NCBI GenBank assembly: GCA_013816855.1
Contig: JACDDT010000012.1
Location: 1 to 48,102, forward strand
Source of the DNA: Gemmatimonadaceae bacterium
GTDB lineage: Bacteria; Gemmatimonadota; Gemmatimonadetes; Gemmatimonadales; Gemmatimonadaceae
Reading direction: 5' to 3'
DNA: 48,102 nucleotides
Shown here: piece after piece, positions 1-48,102 of the stretch
Position numbering within the stretch: position 1 is the stretch's first letter
Layout: every line of letters begins with the position of its first letter
The notes under the pieces: model-generated
What the model was told of the DNA's origin: nothing
The model's database searches: none
The model's input: only the letters and a program-made list of their open reading frames with translations
Program-made: the position numbers and the translations under genes

Positions 1-1
1 C

Positions 2-1081
2 ACTGCGCTTGCGTCCGCGCAGCTATTGTCAGCGCGCTTGCTCGCCGACCCCGCGCTCGCGCTCAGTTATTCCAAATCGCGACCGCTGTACCATGTGACC
101 GTCGATCTGCCGTTCGACTTTCTCGGGATACGCTCGACCCGCACCGCGTCGGCGCAAGCGGCGAGGCGCGCTGCCGGGCTCCGCTTCGTCCTCGAGCGCG
201 CCAGCATCGTGCTGGACGCAGATACTACCTACACTCGAGCTCTTGCTGCGATCGCACATTCGGGCCTCTCTGCTTCGAGCGCAACCGACGCCGAGCAGCT
301 TCGTCGCATCGCGATGCAACGGCGCGATGCGGGGGACGCGAGTGAGCTCGACGTGCAGCTCGCCACCGTAAACGCGGGACAGGAGCAGAGCATCGCAGCA
401 TCTGACACGCTTGCGGTTGTCGCAACGCTGCTCGATCTGCAATCGGTAATGGGTCTGCCGTCCGATGCGGTTCGGATCACGATCGCTGACTCTCTTGTGC
501 CTCCGGCACCGGAAGCATTTTTGGCGGCGACGCCGAGTACCGGGACAGCCGCAACGCTTCCGGTCGCCGCGGCGACCGAAGCAGTGACCGCCGCCCGGCT
601 CGGCTTGAGAGTCCAGCGAAAAAGCGTGCTCTCGCCTTTCGGAATCAATGCCGGTTTCGAGACTGGCGGTTCCGCAGACGATAAGGGAATTCTCCCCACG
701 GTCGGTGTGACTCTGCCGATCCCGTTTCTCAATCGCAACCGCGGCGCCGTAGCGGAAGCGGAGGCTGGGCTCGCCCGGGCGAGGGCGGAGCTCTCCCTCG
801 CCAAGCTCGAGAGCGACGTAGCGATTGCCGAAGCGCGCCGTACGCAGCAGATGCAGCGCTCGCGTATCGAGCGCGATCGCATCCTCGTCGCGAGCGCGAA
901 TCGCGTCGCGGCGATGTCCCTCACTTCATACCGCGAAGGTGCCGCCCCCTTGGCGTTCGTACTCGAAGCGCGGCGCACATCTCGCGACGTGCTCGCCCGG
1001 TATATCGACGATACCGCTGAGATGTGGATCACACTCGCCCGCCTTCGTGTGCTGACGATGACCGCTGAGCCCGTACGATGA
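2..1081 (+). CDS. TolC/OEP-family outer-membrane efflux channel, 5'-truncated by window edge
   Basis: This is the C-terminal 359 residues of an outer-membrane channel protein of the kind that pairs with RND pumps and exports small molecules from periplasm to outside. The frame is open to the left edge, so the true start is outside the window; family members are usually 400-480 residues, so roughly 60-120 residues are missing. Long Ala/Arg/Glu-rich helical stretches (nt 110-250 and 740-880) are the alpha-helical barrel typical of the family, and the short region with LPIPFLNRNRG near nt 710-745 is a common OEP motif before the second coiled coil. It overlaps the next gene by 4 bp (ATGA), and the order channel-adaptor-pump shows it belongs to that efflux operon. 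Substrate cannot be read from the sequence. Confidence 0.85.
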   Translation, partial: TALASAQLLSARLLADPALALSYSKSRPLYHVTVDLPFDFLGIRSTRTASAQAARRAAGLRFVLERASIVLDADTTYTRALAAIAHSGLSASSATDAEQLRRIAMQRRDAGDASELDVQLATVNAGQEQSIAASDTLAVVATLLDLQSVMGLPSDAVRITIADSLVPPAPEAFLAATPSTGTAATLPVAAATEAVTAARLGLRVQRKSVLSPFGINAGFETGGSADDKGILPTVGVTLPIPFLNRNRGAVAEAEAGLARARAELSLAKLESDVAIAEARRTQQMQRSRIERDRILVASANRVAAMSLTSYREGAAPLAFVLEARRTSRDVLARYIDDTAEMWITLARLRVLTMTAEPVR

Positions 1082-2112
1082 AAAAGCTTGTCGTCGCGCT
1101 CGCGTTCATTTCTGCCCTCGGTGCGTGCCGGAAGGACAAAGACGACGAAGCGAAAGTCGATGCGCGAATTCCGGTCAAGGTCACCATCGCGCAGATGCAA
1201 TCGATATCCGAAACAATTGGAGGGATCGGAACAGTTACGGCGCGGCCGGGATTCGTCGCAAGTCTCACAGCCCCGGCACAGGCGCGCGTGCTGCGCATCG
1301 CGGTCTCGCAAGGTCAGCCGGTCGTGCGCGGACAGGCACTCGTCCTGCTCGATCCGCTCCCATTCCAAACGGCATCGCAGGGCGCGCAGGCAAGTCTTAA
1401 TGCAGCGCAGCGGGCTTACGATCGCGCGCAGCGGCTGGTTGCTGCCGGCATCGCTCCCCGCAAGGATCTCGAGCAGGCTGCCACCGATCTCGCGCTCGCC
1501 CGTGGCGCCGCGTCAACCGCGCAGCGAACACAGGCACTCTCCACGCTTCGCTCTCCGCTCGATGGATCGGTTACGCGACTCAACGCCATTCTCGGATCGT
1601 TCGTGGATGCCAACCAGCAGTTGGTAGAAGTGACCGACACGCGCGCTCTCGATTTGATTCTCACCACCACGCCCGCGAACGCTGCGAAAATTCATAATGG
1701 TGCGCTCGTGCGGTTGGCTGCCGGGCAGAGCGCGAGTGGGGAAGCGCTCGGCAGCGGAAGCGTCGCCAGCGTTTCCGCTCTCGTCGATTCCGCTTCGCGG
1801 GGCGTCGCGATCAAGGTGCGTGCGCCCTCCACGCTTCGTCCCCTGCGAGTCGGGGAGACATTTTTTGGAGAAATTGCCGTTGGAACGCACGCGGCGGTGA
1901 CTGTTCCCGTGGAAGCGCTCGTGCCGGAAGGCGACCAGTTCAAGGTGTTTGTCGTGGATGCGTCGGGCATCGCTCACGCTCGACCGGTCACCGTTGGCGC
2001 GCGCACGGGCGCGCTTGCCGAGATCAAGAGCGGATTGAGCGCCGGCGAAAAAGTTGTGACGTACGGCGCATACGGGGTCGAGGACAGCGCAAAGGTAATC
2101 GTAGGTAAGTGA
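1078..2112 (+). CDS. RND efflux periplasmic adaptor (membrane fusion protein), lipoprotein
   Basis: HlyD/AcrA-type adaptor of 344 residues linking the inner-membrane pump to the outer-membrane channel. The N-terminus is a lipoprotein signal with lipobox LGAC, Cys17 being the predicted lipidation site, so the protein should be tethered in the periplasm. The biotinyl-lipoyl-like segment (about residues 60-100, with SQGQPVVRGQALVLLDPLPF), the helical hairpin (about 100-165), and the beta-barrel and membrane-proximal parts to the C-terminus follow the usual order. Length fits the family. It overlaps the channel gene (ATGA) and the pump gene (GTGA), so translation is probably coupled. The very short helical hairpin and the HAE1-type pump point to drug/organic solute export rather than heavy metals, but this is inference. 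Confidence 0.92.
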   Translation: MKKLVVALAFISALGACRKDKDDEAKVDARIPVKVTIAQMQSISETIGGIGTVTARPGFVASLTAPAQARVLRIAVSQGQPVVRGQALVLLDPLPFQTASQGAQASLNAAQRAYDRAQRLVAAGIAPRKDLEQAATDLALARGAASTAQRTQALSTLRSPLDGSVTRLNAILGSFVDANQQLVEVTDTRALDLILTTTPANAAKIHNGALVRLAAGQSASGEALGSGSVASVSALVDSASRGVAIKVRAPSTLRPLRVGETFFGEIAVGTHAAVTVPVEALVPEGDQFKVFVVDASGIAHARPVTVGARTGALAEIKSGLSAGEKVVTYGAYGVEDSAKVIVGK

Positions 2113-5100
2113 AGCGCGGACTGTTCGACCTGTTAGCCAGCCAGCGCCGCTTCATTTACCTAATGACGGCGCTGCTCAGCGCCGGTGGAATATGGGCGGC
2201 CCTCAGGATTCCTTCGGCGATTTACCCCGAGCTCGTATTTCCACGGGTGATCGTGGTGGCCGAAGGATCTTCGCTCGACGCGCGACAGATGGTATTCAGC
2301 GTCACGAGGCCGATCGAAGAGGCGGTGAGCGTCGTGCCCGGAGTCACCCGCGTGCAGTCGCGCTCAATTCGCGGCTCGACGCAGATCACGATCACGTTTT
2401 CGCAGAGCACGGAGATGATCCAGGCGCTGCAGCTGGTGCAGGCGAGAGTCCAACAGGTCGCGGGGCAGCTTCCGTCCGACATGCAGATCGAAGTAGAGCG
2501 AATGACACCCTCGCTGTTTCCTATCGTCTCATACAACCTCGAGGGTGGCGAGCCGGCAGCCCTCTACGACATCGCCCGCTATCAGATCAAGCCGCTCATC
2601 TCGCGCGTGCCGGGAGTCGGGCGTGTGGACGTGCAGGGAAGCGACGTACGCGAGATAGAAGTAATCGCCGACCCGGCGCGCCTCGCGGGTGAGGGACTCA
2701 CGTATGACGACGTAGCGAGAGCGATCACGGAAGCGACGACGGTGAACACGGTTGGACGCGTCTCACGTGACTACAAGCAGTACCTCATCGTTACCGCGCA
2801 GGAGCCACATTCCGTCGACGACATCGCGAACGTCGTCATCGGTCACGGTGTGCGCGTGGGCGACGTCGCGAAAGTCGAAGTTGGCACCATCGATCACGTC
2901 AGCATCATCGCCGGTGACGGAAAGCCGGCTGCATTGCTCAACATTACCAGACAGCCGGGCGGTAACACGGTCGCGCTCGCCGACAGCGTCGCGCGTATCG
3001 CGGCGAACATCGCCCACACCCTTCCGCCCGGGGTCAAGCTGAAGGCGGTGTACGATCAATCCGCGCTCGTGCGCGACGCGGTGAAATCGGTGCGCGACGC
3101 AATGCTGATCGGCGCGTTCCTCGCCGTGATTGTGCTGCTCATCTTCCTGCAGCACGCCCGCATTACAGCAATCAGCGCGTCGTCCATCCCGCTGACGCTC
3201 GCCATCACCGTGCTGGTGATGTACCTCATCGGTCAGACGTTCAACCTGATGACCCTGGGCGCGATGGCCATCGCCATCGGGCTCGTCATCGATGATGCGG
3301 TTGTGATCACTGAAAACATTGTGCGTCATCTGCACTTGAATCCTGATCGCGTAGCGGCGGTGCGCGAAGCGGTGCAGGAGATTATCTGGCCGGTTACGAC
3401 GTCGACGATCACGACTGTCGTCGTTTTCCTCCCGCTTCGACTACTCGAGGGAGTGACCGGCCAGTTCTTTGCCGCGCTCTCGATCACTCTGACCATTGCG
3501 GTAATGGTCTCGCTGGTGCTGGCCCTCACGGTCATACCGCTTCTCGCCGCGCAATATCTGAGGCCCGAGGACGCAGATGACCCGGATGTGGTATCGGTCG
3601 AGCGCCATGCGAAGCAGAATAAGTTTCAGCGTCTCCTCGAGCGCGTGGGTTCCGCGATCGATACAATCTCCGAGCGTTACGAGCAGTCGCTCAATAAGAT
3701 GCTCAACCGCCTGCGTTGGGCGCTTATCGCCGCCGGAGTGATGGCGATCATCGGGCTCGTCGCGAAGCATTATGTCGGATCGGGATTCCTGCCTGAAGTG
3801 GACGAGAGTGCATTCGTACTCGATTACTGGGCGCCGGGCGGCACCGCGCTCGCGGAGACGAACCGGCAGGTGAACGTAGTCGAGAAAATCCTCGCGAAAA
3901 CGCCGGAGATCACCGGCACTTCCCGCCGTACGGGCGCCGAGCTCGGACTCTTCGCGACGGAGCAAAACCGCGGTGACATCGCTGCGAGGCTCAAGCCGCA
4001 GGGCGAACGGTCGCGGTCCATTTTTGAGGTGATGGACGAAGTCAGGCAGAAAGTGGAGGAGTCGGTTCCACGCCTGCGCGTAGAGTTCGTCGAAATATTG
4101 TCTGACGTCATCAACGATCTGGCGGGCGGCGCGCGTCCCGTCGAAGTGAAGATCTTCGGCTCCGATCTCAACGCGATCGAGGCCTACGCTAAAAAACTCG
4201 AGCCGCAGATGGACAGTATTGCAGGCATCGAGGATTTCTTCAGCGGGGTCAGCGAGCCGAGTGCCCAGCTTTCGATGAGCATCTCGCAGTCCGAGGCGAA
4301 CCGGCTGGGGATCACGCCGGAGGACGTAGCCACGAAGGCGAGTGCGGCGCTCCTCGGCGCACCTGCCGGTGAAATCAAGCTCGACGACAGGGCCGTCGGA
4401 GTCAGAGTGCGCGCACCGGATTCCGTGAGATACGACGCTTCGCAGCTGGCCGCACTACCTATAGTATCTCAGCCCGGGAAGACTCCGACCCCGCTCGGCG
4501 CGCTCGCCACTTTTACGCCGCTCGAGACGAGGTCCGAGCTATTGCGCGAAAATCAGCAGCAGATGATAGCGATGACAGCCGACGTCAGCGGTCGCTCGCT
4601 TGGCAGCGTAGTCGACGACGTCAAAAATGTGCTTGCGAAGAACAAGCCACCGGCGGGAGTGCGCATCGAGTTCGGCGGGCAGTACGCGAGTCAGCAGGCG
4701 GCGTTTCAGGCTTTGATGGTCGTACTCGGTCTCGCGACCGCGTGTGTGATCGCGGTAATGGTCATTCAGTTTCAATCTTTCGTAGAGCCGTTCGTCGTCG
4801 TGCTAGCGGCACCGTTCTCGTTCGCGGGAGCGATGCTGCTTCTTCTGCTCACAGGCACGCCGCTCAACGTGTCGAGCTTCATGGGTCTCATACTTCTCGT
4901 GGGACTGATCGTGAAAAATGGCATCATTCTTTTGGATTTCACCCGACGGAGAATGCTCGACGCCGGCCTGACGCTTGAGGTTGCCATCCAGGAGGCGGCG
5001 CGAATTCGTTTGCGGCCCATTCTGATGACCACCCTCTGCACGCTCGTCGGACTTCTTCCTCTTGCGCTTGCAATTGGTGCGGGAAGCGAGATGCAGCGCC

Positions 5101-5219
5101 CGCTCGCGATAGCCGTCATCGGAGGCCTCGCCTTGTCCACCCCGATCACGCTCTATTTGGTTCCGACGGTGCTGCTCGCCATCCGCGGTAGAAACTTCCG
5201 TCTCTCTCACCAGCTATAG
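2109..5219 (+). CDS. RND-family efflux pump permease (HAE1/AcrB-like)
   Basis: Proton-driven inner-membrane transporter of 1036 residues, the usual length for AcrB-like proteins. It begins with GTG overlapping the adaptor stop. Two halves each carry a first membrane helix (residues about 12-32 and 535-555), a large periplasmic loop and a five/six-helix bundle. Proton relay residues are present: the Asp pair D395-D396 in GLVIDDAVVITEN of TM4 and K936 in GLIVKNGIILLDF of TM10. Together with the upstream channel and adaptor this forms a complete tripartite pump. No local regulator of the TetR or MarR type adjoins it in the window. Substrate unknown; the intact Asp-Asp/Lys set argues that it is functional. 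Confidence 0.95.
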   Translation: MKRGLFDLLASQRRFIYLMTALLSAGGIWAALRIPSAIYPELVFPRVIVVAEGSSLDARQMVFSVTRPIEEAVSVVPGVTRVQSRSIRGSTQITITFSQSTEMIQALQLVQARVQQVAGQLPSDMQIEVERMTPSLFPIVSYNLEGGEPAALYDIARYQIKPLISRVPGVGRVDVQGSDVREIEVIADPARLAGEGLTYDDVARAITEATTVNTVGRVSRDYKQYLIVTAQEPHSVDDIANVVIGHGVRVGDVAKVEVGTIDHVSIIAGDGKPAALLNITRQPGGNTVALADSVARIAANIAHTLPPGVKLKAVYDQSALVRDAVKSVRDAMLIGAFLAVIVLLIFLQHARITAISASSIPLTLAITVLVMYLIGQTFNLMTLGAMAIAIGLVIDDAVVITENIVRHLHLNPDRVAAVREAVQEIIWPVTTSTITTVVVFLPLRLLEGVTGQFFAALSITLTIAVMVSLVLALTVIPLLAAQYLRPEDADDPDVVSVERHAKQNKFQRLLERVGSAIDTISERYEQSLNKMLNRLRWALIAAGVMAIIGLVAKHYVGSGFLPEVDESAFVLDYWAPGGTALAETNRQVNVVEKILAKTPEITGTSRRTGAELGLFATEQNRGDIAARLKPQGERSRSIFEVMDEVRQKVEESVPRLRVEFVEILSDVINDLAGGARPVEVKIFGSDLNAIEAYAKKLEPQMDSIAGIEDFFSGVSEPSAQLSMSISQSEANRLGITPEDVATKASAALLGAPAGEIKLDDRAVGVRVRAPDSVRYDASQLAALPIVSQPGKTPTPLGALATFTPLETRSELLRENQQQMIAMTADVSGRSLGSVVDDVKNVLAKNKPPAGVRIEFGGQYASQQAAFQALMVVLGLATACVIAVMVIQFQSFVEPFVVVLAAPFSFAGAMLLLLLTGTPLNVSSFMGLILLVGLIVKNGIILLDFTRRRMLDAGLTLEVAIQEAARIRLRPILMTTLCTLVGLLPLALAIGAGSEMQRPLAIAVIGGLALSTPITLYLVPTVLLAIRGRNFRLSHQL

Positions 5220-5299
5220 CGCGCGCAGCTCTGCCAATCCGCTTACTGGCAGCGGCGGCACTCTCCATATTTGGCTCGGCACAAAACTCTGGAGGCCTC

Positions 5300-5857
5300 G
5301 TGGTTCCCCTTTCCTCGCTGTGGCTGCCGATTCTGCTCTCCGCCGTCGCCGTGTTTTTCGTAAGCTCGGCGATCCATATGGTCTCGCCCTGGCACAAGTC
5401 GGATTATCCGAAGCTCGCTAACGAAGACGCGCTTGCCGACGCAGTTCGTCCGCTTGCGCTGCCGCCCGGCGACTATCTCGTGCCTCGACCGGGCGTCGCA
5501 GCCGACAGGAAGACCCCGGAATTGCAGGAGAAGGTGAACCGCGGACCGAACTTGATTCTCACAGTTATCAAGAATGGACCTCGATCGATGTTGAAGCCGC
5601 TGGCGGGCTGGTTCATCTACATCCTGGTGGTGACGATTCTCGCGACATACATCGGCAGCTGCCTTTCCGCGACTGGCGACCGGCACACCGCAATTCACGG
5701 CGTCGGCATCGTTGCCTTCATCGGCTACGCGCTCGCTCTCTGGCAGATGTCCGTCTGGTACCACCGAAAGGTGAGCACGACGATGAAGGCGACGGTCGAT
5801 GGATTTATCTACGCCGTGTTGACGTTCTTCATTTTCGCGGCCGTTTGGCCGAAGTAG
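5300..5857 (+). CDS. Conserved-looking membrane protein of unknown function
   Basis: I do not recognise a family for this 185-residue protein. It starts with GTG preceded by GGAGG five bases upstream (5291-5295), which fixes the start. Predicted membrane segments lie at about residues 5-28, 103-125, 132-153 and 163-183; between the first two is a soluble loop (residues 30-100) rich in Pro and charged residues, with HMVSPWHKSDYPKL straight after the first helix. A Tyr-His-Arg-Lys run (residues 155-158) sits between TM3 and TM4 on the likely cytoplasmic side. It lies 80 bp after the RND pump and 24 bp before the MFS gene in the same direction and may share their transcript. A role cannot be assigned. 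Confidence 0.75.
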   Translation: MVPLSSLWLPILLSAVAVFFVSSAIHMVSPWHKSDYPKLANEDALADAVRPLALPPGDYLVPRPGVAADRKTPELQEKVNRGPNLILTVIKNGPRSMLKPLAGWFIYILVVTILATYIGSCLSATGDRHTAIHGVGIVAFIGYALALWQMSVWYHRKVSTTMKATVDGFIYAVLTFFIFAAVWPK

Positions 5858-5881
5858 CTCGTCGCTGCCGCTGACGCTCTC

Positions 5882-7084
5882 TTGACGGACGCAGCTCCCG
5901 CAAGGTGGTCGTATCTCGGGCTGCTCGCCGTCGGCGAGCTTCTTGGGATGTCCCTCTGGTTCTCGGCGAGCGCCGTAGCACCGCAGCTCGCTGCGCAGTG
6001 GTCGCTGTCGGCATCGCAGTCGGCGTGGCTGACGACAATCGTGCAGCTCGGGTTCGTGACAGGCACAGCGACTTCGGCGGTTCTCAATCTCGCCGACGTG
6101 GTGCCTTCTCGCGTGCTGTTCGCGATCTCGGCCGCAATCGCGGCGGGAATGAACCTCGGCGTGCTCGGCGCAAACGGATTCGAGCCCGCGCTCGTTCTCC
6201 GCTTTCTTACCGGCTTTTTTCTCGCCGGCGTTTACCCGCCCGCGATGAAGATGGTCGCGACCTGGTTTCAGTCGCGCAGGGGATTCGCCATCGGCACGAT
6301 CGTTGGTGCTCTCACCGTCGGCAAGGCTACTCCCTACCTGGTTCACGCATTTCCGATGACGAGTGCGGCGCCGGTGCTCGAAGTCGCGTCGGGCGGCGCG
6401 CTCCTCGCGGCTGTCTTGGTCGGTTTCCTTTTTCGCGAAGGACCATTTAGCTTCACTCCCCGCAAATTCTCGTGGTCTCTTGTCGGCTCCGTCATCTCCA
6501 TTCGTGAATGGCGACTTTCTACGGCGAGCTACCTCGGCCACATGTTCGAGCTTTACGCATTTTGGGCGTGGATTCCATCGTTCATCGCGGCGTCAGCGCC
6601 GAATGCAACTCCAAAGACCTTGACCTTGACGGCATTTGCCACGATTGCAGTCGGTGGCGCGGGCTGCGTTTGGGGCGGACTCGCAGCAGACAAGCGCGGC
6701 CGCGAGCGTCTCGTTCGAATATCACTGATAGTAAGCGGTACCTGCTGCGTGATGAGCGCGCTGATTTTTGGCGCGCCGTTGATTGTGCTCGCGTTGTTGA
6801 CGCTGACGTGGGGCTTCTTCGTTATCGCGGACAGCGCGCAGTTCAGCACATTGGTGACCGAGTCCGTCCCGCCTCACGCGGTGGGGACGGCGCTGACGCT
6901 GCAGACTTCGCTTGGCTTTCTCCTCACCATGCTGCCAATGCAAGCGGTGCCGGTTCTGGCGCGGCACTTCGGCTGGCGGTGGAGTTTCGTTCTTCTAGCA
7001 CTGGGACCGGTCGCGGGTATCGCGGCAATCAGCAAGCTGCGCGGCCTGCGCGCTCGCGGCGCCGCTACCGCCTTTTCACCTTAA
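5882..7084 (+). CDS. MFS transporter, 12-TM, substrate unknown
   Basis: Secondary transporter of the major facilitator superfamily, 400 residues with about 12 hydrophobic segments. The loop after TM8 carries GGLAADKRGRERLVRI, the degenerate repeat of the MFS loop 2-3 motif in the second half; the first half has LRFLTGFFLAGVYPPAMKM in the TM4-TM5 region. The TTG at 5882 is the only start that keeps the whole first helix; the first internal Met is inside it. The composition resembles the nitrate/cyanate-type MFS proteins with WFSASAVAPQL near TM1, but no substrate can be called. It follows the unknown membrane protein after 24 bp. Confidence 0.85.
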   Translation: MTDAAPARWSYLGLLAVGELLGMSLWFSASAVAPQLAAQWSLSASQSAWLTTIVQLGFVTGTATSAVLNLADVVPSRVLFAISAAIAAGMNLGVLGANGFEPALVLRFLTGFFLAGVYPPAMKMVATWFQSRRGFAIGTIVGALTVGKATPYLVHAFPMTSAAPVLEVASGGALLAAVLVGFLFREGPFSFTPRKFSWSLVGSVISIREWRLSTASYLGHMFELYAFWAWIPSFIAASAPNATPKTLTLTAFATIAVGGAGCVWGGLAADKRGRERLVRISLIVSGTCCVMSALIFGAPLIVLALLTLTWGFFVIADSAQFSTLVTESVPPHAVGTALTLQTSLGFLLTMLPMQAVPVLARHFGWRWSFVLLALGPVAGIAAISKLRGLRARGAATAFSP

Positions 7085-7099
7085 TGCACGGAGTCTCAA

Positions 7100-7486
7100 A
7101 TGTGGAGTGAATTCAAGTCTTTTCTCATCAAGCAGAACGTACTTTCCCTCGCGATAGCGGTCGTAATTGCAACTGCTCTCAATGCGGTGGTAAAAGCGCT
7201 CGTCGATGATTTCATCATGCCGATCGTGGCGTCGATGATGCCGAACAGTGATTGGCAGAAAGCGACGTGGACTGTCGGATCGATTCACTTTGGGATCGGA
7301 GACTTCATCGCAGCCATGATCAACTTCCTCATCATCGGGTTGGTAGCGTGGCGGATTTCCAAGGCATTCATTCGCCCGGCGGGTGACAAGGATTCAAACG
7401 TCGATTGCGGCTTCTGCCGGATGAAGATCGATCGGGGGGCTAGTCGCTGCCCCTTCTGCACGAGCGAGCTGGCGCCAGCGGCCTAA
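7100..7486 (+). CDS. mscL: Large-conductance mechanosensitive channel MscL with C-terminal zinc ribbon
   Basis: MscL forms a homopentameric inner-membrane pore that opens under membrane tension to release solutes after osmotic downshock. Residues 1-12 form the amphipathic N-terminal helix, TM1 is about 14-42 (KQNVLSLAIAVVIATALNAV), a short periplasmic loop runs 45-68 and TM2 is about 68-90. The usual cytoplasmic C-terminal helical bundle is replaced after residue 95 by a small zinc ribbon: Cys103-x2-Cys106 and Cys117-x2-Cys120 (CGFC and CPFC). The total of 128 residues is within the normal range. It lies 15 bp after the MFS gene. The family call is strong; a metal-binding tail is a direct reading of the four cysteines, and its role is unknown. 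Confidence 0.9.
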   Translation: MWSEFKSFLIKQNVLSLAIAVVIATALNAVVKALVDDFIMPIVASMMPNSDWQKATWTVGSIHFGIGDFIAAMINFLIIGLVAWRISKAFIRPAGDKDSNVDCGFCRMKIDRGASRCPFCTSELAPAA

Positions 7487-7545
7487 CCACCGGGGGAGAC
7501 CGGGGGTCTTTGCCCTCGGTCCACCGGAGTTCGCTACTTTTACAG

Positions 7546-8329
7546 ATGACTCAGTGCTATGCGCGCCGGAGACTTGCTGCTCGTACTTGTATCGCAGCGC
7601 TTGCGGTCATTGCGACCGCCACCAACGCAGCGGCCCAGGAACGCGTAATTGTTCCGAAAAAAGTGCCGAGTACGAATGCCTTTGCGGCTGATTTCACGTA
7701 TGTATCGTTTCGCGGCGATGTCGACCCGTGGCGCCTTGGTTCAATCGGGTTGGCCCGCAGCACGCCGGTAGGATCACTGGTCGGACGACTGAACTGGGCC
7801 AATCGCTTCGCAAAGTCCGGAACGCAGCTCGAGGCGGACGTCTATCCGCGGATCAACGACCGGATGTACGCCTATCTAAACGCCGGCTATAGCGCGTCCT
7901 CTATTTTCCCTGCGTGGCGCTTCGGCGGCGAGCTCTTTTCAACTCTTCCCGACGCTTGGGAGGCGTCGCTCGGATTCCGCCAGCTCCTCGCCGGTGACTC
8001 TCTTCACCGGGGCCGTCGGCAAGTACGTTGGCAATTACTGGATTTCCCTGCGCCCGTTCGTGCGCTTCAAGCCATCCGGCGCGTCGGCTTCCGCCGGGCT
8101 CACGATGCGAAGGTATTTCGAGGACGGTGACCACTACTATGGTGGCAATATCAGTTATGGGTCTAGCCCATCCGACCACGCCACTCCCGACGACGTGGCC
8201 CGCTCGAATTCATTCTCGGTGGGAATTCACGGCTCGCAGGGCATTTCGCGGAAAACATTGCTGACGTGGGCCGCAAGCCGCGAGCGGGAGAAGCTGCCGC
8301 AGAGCGTCATACGGAACAGTTTGAGCTGA
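7546..8329 (+). pseudogene. YaiO-like outer-membrane beta-barrel gene broken by a frameshift near 7990
   Basis: Two consecutive frames together look like one YaiO-family outer-membrane barrel. The first part (start ATG 7546) has a signal peptide ending at about ATNAAAQ, then strands such as FPAWRFGGELFSTLPDAWEA. This frame runs on out of register to a stop at 8130 with unrelated, Arg-rich residues. From about 7994 the next frame supplies the expected continuation VTLFTGAVGKYVGNYWISLR, typical of the family, to a stop at 8329. The switch falls within about 7975-7997 and needs one extra or two missing bases. The last 15 residues of the second frame do not look like a terminal barrel strand, so a second lesion near 8285 is possible. 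Real pseudogene and sequencing error cannot be told apart here. Confidence 0.65.
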
Positions 8330-8425
8330 ACGATCGGCTTAAAGCTGATCTTTTAATCGGCCGCAGAAGGGCGCCCGCGTGTCCTATGGCGGCGGAAACG
8401 TCCTCGATTCAATAATTTTCGCCGC

Positions 8426-11400
8426 GTGAAACAAATGCGCTTCGACACACCCCTCATCGGACGCGGGGCTGAGCTCTCGCTCCTCAAGCAAGCGTTGATA
8501 GCGGCCGAGAAGGGACACGGACGAGTGATTTTTCTCTCCGGCGAAGGTGGCGTCGGTAAAACCCGATTGGCGACAGCCGCAGCGGAGATCGCGGAGAAGA
8601 ACGGCTGGCTTGTCGCAGTCGGGCGTGCCTATCCGGTCGAAACGGGTATGCCATACGCGCTTTTCTCGGACGCGCTCCTCCCGGTCATCCGTAAGCTCGA
8701 CCAGTCCGCGCTCTCCGTGCTCTCTCGCGGCGGAAACGCCGAGCTAGCGTATTTGTTTCCTCCGCTGGCCGGCGACACGCGCAAGAATGTCGATGCGGGA
8801 TTGGACGCCGCCGAATTCAAGGCGCGCCTTCTTTCAAATTTTTCTCAATTCCTTGGACGGCTCTCCGCGAAGCAGCCGATACTCATCGTCCTCGACAACC
8901 TGCAGTGGGCGGACGCGTCGTCACTCGAGCTCCTGCACTTCGTCGCCCGGCATCTCGAGAATCAAAAAATCGTTTTACTGTGCACCTACAACGAAGCGGA
9001 GCGAGACGCGAACGCTTCGCTACGCACGACGGAGCACTCGCTTGACCGGCTCGGGCTCCTCACTGTCGAGCGTCTACGTCCGCTCACTGAGGAAAATGTC
9101 AGCGAGCTAGTGAAATCGATGTTCGCACCTGCCGAAGGCGACACGAAAGGATTTTCTAACTTGCTGTTTGGTTGGACGCGCGGAAACGCGTTCTTCATCG
9201 AAGAAACGCTGAAGACGTTCATCCAGTCGGGCCGGCTCATTCTGGCAGACGGGCGGTGGCGCGGTTTCGATCTCCAGACGTTCGAGATGCCTCTCACCGT
9301 GCGCGACGCAGTGGCAGCACGCGTTGCCCGCCTCTCCGCGCCGGCGAAAACACTTGCCAACTTGGCCGCAGTAATTGGCGCCCGCGCTGAGTACGATTCG
9401 TTTCTCGCCGTGTCCGCGATGGACGAGCGGAGCTTCGTTGCTTGCATTGAAGAACTTTGTAGCGAGCGCGTAATCGAAGAGTCGAAGGTGAATGGTGACG
9501 CGGCGTACGACTTCACTCATCCGCTGGTGCAGCAAGTCCTTTATTCCGGACTCGGCCACGCGCGCGCGACGATGATCCACGGCGAAATCGCCGAAGCATT
9601 AGAGAACCGCTACGGCGCCTCAGCGCTCGACCATGCGGACGAGCTGGCCTTTCACTTTGGACGCGCAAAGAAGCTCGGGTCGAAAGGAATCAATTACCTC
9701 GTTCGCGCCGGGGAGAACGCGCTGGAGAAATACGCGAACCGTGAGGCGGCCGCCTATCTCACTTCTGCGCTCGAAGCGGTAAAGTTGGAGGGAGCGCAAT
9801 CGTCGGAACTCCCGAAAGAGAAAATTATAACCGCTCTTGCGCGCGCTCTTCAGCGCCTCGGAGAGTACGAGCGGGCCATCGAGTTATGGACCCTTGCTCT
9901 CGGTGAAGCAGAGCGCCGCGCAGATGTTGGCAGCATCTCGTCAATTGAGTATCGCATCGGGCTCGCGATGTATTGGATTGGCCGGCACGAAGATGCGATC
10001 TCCCACTACACGGCCGGCCTGTCAGCGGCGGATTCCGCTCACGACGCTCAGCAGGGTTTGCGTCTGCGAATGGCGAGAGGAATATGCCTTCAGGAGCTTG
10101 GACGTCTGGAGGCAGCGCAGGCGGATCTCGAGTTCGCTCTCGAAGGCGCGGCGCGAGGCGGACTCGACAGCCAGGTTCTGCTTGCACGCGCCCATCGCGC
10201 ACTGCTGCTTCTGTATGCTTGGACAGGGCCGCTTGACGTCGCGCGAAAGCATGGCGAGGATGCGGTTCGCCATGCAGAGGCAAGCGGGCAACCGCTGCTC
10301 CAATGGAGTGCGCATTGGGCAATGGCGATTCTTGCCGGCATCAGCGGGGATGAGCCGGGGGTCGCTCTACACATCGCGGAGAGCGCGCGACTGGCGGAGG
10401 AATCGCGCTCACCCCTCCTGCCTCTCTGGACGGCAGAGGTCAAAGTGCTGTACCTGTCCAACATCGGTGATTGGGATGGTGGTCTCGCCCTCGCCGAGCG
10501 GACGATTGTGCAGGCGCAGAAGCTGGGACAACGCGCCATCCTGCCACGGCTTTACGTTTGGGCGGGGATGATGTACTTGCCGCGCGGCGAAATGGAGCGC
10601 GCGAAAAAATATTTCGACCAGGCGTGGAAAATCTCCGGCGCGGATAAAGGAGTCGAGCGGCCGCTCGACGTTCCCTCCGTTGTCCCGGCGCATCTTGGAT
10701 TAGCCGCGTACTCTCTCGCACTTGGCGACTCCGCCAAAGCAGTGGAAGTGGGAGAAGCCGGTCTCGCAATCGCGGACAGGACGGGCCACGCCATCTGGGG
10801 TTTACAGTGGCTACTCCCGCTCATCTGTGAAGCGACGCTTCTGAAGCGGGATTTCGCGCACGCCGAGGAGCTTTCGAAGAGAATGCGCGCAGACGCGGCG
10901 CGGCTGCAGCATCGCCTCGGGCTGGCTTTCTCCGACGCCTGTGACGCTCTCCTCGTTTTGTACCGTGATCGTGACCCCGCCCGTGCGATAGCATTGCTTC
11001 GATCCGCCGCCGATCAGTTCGACTCCATTCCTCTTCCCGTGCAGTCGGCGCGGGTACGGCGCCGTCTCGCGTACGCGCTGATGGACAGCGGACAGCCGGA
11101 GGAGGGAATGCGCGAGCTCAAGCGCGCGCACGAAGTGTTCGTCAAGCTGCAGGCGACACGCGAGCTCGATGCGACACGGGAAGCGTTGCGTGAGCTTGGC
11201 ATCCGGCCACCTTCGCGAACGACGGTACCGGGCGCGGCTGGGCTTACATCACGCGAGACGGAGATCGCGCTGATGGTCGCTGCGCGAAAGTCGAACAAGG
11301 AGATTGGTGTTGCGCTCAAGATCTCTTCCCGCACGGTCAGTACGCACCTCTCCAACATTTTTCTGAAGCTCGGCGTCGAATCCCGCGGGGAGCTCGCCGA

Positions 11401-11431
11401 TTTCGTGCGCGAACTAGGCCTCACCACCTGA
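8426..11431 (+). CDS. Large AAA-ATPase/LuxR-type transcriptional regulator (LAL/MalT-like)
   Basis: A 1001-residue signal-transduction ATPase regulator. The N-terminal NTPase domain (about 8-290) has Walker A GEGGVGKTR with K45 and Walker B ILIVLDNLQWAD with D157. The middle (about 390-920) is an array of helical TPR-like repeats, the usual ligand or partner sensor. The C-terminal LuxR helix-turn-helix (about 940-1000) starts GLTSRETEIALMVA and contains NKEIGVALKISSRTVSTHLS. Family members bind an inducer, oligomerise with ATP and activate promoters; the inducer here is unknown. The start is GTG 8426; an ATG three codons later is an alternative. It is followed after 35 bp by a PLP decarboxylase in the same direction, a plausible target or partner, which is inference. 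Confidence 0.92.
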   Translation: MKQMRFDTPLIGRGAELSLLKQALIAAEKGHGRVIFLSGEGGVGKTRLATAAAEIAEKNGWLVAVGRAYPVETGMPYALFSDALLPVIRKLDQSALSVLSRGGNAELAYLFPPLAGDTRKNVDAGLDAAEFKARLLSNFSQFLGRLSAKQPILIVLDNLQWADASSLELLHFVARHLENQKIVLLCTYNEAERDANASLRTTEHSLDRLGLLTVERLRPLTEENVSELVKSMFAPAEGDTKGFSNLLFGWTRGNAFFIEETLKTFIQSGRLILADGRWRGFDLQTFEMPLTVRDAVAARVARLSAPAKTLANLAAVIGARAEYDSFLAVSAMDERSFVACIEELCSERVIEESKVNGDAAYDFTHPLVQQVLYSGLGHARATMIHGEIAEALENRYGASALDHADELAFHFGRAKKLGSKGINYLVRAGENALEKYANREAAAYLTSALEAVKLEGAQSSELPKEKIITALARALQRLGEYERAIELWTLALGEAERRADVGSISSIEYRIGLAMYWIGRHEDAISHYTAGLSAADSAHDAQQGLRLRMARGICLQELGRLEAAQADLEFALEGAARGGLDSQVLLARAHRALLLLYAWTGPLDVARKHGEDAVRHAEASGQPLLQWSAHWAMAILAGISGDEPGVALHIAESARLAEESRSPLLPLWTAEVKVLYLSNIGDWDGGLALAERTIVQAQKLGQRAILPRLYVWAGMMYLPRGEMERAKKYFDQAWKISGADKGVERPLDVPSVVPAHLGLAAYSLALGDSAKAVEVGEAGLAIADRTGHAIWGLQWLLPLICEATLLKRDFAHAEELSKRMRADAARLQHRLGLAFSDACDALLVLYRDRDPARAIALLRSAADQFDSIPLPVQSARVRRRLAYALMDSGQPEEGMRELKRAHEVFVKLQATRELDATREALRELGIRPPSRTTVPGAAGLTSRETEIALMVAARKSNKEIGVALKISSRTVSTHLSNIFLKLGVESRGELADFVRELGLTT

Positions 11432-11466
11432 CTTAACCGGGTCGGCATCGGGCGCTAGATTCACGC

Positions 11467-12894
11467 ATGACGTCGCCAGAAGACATTCATAGCTCCCTGC
11501 GCGCTGACGAAACCGAGGAAACCGGCGCGAAATTCCTCGGCATTGCCGCGCGCTACTTCGCTCGCACGAGACTAGGGGAAGGGCAAGTCTCCACTCCGCT
11601 CGACCCCGCGGAAATCGCGAAAAGGTTTTCGGAAGCGATGCCTCTCGATGGTACATCCGTCGAGGCCATCGTAGCGCGGCTCGAGCGCGATGTCTTGCCT
11701 GATGCAAACAAGTTCTGCCATCCGATGTACATGGGACATCAGGTTTGCGCCCCGCTGCCGGCGGCTGTCTGGACAGAGAGTGTGATCGGCGCGCTCAATC
11801 AATCGCTTGCCATTTTCGAGATGTCGCCGACGGGAACCATGCTCGAACACCAGGTCATCCGGTGGATGTGCGACCTCGTCGGTTATCCACCGGGCTCGGC
11901 GGGCACGATGACATCCGGGGGAACGGAAGCAACGTTCACGGCGATTCTTTCCGCGAGAAACGCGGCGCTGCCCAATTCCTGGGACGATGGTGTCGCCGGT
12001 GACGCCGGGTATGTGATACACGGCGAGCACGCCCACTACGCAGTGACGCGCGCAATCGGCCAGCTCGGACTCGGAAAAAAACGCGGGGTTGCTATTCGGT
12101 CGAAGAACTTCCGGATGGACACTGCCCACCTCTCGGAAACTCTCGACCGTCTTGTCTCCGAAAAGAAAACGGTTATCGCCGTCGTCGCGACGGCCGGCTC
12201 GACTGCTACAGGATCGTTCGACGATCTCGACGCCATCGCAGACCTCTGCGACAAACACGGGGTCTGGCTGCACGTGGATGGCGCGCACGGCGCGAGCGCG
12301 CTCCTCTCTAAGGATCCACCGGCCGCGGTGCGTGCACTGAAGCGTGCGCGATCACTGGCGTGGGACCCGCACAAGGGAATGCTGCTTCCGCTCTCGGCCG
12401 GAATGCTCCTCGTTCGGGATGAGCGCGATCTCGAAGGCGCGTTCAGCCAGCAGGCGCCGTATCTGTTCAAGTCGGGTGACGCCGAGCGGAATCCGGACCA
12501 CGGATTCCGCAGCTTCCAATGTTCGCGCCGGGCCGACGTCCTAAAGCTTTGGGTGGCGTTGCAGCGATACGGAGCGCGCGGCATCGGAGAATTGTATGAC
12601 GGACTTTGCGCTCGCACGCGCGAACTGCATGCATTGATTGATCGGTATCCGGAGTTCGAAAACATCCACGAGCCGGAATCGAATATTCTTTGTTTCCGGT
12701 ACAAGGGACCCGACCAGCTCAACGCCGAGCTGCGCCCGAGCTTCAACAAGAACGGAACGGGGTGGATCACGTCGACCGTGCTCGAGGGGCGTTCCGTACT
12801 ACGGGTTACGATCATGAACCCGCGCACGGAGACGGAGCATTTACAGGCGCTACTCGACGGATTGTCCGCCGAAGCGACAAAACTAGGCGCTTAA
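11467..12894 (+). CDS. Group II PLP-dependent decarboxylase
   Basis: Pyridoxal-phosphate enzyme of 475 residues in the glutamate/aromatic-L-amino-acid/diaminobutyrate decarboxylase group. Residues about 140-150 (TSGGTEATF) bind the PLP phosphate; HVDGAHGASA (near 268) holds the Asp that contacts the pyridine nitrogen; K303 in WDPHKGM is the Schiff-base lysine. MYMGHQVCAPLP (about residue 87) matches the HFxxH-type region of these enzymes. Substrate cannot be decided: the sequence suits the bacterial aromatic/diaminobutyrate-type enzymes. It stands 35 bp downstream of the large LuxR regulator and its stop overlaps by 4 bp, tail to tail, the stop of the opposing MFS gene. The likely product is an amine; no amine transporter adjoins, although the opposing MFS carrier could move organic acids. 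Confidence 0.9.
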   Translation: MTSPEDIHSSLRADETEETGAKFLGIAARYFARTRLGEGQVSTPLDPAEIAKRFSEAMPLDGTSVEAIVARLERDVLPDANKFCHPMYMGHQVCAPLPAAVWTESVIGALNQSLAIFEMSPTGTMLEHQVIRWMCDLVGYPPGSAGTMTSGGTEATFTAILSARNAALPNSWDDGVAGDAGYVIHGEHAHYAVTRAIGQLGLGKKRGVAIRSKNFRMDTAHLSETLDRLVSEKKTVIAVVATAGSTATGSFDDLDAIADLCDKHGVWLHVDGAHGASALLSKDPPAAVRALKRARSLAWDPHKGMLLPLSAGMLLVRDERDLEGAFSQQAPYLFKSGDAERNPDHGFRSFQCSRRADVLKLWVALQRYGARGIGELYDGLCARTRELHALIDRYPEFENIHEPESNILCFRYKGPDQLNAELRPSFNKNGTGWITSTVLEGRSVLRVTIMNPRTETEHLQALLDGLSAEATKLGA

Positions 12895-14087
12895 GCCGAC
12901 TCTCCGAAAATCACTCCGTGTTTCTCGCGGCCGAGCCACGCCACGGTGCCGGCAATGGTGAAGACGGTAACCGCAGTGAGCGCCATCGAGTACGCGTAGC
13001 TGGTGCGCGCGGCGAATATCGCTTCGATGTAAACCACCGAGCTCGCGATGAGGACTCCGCACTGATAGGCAAATCCGGGGAGAAAGCCGCGCACATTGTC
13101 CGGCGAAAGCTCATTGATGTGCGCGGGAATAACCCCCCAGGCTCCTTGCACCATGAACTGCATCGCGAACGCGCCCGCGATCAGTCCGGCAAGAGTCGGC
13201 GAAAACGCCCAAACGGGAATGACTGTAATCGCGAGGCCTAGAGCAATCACGATCGCTTTCCGTCTGCCGATGCGGTCGGAGATGTGACCGAAAGTGAGTC
13301 CGCCCGCTATTGCGCCAACCATTGAGAAGGCAACGAGCATCGCGCGGCGCTGCGGGGTGAATCCCCAGTCGCGCTGAAGGAAGGTCGGGTACATGTCCTG
13401 GGTTCCGTGCGAGGCGAAGCTCATTCCCGCCATGAGAACCGTCAGGTAGAGAAACAATTTCCAATGCGATACGATCGATTTTCCGAGGCTTCCCCAATCC
13501 GCGTGGCGCGTGCGCTGCCACACTTCCGATTCCTCGACGCGCAGTCTCACGAAGATTGCGAGGAGGGCGGGGAGGCCGCCGATGAAAAACATCGGCCGCC
13601 ATCCCCATCTTGGGAAAATCACGAAGTACGCAATGGCCGCGAGGAGATATCCCATAGCGTATCCCTCTTGCAGCAGCCCTGACATCAGCCCGCGGTGCTT
13701 CGACGGCGCCTTCTCCATCGCGAGCGAAGCACCTACGCCCCATTCGCCGCCCATTCCAATTCCAAAGAGCGCGCGGAGCACGATGAAACTGAGGTAACTG
13801 TGAGAGAATCCGCAAAGAACTTCCACAACGGAGAAGAAGATGAGATCGATGATGAGCGGGAGCTTTCTCCCGTAACGGTCGGCGAGCAGGCCGAAGATGA
13901 GGGCACCGATCGGCCTGAACGCGAGAGTGACGGTAATCGTGAGCGCGAGTTGCGCGTCCGTTTTGTGAAACTCCTTCGCGATCGCCGTGAGTGTGAACAC
14001 GACTATGAAGAAGTCGAACGCGTCGAGCGTCCAGCCGAGGAAGCTTGCTGTTACCGCGGCGCGATGGCCGCTTTCCGCTTTGGACAT
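12891..14087 (-). CDS. MFS transporter, SHS/NanT-Jen1-like organic acid symporter
   Basis: A 398-residue, 12-helix proton symporter. The opening GWTLDAFDFFIVVFTL is close to the signature of the sialate/lactate (SHS) branch of the major facilitator superfamily. The loop 2-3 motif GLLADRYGRKLPL and its repeat GHISDRIGRRKAI are intact, and GIGMGGEWGVGASL in TM4 is the typical SHS/AAHS stretch. Substrates in the branch include lactate, pyruvate, sialic acid and aromatic acids; none can be chosen here. It is transcribed towards the PLP decarboxylase (4-bp tail overlap) and away from the VanX-like gene, whose likely start is 64 bp beyond the ATG of this gene, so the two probably share a divergent promoter region. 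Confidence 0.88.
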   Translation of the reverse strand: MSKAESGHRAAVTASFLGWTLDAFDFFIVVFTLTAIAKEFHKTDAQLALTITVTLAFRPIGALIFGLLADRYGRKLPLIIDLIFFSVVEVLCGFSHSYLSFIVLRALFGIGMGGEWGVGASLAMEKAPSKHRGLMSGLLQEGYAMGYLLAAIAYFVIFPRWGWRPMFFIGGLPALLAIFVRLRVEESEVWQRTRHADWGSLGKSIVSHWKLFLYLTVLMAGMSFASHGTQDMYPTFLQRDWGFTPQRRAMLVAFSMVGAIAGGLTFGHISDRIGRRKAIVIALGLAITVIPVWAFSPTLAGLIAGAFAMQFMVQGAWGVIPAHINELSPDNVRGFLPGFAYQCGVLIASSVVYIEAIFAARTSYAYSMALTAVTVFTIAGTVAWLGREKHGVIFGESA

Positions 14088-14151
14088 GGCGGGAAAATAT
14101 GGAGCAATCGCGGCTCTTGCGCGCTATGCGGTCCGGCGGCTCAATTCATTC

Positions 14152-14829
14152 GTGCCCCGTCTTCTGCTTCTCGCGGCCTCAGCGGCCCTGGCTTGCGCAC
14201 CCGGTGCGCAGCGGAATCCAATCACCCCGCCGGTAAACACGGCAGATCTTCCCATCGCTTCCGACGTGGCCGCCGATTCGCTGCTCGCGGACGTGTTATC
14301 GCTGGCACCGCGAATTCTCGTGACGCTGCGCTATGCGACCGCCGACAATTTCACGGGGGCGCGGATTCCGGGGTACGAAGGCAACCACGCGTATCTCCGG
14401 CGCCCGGCGGCCGAAGCGCTTGCCCGCGTCGAAAGCGAACTCGCCTCGTCGAGATTTGGTTTAAAGATCTTCGACGCGTATCGCCCCGCGCGCGCGACCG
14501 AAGCGATGGTGGAGTGGACGAAACGCGTTCACCGCGAGGATCTCATCCGTGACGGCTACATCGCGAGCAAGAGCCGGCACAACCTCGGTGTTGCCGTCGA
14601 TCTAACGCTAATCCGTCTCAACGACTCCACCGAGCTGGAGATGGGAACACCCTTCGACACATTTTCGGCGGCAGCGCACACTGCCAATGCGACCGGTGCC
14701 GCTGCGCGGAATCGTCAGCTCCTAAAAAGCGCGATGGAAAGGGAAGGGTTTACGAATTATGACCAGGAGTGGTGGCACTTCATCTTTTCGCTGCCCGATC
14801 AGATCCGATTCGATCGCGTAATTCGTTGA
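14152..14829 (+). CDS. VanX-like D-Ala-D-Ala dipeptidase, lipoprotein (peptidase M15D)
   Basis: Zinc dipeptidase of the M15D family, which hydrolyses free D-Ala-D-Ala. Key residues are present: SRHNLGVAVDL (zinc His and Asp in SxHxxGxAxD), FDAYRPARA, the Arg-containing motif that binds substrate, and EWWHF with the catalytic Glu and third zinc His. I chose GTG 14152, giving a 225-residue protein that begins with a short lipoprotein signal (lipobox ALAC, Cys15); an ATG at 14086 would add 22 residues and remains possible, and longer frames run into the divergent MFS gene. A secreted lipoprotein form suits peptidoglycan-fragment turnover in the periplasm rather than vancomycin resistance; no vanHA genes are present. 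Its last 50 bp overlap the opposing histidine kinase gene. Confidence 0.85.
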   Translation: MPRLLLLAASAALACAPGAQRNPITPPVNTADLPIASDVAADSLLADVLSLAPRILVTLRYATADNFTGARIPGYEGNHAYLRRPAAEALARVESELASSRFGLKIFDAYRPARATEAMVEWTKRVHREDLIRDGYIASKSRHNLGVAVDLTLIRLNDSTELEMGTPFDTFSAAAHTANATGAAARNRQLLKSAMEREGFTNYDQEWWHFIFSLPDQIRFDRVIR

Positions 14830-16102
14830 CTTCTGCGCCGCTCGGCGGCGATGCGGCGTCGGCACGGGTAGGGTCTTGGTCGCGGCGCGTTGGAATTGAG
14901 AAAGCGAAAACCGCTCCGTCCTCCGGAAACTCCGCCCACGCGCGTCCGCCGAGCGTCTTCACAGTTTCACGAACGATGCTAAGTCCGAGCCCGGTGCCGC
15001 TGATGTTTGCGTGCACGTGTTCGTGCGCACGATAAAAGCGCTCGAATAGACGCGCCCTGCGTTCTTCGGGAACGCCCAGCCCGTTGTCCCGGACTTTTAC
15101 GATCATCTCGTACCCCGACTCCGGATCACCACTCATTTCACTGCTGATTTCTACCCAGCGGTCAGGCTTGTCGGCGTCCGAGTACTTGATCGCGTTTGCG
15201 ACGAGATTTGAAAGGCACAGCTCGACCGCTGCTGCGTTCACCTCGACGGGAGGCAGCTCGCCCGCGACGCGGATCTCGACATTTTCCGCTTTCGCAGCTT
15301 CGCGAAGCTGCCGGATCACTTCCGCAACCGCTGCCGGCAGCTGTACGTGACGCTGCTGCTGCGGGTCGTTTCTCATGCGCGACAGCTCGACGAGGTTGTC
15401 GAGTGTAGCGCGCATCGTGTCCGTGTTGCGATGAATGATGGAGACCATCTTCTGCTGCTGCTCGGGGGCAATGTCCGGCAGCTCCAAAATTTCAGCCGCA
15501 CCGCCGATGATGCCGACGAGGTTTTTCATCTCGTGCGTGAGCGCGCGGTTGAATCCGCGGAGCCGCTGCTCACGTTCGCTCAGCTCTTCGCGCAGGAGCG
15601 ACAGATAGTGCGTCACCGTCGCCTGCTCGATGATCGTGACCGCGAGGAAGAGGCGGTGGGCGCAGGCGAGAAGCTCTCCGCGGCTGCACGGCTGGTCGAT
15701 CTCGTCGGCGATGCGTGAAAGGAACGAGAAAAGAATTCCGCCGAAAATCTCGTACTCTTTCAGCAGCTCGTATTCGTCGAATCCCTGACTGAAGCGAAGC
15801 GCGCCGAGCTCCATCGCCTTGGCGACGACCGGCACGTCGGCCATGAGAGTCTTCTCCGGCTGCTCGATGTAGTCCGCGATGCCGGCGATGAGAAGCGGGA
15901 CGTGATCGAGAATCGCTTCGGTTGGGAAGATCTCATTGGGGTCCATCGTCACGCGCGCGCTGATGCGGTCGAGCCAACGCTGCGTCAGCTCATCCTTGTG
16001 CTCGCGCATGCGCGAAGCGAGCACCTCGGCGAGGACGCACGTATTGGGGCGCTCGGCCGCGGAGGCTGGGCCTTTGTTCGAAGAATTTTCCGGGTTGGAC
16101 AT
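14780..16102 (-). CDS. Soluble sensor histidine kinase with RsbRD-like N-terminal domain
   Basis: A 440-residue histidine kinase without predicted membrane helices. Residues about 20-160 form an all-helical domain resembling the RsbRD N-terminal sensor (with KDELTQRWLDRI and FSQGFDEYELLKEYEIF). The dimerisation domain has the phosphoacceptor H190 in ALTHEMKNLVG. The catalytic domain shows the N box NLVANAIKYSD, G1 box DNGLGVPEE, F box LFERFYRAH and G2 box GTGLGLSIV. I prefer ATG 16102 over an upstream TTG at 16120. No response regulator adjoins, so it is an orphan in this window. The 3' end overlaps the VanX-like gene by 50 bp tail to tail. Confidence 0.9.
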   Translation of the reverse strand: MSNPENSSNKGPASAAERPNTCVLAEVLASRMREHKDELTQRWLDRISARVTMDPNEIFPTEAILDHVPLLIAGIADYIEQPEKTLMADVPVVAKAMELGALRFSQGFDEYELLKEYEIFGGILFSFLSRIADEIDQPCSRGELLACAHRLFLAVTIIEQATVTHYLSLLREELSEREQRLRGFNRALTHEMKNLVGIIGGAAEILELPDIAPEQQQKMVSIIHRNTDTMRATLDNLVELSRMRNDPQQQRHVQLPAAVAEVIRQLREAAKAENVEIRVAGELPPVEVNAAAVELCLSNLVANAIKYSDADKPDRWVEISSEMSGDPESGYEMIVKVRDNGLGVPEERRARLFERFYRAHEHVHANISGTGLGLSIVRETVKTLGGRAWAEFPEDGAVFAFSIPTRRDQDPTRADAASPPSGAEVNELRDRIGSDRAAKR

Positions 16103-16241
16103 CAGCCCTAAAGATAGCAACTAGTCGGCCGGGGTGGCCTAGAAGTGCATCTCCTAACCTTCGGCGGGACAAAGGCTTAACTAGCTATCAGGCAAGGGCT
16201 TGCATCCCCGGTGAGGGGCTTCTGTTTACGGATTTTGTGGG
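16103..16241. other. Intergenic stretch before histidine kinase gene
   Basis: With the adjoining repeat this gap is about 294 bp. This part holds the 5' leader of the histidine kinase gene, which reads leftwards. I see no convincing promoter, hairpin or small gene in it. Confidence 0.4.
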
Positions 16242-16395
16242 AACTGCGACTGAACGCGTTCCGCGTTCCCGGCAACGAACGTTGCCTGTTGCCTGGTTAC
16301 GACAGGAATGCGGTTCGTCCGGTCAGCACTAACCGGCAACCGGAATCGTTTTTTACGGGGAACGCGGAACGTGTTCCGTTCGCCGTTTCGCAGTT
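16242..16395. repeat. Intergenic inverted-repeat element, copy 1 (about 154 bp)
   Basis: The two ends are inverted repeats of one another: the left end reads AACTGCGAC then GAACGCGTTCCGCGTTCCC, and the right end read on the other strand gives AACTGCGAA then GAACACGTTCCGCGTTCCCC. Between them lie stretches related to CCGGCAACCGG. A clearly related element lies at 38595-38749 with the same order of blocks and the same length. It ends one base before the stop codon of the coiled-coil membrane protein gene. Its size, the symmetric ends, and the location between genes are REP/BIME- or MITE-like. No coding frame of note lies within. Confidence 0.8.
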
Positions 16396-16396
16396 T

Positions 16397-17074
16397 CTAT
16401 TTGGGCGTCTCGTACTGCATCGTATCCTTCAGCTGCTCTCTGATCGGAGGCGGCGCCAGTGCGGGCGCTTTTTCCGAAAGCAGCTTCGTTACGAAACGTT
16501 GTCCCTCCGAGATGCGCTCGATCTCTACCGCGATTGCATCCACCGACTGCTCGAGCCTGGAGAGACGCTCCGCACTTTGCGCGACGACAGGGGGCAACGC
16601 CACAGCCGGCGGATGATTACCCCGCTTCCAGAACATTCGTCCCACGCCAATCGCGATCGGCATTAAGACGAGGAACATGAAACCGCCCGCGAGCGGGCCG
16701 ATGATTTCAGGATTGATTCCCATAGGATTGTTTGCCTGTTCGGTGATGGCGACGCGCGCGGCCGCGTCGGAGCTTAGCACCTGACCAGTCTGGGCGATGT
16801 CGCTCTCGAGCTGGATCATCCGCTTGTCGAGAACCGCGATGCGCGCTTCGAGGCCCGCTCGCGCCGAGGGATCGCCAGTTCGATTTATTTCGCGTGCGAG
16901 CGAGCTTCTTCGTCCAGCGGCGCTGGTGAGCTGATTCGATAGCTCGCTTCGCCGGCCACGCAGCGCGATGATGTCTTCGGCCGTGAGAGAGCTAGTCGCC
17001 GCCGGCGCGTCCGCACCCGGGGTCGCCTGCGTGGGAGGCAAAGGGCTTGTCGGCGCGTTCGATGCTTGTGTCAT
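16397..17074 (-). CDS. Coiled-coil membrane protein of unknown function
   Basis: A 225-residue protein without a recognised family. Order of parts: a Pro/Ala/Thr-rich disordered head (1-28), a coiled coil (about 30-95, Leu/Arg/Glu-rich, with LEARIAVLDKRMIQLESDIA), one membrane helix (about 120-142, PLAGGFMFLVLMPIAIGVG), a Pro-rich linker and a second coiled coil (about 165-195). ATG 17074 is chosen because the upstream in-frame start (TTG 17113) lacks a ribosome site. It lies 43 bp after the BNR protein's stop in the same direction, so both may share a transcript. Such single-span coiled-coil proteins often scaffold envelope complexes, but nothing here fixes a role. Confidence 0.75.
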   Translation of the reverse strand: MTQASNAPTSPLPPTQATPGADAPAATSSLTAEDIIALRGRRSELSNQLTSAAGRRSSLAREINRTGDPSARAGLEARIAVLDKRMIQLESDIAQTGQVLSSDAAARVAITEQANNPMGINPEIIGPLAGGFMFLVLMPIAIGVGRMFWKRGNHPPAVALPPVVAQSAERLSRLEQSVDAIAVEIERISEGQRFVTKLLSEKAPALAPPPIREQLKDTMQYETPK

Positions 17075-17116
17075 CTGCTCATTTACGACCGTGTCGCGGG
17101 AAAGGTTACACAACTA

Positions 17117-20100
17117 TCACTGATCATCATCTTCATCCACGCTCGTGCCCGGCGCTCCGTTCGGTGCGGATTTCAGCTCGGCGGTGGTCGGAACGATCAC
17201 CTTCATTCCTGCACTCTGCAGTGTCGTGTTGATCACGTCGAGGCTCTTCATCGCTGTACGCATGGCAGCAAGCTGCGCGTCGAGCTGAGCGGAAAGATCG
17301 TTGAACACGGTGTAGGACTGCGCAGTCGGCTTGAAGTCACCGCCGCTGACAACGCCGGAAAGCGCAGCGATCTTGTTGTTGAGCCGGATCGGATAATTCA
17401 GCGGATCCTGTCCCGATTGATTCTTCACCTGGTAAATCTCCGCTTCGATTTTCGAAAGCTGCGCGGCGAGAGCGTCGCTGAGAGCCTTGAAGGCGGTCGC
17501 ACGGTCGGCTGGCATTGCGCGCGCACGTTCGGCGAGCTGCGTCTTCACGTTGCGTATGAGCCGCACCGCGTTGTTCGCTTCGCTGGTCTTGTCGCGAATC
17601 TTGATGAGGAAGTTGAATTGCTCCAGAAGATCAGTCTGGGACGTCGCAACTCTCGGATCCTTGAGCACGGTTAGCGGCTGCGTTTCTGATACTCCGTTCA
17701 AATTCATTCGCACCGCATAGACGCCGGGAACCGCGAGGGGACCGGTCAGTCCACCCGCCCAGAAGATTCTATTCTCAAAGTCCGCGGCATCGGGATACCT
17801 GAGGTTCCACGAGAACGTGTTGATGCCCGCCTTGTTGGGAGCGCGGGGCGGAGGTGGACGCCGCTGCGGACGGTCATCGCCGCCGCCACTCTCTTCTCCG
17901 CGAGCTTCGCTGCGAATGGTGGTATCCGGTTTGCCGCCCGCTTTGACAAGGCTGTCATTTTTCACTTTGCGAACGCTGTCGCCGCGAACCGAATCGGCGG
18001 CGACCGCTGAATCCTGAACGCTGGTGAAGCTGCGGATCACATTCCCCTTCGCGTCGAGGAAGTCGAGCGTCACCGTTTGCTTTGGCGAAGACAGCCAATA
18101 ATTCACCACTGCACCAGATGGCGGATTTGCCGCGCTCGGATGGCCGCCGGCAGCTCCGTTGCCGCCCCCGCCGTTGAAGCTCGCGCGATAAACCGGGCGC
18201 GGCTTGAAGAGATGCGCGGCGAGCTTCGTGGTGGCGGGGCTTAGCTGCCGAAGCGCGGATAGATCATCGATGATCCAGAAGCCGCGCCCGTGTGTCGCCG
18301 CGATCAAATCTCCCTCCTTGATCGCGAGATCGTGCACCGGGACGGGCGGAAGATTGCGCCGCAACGTCTGCCAGTGCGCGCCGTCGTCGAACGAAACCCA
18401 TACGCCGCGCTCGGTTCCCGCGTACAGGAGTCCTTGACGGGCGGGATCTTCGCGAATGACGCGTGTGAATTCGGTCGCTGGAATTCCCGTTGTGATGGGT
18501 GTCCACGTCGCGCCGTAGTCGGTTGTCTTGAAGAGATACGGCTTGAAATCATCGAGCTGGTATCTATTTCCTGCGAGGTACGCAGTACCGGCAGAAAAAT
18601 GTGAGGGCTCGATCATCGACATTCGCATCCATTCGGGAATTCCTTTCGGAGTGACATTCGTCCACGTCTTTCCGGCGTCGCGTGTGAGGTGCATGAGGCC
18701 GTCATCGGATCCACCCCAGATCACTCCCGCGCGAACCGGGCTCTCCGCGATCGTAAAGACTGTCGCATAGTATTCGACCGACGTTTGGTCTTTCGTGATC
18801 GGACCACCCGATGAGCCGAGCGTGCGCGGATCGTGGCGGGTGAGGTCGGGACTGATTGCCGTCCACGATTGACCTTCGTTGTCCGTCTGAAAAATCACGC
18901 TGCTTCCCATGTACATGCGGTTGGGATGGTGCGCCGAGATCACGATCGGAAACGTCCACTGGAACCGGAATTTGGGATCGGCAGCGTCGTGGCCCATCGG
19001 ATTGTCCGGCCACGGATTGATGTCGCGCTCGAACTGCGTCTTCGCGTCCATGCGCGTGAGAAACCCCCCGTACGAGCCGGCGAACGTCACATCGGGACTG
19101 TCAGGACGAGCCGCGATGTGCCCGCTCTCCCCGCCGCCTGCGCCATACCAGTTCTCGATCGAGATTCCGCCATTCGCCCGGCTCGGGCCGCAGAGCGTGG
19201 AGTTGTCCTGCTGCGCCCCGCACACGCGGTACGGAAAGTGGTTCGTCGTCGTTACGTGATAGAACTGTCCCGTGGAGAAGTCCTGCTCGGTCCACGTGCG
19301 ACCGGCGTTAAACGAGACGTTGGCACCGCCGTCGTTCGCCTCGATCATCCGTTGATTGTCGTTCGCAGCGATCCAGAGATCGTGATTGTCGCCGTGAGGA
19401 ACCTGGATGGCGCGGAAAGTTTTGCCACCGTCGGTCGAGCGGTACATCCCGGTGTTGAGCGCGTACACCGTGCTCGAGTCTTTGGGGTCCGCGAAAATCT
19501 TGCTGTAGTACCACGCGCGTTGGCGGAGAATTCGCTCGCTGTTGGTTTTCGTCCACGTCGCACCGCCGTCATCCGAACGATACACCCCGCCCGAGTCCGC
19601 TTCGATGAGAGCCCATACTCTGTTCGGCTTCGCGGGCGAAACCGTCAGGCCAATATTGCCGATGACCGTGGTGGGCAGACCAGCATTGTGCGTCAGCTCG
19701 GTCCAGTGCTCGCCTCCGTCGGTCGATTTGAAGAGTCCGCTTCCCGCGCCGCCCGACACCATTTGCCACGGCGTGCGCCACGCCTGCCAGAATGCTGCGT
19801 AGAGGATGTCCGGATTGACTGGATCGACTACAAGATCGGAGATTCCGGTCGAGTCGTTTCTATAAAGAACCTTCCGCCAGCTCCTGCCGCCGTCCGTGGT
19901 CTTGTAAACGCCGCGCTCTGTATTGGGCCCGAAGGTGTGACCCGCGACGCCCACCCAGACGACGTCGGGATTTGTCGGGTGCACGCGCACTCTCGCGATG
20001 TGGCGGGAGTCGCCGAGTCCGACGAAGGTCCACGTTTTTCCCGCGTCAGTGGATTTGAAAACGCCGTCACCGTGCGAGACGTTGCCGCGAATGTCGTACT

Positions 20101-20455
20101 CGCCGGTTCCCACGTACACGATATCGGGATTCGACTCGCTGATTCCAATAGCGCCGACGGTGCCGCCGAAATACTTGTCCGTCGCCGGCGCCCAGGTCAT
20201 GCCGGCGTCGGTCGTCTTGAAGACGCCGCCGCCGGTGGTGCCGAAATAATATTCGTACGGGCGTTTCGCCGAGCCAGCGACGGCGACCGATCTTCCGCCA
20301 CGATAAGGACCGATCTCCCTCCATTTAATTCCGCCGAACACCGCAGTATCGTATCCGTACGACGTGGGTGGAACGATTGTCTGGGCGTATGCGGATGTTG
20401 CGACGAGTCCAGTCGCAAGAGTTTGAGCGGCAAGGCGAAGCGAGCGTGTGTGCAC
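17117..20455 (-). CDS. Secreted BNR/VPS10-type beta-propeller protein
   Basis: A 1112-residue exported protein of the VPS10/sortilin-like, BNR-repeat 'glycosyl hydrolase' group. GTG 20455 is the likely start: it has a GGAG ribosome site eight bases upstream and opens a clean Sec signal peptide ending AYA-Q; the frame itself extends to TTG 20509. Many Asp-box/BNR motifs recur through residues 60-700 (for example FKSTDAGKTW, YKTTDGGRSW, YRSDDGGATW, HLTRDAGKTW), consistent with one or two large propellers. Residues about 730-860 contain a low-complexity, Gly/Asp/Pro-rich linker, and 900-1100 form a helical/beta C-terminal part. The name glycosyl hydrolase is conventional: the repeats alone do not show catalytic activity. 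Probably periplasmic or surface-exposed. Confidence 0.88.
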   Translation of the reverse strand: MHTRSLRLAAQTLATGLVATSAYAQTIVPPTSYGYDTAVFGGIKWREIGPYRGGRSVAVAGSAKRPYEYYFGTTGGGVFKTTDAGMTWAPATDKYFGGTVGAIGISESNPDIVYVGTGEYDIRGNVSHGDGVFKSTDAGKTWTFVGLGDSRHIARVRVHPTNPDVVWVGVAGHTFGPNTERGVYKTTDGGRSWRKVLYRNDSTGISDLVVDPVNPDILYAAFWQAWRTPWQMVSGGAGSGLFKSTDGGEHWTELTHNAGLPTTVIGNIGLTVSPAKPNRVWALIEADSGGVYRSDDGGATWTKTNSERILRQRAWYYSKIFADPKDSSTVYALNTGMYRSTDGGKTFRAIQVPHGDNHDLWIAANDNQRMIEANDGGANVSFNAGRTWTEQDFSTGQFYHVTTTNHFPYRVCGAQQDNSTLCGPSRANGGISIENWYGAGGGESGHIAARPDSPDVTFAGSYGGFLTRMDAKTQFERDINPWPDNPMGHDAADPKFRFQWTFPIVISAHHPNRMYMGSSVIFQTDNEGQSWTAISPDLTRHDPRTLGSSGGPITKDQTSVEYYATVFTIAESPVRAGVIWGGSDDGLMHLTRDAGKTWTNVTPKGIPEWMRMSMIEPSHFSAGTAYLAGNRYQLDDFKPYLFKTTDYGATWTPITTGIPATEFTRVIREDPARQGLLYAGTERGVWVSFDDGAHWQTLRRNLPPVPVHDLAIKEGDLIAATHGRGFWIIDDLSALRQLSPATTKLAAHLFKPRPVYRASFNGGGGNGAAGGHPSAANPPSGAVVNYWLSSPKQTVTLDFLDAKGNVIRSFTSVQDSAVAADSVRGDSVRKVKNDSLVKAGGKPDTTIRSEARGEESGGGDDRPQRRPPPPRAPNKAGINTFSWNLRYPDAADFENRIFWAGGLTGPLAVPGVYAVRMNLNGVSETQPLTVLKDPRVATSQTDLLEQFNFLIKIRDKTSEANNAVRLIRNVKTQLAERARAMPADRATAFKALSDALAAQLSKIEAEIYQVKNQSGQDPLNYPIRLNNKIAALSGVVSGGDFKPTAQSYTVFNDLSAQLDAQLAAMRTAMKSLDVINTTLQSAGMKVIVPTTAELKSAPNGAPGTSVDEDDDQ

Positions 20456-20570
20456 CTGGTGTCTCCAAAGCGGGCGGGTGGTTTCGCGCGCTGAGCGACC
20501 GTCCGTCAAACTCCGCGCGCGCCCTAGATGTAGCGCGAAACGCGAGGGGGCGGCAAGGGAGCCCCGACGT

Positions 20571-20846
20571 CTACTTCAGATATCGCTCGGCGAGCTGTTC
20601 GAGCCGCTCGTCCTTCTCGCGCCGGGCGCGCTCGAGAATCTTCGCGACGTACGGACGGAGCTTCTTCTCGCCCCAGTAATATCCCGTCGCGCTCTCCGCA
20701 CTCCCGGTGTCCCCTTCGCGCGCACCCTCGAGAAGAGCATCGGCGGCGGCTTCGTCGAACGAAGGATCGCCGCGCTCGGGAAGGGAGTAACGTTTTGAAG
20801 GATCGCCCCAGCTTGCGGCATCTTCCTTGACGAAGGCTCGTGACAT
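20571..20846 (-). CDS. Small conserved-looking protein of unknown function
   Basis: A 91-residue acidic/basic soluble protein without signal peptide or Cys. The sequence has an ordered look: a Pro-containing head (SLPERGDPSFDEAAADALLEG, nt about 20720-20790), a central GYYWGEKKLRPYV motif and a charged C-terminal helix (ERARREKDERLEQLAERYL). I recall similar short proteins in other bacteria but can give no function. It starts at ATG 20846, divergent from the next gene by 78 bp, and lies 115 bp upstream of the BNR protein in the same direction. Confidence 0.7.
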   Translation of the reverse strand: MSRAFVKEDAASWGDPSKRYSLPERGDPSFDEAAADALLEGAREGDTGSAESATGYYWGEKKLRPYVAKILERARREKDERLEQLAERYLK

Positions 20847-20924
20847 AACACGTTGGGTTTGGCAGTATTCGCGCCGCTAACACGCGATTTGCAATGTATC
20901 CGCGCAAACTCATTGGGAGATTGT

Positions 20925-21266
20925 ATGGCACGTAAATCGGCTGGAACCGCCGGTGGCGAGGATATCCCGAACCGGAGACTGCAGGACACCATCACACCCG
21001 AGCTTCGCGGCAGAGTGCATCAGAAGGGAGTGGAGCTCGACGGAACCGAGGGGGCGGAAGATCTGGACGACCTCCTCATTGCAATCGACCGGTTCGAAGC
21101 GGCCGTCGAGGAGAAGGGCGGGGATCTGATGGTGAACATGCCGCACTCCTCACCTCCGGAAAATCCGGGGTTCGTCCTACCGCACCGCAAAGCGGGTGAA
21201 GCGATCGGCGGTTACGTGGGGCGGGTTGAGCAGGCCGCAGAGGCGGTGGAGCGCGGGCAGCGCTAG
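20925..21266 (+). CDS. Small soluble protein of unknown function
   Basis: A 113-residue hydrophilic protein with no recognised domain. ATG 20925 is preceded by GGGAGA (20915-20920), which fixes the start; the frame is open further upstream but that part would lie in the divergent intergenic region. Residues 14-40 (NRRLQDTITPELRGRVHQKG) and the acidic segment EGAEDLDDLLIAIDRFEAAV suggest a helical protein. The C-terminal third has PHSSPPENPGFVLPHR. It is 24 bp upstream of the CDF exporter gene in the same direction; no functional link is evident. Confidence 0.65.
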   Translation: MARKSAGTAGGEDIPNRRLQDTITPELRGRVHQKGVELDGTEGAEDLDDLLIAIDRFEAAVEEKGGDLMVNMPHSSPPENPGFVLPHRKAGEAIGGYVGRVEQAAEAVERGQR

Positions 21267-21290
21267 CTTCTACTCGCCGATGACAAATCG

Positions 21291-22166
21291 ATGACGAGCG
21301 CGACGACTCGCGGTATCCGTTCGGCTCAAGCCGGCCTGCTCATCAACGTCGTTCTCGTGGTCGTGAAGCTGGTTGCCGGGATCGTCGGCAACACTTATGC
21401 TCTCGTAGCCGACGCGATCGAGTCGTCGACCGACGTTTTCTCTTCGCTCATTGTGTGGGCGGGCCTGAGCATCGCGGCGCGCCCCGCCGACGAAGATCAC
21501 CCGTACGGTCACGGCAAAGCCGAGCCGCTCGCGGCTGCGGTCGTCTCCATTCTCCTCCTCGGCGCGGCACTCGGCATTTCGATTCTCGCCATCCGCGAAA
21601 TTCGCACGCCGCACCACGGACCTGCGCCGTTTACGCTTTTCGTCGCGCTCGGCGTGATGATCGTGAAGGAGATTCTGCATAGACGAGTGCAGAAAGTCGG
21701 AGCCGATGTTGGCGGCACCGCGATCGCGGCCGACGCGTGGCACCATCGGAGCGACGCGATATCGTCGCTGGCCGCATTCGTGGGAATCGGCATTGCTCTT
21801 TGGGGCGGGAAGGGGTGGGAGGCGGCCGACGATTGGGCCGCTCTTATTGCCGCCCTCATTACCGGCGTGAATGGAATCCGGGCCTTGCAACCCGCCATCG
21901 CCGGCTTGATGGACGCCGCGCCCGATCGCCAGATGCTCGCACGCGCAAACGCCGCCGCGCGCGGAGTTGACGGAGTTCTCAACGTTGAGTCGCTGAACGT
22001 GCGCTCGTCAGGGCTTGGGTTTTTCGTCGACCTTCACGCGCAGGCCGATCCGACTCTCACGCTCGAGGAGGCGCACGTCCTCAGCGGAATGATCAAGGGC
22101 GCCATCTGCGAGGAAATTCCCGGCGTGGTGAAGGTGCTGGTGCACATGGAGCCGTTCCACGGGTGA
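21291..22166 (+). CDS. Cation diffusion facilitator (CDF) metal exporter
   Basis: Inner-membrane H+-coupled exporter of divalent metal ions, 291 residues. Six helices span about 10-205, followed by the cytoplasmic dimerisation domain (about 215-290, ending HMEPF). Family landmarks are HPYGHGKAEPLAA between TM2 and TM3 and HHRSD in TM5, the second half of the transport site. In TM2 the usual HSxxD is ADAIESSTDV, so a Glu stands where His or Asp is normal. That change affects the site that selects Zn, Mn or Fe, so the metal cannot be inferred safely. The gene stands alone between a small gene and the convergent moaC. Confidence 0.9.
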   Translation: MTSATTRGIRSAQAGLLINVVLVVVKLVAGIVGNTYALVADAIESSTDVFSSLIVWAGLSIAARPADEDHPYGHGKAEPLAAAVVSILLLGAALGISILAIREIRTPHHGPAPFTLFVALGVMIVKEILHRRVQKVGADVGGTAIAADAWHHRSDAISSLAAFVGIGIALWGGKGWEAADDWAALIAALITGVNGIRALQPAIAGLMDAAPDRQMLARANAAARGVDGVLNVESLNVRSSGLGFFVDLHAQADPTLTLEEAHVLSGMIKGAICEEIPGVVKVLVHMEPFHG

Positions 22167-22172
22167 GCATTC

Positions 22173-22655
22173 TCAGTCCGTAGCTCTTTGCCAATCCCCG
22201 CTTTTCCCACCGGACTTTTTTAGCAGCCGCACTCCGGATATCACCATCTCCTTTCCCATCGCCTTCGTCATGTCGTAGACAGTGAGCAGCGCGACCGTGA
22301 CGCAGACGAGCGCTTCCATCTCCACTCCCGTCCTCGCAGTCGCTGACGCTGTCGCGGTCGCGCGAACGCCGGGAAGGGAATCGTCGAGCTCCAGCTCGAC
22401 CGACACGTTGCTCAACGGAATGTTGTGACAGAGCGGAATCAGCTCGCTCGTTCTTTTCGCAGCGTTGATCGCCGCGATCCGCGCCGTCGCCAGCACTTCA
22501 CCCTTTTCGCTCGCACCGCTCCGAATCGCGTCGAGCGTTGCCCGGCCCATTCGGATTTCGCCGGCCGCCACAGCGATTCGCGCCGTCTCCGATTTCGCGC
22601 CGACATCCACCATCTTCACGCGGCCCTGCTCGTCGGTGTGTGAGAGTTTGTTCAT
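22173..22655 (-). CDS. moaC: Cyclic pyranopterin monophosphate synthase MoaC
   Basis: MoaC converts the MoaA product 3',8-cyclo-GTP to cyclic pyranopterin monophosphate in molybdenum cofactor synthesis. The 160-residue length is typical. Conserved stretches are VKMVDVGAK near the start, ELIPLCHNIPL with the active-site His, TARTGVEMEALV, YDMTKAM with the catalytic Asp, and the C-terminal KKSGGKSG. The start overlaps the holB stop by 4 bp, so the two genes are probably co-transcribed. No other moa genes lie in the window. Confidence 0.96.
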   Translation of the reverse strand: MNKLSHTDEQGRVKMVDVGAKSETARIAVAAGEIRMGRATLDAIRSGASEKGEVLATARIAAINAAKRTSELIPLCHNIPLSNVSVELELDDSLPGVRATATASATARTGVEMEALVCVTVALLTVYDMTKAMGKEMVISGVRLLKKSGGKSGDWQRATD

Positions 22656-23722
22656 TGGAGCGTCGCGGAAAGCTCGCGGAGAAGGCGCGACGTAATCAGC
22701 TGCGGATTTACGTTTCCCGACGCGTGCTGTTTCGCTTGCAGCGCGAACTCGGACGCCCGGCTCGCCGCTGACGCAGCGCGCAGATCTCCGGAGTGAAGTG
22801 CTTCGCGCATCCGCTCACCGAGCAGGGTGACGAGCGCTTCGAGTGTGTCGGAGAAAGCGCCGCGCGCGTTGGCCGCTCCCTGGCTCATTGCAACGAGATA
22901 AGGAGTTGCTGCCTGCGACGTCAGCGCGGCGTCGAGAATTCTTTTGGCGGCAATGACCGACTTCGCGTCGTGCTCTCCCTCTAACAGGAATCCGGGAAGC
23001 CCGTTCGCCTTCCTCACGCGCTCGGCTGCGCTCGATTTGTCAGACTTGTCGAGAAGCTCTTTTACAACCGGGTCTTCGACAAATGCTTTCACGTCTGCGT
23101 CAGCGATCGACGTCACCCGGACCGGCACGACGCGCGAGCGTATTGTCGGAAGGAGCGCGCCGGGCTCGCTCGATGTCAAGATTACCGTCGTGTCCGCGGG
23201 CGGCTCTTCGAGAAGCTTGAGAAACGCATTCGCTGCCGCGTCCGCGCCTTCCTGCGCGACCATACGGTCGGCATCGCCGACGAGAAAAACTTTTCGCTTG
23301 GATTTTGCGGGAGTGAGCGCTGCATCACGCACCATTGTGCGCACACCCGAGATGAAAATTCCTTCGCTTCCCGATGGGGCCGCGTAGAGTCCGTGATTCT
23401 CCGCGCGCTCCCTGATAGCGTCCGCGTAGTCCTCGCGCACCTCATCGAGATCCGGATCAGAGTCCTTGAGGCGGGGGCGCGGAAAAATCCAATGAAAATC
23501 CGGATGGCCGAGCTCCAGGAAATAGCGGCAGCTCTGGCACTCGCCGCACGGGGCGCTCGCGCGGTCGCAAAGCAGAGTTTGCGCGAGCCAGAGCGCGAGA
23601 CGCTGTTTTCCCGCGCCGCGTGGGCCGTGAAGAAGAATGCTCGCCGGGAGTTTTCCTGAAGCAGCGGATTTCCCGAGACGCTCGCGAAGCTTTTCGTGGC
23701 CGTAAATGTCGACGATGGGCAC
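22652..23722 (-). CDS. holB: DNA polymerase III delta' subunit (clamp loader)
   Basis: AAA+ clamp-loader subunit that helps place the beta clamp on DNA. I use GTG 23722 (356 residues, beginning VPIVDIYGHEKL), because this is where the family's N-terminus normally begins; the open frame continues upstream into the promoter palindrome. Walker A-like GPRGAGKQRLA, a four-Cys zinc site (CDRASAPCGECQSC), Walker B-like VFLVGDADRM, NAFLKLLEEPP (the sensor/SRC-adjacent block of delta') and the Arg in TIRSRVV are present. The C-terminal collar domain occupies about 230-356. It overlaps moaC by 4 bp. No Shine-Dalgarno is obvious. Confidence 0.9.
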   Translation of the reverse strand: MPIVDIYGHEKLRERLGKSAASGKLPASILLHGPRGAGKQRLALWLAQTLLCDRASAPCGECQSCRYFLELGHPDFHWIFPRPRLKDSDPDLDEVREDYADAIRERAENHGLYAAPSGSEGIFISGVRTMVRDAALTPAKSKRKVFLVGDADRMVAQEGADAAANAFLKLLEEPPADTTVILTSSEPGALLPTIRSRVVPVRVTSIADADVKAFVEDPVVKELLDKSDKSSAAERVRKANGLPGFLLEGEHDAKSVIAAKRILDAALTSQAATPYLVAMSQGAANARGAFSDTLEALVTLLGERMREALHSGDLRAASAASRASEFALQAKQHASGNVNPQLITSRLLRELSATLQ

Positions 23723-23760
23723 GCCGAAATATGGAGTAAACGGCGTGTTTCTATGTACAA

Positions 23761-23777
23761 ACTTTACAGTGTAAAGT
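23761..23777. promoter_or_regulatory. Perfect 17-bp palindromic operator
   Basis: ACTTTACAGTGTAAAGT is a perfect inverted repeat with 8-base arms around one central base. It lies three bases upstream of the -35 box of the rightward operon and 39 bp upstream of the holB start, so a dimeric repressor bound here could act on both sides. The winged-helix regulator two genes downstream is the natural candidate ligand; that is inference. Confidence 0.75.
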
Positions 23778-23779
23778 AC

Positions 23780-23808
23780 TTGACAGCCCTCAGGGCGAGG
23801 GCTAAGAT
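23780..23808 (+). promoter_or_regulatory. Sigma70-type promoter, apparently leaderless
   Basis: A perfect TTGACA (23780-23785) and TAAGAT (23803-23808, four of six consensus bases) are separated by exactly 17 bases. Transcription should start about 6-7 bases after the -10 box, that is at or next to the ATG at 23815, leaving no room for a ribosome-binding site. The mRNA is thus predicted to be leaderless. Confidence 0.65.
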
Positions 23809-23814
23809 CCACGT

Positions 23815-24432
23815 ATGACTTCAGTTACACCTCTTCGGCGCCCCGAGGCGGTCGAGAGCCCGGCGCTCCACGCGCGGGCGATGGACAATCTCGCGTTCAT
23901 TCGTGATACGATGGAAGCGGCCGGTTCCTTCACAGCCGTTTCCGGCTGGGGAATGGTAGCGGTCGGCTGCATCGCGTTGGTGGCTGCAGTCGGTGCCATT
24001 CTGGAGCAGGACATCGGAGGCTCGCTGCTAATCTGGCTAGCGGCGGCCGCGACGGCACCGTTCGTTTCGCTCTGGGCGATCGTCCGGAAGGCGCGCGGTG
24101 CAAAAATGCCGCTCATCACCGGGCCGGCGAGAAAGTTTGTCCTCAGCTTTTCCCCGCCGATGTTTGTCGGCGCGCTACTTACGGTTTTTCTTTACCGCGC
24201 GGGTTTGGGGAGCGCGATCCCCGGCATGTGGCTCCTTCTATATGGTACCGCGGTCGTTGCTGGCGGTGCGTTCTCGGTTCGAGTCGTCCCGATTATGGGT
24301 TTTTGCTTTATGCTCATCGGGACCATCGCGCTTTTCTCGCCTCCATTGTGGGCCGACGCGCTGATGGGGCTTGGGTTCGGCGGGCTGCATATCGCGTTCG
24401 GAATTTCTATCGCCCGGAGGCACGGTGGCTAA
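23815..24432 (+). CDS. Six-TM membrane protein, first gene of a regulated operon
   Basis: A 205-residue membrane protein without a recognised family. A soluble head (1-40, with AMDNLAFIRDTMEAAGSFTA) precedes about six helices grouped in pairs (about 42-63, 67-88, 108-128, 133-150, 155-170, 175-197). No metal or catalytic motif is visible. The head recalls short signalling-type membrane proteins paired with winged-helix regulators, where the membrane protein may sense or be the regulated output; that is inference. The start ATG has no Shine-Dalgarno, consistent with the leaderless promoter. Its stop overlaps the start of the regulator gene by 8 bp. Confidence 0.8.
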   Translation: MTSVTPLRRPEAVESPALHARAMDNLAFIRDTMEAAGSFTAVSGWGMVAVGCIALVAAVGAILEQDIGGSLLIWLAAAATAPFVSLWAIVRKARGAKMPLITGPARKFVLSFSPPMFVGALLTVFLYRAGLGSAIPGMWLLLYGTAVVAGGAFSVRVVPIMGFCFMLIGTIALFSPPLWADALMGLGFGGLHIAFGISIARRHGG

Positions 24433-24811
24433 GCACGGAGTAGTTCGCGAAGATCGTCCACCGGCAAACGCTCTGCGTGCGGTCCGCTCCAAGGGCGACC
24501 CCAAGGCGGCTGCCCGCTCCGACGCACTCGATCGGCTCATTCACGAGCGGCTGCGGCTCGGCATCGTGAGCGCGCTGGCGGTGAACGAGTCGCTCAGCTT
24601 CAGCGATCTCAAGAAGCTGATGAAGACGACGGATGGAAATCTGAGCGTGCACGCGCGCAAGCTCGAAGAAGCCGATTACATCGCCTGCACCAAATCGTTC
24701 GAGGGGCGGATGCCCCGCACCGAGTATCGCCTCACGGCGGTGGGCCGGCGTGCGCTCGAACGGTATCTCGACCACATGGAAGCGCTCATTCGCGCCACCA
24801 GGGAGCGCTGA
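24425..24811 (+). CDS. Winged-helix transcriptional regulator
   Basis: A 128-residue DNA-binding protein. GTG 24425 follows GGAGG (24416-24420) at four bases and is taken as the start. Residues about 35-125 form a winged helix-turn-helix of the HTH_34/MarR-like sort: helix pair ERLRLGIVSALAVNESLSF, recognition part DLKKLMKTTDGNLSVHARKL, wing FEGRMPRTEYRLTAVGR. The first 30 residues are basic and probably disordered. It sits between a membrane protein (8-bp overlap) and a cis-prenyltransferase (2-bp gap), so it is in the same operon as both and likely autoregulates through the palindrome at 23761. The ligand is unknown. Confidence 0.88.
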   Translation: MAKHGVVREDRPPANALRAVRSKGDPKAAARSDALDRLIHERLRLGIVSALAVNESLSFSDLKKLMKTTDGNLSVHARKLEEADYIACTKSFEGRMPRTEYRLTAVGRRALERYLDHMEALIRATRER

Positions 24812-24813
24812 TC

Positions 24814-25530
24814 GTGTCCGCACACGTGGAGGGGATTCACGCGGCCATCATCATGGATGGCAACGGCAGATGGGCAGTCGGCCGCGGAAAGCCGCGCACG
24901 GCGGGCCACATCGTCGGCGCGCGGGTGGTGCGTGATATCGTCGAAGCAGCGCCGTCGTGCGGAATCTCGATGCTCACTCTCTACGCTTTCTCCGCTGATA
25001 ATTGGCAGCGCCCGTCGCGTGAAGTCTCGCTGCTCATGCGTCTCTTCCGGAGATATCTCGTGAAAGAGACCACCCGCTGCATTGCCAACGGCGTGCGCAT
25101 GAGAATAATCGGACGCCGCGACCGCATTCCCGCCGAGCTGCTCAAGGCGATTCACAACGCGGAAGAAGCGACGAAGCACGGCCGTACTCTCGACCTGCGC
25201 ATCGCGGTGGATTACTCCGCGCGCGACGCGATCGTGCGCGCCGCGAGCTCGCTGCCCCGCGGGACGAAGCACACCATCGAAGAGCTCCAACGCGAGATCG
25301 ACCGCGTGTACCACTGGACCGGACCGTCGCGTGACGTAGATCTGCTCATCAGGACGGGCGGCGAGCAGCGGCTCAGCGATTTCCTTCTTTGGGAATGCGC
25401 GTACGCGGAGCTGTACTTCACCGACCGGAAGTGGCCGGAGTTTTCGCCTGTGGATCTGGAAGCGGCGGTGCAGGTGTTCCGCTCGCGTGAGCGGAGGTTC
25501 GGGGCGGTTCCGGCGGTCGCCGCCGGGTAA
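24814..25530 (+). CDS. uppS: cis-Prenyltransferase (undecaprenyl diphosphate synthase family), divergent member
   Basis: A 238-residue Z-isoprenyl diphosphate synthase, which condenses isopentenyl diphosphate onto an allylic primer to make polyprenyl lipid carriers. Core motifs are present: IIMDGNGRWAV with the catalytic Asp, LYAFSADNWQRP, and LIRTGGEQRLSDFLLWEC with the diphosphate-binding arginines, followed by AYAELYF. The central block reads IAVDYSARDAI where housekeeping UppS enzymes normally have a YGGR-type sequence, so this looks like the divergent branch often found as a second copy. It is not next to cdsA, frr or dxr as housekeeping uppS usually is, but follows a winged-helix regulator by 2 bp. 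GTG 24814 is the start. Chain length of the product is unknown. Confidence 0.9.
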   Translation: MSAHVEGIHAAIIMDGNGRWAVGRGKPRTAGHIVGARVVRDIVEAAPSCGISMLTLYAFSADNWQRPSREVSLLMRLFRRYLVKETTRCIANGVRMRIIGRRDRIPAELLKAIHNAEEATKHGRTLDLRIAVDYSARDAIVRAASSLPRGTKHTIEELQREIDRVYHWTGPSRDVDLLIRTGGEQRLSDFLLWECAYAELYFTDRKWPEFSPVDLEAAVQVFRSRERRFGAVPAVAAG

Positions 25531-25560
25531 CGTTTGTGGGCTGGCTGTATGGCGGGCGCC

Positions 25561-25779
25561 GGGCCATCCCAACGGGTGAAAGTACACGGAGTACCAAAGC
25601 GGGGAGCTTTAAGCTTTTCAGCTGAGCAGCTTCAAGCTTTCATACCGTGATTCCGGCGACGCGAACCGATGCGTCGGTGTCTCCGTCGTGCAAATGAATA
25701 GCTTCGAGCTGTTGAGCTTGGGTCAGCTTAGAGCTCCCCGCTTTAGTACGCGAAAATCTCTCCGGCGTTGGGATGCCCC
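25561..25779. repeat. Large imperfect inverted repeat (MITE-like or folded RNA)
   Basis: The left arm (25561-25643) and right arm (25694-25779) are imperfect inverted copies over about 85 bases. Shared blocks in the same order include CATCCCAACG at the outer ends, AAAGCGGGGAGCT in the middle and AGCTTCAAGCT/AGCTTCGAGCT near the loop. The about 50-base centre contains its own hairpin, CGACGC facing GCGTCG. The element ends 117 bases before the Spy-like start codon. A small non-autonomous transposon and a long structured leader or terminator both fit; only one copy is in the window. Confidence 0.75.
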
Positions 25780-25817
25780 CGCTTCAGCGCGATCGAAAGA
25801 ATTGTAGAAGACAGGGA

Positions 25818-25846
25818 TTAACATCTCTCTTCGCCCTCCGTCTAAC
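25818..25846 (+). promoter_or_regulatory. Candidate promoter of Spy-like gene
   Basis: TTAACA (25818-25823) and TCTAAC (25841-25846) are 17 bases apart and stand 50 bases before the ATG at 25897. Each matches the sigma70 consensus only partly. An envelope-stress (ECF) sigma promoter reading of the same bases is also possible, as would suit a Spy-like gene. Confidence 0.3.
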
Positions 25847-25896
25847 GATGTGAACTCAGACCGGGTTCGCAAACCAAATGTTCGAGGAGGAGTCGG

Positions 25897-26625
25897 ATGT
25901 CAGCACTTCGCAATTTCGCGCTCGCCGCCGTCGCGGCTGCAGCGTTTTCCGGGACCGCGCACGCTCAGCACATGGATCGTGGCCACGACCACGGCCGCGC
26001 CGGCCCGATGAGCGCATTTCACGGTCTGAACCTCAGTGAGGCGCAGAAGACCCAGATCAAGGCGATTCACACCAGGTACGAGCCGCAGCTCAGAGCATCG
26101 CGCGACCAGGCGAAGCCGTTCTTGGAGGCGGCACGCGCCGCGAGACAGAAGGGCGACACCGCCGCTGTCCGCGCGAATCTCGAAAAAGCTCGGCAGCTTT
26201 CCAGCGGCATCCGCCAGCAGGAGATGAGTGAGGTGCGCGCAGTGTTCACTCCCGCGCAGCGCGCGCAGGCTGATTCGTTGATGGCGCAGCATTCCCGCAA
26301 CGGAGCCGGCCCCGGCTTCGGGCCCGGCGCGATGAGAGGCCGCCGCGACGAAAGAGCGCGACCGTTCGCAAGCTTGAATCTCACCGAGGCGCAGGAGACG
26401 CAGGTCAAGGCGATCCGCGCTAAGTATCAGGGTCAGGCGAAGTCGGCGCGCGAGCAGGAGAGGAATGAGATCCGTGCCGTACTTACCGCTGACCAGCGCG
26501 CCAAGTTCGACTCCGTGGCTGCCGGTCGGAAGCAGCACGCCGGCGAGCGAGAGGGGAGACGCGGCAATCGCGGCGGAAGAGGCGGCCAGCATGAAATGGG
26601 CGGCAAGCCAAATCGCGGTGTGTAG
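25897..26625 (+). CDS. Spy/CpxP-family periplasmic protein with two LTxxQ repeats
   Basis: A 242-residue exported protein of the Spy/CpxP/LTxxQ family, whose members act as periplasmic chaperones or envelope-stress/metal sensors. The signal peptide ends HAQ (about residue 24). A His/Asp-rich patch (MDRGHDHGR) follows. Two related helical units come next, each with the family motif: LNLSEAQKTQIKAIHTRYEP and LNLTEAQETQVKAIRAKYQG. The tail is Gly/Arg/His-rich and disordered. A strong ribosome site GAGGAGGA lies five bases before ATG 25897. The internal duplication is unusual for classical Spy, which has one such unit per about 160 residues. A strong terminator follows, so it is probably a single-gene unit. 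Confidence 0.85.
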   Translation: MSALRNFALAAVAAAAFSGTAHAQHMDRGHDHGRAGPMSAFHGLNLSEAQKTQIKAIHTRYEPQLRASRDQAKPFLEAARAARQKGDTAAVRANLEKARQLSSGIRQQEMSEVRAVFTPAQRAQADSLMAQHSRNGAGPGFGPGAMRGRRDERARPFASLNLTEAQETQVKAIRAKYQGQAKSAREQERNEIRAVLTADQRAKFDSVAAGRKQHAGEREGRRGNRGGRGGQHEMGGKPNRGV

Positions 26626-26645
26626 GTCTGCCCGCTGAAAAAAAG

Positions 26646-26680
26646 AACGCTGTCACCTCAACGGTGCCGGCGTTTTTTTT
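26646..26680 (+). terminator. Rho-independent terminator after Spy-like gene
   Basis: AACGCTGTCACC pairs with GGTGCCGGCGTT (G-U pairs allowed) around a five-base loop and runs into eight T residues (26673-26680). It lies 20 bases after the stop codon. Confidence 0.9.
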
Positions 26681-26782
26681 CGCCGCTCTCACGTCGCCGT
26701 CACACTATCCGCGACAGAGCGGCCTTAATATCTTTGACGCAGAAATCCCCGCTATTCACTACCGCTGCTTCAGGGAGAAATA

Positions 26783-27589
26783 TTGGGTTCCGAGGTTGTT
26801 CAGCTTACACGCCGCCGCTTCGGCGAGACAATGCGACGCGACGCGTGGTGGGTTCAGCCTGCGATCACTTTTATCGTCTTTGCAAGCTTCATAGTCTATT
26901 CAACGTGGGCAGCGCTTCAGAACGCGCACTTCGAATACGGCAACTATCTCTCCCCGTTTTATTCTCCGCTGCTATTCGCGGATTCGCCCCACGCGTGGAT
27001 TCGCGGCGGCCGGCCCGGCTGGCTCCCCGGTTTCCTCCCCTTCAGTCCGGCGCTCTTCATTCTTCCATTCCCCGGACTTTTCCGCTTCACCTGCTACTAC
27101 TACCGCGGCGCGTACTACAAGGCGTTCTGGGCTGATCCGATCAGCTGCACCGTGGGCGAGCCGAGAAAGAGCTACATCGGAGAGCGCCGGCTTCCACTCG
27201 TTCTCCAGAACGTGCACCGCTACATGATGTACATCGCGATCATCTTCCTCTTCATCCTCGCCAGCGATGCGTGGAAGGGGATGTGGTTCACCGATCCTGC
27301 CAGCGGCGTGAAGCATTTCGGAATCGGCATCGGCACGCTCGTGCTCACCATCAACGTCATCCTCCTCAGTGGCTACACGCTGGGCTGCCACTCTCTCCGT
27401 CACCTTGTCGGGGGTTACCTCGACCGTCTTTCCCGCGCTCCCGTTCGCAAAACTGCGTACGATTGCGTGAGCTGCTTCAACCGCGCTCATATGCGCTGGG
27501 CGTGGTGCAGCCTCTTCTGGGTCGGCTTCACGGACATCTACATTCGCCTCTGCTCGATGGGCATCTGGCACGACGTGAGGCTCTTCTAG
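26783..27589 (+). CDS. sdhC: Succinate dehydrogenase membrane anchor, Actinobacteria-type fused cytochrome b subunit
   Basis: Membrane subunit of succinate:quinone oxidoreductase (complex II), 268 residues with about five helices. This single large anchor resembles that of mycobacterial Sdh1-type complexes rather than the two small SdhC/SdhD proteins of proteobacteria. Candidate haem or quinone ligands are His in LQNVHRYMMYIAI and in GCHSLRHLVGG, and the cytoplasmic/periplasmic loop has several Cys (FTCYYYRG, DPISCTVGEP, YDCVSCFNRAHM). The TTG at 26783 is chosen because AGGGAG (26772-26777) stands five bases before it. The stop overlaps the sdhA start by one base. The gene order C-A-B supports the call. 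Confidence 0.88.
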   Translation: MGSEVVQLTRRRFGETMRRDAWWVQPAITFIVFASFIVYSTWAALQNAHFEYGNYLSPFYSPLLFADSPHAWIRGGRPGWLPGFLPFSPALFILPFPGLFRFTCYYYRGAYYKAFWADPISCTVGEPRKSYIGERRLPLVLQNVHRYMMYIAIIFLFILASDAWKGMWFTDPASGVKHFGIGIGTLVLTINVILLSGYTLGCHSLRHLVGGYLDRLSRAPVRKTAYDCVSCFNRAHMRWAWCSLFWVGFTDIYIRLCSMGIWHDVRLF

Positions 27590-29412
27590 TGGAGAGCTTC
27601 AAGCAGTTCGATCACGACGTGCTCGTCATCGGCGCTGGTGGTGCAGGCTTGCGCGCCGCCATCGGTGCCGCCGAGGCCGGAGCATCCGTCGGTCTCATCT
27701 GCAAGTCGCTCCTCGGGAAAGCGCACACAGTGATGGCCGAGGGTGGAATGGCGGCGGCGATGGGCAACGTCGATGACCGCGACAACTGGCAGGTGCACTT
27801 CGCCGACACGATGCGCGGCGGCCAGTATCTGAACAACTGGAGAATGGCCGAGCTCCACGCCAAGGAAGCGCCCGACCGCGTGCGCGAGCTCGAGGCGTGG
27901 GGGGCGGTTTTCGATCGCACGGAAGACGGCAGGATTCTTCAGCGAAACTTCGGCGGACACCGCTATCCCCGCCTGGCGCACGTTGGAGACCGCACCGGCC
28001 TCGAGATGATTCGCACACTTCAGGACCACCTCGTGTACATCCAGAACATCCAGGTGTACATGGAGTCAACGGTCATCCGCCTCCTCAAAGCCGGCGACCG
28101 CGTAAACGGTGTGGTTGCCTACGATCGCGAGCGTGGAGAGTTCAGCGTCTTCACTGCCAACGCGGTGGTGCTTGCCACCGGCGGAATCGGCCGCGCGTTC
28201 AGCATAACGAGCAATAGCTGGGAGTACACCGGCGACGGGCATTCGCTCGCCTACAATGCAGGCGCCGCTCTCCAGGATATGGAATTCGTTCAGTTCCATC
28301 CCACTGGAATGGTGTGGCCGCCGAGTGTGAAGGGCGTGCTCGTCACGGAAGGTGTGCGCGGCGAAGGCGGTGTGCTTCGCAACAAGGACGGCCGGCGTTT
28401 TATGTTCGACGACATTCCGGAGAATTATCGCGCGCAGACCGCCGACAACGAAGAAGAGGGATGGCGTTACGTGCAGGGCGACAAGAATGCTCGCCGTCCC
28501 CCCGAGCTCCTCACTCGCGACCACGTCGCACGCTGCATCATGCGCGAGGTTCGCGAAGGGCGCGGCAGTCCGCACGGCGGAGTCTTCCTCGATATCTCGT
28601 GGATAAAAACGCGCCTCAAGGATGGTGAAGCGCACATCAAGAAAAAGCTCCCGAGCATGTACCACCAGTTCAAACAGCTGGCGGACATCGACATTACGAA
28701 AGAGCCGATGGAGATCGGTCCGACAACGCATTACGTGATGGGCGGCATTCGCGTGGACGGCGACACGCAGATGTCCACGGTTCCCGGATTGTTTGCAGCC
28801 GGAGAGTGCGCTGCCGGTCTCCACGGCGCGAACAGGCTCGGCGGCAATTCACTCTCCGATCTCGTCGTCTTCGGGAAACGTGCCGGCGAGGCAGCCGCTG
28901 CGTACGCGACGAAGCAGTCGCGCGCGTCCGCTCCCCAGGATGCTCCCGCTCAAGTCATGAGCGAAGCACTCAGTCCGTTCGCGCGGGGCAAGGAAGCGGG
29001 AGCGGAAAGCTCGTTCCAGGTGCAGCAGGATTTGCAGACGATGATGCAGAGTCTCGTCGGCATCGTGCGGCGTGAAGACGAAATGAAAAAAGCCCTCGAT
29101 GGACTGGAGGAGCTGAAGCGACGCGCGGCCAAGGTGGCGGTCCCCGGAGGCAGGGAATTCAATCCCGGGTGGCATACCGCGCTCGATCTTGGAAACCTTC
29201 TCGCTGTCTCGGAAGCAGTCACGCGCAGCGCTCTCGAGCGCAAGGAAAGCCGCGGTGGTCATTTCCGCGACGACTACCCCGAGAAGGATCCGGTATTCTC
29301 GAAGTTCAACATCCTTCTCCGCCGGGGTGACAACGGCGAGATGGTCGTCTCGCGTGAAAACATTCCGGAGATGCGCGGCGACCTGAAGCAAATCGTCGAG
29401 GAGCAGAAGTGA
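27589..29412 (+). CDS. sdhA: Succinate dehydrogenase flavoprotein subunit
   Basis: FAD-containing catalytic subunit (607 residues) that oxidises succinate to fumarate in the TCA cycle and respiratory chain. The frame is open far upstream, but GTG 27589, overlapping the last base of the sdhC stop, gives the family's normal N-terminus. Dinucleotide fold VLVIGAGGAGLRAAI at residues 11-25; H46 in KAHTVMAEGG is the site of covalent FAD; FHPTGM and TEGVRGEGG form the substrate site; HGANRLGGNSLSDL binds FAD near residue 425. The C-terminal part ends with the usual ERKESRGGHFRDDYP segment. The stop overlaps the sdhB start (GTGA). Confidence 0.97.
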   Translation: MESFKQFDHDVLVIGAGGAGLRAAIGAAEAGASVGLICKSLLGKAHTVMAEGGMAAAMGNVDDRDNWQVHFADTMRGGQYLNNWRMAELHAKEAPDRVRELEAWGAVFDRTEDGRILQRNFGGHRYPRLAHVGDRTGLEMIRTLQDHLVYIQNIQVYMESTVIRLLKAGDRVNGVVAYDRERGEFSVFTANAVVLATGGIGRAFSITSNSWEYTGDGHSLAYNAGAALQDMEFVQFHPTGMVWPPSVKGVLVTEGVRGEGGVLRNKDGRRFMFDDIPENYRAQTADNEEEGWRYVQGDKNARRPPELLTRDHVARCIMREVREGRGSPHGGVFLDISWIKTRLKDGEAHIKKKLPSMYHQFKQLADIDITKEPMEIGPTTHYVMGGIRVDGDTQMSTVPGLFAAGECAAGLHGANRLGGNSLSDLVVFGKRAGEAAAAYATKQSRASAPQDAPAQVMSEALSPFARGKEAGAESSFQVQQDLQTMMQSLVGIVRREDEMKKALDGLEELKRRAAKVAVPGGREFNPGWHTALDLGNLLAVSEAVTRSALERKESRGGHFRDDYPEKDPVFSKFNILLRRGDNGEMVVSRENIPEMRGDLKQIVEEQK

Positions 29413-30176
29413 GCGATCGCGCAACCTTCCGCGTTTGGCGCGGTGATTCCTCCGGCGGCCAATTCCGCGATTACGCGACGAAGATCTCGGAGGGAATGGT
29501 CGTCCTCGACGCCATTCACCAGATCCAATCGGAGAGCGCGAGCGATTTAGCCGTCCGCTGGAACTGTAAAGCCGGCAAGTGTGGTTCGTGCTCCGCCGAG
29601 ATCAACGGCATGCCGAAGCTGATGTGCATGACGCGGCTCAACTCGCTCGACCTTTCCCAGCCGGTCACCGTCGAGCCGATGCGCGCCTTTCCGCTGCTGC
29701 GCGATCTCGTCACCAACGTCTCGTCCAACTTTCGCGCGAAGCTTAAGCTCAAGAAGTTCACGCCTCGCGCGGCGGACTCCCCCGACGGGACGTGGCGCAT
29801 GCAGCAGACCGACGTCGATCGCATCCAGGAATTCAGGAAGTGCATCGAATGCTTCCTCTGCCAGGATGTCTGTCACGTGCTCCGCGATCACCACAAGCAC
29901 GAGGAGTTCGTCGGCCCGCGATTCTTTGTGTACGCGGCCGCGCTCGAGATGCATCCGCTCGACACCGAAGATCGCACCGCCCAGCTCAAGGAGGCGGGCG
30001 GCATCGGCTACTGCAACATCACCAAGTGCTGCACCACCGTTTGCCCGGAGAACATCACCATTACCGACAACGCGATCATTCCGCTCAAGGAGCGCGTCGT
30101 CGACCGGTTCTATGATCCGCTGCACGCTCTTGTGCGCCTCGTCCGCGGTAAACGGAATGACCCCGCGGGAACCTGA
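29409..30176 (+). CDS. sdhB: Succinate dehydrogenase iron-sulfur subunit
   Basis: Electron-transfer subunit of complex II, 255 residues, starting with GTG. The 2Fe-2S centre is bound by C53, C58, C61 and C73. The 4Fe-4S motif CIECFLCQDVC uses C145, C148, C151 and C155 (or Pro-adjacent C at the usual place), and the 3Fe-4S motif is CNITKCCTTVCPE at about 201-213. It carries electrons from the flavin in SdhA to quinone at SdhC. It is the last gene of the operon. A fumarate reductase role is possible in principle, but the anchor type and aerobic neighbours favour succinate oxidation. Confidence 0.96.
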   Translation: MSDRATFRVWRGDSSGGQFRDYATKISEGMVVLDAIHQIQSESASDLAVRWNCKAGKCGSCSAEINGMPKLMCMTRLNSLDLSQPVTVEPMRAFPLLRDLVTNVSSNFRAKLKLKKFTPRAADSPDGTWRMQQTDVDRIQEFRKCIECFLCQDVCHVLRDHHKHEEFVGPRFFVYAAALEMHPLDTEDRTAQLKEAGGIGYCNITKCCTTVCPENITITDNAIIPLKERVVDRFYDPLHALVRLVRGKRNDPAGT

Positions 30177-30193
30177 GCCTCGCACTCACGTGT

Positions 30194-31579
30194 ATGAATG
30201 ACATGCTCCGTTTCGCACTGATAGCGGCTGCCCTGTCGGCCGGCACGATCGCCGCGCAGCAGCCGCAGAAAAAAAATTCGGCAATCATCGGGGTAGCGAC
30301 CGACAGTCTTCACATGCGGCCCCTGAGTGGCGCCGAGGTGCTGATTTCGGGCGTGAACCGCACCATCCTCACCGACTCGCTCGGCCGCTTCAGGGTGGAC
30401 AGCCTTCCCGCTGGAAATTACGAGGTCGGGTTGTTCCACCCGCTTCTCGATTCACTCGCGATTTCGCTTTCCAGTCCGAAGTTCAGTCTAGGTCCCGACA
30501 GCGCAAGCCTCATTAGCCTCGCGGTTCCCTCGGCGGCGACGCTCATCGCGCAGACATGCAAGTCGCGCATGCGCACGCTCGGCAGCTCCGCGATATTCGG
30601 ACGGCTGTTGGATCCTGACAGCGGTGAGCCGGTTCCTCACGCGGAAGTCTCCATCGCGTGGGTGCACTTCGACGTTTCCAGCGTTGTCGGTGTGAAGCAG
30701 ACTCCGCGGCTTGTGCGAGACAGCACCGACTCACATGGTGTCTTTCGTCTCTGCGGACTACCGGCCGAGCTCGATGCCCGGCTCCAGGCGAATTACCGTG
30801 GTGTCATGACCGCCGATGTGCCGATTTCAACTTCCGCGGCTGACGGCGATTTCATCATCCGCCCGCTCTACATTTCGAGGTCTGATACCGCAGGCACTCA
30901 CGTCGGACGCGCCTCGGTGACCGGCAAAGTAACGTACGCGGGAGGACAACCGGCGACGGGAAGCCACGTCGAGATCCTCGGCACCAAGGCAGCCGCTGTC
31001 GTCGATGAGCGCGGGGAATTCATCCTCAGTGGCGCGCCGTCGGGCACGCAGATGCTTCTCGTGCGCCACCTCGGCTGGGAGCCGCGCGAATTTCCCGTAG
31101 ATCTGTCCTCGTCGCAGCCAAGACGCGTGGCCGTACAGCTAAAAAAATTCGTTCCTGTTATGGACAAGGTGGTTGTCACCGCGCGCGCCGAGAGGGCGCT
31201 CGAAAACGCCGGATTCAGCTCGCGGCAGAAATCGGGGATGGGGCATTACATCACTGCCGCGGACATCGAGCGTAGAAACGCGAGGCAATTGAGTGACGTC
31301 TTCCGCACCATTCCGGGCGTGACTGTGGAACAGCGCGGTTTTGAGTCTGTGATCACCTCCACGCGCGCGGGCAGTCTCAACGGCCAGGACTGCGTAAGTT
31401 ATTTCGTGGATGGCTTGCTGTTCCAAGCCATCGGCGGAAACGCCAGTGATTTCGTAAACCCAAGCGAAGTCGCGGGCATCGAGGTATATCAGTCGTCACA
31501 GGTACCGCCTCAATTTACGAGCGCTAACGGATCGAGCTGCCTGACAATCGTCATCTGGACAAAACACGGCGGTCGCTGA
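30194..31579 (+). CDS. Exported carboxypeptidase-like/TonB-plug protein lacking a beta-barrel
   Basis: A 461-residue exported protein with a signal peptide ending IAAQ (about residue 21). Residues 28-95 and 130-200 are two carboxypeptidase-regulatory-like beta-sandwich domains, and 240-315 is a third. Residues about 325-460 resemble the plug of a TonB-dependent receptor (VVVTARAERALENAGF, ITAADIERRNARQLSDVFRT, IPGVTVEQRG, GIEVYQSSQVPPQF). There is no following barrel, and the protein ends at WTKHGGR. Such barrel-less plugs are common in Gemmatimonadota-type genomes; what they do is not known. The start is ATG 30194; the stop overlaps by one base the ATG of a frame that leads into the SOD gene. 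Confidence 0.85.
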   Translation: MNDMLRFALIAAALSAGTIAAQQPQKKNSAIIGVATDSLHMRPLSGAEVLISGVNRTILTDSLGRFRVDSLPAGNYEVGLFHPLLDSLAISLSSPKFSLGPDSASLISLAVPSAATLIAQTCKSRMRTLGSSAIFGRLLDPDSGEPVPHAEVSIAWVHFDVSSVVGVKQTPRLVRDSTDSHGVFRLCGLPAELDARLQANYRGVMTADVPISTSAADGDFIIRPLYISRSDTAGTHVGRASVTGKVTYAGGQPATGSHVEILGTKAAAVVDERGEFILSGAPSGTQMLLVRHLGWEPREFPVDLSSSQPRRVAVQLKKFVPVMDKVVVTARAERALENAGFSSRQKSGMGHYITAADIERRNARQLSDVFRTIPGVTVEQRGFESVITSTRAGSLNGQDCVSYFVDGLLFQAIGGNASDFVNPSEVAGIEVYQSSQVPPQFTSANGSSCLTIVIWTKHGGR

Positions 31580-31602
31580 TGAACTCTGAAGAGGGAGGGG
31601 GT

Positions 31603-32181
31603 ATGCGTTTTATCGTGAAAGCATTGACGCTCGTGATCGCCGTGCCACTGGCATTCTCGGCGTGCAGCAAATCGTTTCTCACCGCGCACCCGGTAGCAAT
31701 CGCCGGCGCCACGCTCTCCGACAGCGAGGGCCGAGCTATCGGCACTGCACGCCTCTGGCAGGAAGCTGGCGGACTGGTGCACGTGGACGTCGATGTGACG
31801 TGTACAGGCGTGTCATGCACTGCGCTCCCACCTGGCGAGCACGGAATTCATTTTCATTCGGTCGGAAGCTGCGTCGCGGCGTCATCTCCTGCGTTTTCAT
31901 CCGCCGGCGCACATTTCAATCCGCTGGCCAAGCCGCATGGCTTGAGCAATTCCGCAGGGCCACATGCAGGCGACATCCAGAATCTCACTATCGGCGTTGA
32001 CGGTCGTGGCACTTTGAGAATCACCACCGATCGCATATCGCTCGTCGGCGGGGCGGCGGACGTGTTCGACGCTGACGGGACCGCTCTCGTCGTTCACGCG
32101 GCTCCGGACGATCAAATGTCTCAACCGTCCGGAAATAGCGGCGCGCGCGTCGCTTGTGGAGTTCTAAAGACGGTTCAATAG
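31603..32181 (+). CDS. sodC: Cu/Zn superoxide dismutase, lipoprotein
   Basis: Periplasmic enzyme that converts superoxide to oxygen and peroxide. I chose ATG 31603 because GAGGGAGGGG lies just upstream, and the first 20 residues then form a lipoprotein signal with lipobox FSAC (Cys21). The mature enzyme keeps the Cu ligands of GIHFHSVGSC and VVHAAPDDQ, the bridging His in GAHFNP, and the Zn ligands in KPHG and GPHAGDIQNL. The Cys of VGSC and RVACGVL form the usual disulfide. Length (192 residues) is typical. It follows the TonB-plug gene after 23 bp and may be co-transcribed with it. Confidence 0.93.
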   Translation: MRFIVKALTLVIAVPLAFSACSKSFLTAHPVAIAGATLSDSEGRAIGTARLWQEAGGLVHVDVDVTCTGVSCTALPPGEHGIHFHSVGSCVAASSPAFSSAGAHFNPLAKPHGLSNSAGPHAGDIQNLTIGVDGRGTLRITTDRISLVGGAADVFDADGTALVVHAAPDDQMSQPSGNSGARVACGVLKTVQ

Positions 32182-32255
32182 CGCCACCGGGCGTCAAAGG
32201 GTTGGCGCGCGGAGCAGGTATTGACACTCCGAAACAGGACGGGCACCCTTCCGAC

Positions 32256-32555
32256 ATGCAGCATTCCGGCAGGGATGGAAGCGCTGTCGGCGGAGAAGCT
32301 CGACGCAGGCTGGCGACGACGCTCGTTACGGTATTCTCTGAAGCGGTATACGACTACTCGTCGCTTCAGGAAGACGTGTGCGCTTTCGTCCAGGAGCTCA
32401 AGTCGGAGGGGGTAAGCGCGCAAGGCGTCATTGTTGCCGCGCGTAGCCTCGTCAAGGAAGCGGCAAGCACAAATCCCGCGTCGGACCGCGCCGAAAGTGT
32501 CCTCTCAAAAATGCTCGGCTGGTGCCTCGACGATTACTACCGCGACATCGCCTAA
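32256..32555 (+). CDS. Small helical protein of unknown function
   Basis: A 99-residue protein starting at ATG 32256. It is largely helical (VTVFSEAVYDYSSLQEDVCA, then VQELKSEGVSAQGVIVAARS), with acidic and hydrophobic residues spaced as in a small bundle; the end is GWCLDDYYRDIA. Two Cys may pair. No signal peptide or DNA-binding motif. The TTGACA at 32221 upstream lacks a matching -10 box. Family not recognised; it is the only gene between sodC and the convergent diguanylate cyclase. Confidence 0.6.
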   Translation: MQHSGRDGSAVGGEARRRLATTLVTVFSEAVYDYSSLQEDVCAFVQELKSEGVSAQGVIVAARSLVKEAASTNPASDRAESVLSKMLGWCLDDYYRDIA

Positions 32556-32561
32556 AGCTCT

Positions 32562-33884
32562 TTAAACGCGCGCCCTTTTCTGCTCGTAGAGTGACGCGTC
32601 GGCGCGCTCCATCAGATCGAGCAGACGCGCGCCTTCAGCCTTCGCGTGCGTGAATCCAATGGAAAGCCCGAGCTTGTAGGGACGGTCAGCGGTTTCGTTG
32701 TGCGCCGTGACCCGGGCTTGAAGTCGTCCCATGACAAGATTGCCTGCCGCCTCGCTCTCCGCCGTAATGAGCGCGATGAATTCGTCGCCACCGAGTCGGG
32801 CGACGATGTCCGCTTCGCGGAACGTCTCACGTAACACGCGCGCGGTGTCCACGAGCGCGCGGTCGCCAGCAAGGTGACCGTGCGTGTCGTTGATTTGCTT
32901 CAGGTTGTCTACGTCGATGAAGATGAGAAGGATTTCCTTCCCAATGCGCGCAGCCCACTTGAGTGCCTGATCCGAGAGCGTGATAAAGGCGCGACGGTTG
33001 GGAAGTCCGGTGAGAGCGTCGATGAGGGAGAGCGCGCGCAGCTCTTCTTCGGCGCGCTTGCGGTCGGAGATGTCGTGATACATCCCGTAGACGCGGCTCG
33101 GCTCATCACCCACTGTGAACGGCCGCGCGACGATGGAAACCCAAAGGGTAGTTCCATCTTTCCTACGGCGCAGAGACTCGCGATTTAGCGTTTCGCCCGA
33201 TGCGACTTGCGCCGTCATGTCCAATCCTTCGTCGCGCAGCTCATCGGGTACGATGAGATCGTTTATGCGCCGGCCGAGTGTCTCGTCGGAACCGTAGCCG
33301 AAGATTCTCGTGAACTCAGAGTTGATGCGCAACACCCGGTCGTTCTCATCGAGAATGACGATCGCGACGGGCGCGCTCTCGAAGAGCTCCTGGAAATAAA
33401 CGTTCTGGGTTGTCAGAGCTTCATCGAGAGCGCGCCGCTCCGTAATGTCGATGGCGAGCCCGACCGTTCCTACGACGCTGCCGTCGTCGGCGCGCAGCGG
33501 TTCGATGCGAGTCTCGAACGAGCGGTTCCGCCACCGCATTTCATAGCGCGCAGATTCTCCTTTGAGAGCGCGCAGACTTGCGGCCAAGGGAGCGAATTCG
33601 GGGTCGCTGTTGCCGAGCACCGTCGTGAGATTCTTGCCGGCGTGCTCACCCGGCTTAATGCCGAGCAGTTTAAGGCCGCCGCCTTGGCTGAAGTCGATGT
33701 TCAGCTCCCGATCGGTGGACCACACGTTCACCGGCATCGATCCGAGGAGAATTTCGAGCTTGGCTTCGGTGTCCGTGGATACCGGAGAGCGCTTGCGCGT
33801 GCGTTTTCGGCCTTTCCCGGGGGCGGTCAGGAAGGCCAACACGCCAAGCATAAATTTTCCTGCTCCGAGAACCCGATTGGTCAT
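32562..33884 (-). CDS. Diguanylate cyclase with two PAS domains
   Basis: Makes the second messenger cyclic di-GMP. A basic, weakly hydrophobic N-terminus (1-33) is followed by PAS 1 (about 42-150, ending ITERRALDEAL), PAS 2 (about 165-280, ending DISDRKRAEEEL) and a GGDEF domain (about 285-440). The active site is a canonical GGDEF at 365-369 in ARLGGDEFIAL, and the allosteric RxxD inhibition site (READ, 356-359) is in the standard place, so the enzyme should be active and product-inhibited. The two PAS domains are the likely signal input; no haem or flavin residue is obvious. The start is ATG 33884 and lacks a strong ribosome site. Confidence 0.93.
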   Translation of the reverse strand: MTNRVLGAGKFMLGVLAFLTAPGKGRKRTRKRSPVSTDTEAKLEILLGSMPVNVWSTDRELNIDFSQGGGLKLLGIKPGEHAGKNLTTVLGNSDPEFAPLAASLRALKGESARYEMRWRNRSFETRIEPLRADDGSVVGTVGLAIDITERRALDEALTTQNVYFQELFESAPVAIVILDENDRVLRINSEFTRIFGYGSDETLGRRINDLIVPDELRDEGLDMTAQVASGETLNRESLRRRKDGTTLWVSIVARPFTVGDEPSRVYGMYHDISDRKRAEEELRALSLIDALTGLPNRRAFITLSDQALKWAARIGKEILLIFIDVDNLKQINDTHGHLAGDRALVDTARVLRETFREADIVARLGGDEFIALITAESEAAGNLVMGRLQARVTAHNETADRPYKLGLSIGFTHAKAEGARLLDLMERADASLYEQKRARV

Positions 33885-33955
33885 CGATAGGCTGATGGGG
33901 GACTGAAGAACCCACCATTTTGGCGCTTTTTGTTTGCGGGCGCAACGCGCCCATG

Positions 33956-33989
33956 TTAAAACGGCCCCGCCCTAAGGACGGAGCCGTTT
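33956..33989 (-). terminator. Rho-independent terminator after lipoprotein gene
   Basis: On the minus strand AAACGGCTCCGTCC pairs with GGGCGGGGCCGTTT (with G-U pairs) round TTAG, then TTTTAAC follows. It lies about 20 bases beyond the stop of the gene at 34010-34441. A second short hairpin (GGGCGC AAC GCGCCC, 33938-33952) lies just beyond it. Confidence 0.8.
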
Positions 33990-34009
33990 CGTGCATCACG
34001 AGCGGCGGG

Positions 34010-34441
34010 TTATCTCGGGCCGCACATCTGGGTGACGCGTCCCGCATCGCTCGGAATGTAGATCGCGAGCGCGCTGACCTTCGCCGTCGACGTGCTGAGG
34101 CCGATCGCTTCACCAAGCACCTTGGCGGTGGCGTTGGCTTCCTTCACCGGATTCACGATGACGGCGTTGGCACCGGCCTTCGCAGCACCCTTGATGACCT
34201 CGGTGCGGAGCTTGTTGTCGGTGGTGTAAACCGAATTTCCCTCAGCCTGGATCCAGGCGACTTCGTAATAGTCGTGGGGAACCTGGCTGCGGCTCGCATA
34301 GACAACGATTGCCTCATCGCACGTCGGTGCTCTGCTGAGTGACGGGTTGATCGCGGTCGTGGTCTTCTTCACGCCGCAAGCGGACGCGGCCGCGAGCGCA
34401 AACGCGAGCGGAAGAACCTTTAGAGTGGTCTTGAACATCAT
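34010..34441 (-). CDS. Small lipoprotein of unknown function
   Basis: A 143-residue lipoprotein: signal peptide with lipobox ASAC (Cys22), then PSLSRAPTCDEAIVVYASRS, a mature domain of alpha/beta character with KLRTEVIKGAAKAGANAVIV in the middle and a final Cys near the C-terminus that may pair with the first internal Cys. The middle recalls the AxxxGAxxxI surface of small envelope-stress proteins such as YbjQ/DUF4156-like lipoproteins; that is a weak resemblance. AAGGAG precedes the double start ATGATG; either Met could be used. A clear terminator follows. Confidence 0.8.
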   Translation of the reverse strand: MMFKTTLKVLPLAFALAAASACGVKKTTTAINPSLSRAPTCDEAIVVYASRSQVPHDYYEVAWIQAEGNSVYTTDNKLRTEVIKGAAKAGANAVIVNPVKEANATAKVLGEAIGLSTSTAKVSALAIYIPSDAGRVTQMCGPR

Positions 34442-34696
34442 TTGCTCCTTGTAACTGGGTGGTCGGCCCGGTCGGGCCGCCCCCGTACAAATGCAAAGGC
34501 GGGGCCCAAATCGCCTCCGAGCCGGCTTCTTGGACGGGGCGTTTACACATAGTTAAGCGGCTCTTGGAGGGCTCGAGAACGTCGCGGACTTCGCAGCCTC
34601 GCTTAGGCGCTTCTCACGCGGATCGATACTGAAGGTCATACAGTTCGGCAACTCGACGTCAATAATGAAAACGGTTAGCCGCCGCGGCGACTTATC
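34442..34696. other. Intergenic stretch with no supported gene
   Basis: Between the lipoprotein gene and the tRNA terminator. It contains the leader hairpin CGGCCC-GGTC-GGGCCG (about 34463-34478) just upstream of the lipoprotein ribosome site. A 62-codon frame (34553-34741, minus) runs through the terminator and is not believed. Confidence 0.4.
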
Positions 34697-34734
34697 GAAA
34701 AAAAAACCAGACGACCGTTTCTGGCCGCCTGGTT
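34697..34734 (-). terminator. Rho-independent terminator after tRNA-Asn
   Basis: On the minus strand AACCAGGCG pairs with CGTCTGGTT (one G-U pair) and nine T residues follow. It lies 29 bases beyond the tRNA 3' end. Confidence 0.85.
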
Positions 34735-34762
34735 TCCACATTAAAGTCGCCGACTTTCGAAG

Positions 34763-34836
34763 CTCCCCAGGTAGGACTCGAACCTACGACATCACGATTA
34801 ACAGTCGTGCGCTCTAACCAACTGAGCTACTGGGGA
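34763..34836 (-). tRNA. tRNA-Asn (anticodon GTT)
   Basis: A 74-nt class I tRNA. Acceptor TCCCCAG pairs with CTGGGGA, the discriminator is G, the anticodon loop CTGTTAA gives GTT for AAC/AAU, and the T arm holds GGTTCGAGTCC. The CCA end is not encoded. A terminator follows. It is transcribed away from the SDR gene. Confidence 0.97.
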
Positions 34837-34905
34837 ATAGCTCAGAAATTTATCCAAAAAACGGGGCCTAATCAACTGTACGCCTCATCCGCTAACTTCG
34901 AATCC

Positions 34906-35700
34906 ATGACAACAAAAAGCCAGAGCCGCCCACGTGCGTTGATCACCGGAGCGTCGGTCGGAATCGGAATGGAGCTTGCCCGCGTGTTCGCGCGGAATCG
35001 GTATGACCTGGTGCTCGTTTCCAGGCGAGCGGATGCGCTCGAGGCTGTCGCCGGAAGGTTGGAGGGCGAGTTCGGGATCTCCGCGGCCACATTCGCCGCA
35101 GATCTCGGAGACGCCGCCGCGCCGGGCAGCATCCTCGATTTCTGCGCGAATGAGAAGTTCACGATCGACATGCTGGTAAATAACGCGGGAGTTGGGCTCG
35201 GCGGTGAGTTCGGCGAAAGCGACATCAATCGCCAGCTCAACATCATCAACGTTAACATCAGCGCTCTCACTCACCTCACCGGACTTTTTCTCCCGCAGAT
35301 GATGCTGCGGCGCTCGGGAAGAATTCTCAACGTCGCCTCGACCGCGGCGTTTCAGCCGGGCCCGCTGATGGCGGTTTACTATGCGAGCAAAGCGTATGTG
35401 CTCAGCTTTTCCGAGGCACTCGCCGAGGAGCTTCGAAACACTGGCGTGACTGTGACTGCGCTATGCCCCGGGCCTACCAAAACCGAATTTGCTGCTACCG
35501 CCGAGATCGAGAGCACCCGCCTCTTCAACAGTGTTGTCACCGATGCGGCGGGAGTCGCGGAATTCGGATATCAGGCAACGATGGGAGGGAAGCGCGTTGC
35601 GATACCGGGAATGATGAACAAGATCGTGGCCCAGTCGAACCGCTTCACACCGAGATTTCTCGCGACGAAAGTCGTGCGCATGCTGCAGGAGAATCGTTAG
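34906..35700 (+). CDS. Short-chain dehydrogenase/reductase (SDR)
   Basis: NAD(P)-dependent oxidoreductase, 264 residues in the classical SDR group. Cofactor fold TGASVGIGMELARVFARN with R-R at the adenosine phosphate site (SRRADALEAV), NNAGVGLGGEFGE in beta-4, the catalytic Ser in NVASTAAF, and the Tyr-x3-Lys pair in YYASKAYV. PGPTKTEF after beta-6 completes the set. It resembles the broad DltE/YqjQ-like SDRs; the substrate is unknown. ATG 34906 is the start; the frame is open upstream only across the tRNA. The stop overlaps the uvrA stop tail to tail. Confidence 0.92.
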   Translation: MTTKSQSRPRALITGASVGIGMELARVFARNRYDLVLVSRRADALEAVAGRLEGEFGISAATFAADLGDAAAPGSILDFCANEKFTIDMLVNNAGVGLGGEFGESDINRQLNIINVNISALTHLTGLFLPQMMLRRSGRILNVASTAAFQPGPLMAVYYASKAYVLSFSEALAEELRNTGVTVTALCPGPTKTEFAATAEIESTRLFNSVVTDAAGVAEFGYQATMGGKRVAIPGMMNKIVAQSNRFTPRFLATKVVRMLQENR

Positions 35701-38558
35701 CCCGCGAATTTCTCGGCGACTTTCCTCGGCGTTTCCCGCTTGCGTACGAGCAGCGGCGCGAGCCACTGGCCTGTGTGCGAGCCATTATGTGCCGCGACGT
35801 CTTCCGGCGTTCCCATTGCGACGAGACGCCCGCCACCGGTTCCACCTTCCGGTCCCAGATCGATCACCCAGTCAGCGAGCTTGATCACATCGAGGTTGTG
35901 CTCGATGAGGACCAACGTGTTTCCTTGTTCGAGCAGCCGATCGAAAACTTTCGCGAGCTTGCGGATGTCCTCGAGGTGAAGCCCAGTCGTCGGCTCGTCC
36001 ATCACATACAGCCGTCGTCCTGTTTTTCTCCCCGCGAGCGCGAGCTCGCGCGCGATCTTGATGCGCTGGGCTTCGCCGCCTGAGAGGGTCGTCGCCGGCT
36101 GGCCGAGCCGGAGATAGCCAAGCCCCACCTGCGAGAGCTGCCACAACGCTTGGCCGAGTTTCTCCTCGCGCGGGAAAAAGCGAATCGCCTGATCGACGGT
36201 CAGGTTGAGAACATCGTGGATGTTCTTGCCGTGCACCGTGACGTCGAGCACCTCCGGCTTGAATCGCTTGCCGCCGCAGTCCTCGCAGGGAACGAAGACG
36301 TCGGCCATGAAAACCATTTCGACCTGTAGCGCTCCCGCGCCCTCGCACTTCTCACATCGCCCGCCGGCGACGTTGAAGCTGAAAGTTCCCGGAGTGTATT
36401 TACGCTGCCGGGCGAGCGGAGTGTCGGCGAAAATTCTCCGGATATCGTCGAAAGCTTTCACGTAGGTCACAGGGTTCGACCTCGGCGACTTTCCAATCGG
36501 ACTTTGGTCGATGCAGACGACGCCTTCGAGTGCGTCGAAGCCTGCCAACGTCGAATAGGCGCCAACTTTTTCGCCAAGGTGGATCTTCGCTGTGTGCTCA
36601 CCGACGAGATGGGTCTCTAGAGCGCGGTAAAGCACGTCGTGCACGAGTGTGCTTTTGCCCGAGCCCGAAACACCGGTCACTGCGGTGAGCGCGCCCAACG
36701 GAATGCGGATGTCGACGTTCTGAAGATTGTGCTCTCTCGCGCCCTCGAGGGTGAGCCATCGCGGGCCGAGCCTGCGTCGCTGATCGGGGAGGGGAATGGT
36801 GCGCTCGCCGGTGATGTAACCGCCTGTTAGCGGGCTCTCCGCGATGCGGGACATCGGGCCGGCAAAAACGATTTGGCCACCCTGCTCACCGCTGCCCGGG
36901 CCCATCTCCACCATGTAATCTGCGGCTTCGATAGCGGCGAGATCGTGCTCGACGACGAGCACGCTGTTGCCGGCGTCGCGCAGCTTTTTGAGGAGCGTGA
37001 GCAAGCGATCCATGTCGCGCGAATGCAAACCGATCGACGGCTCATCGAGAACGTAGAGCGTATCCACGAGCTGTGAGCCGAGCGAATTCGCGAGGCCGAT
37101 GCGCTGTGCCTCACCGCCCGACAGCGTTCGCGTGGCGCGATTCATTGAGAGGTAGGCAAGGCCGACGTCGCGGAGAAAATGGACGCGGTCGCGCGATTCC
37201 TTGAGGATCATCGCGGCGACTTGCTCCTCGAATTTGGTCAGCTGGAGATTGTCGAGCCACTCTGCGAGCTTGTCCACCGCCATGTCGGAGGCCATCGCGA
37301 TGTCGATTCCCGCGATGCGCACCTGCAATGCTTCCGCCTGCAGCTTCGTCCCCCTGCAAACCGGACATTCCTGCGCGGTTTGATATTGCCTGAGAAAAAC
37401 GCGGATGTACTGCTTGTACCGTTTCTCCTCGAGATCCTTCATGAAGGGAACAATTCCCTTGTAGCCACGCGTCCGTGAATGGAGCAGGAGCTCGCGCTGC
37501 GCGCTGGAGAGATCTTCCCACGGCTTATCGGTTGGAATTCGCTCCCGCTTCGCGAACTCCCATAGCGCCCGCCGCTTGTTGTCGTAGCGCGGCTTCATCC
37601 ACGGATCGATGGCGCCATCGCGGAGAGACCGCGTCGGGTAGGGAATCATCAGCGACTCATCGTACTCGAGCACCGCGCCGAATCCGTTGCACCGCTCGCA
37701 CGCGCCACGCGGATTGTTGAACGAGAATAGCTGCGGCGAGGGCGCCGGCGCGCGCGTTCCGTCGTTCGGGCATTCGAACCGCTCGGTGAACCGCAGGCGA
37801 TCCACCGTCGTCCCGTCGAGCGGCGATGTTACCGATTCCGCGAGGAGGATTACGCAATCGCCTTCTCCCTCGGAGAACGCGGTCCCGATCGCATCGGCGA
37901 GCCGGCCGATGTGCTGCGCGTCAACCGAGAGCCGGTCAATGACGACGAGCACTTCCTTCGTTTTCGGAAGATTGATCTTCGCCTTCTCCAGCTCGTCAAG
38001 ATGAAAAACGTCGCCGTCGGCAGCGATGCGGACAAATCCTTTCTCGCGGAGATTGTCGACCACCACCGCGTGCGTCACCTTGGGTGACATGTGCAGCGGA
38101 AACGCCGCGTAGAAGCGCGTCCGCTCCGGAAGCGACATCACTGCATCCGTCGCCGATTGCACGGTGTCGGGTTTGATCTCACGCCCGCAAACCGGACAAT
38201 ACGTGCGACCGATGCGCGCCCAGAGGAGGCGCATGTAATCGTAGATCTCCGTGGCGGTGCCGACGGTGGAGCGGGAGGTTTTGGTGGGGTTCTTCTGCTC
38301 GATCGCTACGGCGGGCGAGAGACCCTCGACGCTGTCGACGTTCGGTTTTTCCATACGCTCGAGGAATTGCCGTGCGTATGCGGAGAGCGATTCGACGTAG
38401 CGGCGCTGGCCTTCGGCGTAGATGGTGTCGAAGGCGAGGGAGGATTTGCCGGATCCGGAGGGGCCGGTGATCACGGTGAACGTGCGGCGCGGGATCTCGA
38501 GGTCGAAGCCTTTGAGATTGTGCTGGCGGGCGCCGCGGACGATGATCTTGTCCTTCAC
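35697..38558 (-). CDS. uvrA: Excinuclease ABC subunit A
   Basis: Damage-recognition ATPase of nucleotide excision repair, which loads UvrB onto DNA lesions. 953 residues, the usual length. Two ABC modules each have Walker A (GPSGSGKSSLAFDT near residue 33 and GVSGSGKSTLVHDVL near 640), and both have the signature LSGGEAQRI. Zinc-finger cysteines occur in CPVCGREI, in ACERCNGFG and in the C-terminal pair CEKCEGAGA / CEDCGGKR. Walker B sites are YVLDEPSIGLH and YVMDEPTTGLH. The gene is intact. uvrB and uvrC are not adjacent. A repeat element sits 37 bp upstream of its start. Confidence 0.97.
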   Translation of the reverse strand: MKDKIIVRGARQHNLKGFDLEIPRRTFTVITGPSGSGKSSLAFDTIYAEGQRRYVESLSAYARQFLERMEKPNVDSVEGLSPAVAIEQKNPTKTSRSTVGTATEIYDYMRLLWARIGRTYCPVCGREIKPDTVQSATDAVMSLPERTRFYAAFPLHMSPKVTHAVVVDNLREKGFVRIAADGDVFHLDELEKAKINLPKTKEVLVVIDRLSVDAQHIGRLADAIGTAFSEGEGDCVILLAESVTSPLDGTTVDRLRFTERFECPNDGTRAPAPSPQLFSFNNPRGACERCNGFGAVLEYDESLMIPYPTRSLRDGAIDPWMKPRYDNKRRALWEFAKRERIPTDKPWEDLSSAQRELLLHSRTRGYKGIVPFMKDLEEKRYKQYIRVFLRQYQTAQECPVCRGTKLQAEALQVRIAGIDIAMASDMAVDKLAEWLDNLQLTKFEEQVAAMILKESRDRVHFLRDVGLAYLSMNRATRTLSGGEAQRIGLANSLGSQLVDTLYVLDEPSIGLHSRDMDRLLTLLKKLRDAGNSVLVVEHDLAAIEAADYMVEMGPGSGEQGGQIVFAGPMSRIAESPLTGGYITGERTIPLPDQRRRLGPRWLTLEGAREHNLQNVDIRIPLGALTAVTGVSGSGKSTLVHDVLYRALETHLVGEHTAKIHLGEKVGAYSTLAGFDALEGVVCIDQSPIGKSPRSNPVTYVKAFDDIRRIFADTPLARQRKYTPGTFSFNVAGGRCEKCEGAGALQVEMVFMADVFVPCEDCGGKRFKPEVLDVTVHGKNIHDVLNLTVDQAIRFFPREEKLGQALWQLSQVGLGYLRLGQPATTLSGGEAQRIKIARELALAGRKTGRRLYVMDEPTTGLHLEDIRKLAKVFDRLLEQGNTLVLIEHNLDVIKLADWVIDLGPEGGTGGGRLVAMGTPEDVAAHNGSHTGQWLAPLLVRKRETPRKVAEKFAG

Positions 38559-38594
38559 ATATTCAATCTAAGCGGCTGGCAACCGGCAACTGCA

Positions 38595-38749
38595 AACTGC
38601 AACTGAACACGTTCTCCGTTCCCCGAAGCGAACGTTTCCGGTGACCGGTGACGACGGAATCTCCTTCAGCTCTCGCGCCAAGACCTAAACCGACAACCGG
38701 CGTCGTTGATTGCCGGGAACGCGGAACGCGTTCTGTTGTCGTTGCGGTC
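38595..38749. repeat. Intergenic inverted-repeat element, copy 2 (about 155 bp)
   Basis: The same block order as 16242-16395: AACTGCAACTGAACACGTTC at the left and GGGAACGCGGAACGCGTTCT at the right, inverted with respect to each other, with CCGACAACCGG and GACGACGGAAT inside. It fills the gap between the GlsB-like gene and uvrA (both leftward). The two copies differ at about one base in four by eye, so they are not recent duplicates. Confidence 0.8.
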
Positions 38750-38754
38750 TTCCA

Positions 38755-39015
38755 TCACCTTCGCCTCAACAACCTCCCAAGCAGCAGCAACACCATCGCC
38801 CCCAGCGTCGCCAACCCGATCGACCTAAAATCAAACGCTCCGGCGGAGACCCTTCCCCAGCCGAAGCGTGTGCCCAGCCAGCCGCCGATGAAGGCGCCGA
38901 CTATTCCCAGAACGATTGTGACGATACAACCGGACGGGTCCCGCCCCGGCACCAGAAACTTGGCCAGCGTTCCTGCGATTAAGCCAAGGAGAATCCAGTA
39001 AAGCCAGGGCGGCAT
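38755..39015 (-). CDS. GlsB/YeaQ/YmgE-family membrane protein (first copy)
   Basis: A small transglycosylase-associated/stress membrane protein of 86 residues. Three hydrophobic helices; Gly-rich motifs GLIAGTLAKFLVPGRDPSG and GIVGAFIGGWLGTRFG are family hallmarks. Homologues rise under stress, but their biochemical role is unknown. It is a paralogue of the next gene (28 bp away, same direction), a tandem duplication that has diverged. Confidence 0.88.
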   Translation of the reverse strand: MPPWLYWILLGLIAGTLAKFLVPGRDPSGCIVTIVLGIVGAFIGGWLGTRFGWGRVSAGAFDFRSIGLATLGAMVLLLLGRLLRRR

Positions 39016-39043
39016 ACCCGTCCGTTACGTCAGCCGTAGCGTG

Positions 39044-39316
39044 TTACGGAACTCGCGTGGTGGTACGCCCGCGCGTCGCCATTCTGTAGATCCAAAGCAG
39101 GACGAGCGCACCGACGACCGCGAGAATGATGCTCCAAAGAGAGAAGCCATTCAGGCCGGAACCGGTGATCATGTTGCCGAGGAATCCGCCGATGAAGGCG
39201 CCGACGATTCCGATAACCATTGTTACGACGATGCCGCCCGGGTCATTGCCCGGCATGATCGCCTTTGCGATCGCACCCGCGATGATTCCCAAGACGATCC
39301 AAGCAATAATGCTCAT
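39044..39316 (-). CDS. GlsB/YeaQ/YmgE-family membrane protein (second copy)
   Basis: A 90-residue three-helix membrane protein with AGAIAKAIMPGNDPGG and GIVGAFIGGFLGNMI. Closely related to the gene at 38755-39015. The two probably form one transcript that reads towards uvrA. The tail TRGRTTTRVP is basic and cytoplasmic in the expected topology. Confidence 0.88.
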   Translation of the reverse strand: MSIIAWIVLGIIAGAIAKAIMPGNDPGGIVVTMVIGIVGAFIGGFLGNMITGSGLNGFSLWSIILAVVGALVLLWIYRMATRGRTTTRVP

Positions 39317-39439
39317 CTGCCCTCCAGTGTGGTGAACGTCAGCCGTTGAGCTGGCTTATGGATGCCGCTAAGTGCAACCCGCGTACCATATCACACAATC
39401 GGTAGCGTCGCACTCTGCGTTCCGCTAGCATAGGAGCGA

Positions 39440-41281
39440 ATGGCATCCGCCGCAACCCTGCAGGACGACGATGTGCTCGGCAAGGCGTACGACAGGCGTT
39501 TGATGCGCCGCCTTCTGGTGTACACCCGCCCGTACAGACCGCTCATGGGCGGCGCCTTCCTAATTCTCTGCGGGCAGGGCGGGCTTCAGGTTGTAGGGCC
39601 TTTGCTGACCCGCCACGTGATCGATGTGTCGGTACCCAATCGCGACACACGCACCATCTGGCTCTCCGTCGCGGTTTTCATGGGCGTGCTGGTCGTCGAG
39701 TTTATCGCCTCGTATTGGCAGACGATTCTCACGAGCCTCCTCGGACAGAAAGTTATGCGCGACCTGCGCATGGAGATTTTTGTTCATCTTCAGCGCCTCT
39801 CCATCTCATTCTTCGACAGAAATCCGGCGGGGAGGTTGATCACTCGCGTGACGTCCGATGTCGAGACGCTGAACGAGCTGTTCACCTCGGGTGTGGTGTC
39901 GGGATTGGGCGATTTATTCACTCTCGCCGCAATAAGCATCGCGATGCTGATCACCGATTGGCGCCTCGCGCTCGCCGCGTTTGCGGTCATTCCTTTCGTC
40001 GTGCTCGTTTCCGCGTTATTCCGGAAGTGGGTTCGCGAGACATACCGCGACATCCGCGTTCGCCTGGCGCGCATCAATTCGTTTTTGCAGGAGCGAATTG
40101 CGGGGATGAAGATCGTCCAGCTCTTTGGGCAGGAAGACCGGGAAGCGAAGACTTTCGACGAGCTCAACAAGTCGCATCTCGACGCGCATCTAAAATCCAT
40201 AACCGTCTACGCTCTGTATTTCCCGGCGATCGAGCTGCTAACGTCGGTTGCGCTCGCGGTGATGATCGTCGCTGGTGCCAACCGCGTAGAGGCGGGCACT
40301 CTTACGGTAGGCACGGTGGCGGCGTTTCTCCAATTGGTGCGCCGCTTCTTCCAGCCGCTGCAGGATCTGTCGGAGAAGTACAACATTTTGCAAACAGCGA
40401 TGGCGAGCTCGGAGAGAATCTTCACGCTTCTCGATACTGAACCAACGGTGCGCGATACCGCGGCCGACCGCACCGCGACGCCTGACAAGAAAGGGTTCGA
40501 CGTGGAGTTCGACGACGTGTGGTTCGCATATGACGCCCCGCACCTCGCCAAAGGGGGCGAGGCGAAGGCGGACCCGGAGTGGGTGCTGAAAGGCGTAAGC
40601 TTCGTAGCGCTCGCAGGCACCACCACCGCGCTCGTGGGTCACACCGGAGCCGGGAAGACGACGATCGTAAATCTGCTGATGCGGTTCTACGATCCGCAGA
40701 AGGGAAGGATTCTCGTCAACGGGCAGGACATCCGCACCATGCGCATCGAGGAGGTGCGCCGGCTCATCGCCTATGTACAGCAGGACATCTTCCTCTTCGC
40801 AGGCGACGTCGCGACGAACATCCGCCTCGCTAATCCGCTGGACGACGCGGGTGTAGAGCGCGCCGCCAAGCGCGTTGGTGCGGACAGAATCGTGCGGCGT
40901 TTTCCCGATGGCTACGCTCACGTGCTCGGCGAGCGGGGGGCTTCGATCAGCGTTGGTGAGAGGCAGCTCCTCTCTTTTGCGAGAGCGATTGCGGCCGACG
41001 CTCCCGTCCTTCTCCTCGACGAGGCAACAAGCGCGGTGGACAGCCAGATCGAAGCGGAAATTCAACGCGCGCTCGAGGTTCTTCTCGCCGACCGGACCAC
41101 GATCGCGGTCGCCCACCGCCTGAGCACGATCGCTTCCGCTGAGCTCATTCTCGTCCTCCATCACGGTGAAGTGATGGAGCGTGGAACCCACCGGGAGCTC
41201 CTCGCGAGCGGCGGTCTGTATGACAAACTTTGGCGCTTGCAGGCTGGAGAGGCGGAGGAAACGCTTCCGCGGGCAGGCTGA
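39440..41281 (+). CDS. ABC exporter half-transporter with degenerate signature motif
   Basis: A 613-residue fused membrane domain and ATPase of the MsbA/BmrCD kind. Six helices lie in residues about 25-330, and the ATPase about 350-605. Walker A GHTGAGKTT has K406; Walker B LLLDEATSAVD keeps the catalytic Glu E528; the signature motif, however, reads ISVGERQLLS instead of LSGGQ, as seen in one half of heterodimeric exporters. A 15-residue insert (HLAKGGEAKADPEW) follows the A-loop Tyr. No partner gene is adjacent, so either the partner is elsewhere or it works as a homodimer. AGGAGCG precedes ATG 39440. Substrate unknown. Confidence 0.93.
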   Translation: MASAATLQDDDVLGKAYDRRLMRRLLVYTRPYRPLMGGAFLILCGQGGLQVVGPLLTRHVIDVSVPNRDTRTIWLSVAVFMGVLVVEFIASYWQTILTSLLGQKVMRDLRMEIFVHLQRLSISFFDRNPAGRLITRVTSDVETLNELFTSGVVSGLGDLFTLAAISIAMLITDWRLALAAFAVIPFVVLVSALFRKWVRETYRDIRVRLARINSFLQERIAGMKIVQLFGQEDREAKTFDELNKSHLDAHLKSITVYALYFPAIELLTSVALAVMIVAGANRVEAGTLTVGTVAAFLQLVRRFFQPLQDLSEKYNILQTAMASSERIFTLLDTEPTVRDTAADRTATPDKKGFDVEFDDVWFAYDAPHLAKGGEAKADPEWVLKGVSFVALAGTTTALVGHTGAGKTTIVNLLMRFYDPQKGRILVNGQDIRTMRIEEVRRLIAYVQQDIFLFAGDVATNIRLANPLDDAGVERAAKRVGADRIVRRFPDGYAHVLGERGASISVGERQLLSFARAIAADAPVLLLDEATSAVDSQIEAEIQRALEVLLADRTTIAVAHRLSTIASAELILVLHHGEVMERGTHRELLASGGLYDKLWRLQAGEAEETLPRAG

Positions 41282-41380
41282 AGCTTGCCGCGCTTTTCAA
41301 CCGTGCCTAGGTTTCCCCGCTTACGCCGTTGGAGCGCCGATTTCGCGCCCTTCAATCACTCATTAACTACCCAGCCGTAA

Positions 41381-42175
41381 GTGCATCTCGCCGTAGCGGC
41401 CCGTACTGATACCGGCCGAGTCCGAAAGGGAAACGAAGACACCCTTCACGCCGACGCGAACGCGCACCGGGGCATCTTTATAGTTGCCGACGGGATGGGC
41501 GGGCATGCAGCGGGCGAGATCGCGAGCGAGATGGCGGTTGAGGTAGTCACCCGGGATCTTTCGGAGCTAAACGATCTCGAGACCGGAGGCGCCTCGGAGC
41601 AGGTGGCAGAGGCGCTCCGTGAGGCGAACCGGGCCGTCTTCGAGCGGACGCGTCGCGAGCTGGAGAAAGCGGGGATGGGGACGACGGTTTCCGCCCTGCT
41701 CTTATCGGATACGCATTACATCATCGGGCACGTCGGCGACTCGCGTATCTATCTGGTGCGGGACGGCGAGATGACTCAGCTAACGCGCGACCATTCGCTG
41801 GTGCAGGAGCAGGTGGACGCCGGGTTGCTCACCCCGGAGCAGGCGAGACGGCATCCGCAGAGCAACGTCATTACCCGCTGCGTGGGAATGGCGGACGAGA
41901 TCGAGCCGGACGTGCTCGAGGGCGAAGCGAGAATGGGCGACTGCTTCCTGCTCGCGAGCGACGGACTGACGGGCATGGTCGAAGACCGCCGCCTTCATCA
42001 GCTTCTCACCTCACGTGCCGCGCCTGCGAGAATCGTTGACGCGCTCATTTCCGAAGCGAACAACAACGGTGGCAACGACAACATCACGGCGATCGTCGTT
42101 CGCGTGCTTCCGCAGGAATCGCATCACACCGACCGCGACATCACGCCGATCCCGCCGGCGCGGGTCAATGGATGA
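41381..42175 (+). CDS. PP2C-type Ser/Thr phosphatase (Stp/PrpC-like)
   Basis: Metal-dependent protein phosphatase of 264 residues, counterpart of PknB-type kinases. The metal-binding set is complete: NEDTLHAD (residues 18-25), VADGMGGHA with D37, MGTTVSALL, GHVGDSRIYLVR, LASDGLTGMV and the C-terminal GGNDNITAIVV. The start is GTG 41381 (the sequence then reads HLAVAARTDTGRVRKGN, close to the family's N-terminus). No kinase gene is in the window. Its stop overlaps the next small gene by 8 bp. Confidence 0.94.
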   Translation: MHLAVAARTDTGRVRKGNEDTLHADANAHRGIFIVADGMGGHAAGEIASEMAVEVVTRDLSELNDLETGGASEQVAEALREANRAVFERTRRELEKAGMGTTVSALLLSDTHYIIGHVGDSRIYLVRDGEMTQLTRDHSLVQEQVDAGLLTPEQARRHPQSNVITRCVGMADEIEPDVLEGEARMGDCFLLASDGLTGMVEDRRLHQLLTSRAAPARIVDALISEANNNGGNDNITAIVVRVLPQESHHTDRDITPIPPARVNG

Positions 42176-42353
42176 GCAGCCTCCCGGCGTAGGCGAGACG
42201 GCGTCGCTCTACCTCGGCAACATTCTCTACGCGCTCGAACGAGCGGCGATGAGCCTCGAAAGCGAAAACAAATCTGCCGACGCCGCGTTCTACCGCGGCA
42301 TAGCGCGCAAGCTCGCCGAGGCGCGGGGAAAAGAGCGTGATACAAACCGCTAA
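42168..42353 (+). CDS. Small hypothetical protein translationally coupled to PP2C gene
   Basis: A 61-residue helical protein starting at ATG 42168, inside the end of the phosphatase gene. Residues 12-30 (ASLYLGNILYALERAAMSLE) and the basic end (YRGIARKLAEARGKERDTNR) suggest one or two amphipathic helices. Its last 17 bases overlap the following lipoprotein gene. Overlap on both sides makes a real, co-expressed gene likely. Function unknown. Confidence 0.6.
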   Translation: MDEQPPGVGETASLYLGNILYALERAAMSLESENKSADAAFYRGIARKLAEARGKERDTNR

Positions 42354-42843
42354 AGCCTTCGTTTTGGGACTATCGGTGCTCGCGGGGTCCGCATGCGAGC
42401 GCGGAGATAAGGCCGAGGTCGCGCGGGTCGATTCAGTGAAGAACGATTCGGTTTTCGCCGCGCTTCAGAAACGTGGCGAGATGACTATGGGTGTCGATCA
42501 ATACACATCGATGCACAGGTTCGAGCCTCTTCCTGACGGGGGACTGATCGTGCTGCAGCGGGATTCCGCAGACAGCGCGGGAGAAGCGACCATCCGAGCG
42601 CACGTGAGAGTCATCGCGACCGCGTTTGCCGCGGGAGATTTCACTTCGCCGGAGTTCGTGCACGCGACAGACACGGTGCCGGGAACCGCTGTGATGTCGC
42701 GGCTCAAGGGGGAGATCACCTACGCCGCGTCTGATCTCCCGCGGGGCGGCGAGGTGCGGATCACGACGAAGAACGCCGCGGGGGTGAAGGCGATTCACGA
42801 TTTTCTGGCGTTCCAGAGGATGGACCACCACGCGGGGATGTAG
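42337..42843 (+). CDS. Lipoprotein of unknown function
   Basis: A 168-residue lipoprotein: GTG 42337, signal peptide, lipobox GSAC (Cys20). The mature part begins with charged residues and continues with a beta-rich domain (LPDGGLIVLQRDSADSAGEA, then ISTFVRVIATAFAAGDFTSP-like strands), ending with QRMDHHAGM, a His/Met-rich tail of the sort that can bind copper or other metals. That is a weak hint only. It closes the phosphatase operon. Confidence 0.75.
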   Translation: MIQTAKAFVLGLSVLAGSACERGDKAEVARVDSVKNDSVFAALQKRGEMTMGVDQYTSMHRFEPLPDGGLIVLQRDSADSAGEATIRAHVRVIATAFAAGDFTSPEFVHATDTVPGTAVMSRLKGEITYAASDLPRGGEVRITTKNAAGVKAIHDFLAFQRMDHHAGM

Positions 42844-42863
42844 TTAATAGCTCCGCTAAACAA

Positions 42864-42898
42864 AAACGGGACCGCGCCTTTCGGCGACGATCCCGTTT
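42864..42898. terminator. Bidirectional hairpin terminator
   Basis: AAACGGGA at the left pairs with TCCCGTTT at the right, with an inner GCC/GGC stem and a TTTC loop. On the minus strand, the stem is followed by TTTTTG, a good terminator for the tRNA to the right. On the plus strand it follows the lipoprotein stop by 20 bases but has only TTT after it, so termination there is weaker. Confidence 0.75.
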
Positions 42899-43006
42899 GC
42901 AACTGCCTGCGTATTTAAAACATATTGGTACACAGGCGGGTGAACAAGCGCCCGGATGCCTTCGGAAGCTCTTTCGGTCTGAATTTTGGAATTGAGAACA
43001 CGCCCT

Positions 43007-43090
43007 TGCTCGAACCGGGATTCGAACCCGGACGCCCTTTCGAGCGACTGCTCCGCAGGCAGCTGCGTCTACCATTTTCGCCATTCGAGC
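43007..43090 (-). tRNA. Class II tRNA with leucine-type body and anticodon GCG (arginine codon CGC)
   Basis: An 84-nt class II tRNA with a complete cloverleaf: acceptor GCTCGAA/TTCGAGC, discriminator A, D arm GCG-AAAATGGTAGA-CGC, anticodon stem GCTGC/GCAGT, a five-pair variable arm with GAAA loop (CGCTC GAAA GGGCG), and T arm CCGGG-TTCGAAT-CCCGG. The D loop TGGTAGA, A73 and the long variable arm are those of tRNA-Leu. The anticodon loop, however, is CTGCGGA, giving GCG, which reads the arginine codon CGC; the ordinary leucine form would be CTGAGGA (GAG), one base away. CCA is not encoded. The shape is intact, so the amino-acid identity is uncertain between an unusual tRNA and a single-base error. 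Confidence 0.85.
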
Positions 43091-43096
43091 AGGACC

Positions 43097-43114
43097 CTAG
43101 ACGCGAGCGCCTAG
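43097..43114. other. 18-bp imperfect palindrome beside the tRNA
   Basis: CTAGACGCGAGCGCCTAG is a near-perfect inverted repeat six bases upstream of the tRNA 5' end (on the minus strand). It may be part of the tRNA promoter or leader, or chance. Confidence 0.3.
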
Positions 43115-43290
43115 AGTGACACGGATGCTGCGACACCCGTGCTGCGAGCCGAACCAAAGCTGGATCCCTTAGGTGGCGTTCCACGCATCAAAATCGCTCT
43201 CGTCGGGCGTTTCTTTTGCTAACTTAAGAAGGGCAGCCGCACGAGAATTGTTTTGCCCAGAGACTGGCGGATTTTTCCCGGAGATTTGAG

Positions 43291-44415
43291 ATGGGCACCG
43301 CGACACTCACCGCGCAGGAAGAAGCGACCGACACGTTCCCGATCAACGGGACGGATTTCGTGGAGTTTTACGTCGGGAACGCCAAGCAGTCCGCGCAATT
43401 CTACCGACATGTTTTCGGGTACAAGATCCTCGCGTATCGCGGGCCTGAAACGGGTGTGCGTGACCGCGCGACCTATCTGCTCCAGCAGGACAAAGTCCGG
43501 CTGCTCCTCACCACGGCGCTGAGACCCGACAGTCCGATCGCCGACCACGTCCATCGTCACGGCGACGGAGTGAAGGATATCGCACTCTGGGTCGACGATG
43601 CACGGAAAGCGTATTCGCTCGCCATCGAGCGGGGCGCACAGTCGGCGAAGGAGCCCCAGATTCTCAGGGACGACGACGGTGAAGTCATCATCGCCGGCAT
43701 CAAGACCTACGGCGAGACTATCCACAGCCTCGTCGAGCGCAAGAATTACAAGGGGTTGTTCATGCCGGGCTTCGTCCCTTACCAGGGTGAAGGCGACGCG
43801 AAGCCGGTTGGGCTCAAGTACATCGATCACTGCGTCGGTAACGTCGAGCTCGGCGCGATGAACAAGTGGGTTAAGTACTACGCCGATGTGATGGGCTTCA
43901 CCCAGCTCATCTCTTTCGACGACAAGATGATCTCGACGGAATACTCGGCGCTGATGTCGAAGGTCGTCGCGAACGGGAATGGGAGAATCAAGTTCCCGCT
44001 CAACGAGCCGGCGAAAGGAAAAAAGAAATCGCAGATCGACGAATATCTCGAGTTCTATCAGGGCCCGGGTTGCCAGCACATCGCGATTGCGACGGACGAT
44101 ATCATCGCCACGACCACTGAGTTGAAGCGGAGAGGCGTGGAATTCCTGCGCGTCCCCGCGACCTACTATGACACTGTGCTCGAGCGCGTAGGAAAGATCG
44201 ACGAGGACATCGGGCCGCTCAGCGAGCTCGGCATCCTCGTTGACCGCGACGAGGAGGGATACCTCCTTCAGATCTTTTCCAAGCCGATGGAAGATCGTCC
44301 GACGCTTTTCTACGAGATCATCCAGCGTAAAGGCGCGAAGAGCTTCGGCGCGGGAAATTTCAAGGCGCTGTTCGAGGCGCTGGAGAGAGAGCAGGATCTG
44401 AGAGGGAACCTCTAG
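43291..44415 (+). CDS. hpd: 4-Hydroxyphenylpyruvate dioxygenase
   Basis: Non-haem iron enzyme that converts 4-hydroxyphenylpyruvate to homogentisate in tyrosine catabolism. 374 residues, within the usual range. The iron ligands are H180 in YIDHCVGN, H263 in CQHIAIATDD and E342 in FYEIIQRKG. NGTDFVEFYVGNAKQSAQFY at the N-terminus and QIFSKPMEDRPTLFYE near the C-terminus are typical. ATG 43291 follows GGAGATTTGAG. The enzyme stands first in a block that continues with a TonB-C protein and homogentisate dioxygenase. The gene lies 200 bp from the tRNA, which reads the other way. Confidence 0.96.
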   Translation: MGTATLTAQEEATDTFPINGTDFVEFYVGNAKQSAQFYRHVFGYKILAYRGPETGVRDRATYLLQQDKVRLLLTTALRPDSPIADHVHRHGDGVKDIALWVDDARKAYSLAIERGAQSAKEPQILRDDDGEVIIAGIKTYGETIHSLVERKNYKGLFMPGFVPYQGEGDAKPVGLKYIDHCVGNVELGAMNKWVKYYADVMGFTQLISFDDKMISTEYSALMSKVVANGNGRIKFPLNEPAKGKKKSQIDEYLEFYQGPGCQHIAIATDDIIATTTELKRRGVEFLRVPATYYDTVLERVGKIDEDIGPLSELGILVDRDEEGYLLQIFSKPMEDRPTLFYEIIQRKGAKSFGAGNFKALFEALEREQDLRGNL

Positions 44416-44421
44416 GAGGGA

Positions 44422-45852
44422 ATGGTGACGCTTCGCATCGGACGGCGCGAAATTCTCGCCGCTGCAATGATCGCCGTCCTCGCTCCGGGAGCGGGCGCGC
44501 AAGTCTCCGACTCCGTCGCTCGCATCCGGATTGAGCAGATGTCGGTTTGCCCCACCGTTTTACGCCGCGACGATGGCCCGGTCGAAGGTAAATCCCTCAC
44601 TGTCGGGCCATTCTTTCTTTCCGCAGGAAGCCGCCAGGTCGGCTTTGCTTTGACCGTGGCAACGCCACTTGGCGGCGCATTAGGGCCGATGGCGTTGGTT
44701 AATGCGATGTCAATTACCGAAGGGCAGGCGCGCTACGCCCTCAATCACGGTCTCACGATCATCGGTGATGATTCGATCCGTCTCGCTCCGATCACATCCT
44801 ATAATGACCAGTCGCCAAGAGACGGCATTCATTTCGAGTCGGTTGACGCACGGCTAACGGTAAATGAAGTCGAGCGGATGTCTGCCGCGAAAAAAATTCA
44901 TATCAACGTCGGCGACGATTCGTTCGAACTGAAGCCTGGCCAGGTACAGGCGCTGCGCGCCCTCTCGCGGGAGCTGCAGCATCCCACGGGCGCAGCGAGA
45001 ATCGAGACTGGATGTATTGGGCCCGCTCCCGATGAGGTGATTGCGTCCTGGGCTGATCCGGATGGGAGTCAAAAAAATTCCAACACCGCCACTGCAAATG
45101 GTCCCGCCTATTTTGAATTCCAGGTGGAGAAACCCGCGACCCCAATGGGGGGTGCGCACGCGGATTATCCGTCAGTGCTCAGGGGCGCACGCGTAGAAGG
45201 CAGCGTTGTCGCGCAATTCGTCGTGCTCGAGAACGGCTCGGCAGATTTGGCCACGTACCATGTCCTCAAGTCCTCACACGAACTTTTCGCCGCGTCCGCC
45301 CGCGAGGCCGTTGGCCGAATGCGCTTCAATCCGGCGGAGATCGCCGGGAAGAAGGTGCGCCAGATCGTTCAGTTGCCGTTCGAATTCAAACTCTCCGGAA
45401 GTGCGAGAACGAAAACCGATAGTGCCGAACAGCGGCCGGTTCTACTGCGGAGAGCGGGCTCTTCGGACGTCATCGCTGTTCCGCGGAACGCTTCCGCCTG
45501 GAGCACGATTCAAATCTCACCGTCCGATTCGGCGCGTCTCCCTCCCGGCGTATACTTGCCGTCGCAGGTGGATAAGCCGGTGCGATCGCCTGATGGCACA
45601 GCAGTTACAACGGAACTGCCTCCGCAGCTCGCCGCGGTATTTTCAGGCTATGCGGTTCTCGAGTTCGTTGCGAATTCCGACGGAACCATAGATAACTCCA
45701 CGTTTAAAGTTCTCCGCGCGACGAGCCGCGAAATAGCGCACATATATTCGCGTGGCGCTCCCGGAATGTTCTTTATCCCTGCCGAGCTCCACGGAAAGAA
45801 GGTCAGGCAACTCGTAGTTGTTGCCGTTCCCGTGAGTTTAGAGGGCCTCTAA
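44422..45852 (+). CDS. Exported protein with two TonB-C-like domains
   Basis: A 476-residue protein with a signal peptide ending at GAQ (about residue 26). Residues about 30-200 are an unrecognised beta-rich part. Residues about 225-325 (YPSVLRGARVEGSVVAQFVV, then AVGRMRFNPAEIAGKKVRQI) and 395-476 (YAVLEFVANSDGTIDNSTFK, then FFIPAELHGKKVRQLV) are two TonB C-terminal-type modules. There is no N-terminal membrane anchor as in a true TonB, so it is probably a periplasmic protein with TonB-C folds. It stands 6 bp after hpd and 17 bp before hmgA, so is in the same operon; a link to aromatic uptake or envelope energy is possible but unproven. Confidence 0.82.
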   Translation: MVTLRIGRREILAAAMIAVLAPGAGAQVSDSVARIRIEQMSVCPTVLRRDDGPVEGKSLTVGPFFLSAGSRQVGFALTVATPLGGALGPMALVNAMSITEGQARYALNHGLTIIGDDSIRLAPITSYNDQSPRDGIHFESVDARLTVNEVERMSAAKKIHINVGDDSFELKPGQVQALRALSRELQHPTGAARIETGCIGPAPDEVIASWADPDGSQKNSNTATANGPAYFEFQVEKPATPMGGAHADYPSVLRGARVEGSVVAQFVVLENGSADLATYHVLKSSHELFAASAREAVGRMRFNPAEIAGKKVRQIVQLPFEFKLSGSARTKTDSAEQRPVLLRRAGSSDVIAVPRNASAWSTIQISPSDSARLPPGVYLPSQVDKPVRSPDGTAVTTELPPQLAAVFSGYAVLEFVANSDGTIDNSTFKVLRATSREIAHIYSRGAPGMFFIPAELHGKKVRQLVVVAVPVSLEGL

Positions 45853-45869
45853 TGAAAACGAGATAATCG

Positions 45870-47063
45870 ATGCCCATCTATCACACGCTCGGACAGATCC
45901 CGAAGAAGCGGCACATCATCTTTCGCAAACCCGGTGGCGGGCTCTACGCGGAAGAGCTGATGGGTCACGAGGGTTTCACCGGAACTTCGTCGCTGCTTTA
46001 TCACGTTCATCCCCCGACCACGGTGAAGTCGGTGCGGCGCATGAAGGAGATGAAGCTGGAGGCGGATTCCAATCAAACGCTGCATCACCGCCATTTTCTC
46101 ACCTCACGGGTGAAGCAGGGCGGGAGCGCGATTCTCGACCGCATTCCGCTGCTTTTCAATCAGGACATCTCGATGCACTACGTCGAGCCGGATAAGGCCG
46201 ACGACTTCTACTATAAAAACGCGCAGGCAGATGAGCTCGTGTACGTCTCGATGGGCAACGGAGTGCTCGAGACCGTGTTCGGTGATCTTCCATTCAAGAG
46301 CGGCGACTATCTCATCATCCACCGCGGAATTCTTCACCGTTACCATTTTGCAACGGAGGAAGAGAAGCCGAAGCTGCTTGTCTTCGAGAGCCGCGGGCAC
46401 GTGCGCTGGCCGAAAAGATATCGCAACGAATTCGGGCAGCTCATCGAAGGGGCGCCGTACTCCGAGCGCGACATCCGCCGTCCGACTCTCGTGCAGCCGA
46501 AAGACGAGATGGGAGATTTTCCTCTCCTCGTGAAGCAGTACGACGGCATCAATGAGATCGTGCTCGATCACCATCCCATGGACGTCGTCGGATGGGACGG
46601 ATACTTCTATCCGTGGGCGTTCAGCATTCACGATTTCGAGCCGATCGTCGGACGCGTTCACCAGCCGCCTCCGGTGCACCAAACATTTCAAGGCGATGGC
46701 TTTGTCGTCTGCTCGTTCTGCCCGCGGCCGTACGACTTCCATCCTGAAGCGGTGCCCGCGCCGTACAATCACAGCAACGTCGATTCCGACGAGGTGCTGT
46801 ACTATGCGTCGAGCGAGTTCATGAGCAGAAAGGGAATCGAGTTCGGCAGCATCACGCATCACCCGGATGGCATTCCGCACGGTCCGCATCCGGGTCGCGC
46901 CGAAGCGAGCATCGGCGCGAAGTACACGGACGAGCTCGCGGTGATGATGGATTCGTTTCGTCCGCTCAAGGTCGCGAAGCAGGCGCTCGGGATCGAGGAT
47001 AAGTCGTACCACAAATCCTGGGTCGACGCTCAGCACGACGCGTTCAGCCCGCCCACGAGTTAA
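45870..47063 (+). CDS. hmgA: Homogentisate 1,2-dioxygenase
   Basis: Opens the ring of homogentisate to 4-maleylacetoacetate. 397 residues; cupin-fold family. Landmarks are GNGVLETVFGDLPFKSGDYL, the HRGILHRYHF stretch, the YNHSNVDSDEVLYY segment with iron-binding His and Glu nearby, and HHPDGIPHGPHPG with the catalytic His. ATG 45870 begins PIYHTLGQIPKKRH, as in the bacterial and archaeal-type group that is shorter than the human enzyme. It follows the TonB-C gene by 17 bp. The downstream fumarylacetoacetase is not seen; the next gene is an acetoacetyl-CoA synthetase. Confidence 0.95.
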   Translation: MPIYHTLGQIPKKRHIIFRKPGGGLYAEELMGHEGFTGTSSLLYHVHPPTTVKSVRRMKEMKLEADSNQTLHHRHFLTSRVKQGGSAILDRIPLLFNQDISMHYVEPDKADDFYYKNAQADELVYVSMGNGVLETVFGDLPFKSGDYLIIHRGILHRYHFATEEEKPKLLVFESRGHVRWPKRYRNEFGQLIEGAPYSERDIRRPTLVQPKDEMGDFPLLVKQYDGINEIVLDHHPMDVVGWDGYFYPWAFSIHDFEPIVGRVHQPPPVHQTFQGDGFVVCSFCPRPYDFHPEAVPAPYNHSNVDSDEVLYYASSEFMSRKGIEFGSITHHPDGIPHGPHPGRAEASIGAKYTDELAVMMDSFRPLKVAKQALGIEDKSYHKSWVDAQHDAFSPPTS

Positions 47064-47139
47064 GAGCGAGTGCGGATCTCGCGCGGTCGGACCTCGCGGC
47101 CGCGCCGTTGTATGGGGACGGCGGTTCTCGATCGCGCGC

Positions 47140-48102
47140 GTGACTGACGGCAGCGCCCGCACCGACGCACCGATTTGGTCGCCGTCGGAGGAGCGCATGG
47201 TGCGCTCGAACATGGCTGCGTTCCTAAGCTTCTCGGCGCAGCGGGGTGCGCCGTTCAATGGGACGCCGGGTCAGGCCGCTTACGAGAGTCTCCACCGCTG
47301 GTCTGTTGAGAACCGGGAGAAGTTCTGGCCGCTCGTCTGGGAGTTCTGCGGAGTGGTCGGCGAGTCAGGTGTCGACGGAACTGCGACGTCAGTTCTTCTC
47401 GGCGACCGAATGGGTCCGCCGGATGCACAAGGGCCTAAATGGTTTCCGAATGCCCGCCTCAACTTCGCGGAGAACCTCCTCCGCTTCGGTGATGACCGGG
47501 AAGCCATCGTTTCGCGGAATGAAGAAGGATTCGTTCAGCGGCTGACGTTCGCCGAGCTGCGGCGTGAGGTGGTGGCTCTTGGTTTGGCTCTCCAGGGCGC
47601 GGGTGTCGTCGCCGGTGATCGCGTCGCCGGATATCTGCCGAACATCACTGAAACGGTAATCGCCATGCTCGCCACTGCCTCGGTGGGCGCGGTGTGGTCA
47701 TCGTGCTCTCCCGATTTTGGCGTGCAGGGAGTGCTCGACCGCTTCGGACAGATCGAGCCGAAAGTGTTGTTCTGCGCGGAGGGTTACCTCTACGCCGGCA
47801 AATCGATTGATTTGCGCGGGCGCATACGTGAGATCGTTTCGAAGCTTCCGTCGGTGAAGCACATCGTGATCGCCGACTATCGCGCATCGGCCGATGACGG
47901 CGCGCGCATCGGGAAGAGGTGGTCGGAATTTATCGGCGAGAAACTTCTCAACGTTGCGAAGGACCGCGTGGCACCGGGAAACGTTGGCGATTTCCCCGAC
48001 GCCGTTCGTGTGAACGCTGAAGAAGCTTTGTTCGCGCGTCTCCCCTTCGACCATCCGCTTTACATCATGTACTCGTCGGGCACCACCGGTCTACCGAAGT
48101 GC
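47140..48102 (+). CDS. Acetoacetyl-CoA synthetase, 3'-truncated by window edge
   Basis: The first 321 residues of an acyl-CoA/acetoacetate-CoA ligase (ANL superfamily), which activates acetoacetate to acetoacetyl-CoA with ATP. GTG 47140 is the only start that keeps the conserved opening (APIWSPSEERMVRSNMAAF). Later marks are GPKWFPNARLNFAENLL, GDRVAGYLPN, VWSSCSPDFGVQGVLDRF and, at the very end, the ATP-binding YSSGTTGLPK motif; the frame runs off the window at the following codon. The family normally exceeds 640 residues, so about half is missing. Acetoacetate is the end product of the homogentisate pathway encoded just upstream, a metabolic reason for the neighbourhood. Confidence 0.93.
   Translation, partial: MTDGSARTDAPIWSPSEERMVRSNMAAFLSFSAQRGAPFNGTPGQAAYESLHRWSVENREKFWPLVWEFCGVVGESGVDGTATSVLLGDRMGPPDAQGPKWFPNARLNFAENLLRFGDDREAIVSRNEEGFVQRLTFAELRREVVALGLALQGAGVVAGDRVAGYLPNITETVIAMLATASVGAVWSSCSPDFGVQGVLDRFGQIEPKVLFCAEGYLYAGKSIDLRGRIREIVSKLPSVKHIVIADYRASADDGARIGKRWSEFIGEKLLNVAKDRVAPGNVGDFPDAVRVNAEEALFARLPFDHPLYIMYSSGTTGLPKC

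What the first reader, a model, noticed from the sequence alone, without database searches (positions are those of the whole stretch)
43007..43090. Leucine-type class II tRNA carries an arginine anticodon (GCG)
Seen: a well-paired class II cloverleaf with leucine D loop, A73 and a long variable arm, but anticodon GCG in loop CTGCGGA. Known: LeuRS in many bacteria recognises the body rather than the anticodon, while ArgRS needs C35; GCG is rare in bacteria because tRNA-Arg(ACG) reads CGC. Inference: if expressed and leucylated it would put leucine at the common CGC codon, so it must be inactive, specially charged, or regulated, or be a one-base change of tRNA-Leu(GAG).
Basis: partly seen in the sequence, partly recalled or inferred. 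Interest (0 to 1): 0.75.

Follow-up and report, generated by a model that had tools for sequence, protein, structure and literature searches.

The report
Mis-decoding leucine tRNA with antisense RNA
A leucine-type tRNA that would read the wrong, very common codon sits beside a small antisense RNA matched to its anticodon arm, a pairing that recurs in related bacteria and looks like an all-RNA poison-and-antidote pair acting on the accuracy of protein synthesis.

Summary
The tRNA is real: 43007-43090(-), class II, leucine body, A73, anticodon GCG. It is not explained as a one-base Leu(GAG) mutant. It belongs to a recurrent two-RNA module: 27 loci in 22 genomes of its phylum (Gemmatimonadota) have a leucine-bodied tRNA with a non-leucine anticodon (GCG, GTG, CGC, GGC, GCC or GAC), usually followed 42-95 nt downstream, on the same strand, by a short antisense to that tRNA's own anticodon arm, placed after a sigma-70-like promoter and before a terminator-like hairpin. 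The arms differ between copies and the antisense follows them: 18 of 24 modules have at least 9 nt exact; 0 of 20,000 reshufflings did. Ordinary tRNAs of this genome: 0 of 32. Two copies found later, one with a new anticodon, also had it (11 and 15 nt). In all 15 GCG/GTG modules a 5' leader hairpin loop contains CGC or CAC to match the anticodon. Best reading: a mistranslating tRNA silenced in cis and in trans by antisense RNA, probably an RNA-RNA toxin-antitoxin or addiction module. Anatomy is shown; expression, leucylation, toxicity and neutralisation are inferred. Nine searches of an open-access library found no such system.

The parts
43007..43090 (-). Leucine-bodied class II tRNA, anticodon GCG (43054-43056), A73, no encoded CCA; proposed mis-decoding effector
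43054..43066 (-). Stretch of the tRNA (D-arm end to anticodon) complementary to the downstream RNA: 13 bp, one of them G-U
   Evidence: duplex; 9 nt exact
43119..43142 (-). Leader hairpin 1, 10 bp, loop region contains CGCA, complementary to the anticodon loop; proposed cis lock
43094..43117 (-). Leader hairpin 2, next to the tRNA 5' end
42942..42947 (-). -35-like hexamer TTGTTC of the antisense RNA gene
42919..42924 (-). -10-like hexamer TATGTT, spacer 17
42899..42911 (-). Antisense to the anticodon arm, beginning 7 nt after the -10-like hexamer; presumed 5' end of the small RNA
42861..42911 (-). Predicted antisense RNA, about 50 nt (ends not mapped); proposed antidote
   Evidence: inference
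42864..42898 (-). Terminator-like hairpin, 12 bp, followed by T's
   Evidence: 1 of 60 shuffles equals it

Best explanation
A two-RNA module. RNA 1 is a leucine-bodied tRNA whose anticodon reads a common codon of another amino acid (here Arg CGC). Because leucyl-tRNA synthetase in many bacteria reads the body and A73 rather than the anticodon (established knowledge), it should be leucylated and insert leucine there, which should be harmful. RNA 2 is a short, separately promoted antisense RNA made just downstream; its 5' end pairs with the anticodon arm (in one subgroup also with the variable arm) and blocks decoding or marks the tRNA for decay. A leader hairpin that offers the cognate codon to the anticodon loop is a second, cis lock. 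A tRNA is stable and a small antisense RNA usually is not, so loss or shut-off of the locus would free the tRNA: an all-RNA toxin-antitoxin or addiction (possibly anti-phage) module built on mistranslation. Shown: anatomy, recurrence, covarying complementarity, sporadic occurrence. Inferred: expression, charging, toxicity, neutralisation, role.
For: Antisense follows the arm: 18 of 24 modules have >=9 nt exact at +30 to +130; 0 of 20,000 arm permutations reach this; upstream and sense controls 0 of 24 each; ordinary own-genome tRNAs 0 of 32. Later finds fit: GAC copy 11 nt, GGC copy with another D-loop 15 nt. In 16 of 25 tabulated modules the antisense starts 4-8 nt after a TT/TANNNT-type hexamer pair; 21 of 25 have a terminator-like hairpin equalled by at most 2 of 60 shuffles. 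Leader hairpin loop has CGC in 12 of 12 GCG and CAC in 3 of 3 GTG modules, on stems that change on both sides. Two species of one genus (G055, G023) hold a module beside GMP synthase in the same orientation, with both arm and antisense changed. 23 of 25 tRNAs have A73 and 7 acceptor pairs; 22 of 25 are nearest a leucine tRNA. The anticodons read frequent codons. A proline-bodied family with swapped anticodons mistranslates and is toxic in E. coli (PMC10365949, part 1 of 2 read).
Against: No RNA, charging or growth data; most or all genomes are metagenome assemblies. Six of 24 modules fall below 9 nt: three GTG copies and G029 (5-8 nt), G256 (intact tRNA, only an imperfect antisense: 8 of 9 pairs by eye) and G052c (broken copy). 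The variable-arm match of that subgroup beats its shuffles in L261 and L268, not in L298 or L306. In 9 of 25 the promoter rule fails or the antisense lies elsewhere. A cruder energy ranking puts the cognate tRNA first in only 9 of 24, and the window's antisense scores -28.5 with its tRNA but -23.1 with Pro-CGG, a modest margin. TCGCA also occurs a second time in some leaders, GTG ones included. Copies with CGC, GGC, GCC or GAC lack the leader hairpin by my search. The module matched only in part in plasmids and phages. Regulated, useful mistranslation fits as well.
Confidence: 0.6

Rival explanations
1. Regulated adaptive mistranslation: the tRNA is a useful stress device that diversifies proteins, and the antisense RNA is its off-switch, not an antidote of a selfish module.
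For: Same anatomy; tRNA-ProX gives antibiotic tolerance in E. coli (PMC10365949); a GRTRACG-like motif upstream of many copies could be a special promoter.
Against: Sporadic presence (16 of 179 family genomes with the main pattern), different anticodons and sites, broken copies in G052: more like gain-and-loss elements than a conserved stress response.
Confidence: 0.2
2. Pure regulator: the tRNA is not used in translation; tRNA-like RNA and antisense RNA regulate each other or another target.
For: Strong RNA-RNA complementarity; no translation data.
Against: Canonical cloverleaf with A73 and 7 acceptor pairs in 23 of 25 and anticodons that read frequent codons are not needed for this.
Confidence: 0.12
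3. Decaying tRNA duplicates or a sequencing error of Leu(GAG); the inverted matches are chance.
For: No Leu-GAG was found in this genome; two broken copies exist in G052.
Against: Permutation test 0 of 20,000; copies in 22 genomes; intact structure in 23 of 25; nearest body is Leu-UAA.
Confidence: 0.03

Closest known systems
tRNA-ProX / ProRSx of Streptomyces and Kitasatospora (PMC10365949, part 1 of 2 read; primary paper not held)
   Same: Bacterial tRNA with the body of one amino acid and the anticodons of others (Ala, Asn, Thr); mistranslates; toxic in E. coli
   Different: Proline body, often next to the synthetase gene ProRSx; no antisense RNA mentioned. Here a leucine body, no synthetase among the ten flanking ORFs tested, and an antisense RNA
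Type I toxin-antitoxin systems, hok/Sok kind (start of the abstract of PMC8309996 in the listing; the cis lock is recalled)
   Same: Antisense RNA antidote, a locked leader, a small separate promoter
   Different: There the toxin is a peptide and the antisense acts on its mRNA; here the effector would be a tRNA and the antisense targets its anticodon arm
CreTA (abstract and outline of PMC8501985)
   Same: RNA toxin that acts on decoding by way of tRNA
   Different: CreT sequesters a rare tRNA and is repressed at transcription by CreA with a CRISPR effector; no antisense to a tRNA
Candida tRNA-Ser(CAG) (passages of PMC11415595)
   Same: Natural mismatch of tRNA body and anticodon, allowed by a synthetase that ignores the anticodon
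   Different: A code change in a yeast; no antisense partner mentioned

Membership tests
Bacterial leucine tRNA | class II arm, A73, leucine D arm, 7-bp acceptor | tested here: met
   window copy and 23 of 25 tabulated copies
Bacterial leucine tRNA | leucine anticodon (NAG or YAA) | tested here: not met
   GCG here; GCG, GTG, CGC, GGC, GCC, GAC in relatives
Bacterial leucine tRNA | charged with leucine | not testable with these tools
   needs an aminoacylation assay
Type I toxin-antitoxin | toxin is a small peptide translated from an mRNA | tested here: not met
   the targeted RNA is a tRNA
Type I toxin-antitoxin | neighbouring antisense RNA gene with its own promoter | tested here: met
   by sequence only
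RNA-RNA toxin-antitoxin (type VIII, recalled) | RNA toxin neutralised by an antisense RNA | not testable with these tools
   complementarity shown; toxicity and rescue need experiments
tRNA-ProX | proline tRNA body | tested here: not met
   nearest own tRNAs are leucine
tRNA-ProX | neighbouring ProRSx gene | tested here: inconclusive
   no synthetase among ten flanking ORFs at nine of 27 loci; the rest not tested, and the link is 'often', not always
T-box riboswitch | match to a T-box covariance model | tested here: not met
   none at E up to 5 in 42840-43230

The most novel reading that the evidence does not exclude
A new type of toxin-antitoxin system: the toxin is a tRNA that rewrites a common codon as leucine, the antitoxin is an antisense RNA to its anticodon arm, and a codon-displaying leader hairpin is a second lock. 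It serves addiction or abortive phage defence and has re-armed itself repeatedly with different anticodons.
Probability: 0.5. Interest if true: 0.96.

Novelty: categorically new. Interest (0 to 1): 0.92.

Why it matters
If right, bacteria use the genetic code itself as a weapon: a stable tRNA that corrupts proteins, held safe by a small antisense RNA. That would be a new toxin-antitoxin principle, a natural antisense RNA aimed at a tRNA's anticodon arm, and a ready tool for switchable mistranslation. It also gives a testable reason for using a body-read leucine tRNA and common codons. ARAGORN labels these genes Arg, His, Ala, Gly or Val tRNAs by anticodon, so they are easily passed over.

Tried and rejected
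One-base mutant of Leu(GAG): disfavoured, nearest own body is Leu-UAA and arms differ between copies. By eye many are Leu(UAA)-like genes interrupted after U34, phage tRNAs or chance; the longest downstream antisense was 9 nt, once. Blastn of the module gave one plasmid record and two records of one phage, each covering about 22% of the query, in the tRNA half. T-box: no match. Serine-bodied equivalents: 0 of 179 genomes with one pattern. Other phyla: of 70 stretches in the genome collection, 18 have Gemmatimonad titles and 13 of those have >=9 nt exact antisense; of the other 52, one does (L295, 9 nt, partly palindromic, its duplex score below the maximum of its shuffles). Whole-region duplex-energy ranking: uninformative (own tRNA best in 9 of 24). 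Rows dropped before the permutation test: G328 (near copy of G242) and L117 (near copy of G011); L319 was found later. For G029 I set the leader loop by hand. First boundary scripts were wrong for some loci or stopped with an error and were redone; the first terminator script was too narrow and was redone. The window tRNA's own promoter stays unassigned (5 of 8 motif letters).

Full report
1. The window is contig C83 of a 2.47 Mb, 170-contig assembly, 95% complete. ARAGORN and Rfam both call a tRNA at 43007-43090 on the minus strand (ARAGORN one base longer at each end) with anticodon GCG. It has a leucine D arm, a long variable arm, A73 and seven acceptor pairs. With the anticodon loop masked its nearest own-genome tRNAs are Leu-UAA, Leu-CAG and Leu-UAG. 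The genome also has Arg-ACG and Leu UAA, UAG, CAA and CAG; Leu-GAG was not found.

2. It does not look like an old gene of this place. Blastn found no close copy in 18 other same-genus genomes. Beside the HPPD gene, 15 loci from 14 congeners (some cut by contig ends) carry no tRNA. In one congener (L062) the end of a homologue of the upstream gene and HPPD lie 231 bases apart against 451 here, so about 220 bases are extra in the window, somewhat less than the 282 bases from terminator to leader hairpin.

3. Relatives show a family with exchanged anticodons. Among the first blastn hits, ARAGORN named three class II tRNAs by other anticodons: GCG, GCG and GGC, in three other genera. Patterns for a leucine D arm plus a non-leucine anticodon then gave: 20 matches in 16 of 179 family genomes, against one reversed-pattern control match; G023, from a GCG pattern without T arm; four genomes outside the family, G242, G328, G068 and G072, among 18 of 395 phylum genomes with a match; a GAC copy in G263; a GGC copy in G424. 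Together 27 loci in 22 genomes with anticodons GCG, GTG, CGC, GGC, GCC and GAC. Of 25 tabulated loci (L117 and L319 not in the table) 23 have A73 and seven acceptor pairs. With the loop masked, 22 of 25 are nearest to a leucine tRNA of the window's genome; G011 is nearest Arg-CCG by a hair and the two broken G052 copies are nearest Met and Trp. A serine-bodied version was not found (0 of 179).

4. Most are followed by an antisense gene. Reading downstream of the first copies showed the reverse complement of the anticodon arm between promoter-like hexamers and a terminator-like hairpin. Systematically the exact match is 15 nt in G055, G036 and G282a, 16 in G052a, G052b and G325, 17 in G328; the window copy has 9 exact, 13 with one G-U pair. 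In 24 modules 18 have at least 9 nt exact within +30 to +130; 20,000 permutations of arms never reach that count; off-diagonal pairs reach 9 in 3.4%; an upstream region and the sense direction give 0 of 24 each. Ordinary tRNAs of this genome: 0 of 32, maximum 7. By a simple rule the antisense begins 4-8 nt after the -10-like hexamer in 16 of 25; seven lie outside that distance and two have no hexamer pair. Terminator-like hairpins are equalled by at most 2 of 60 shuffles in 21 of 25; exceptions are G029, G263a, G263b and G412; the hit of G282b lies further downstream, and G052c has one although it lacks the antisense.

5. Exceptions. The three GTG copies and G029 have anticodon matches of 5-8 nt; there the downstream RNA also resembles the complement of the variable arm. 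That match beats all 40 shuffles in L261 and L268 but not in L298 or L306. G256 (GCC) has an intact tRNA and an imperfect antisense (8 of 9 pairs by eye). G052 has one intact copy with 16 nt antisense, one with a damaged 5' half and 16 nt antisense, and one with a broken acceptor and none. So no intact tRNA plainly lacks any antisense, but G256 and some GTG copies are weak.

6. Later tests went the right way. After the rule was formulated, the GAC copy (L318) showed an 11 nt antisense 5 nt after a -10-like hexamer, and the GGC copy of G424 (L319) 15 nt. In two species of one genus (G055, G023) the module lies tail to tail with GMP synthase, and arm and antisense have both changed.

7. The leader. 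In all 15 GCG and GTG modules a hairpin 29-48 nt before the tRNA has a loop with CGC for GCG (12 of 12) and CAC for GTG (3 of 3), on a stem whose pairs change on both sides, with a few mismatches (G029's loop set by hand). Against this, TCGCA occurs a second time, outside the hairpin, in several leaders, those of GTG copies included. A second hairpin abuts the tRNA in many. Copies with other anticodons lack the first hairpin by this search; of those, G325 and G052a have 10 nt complementary to the D arm (0 of 200 shuffles each), G328 8 nt (2 of 200), G263c and G242 7 nt (13 and 14 of 200), the rest no signal.

8. How it probably works. LeuRS of many bacteria ignores the anticodon (established knowledge, not tested here), so the tRNA should be leucylated. 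Codon use in six ORFs of the window fits a harmful choice: CGC is 108 of 230 Arg codons, CAC 53 of 84 His, GCG 157 and GCC 73 of 292 Ala, GGC 117 of 250 Gly, GTC 85 of 245 Val. The antisense RNA would pair across the anticodon and open the stem; the leader hairpin would mask the anticodon loop in the precursor. Cis plus trans locking resembles type I toxin-antitoxin control. Specificity is not absolute on paper: the window's antisense scores -28.5 with its tRNA and -23.1 with Pro-CGG. Sporadic occurrence, different neighbours (ten ORFs at nine loci, ordinary genes, one without a family) and broken copies fit an addiction module; regulated, useful mistranslation is the main rival. Expression, charging, toxicity and rescue are not shown.

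9. Breadth. One scan of the collection of 84,980 species genomes gave 70 stretches. Eighteen have Gemmatimonad titles, 13 of them with at least 9 nt antisense; of the 52 others one has 9 nt, partly palindromic. So the two-RNA module was seen in Gemmatimonadota only, within the limits of that pattern. The first 27 nt of the G411 copy equal those of this genome's Leu-UAA, and of the G055 copy those of Leu-CAA, which suggests repeated origin or exchange.

10. Literature. Nine searches of the open library (ranked listings, mostly cut to the top rows) showed no report of an antisense RNA to the anticodon arm of a mis-decoding tRNA. The nearest is tRNA-ProX (PMC10365949, part 1 of 2 read). In the main text of the review PMC11415595 'antisense', 'toxin' and 'antitoxin' do not occur. 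CreTA was seen as abstract and outline, tRNAscan-SE 2.0 as passages. Preprints and most subscription papers are not held.

Noticed in passing
L297:300-900; also L245, L254, L255, L257, L262, L264, L266, L269, L270, L273, L277, L286, L293, L296, L301, L303: Leucine-like tRNAs with Gly or Ala anticodons (GCC, CGC, GGC) and very long variable arms in alpha- and gammaproteobacterial MAGs, several per genome in some, tandem and with encoded CCA in L297; no antisense partner found.
   Followed up: partly
L247, L263, L267, L274, L279, L280, L281, L285, L302, L305, L312: Single leucine-bodied tRNAs with non-leucine anticodons in other phyla (for example Chitinophagaceae, Lysobacter, Flavobacterium, Butyribacter), without a clear antisense.
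   Followed up: partly
viral contigs L131, L138, L157, L159, L165, L186: Leucine-like class II tRNA bodies with anticodon GTT (Asn) recur in viral contigs.
   Followed up: no
upstream of the tRNA, -97 to -116 in most of the modules concerned: GRTRACG-like motif: 13 of 25 modules match 7-8 of 8 letters against 13% of shuffles; possibly a special promoter or regulator site.
   Followed up: partly
whole genome G000: No tRNA-Leu(GAG) among 37 tRNAs; may be a gap in the 95% complete assembly.
   Followed up: no
L288:1212-1301(-): ARAGORN reports a tRNA with a four-base anticodon (cgcg) about 2.5 kb from a module, with a tmRNA at 3-358.
   Followed up: no
L117 (leader upstream of 1484): The leader hairpin of this copy holds 13 nt complementary to the anticodon arm, longer than its downstream antisense of 11 nt.
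   Followed up: partly
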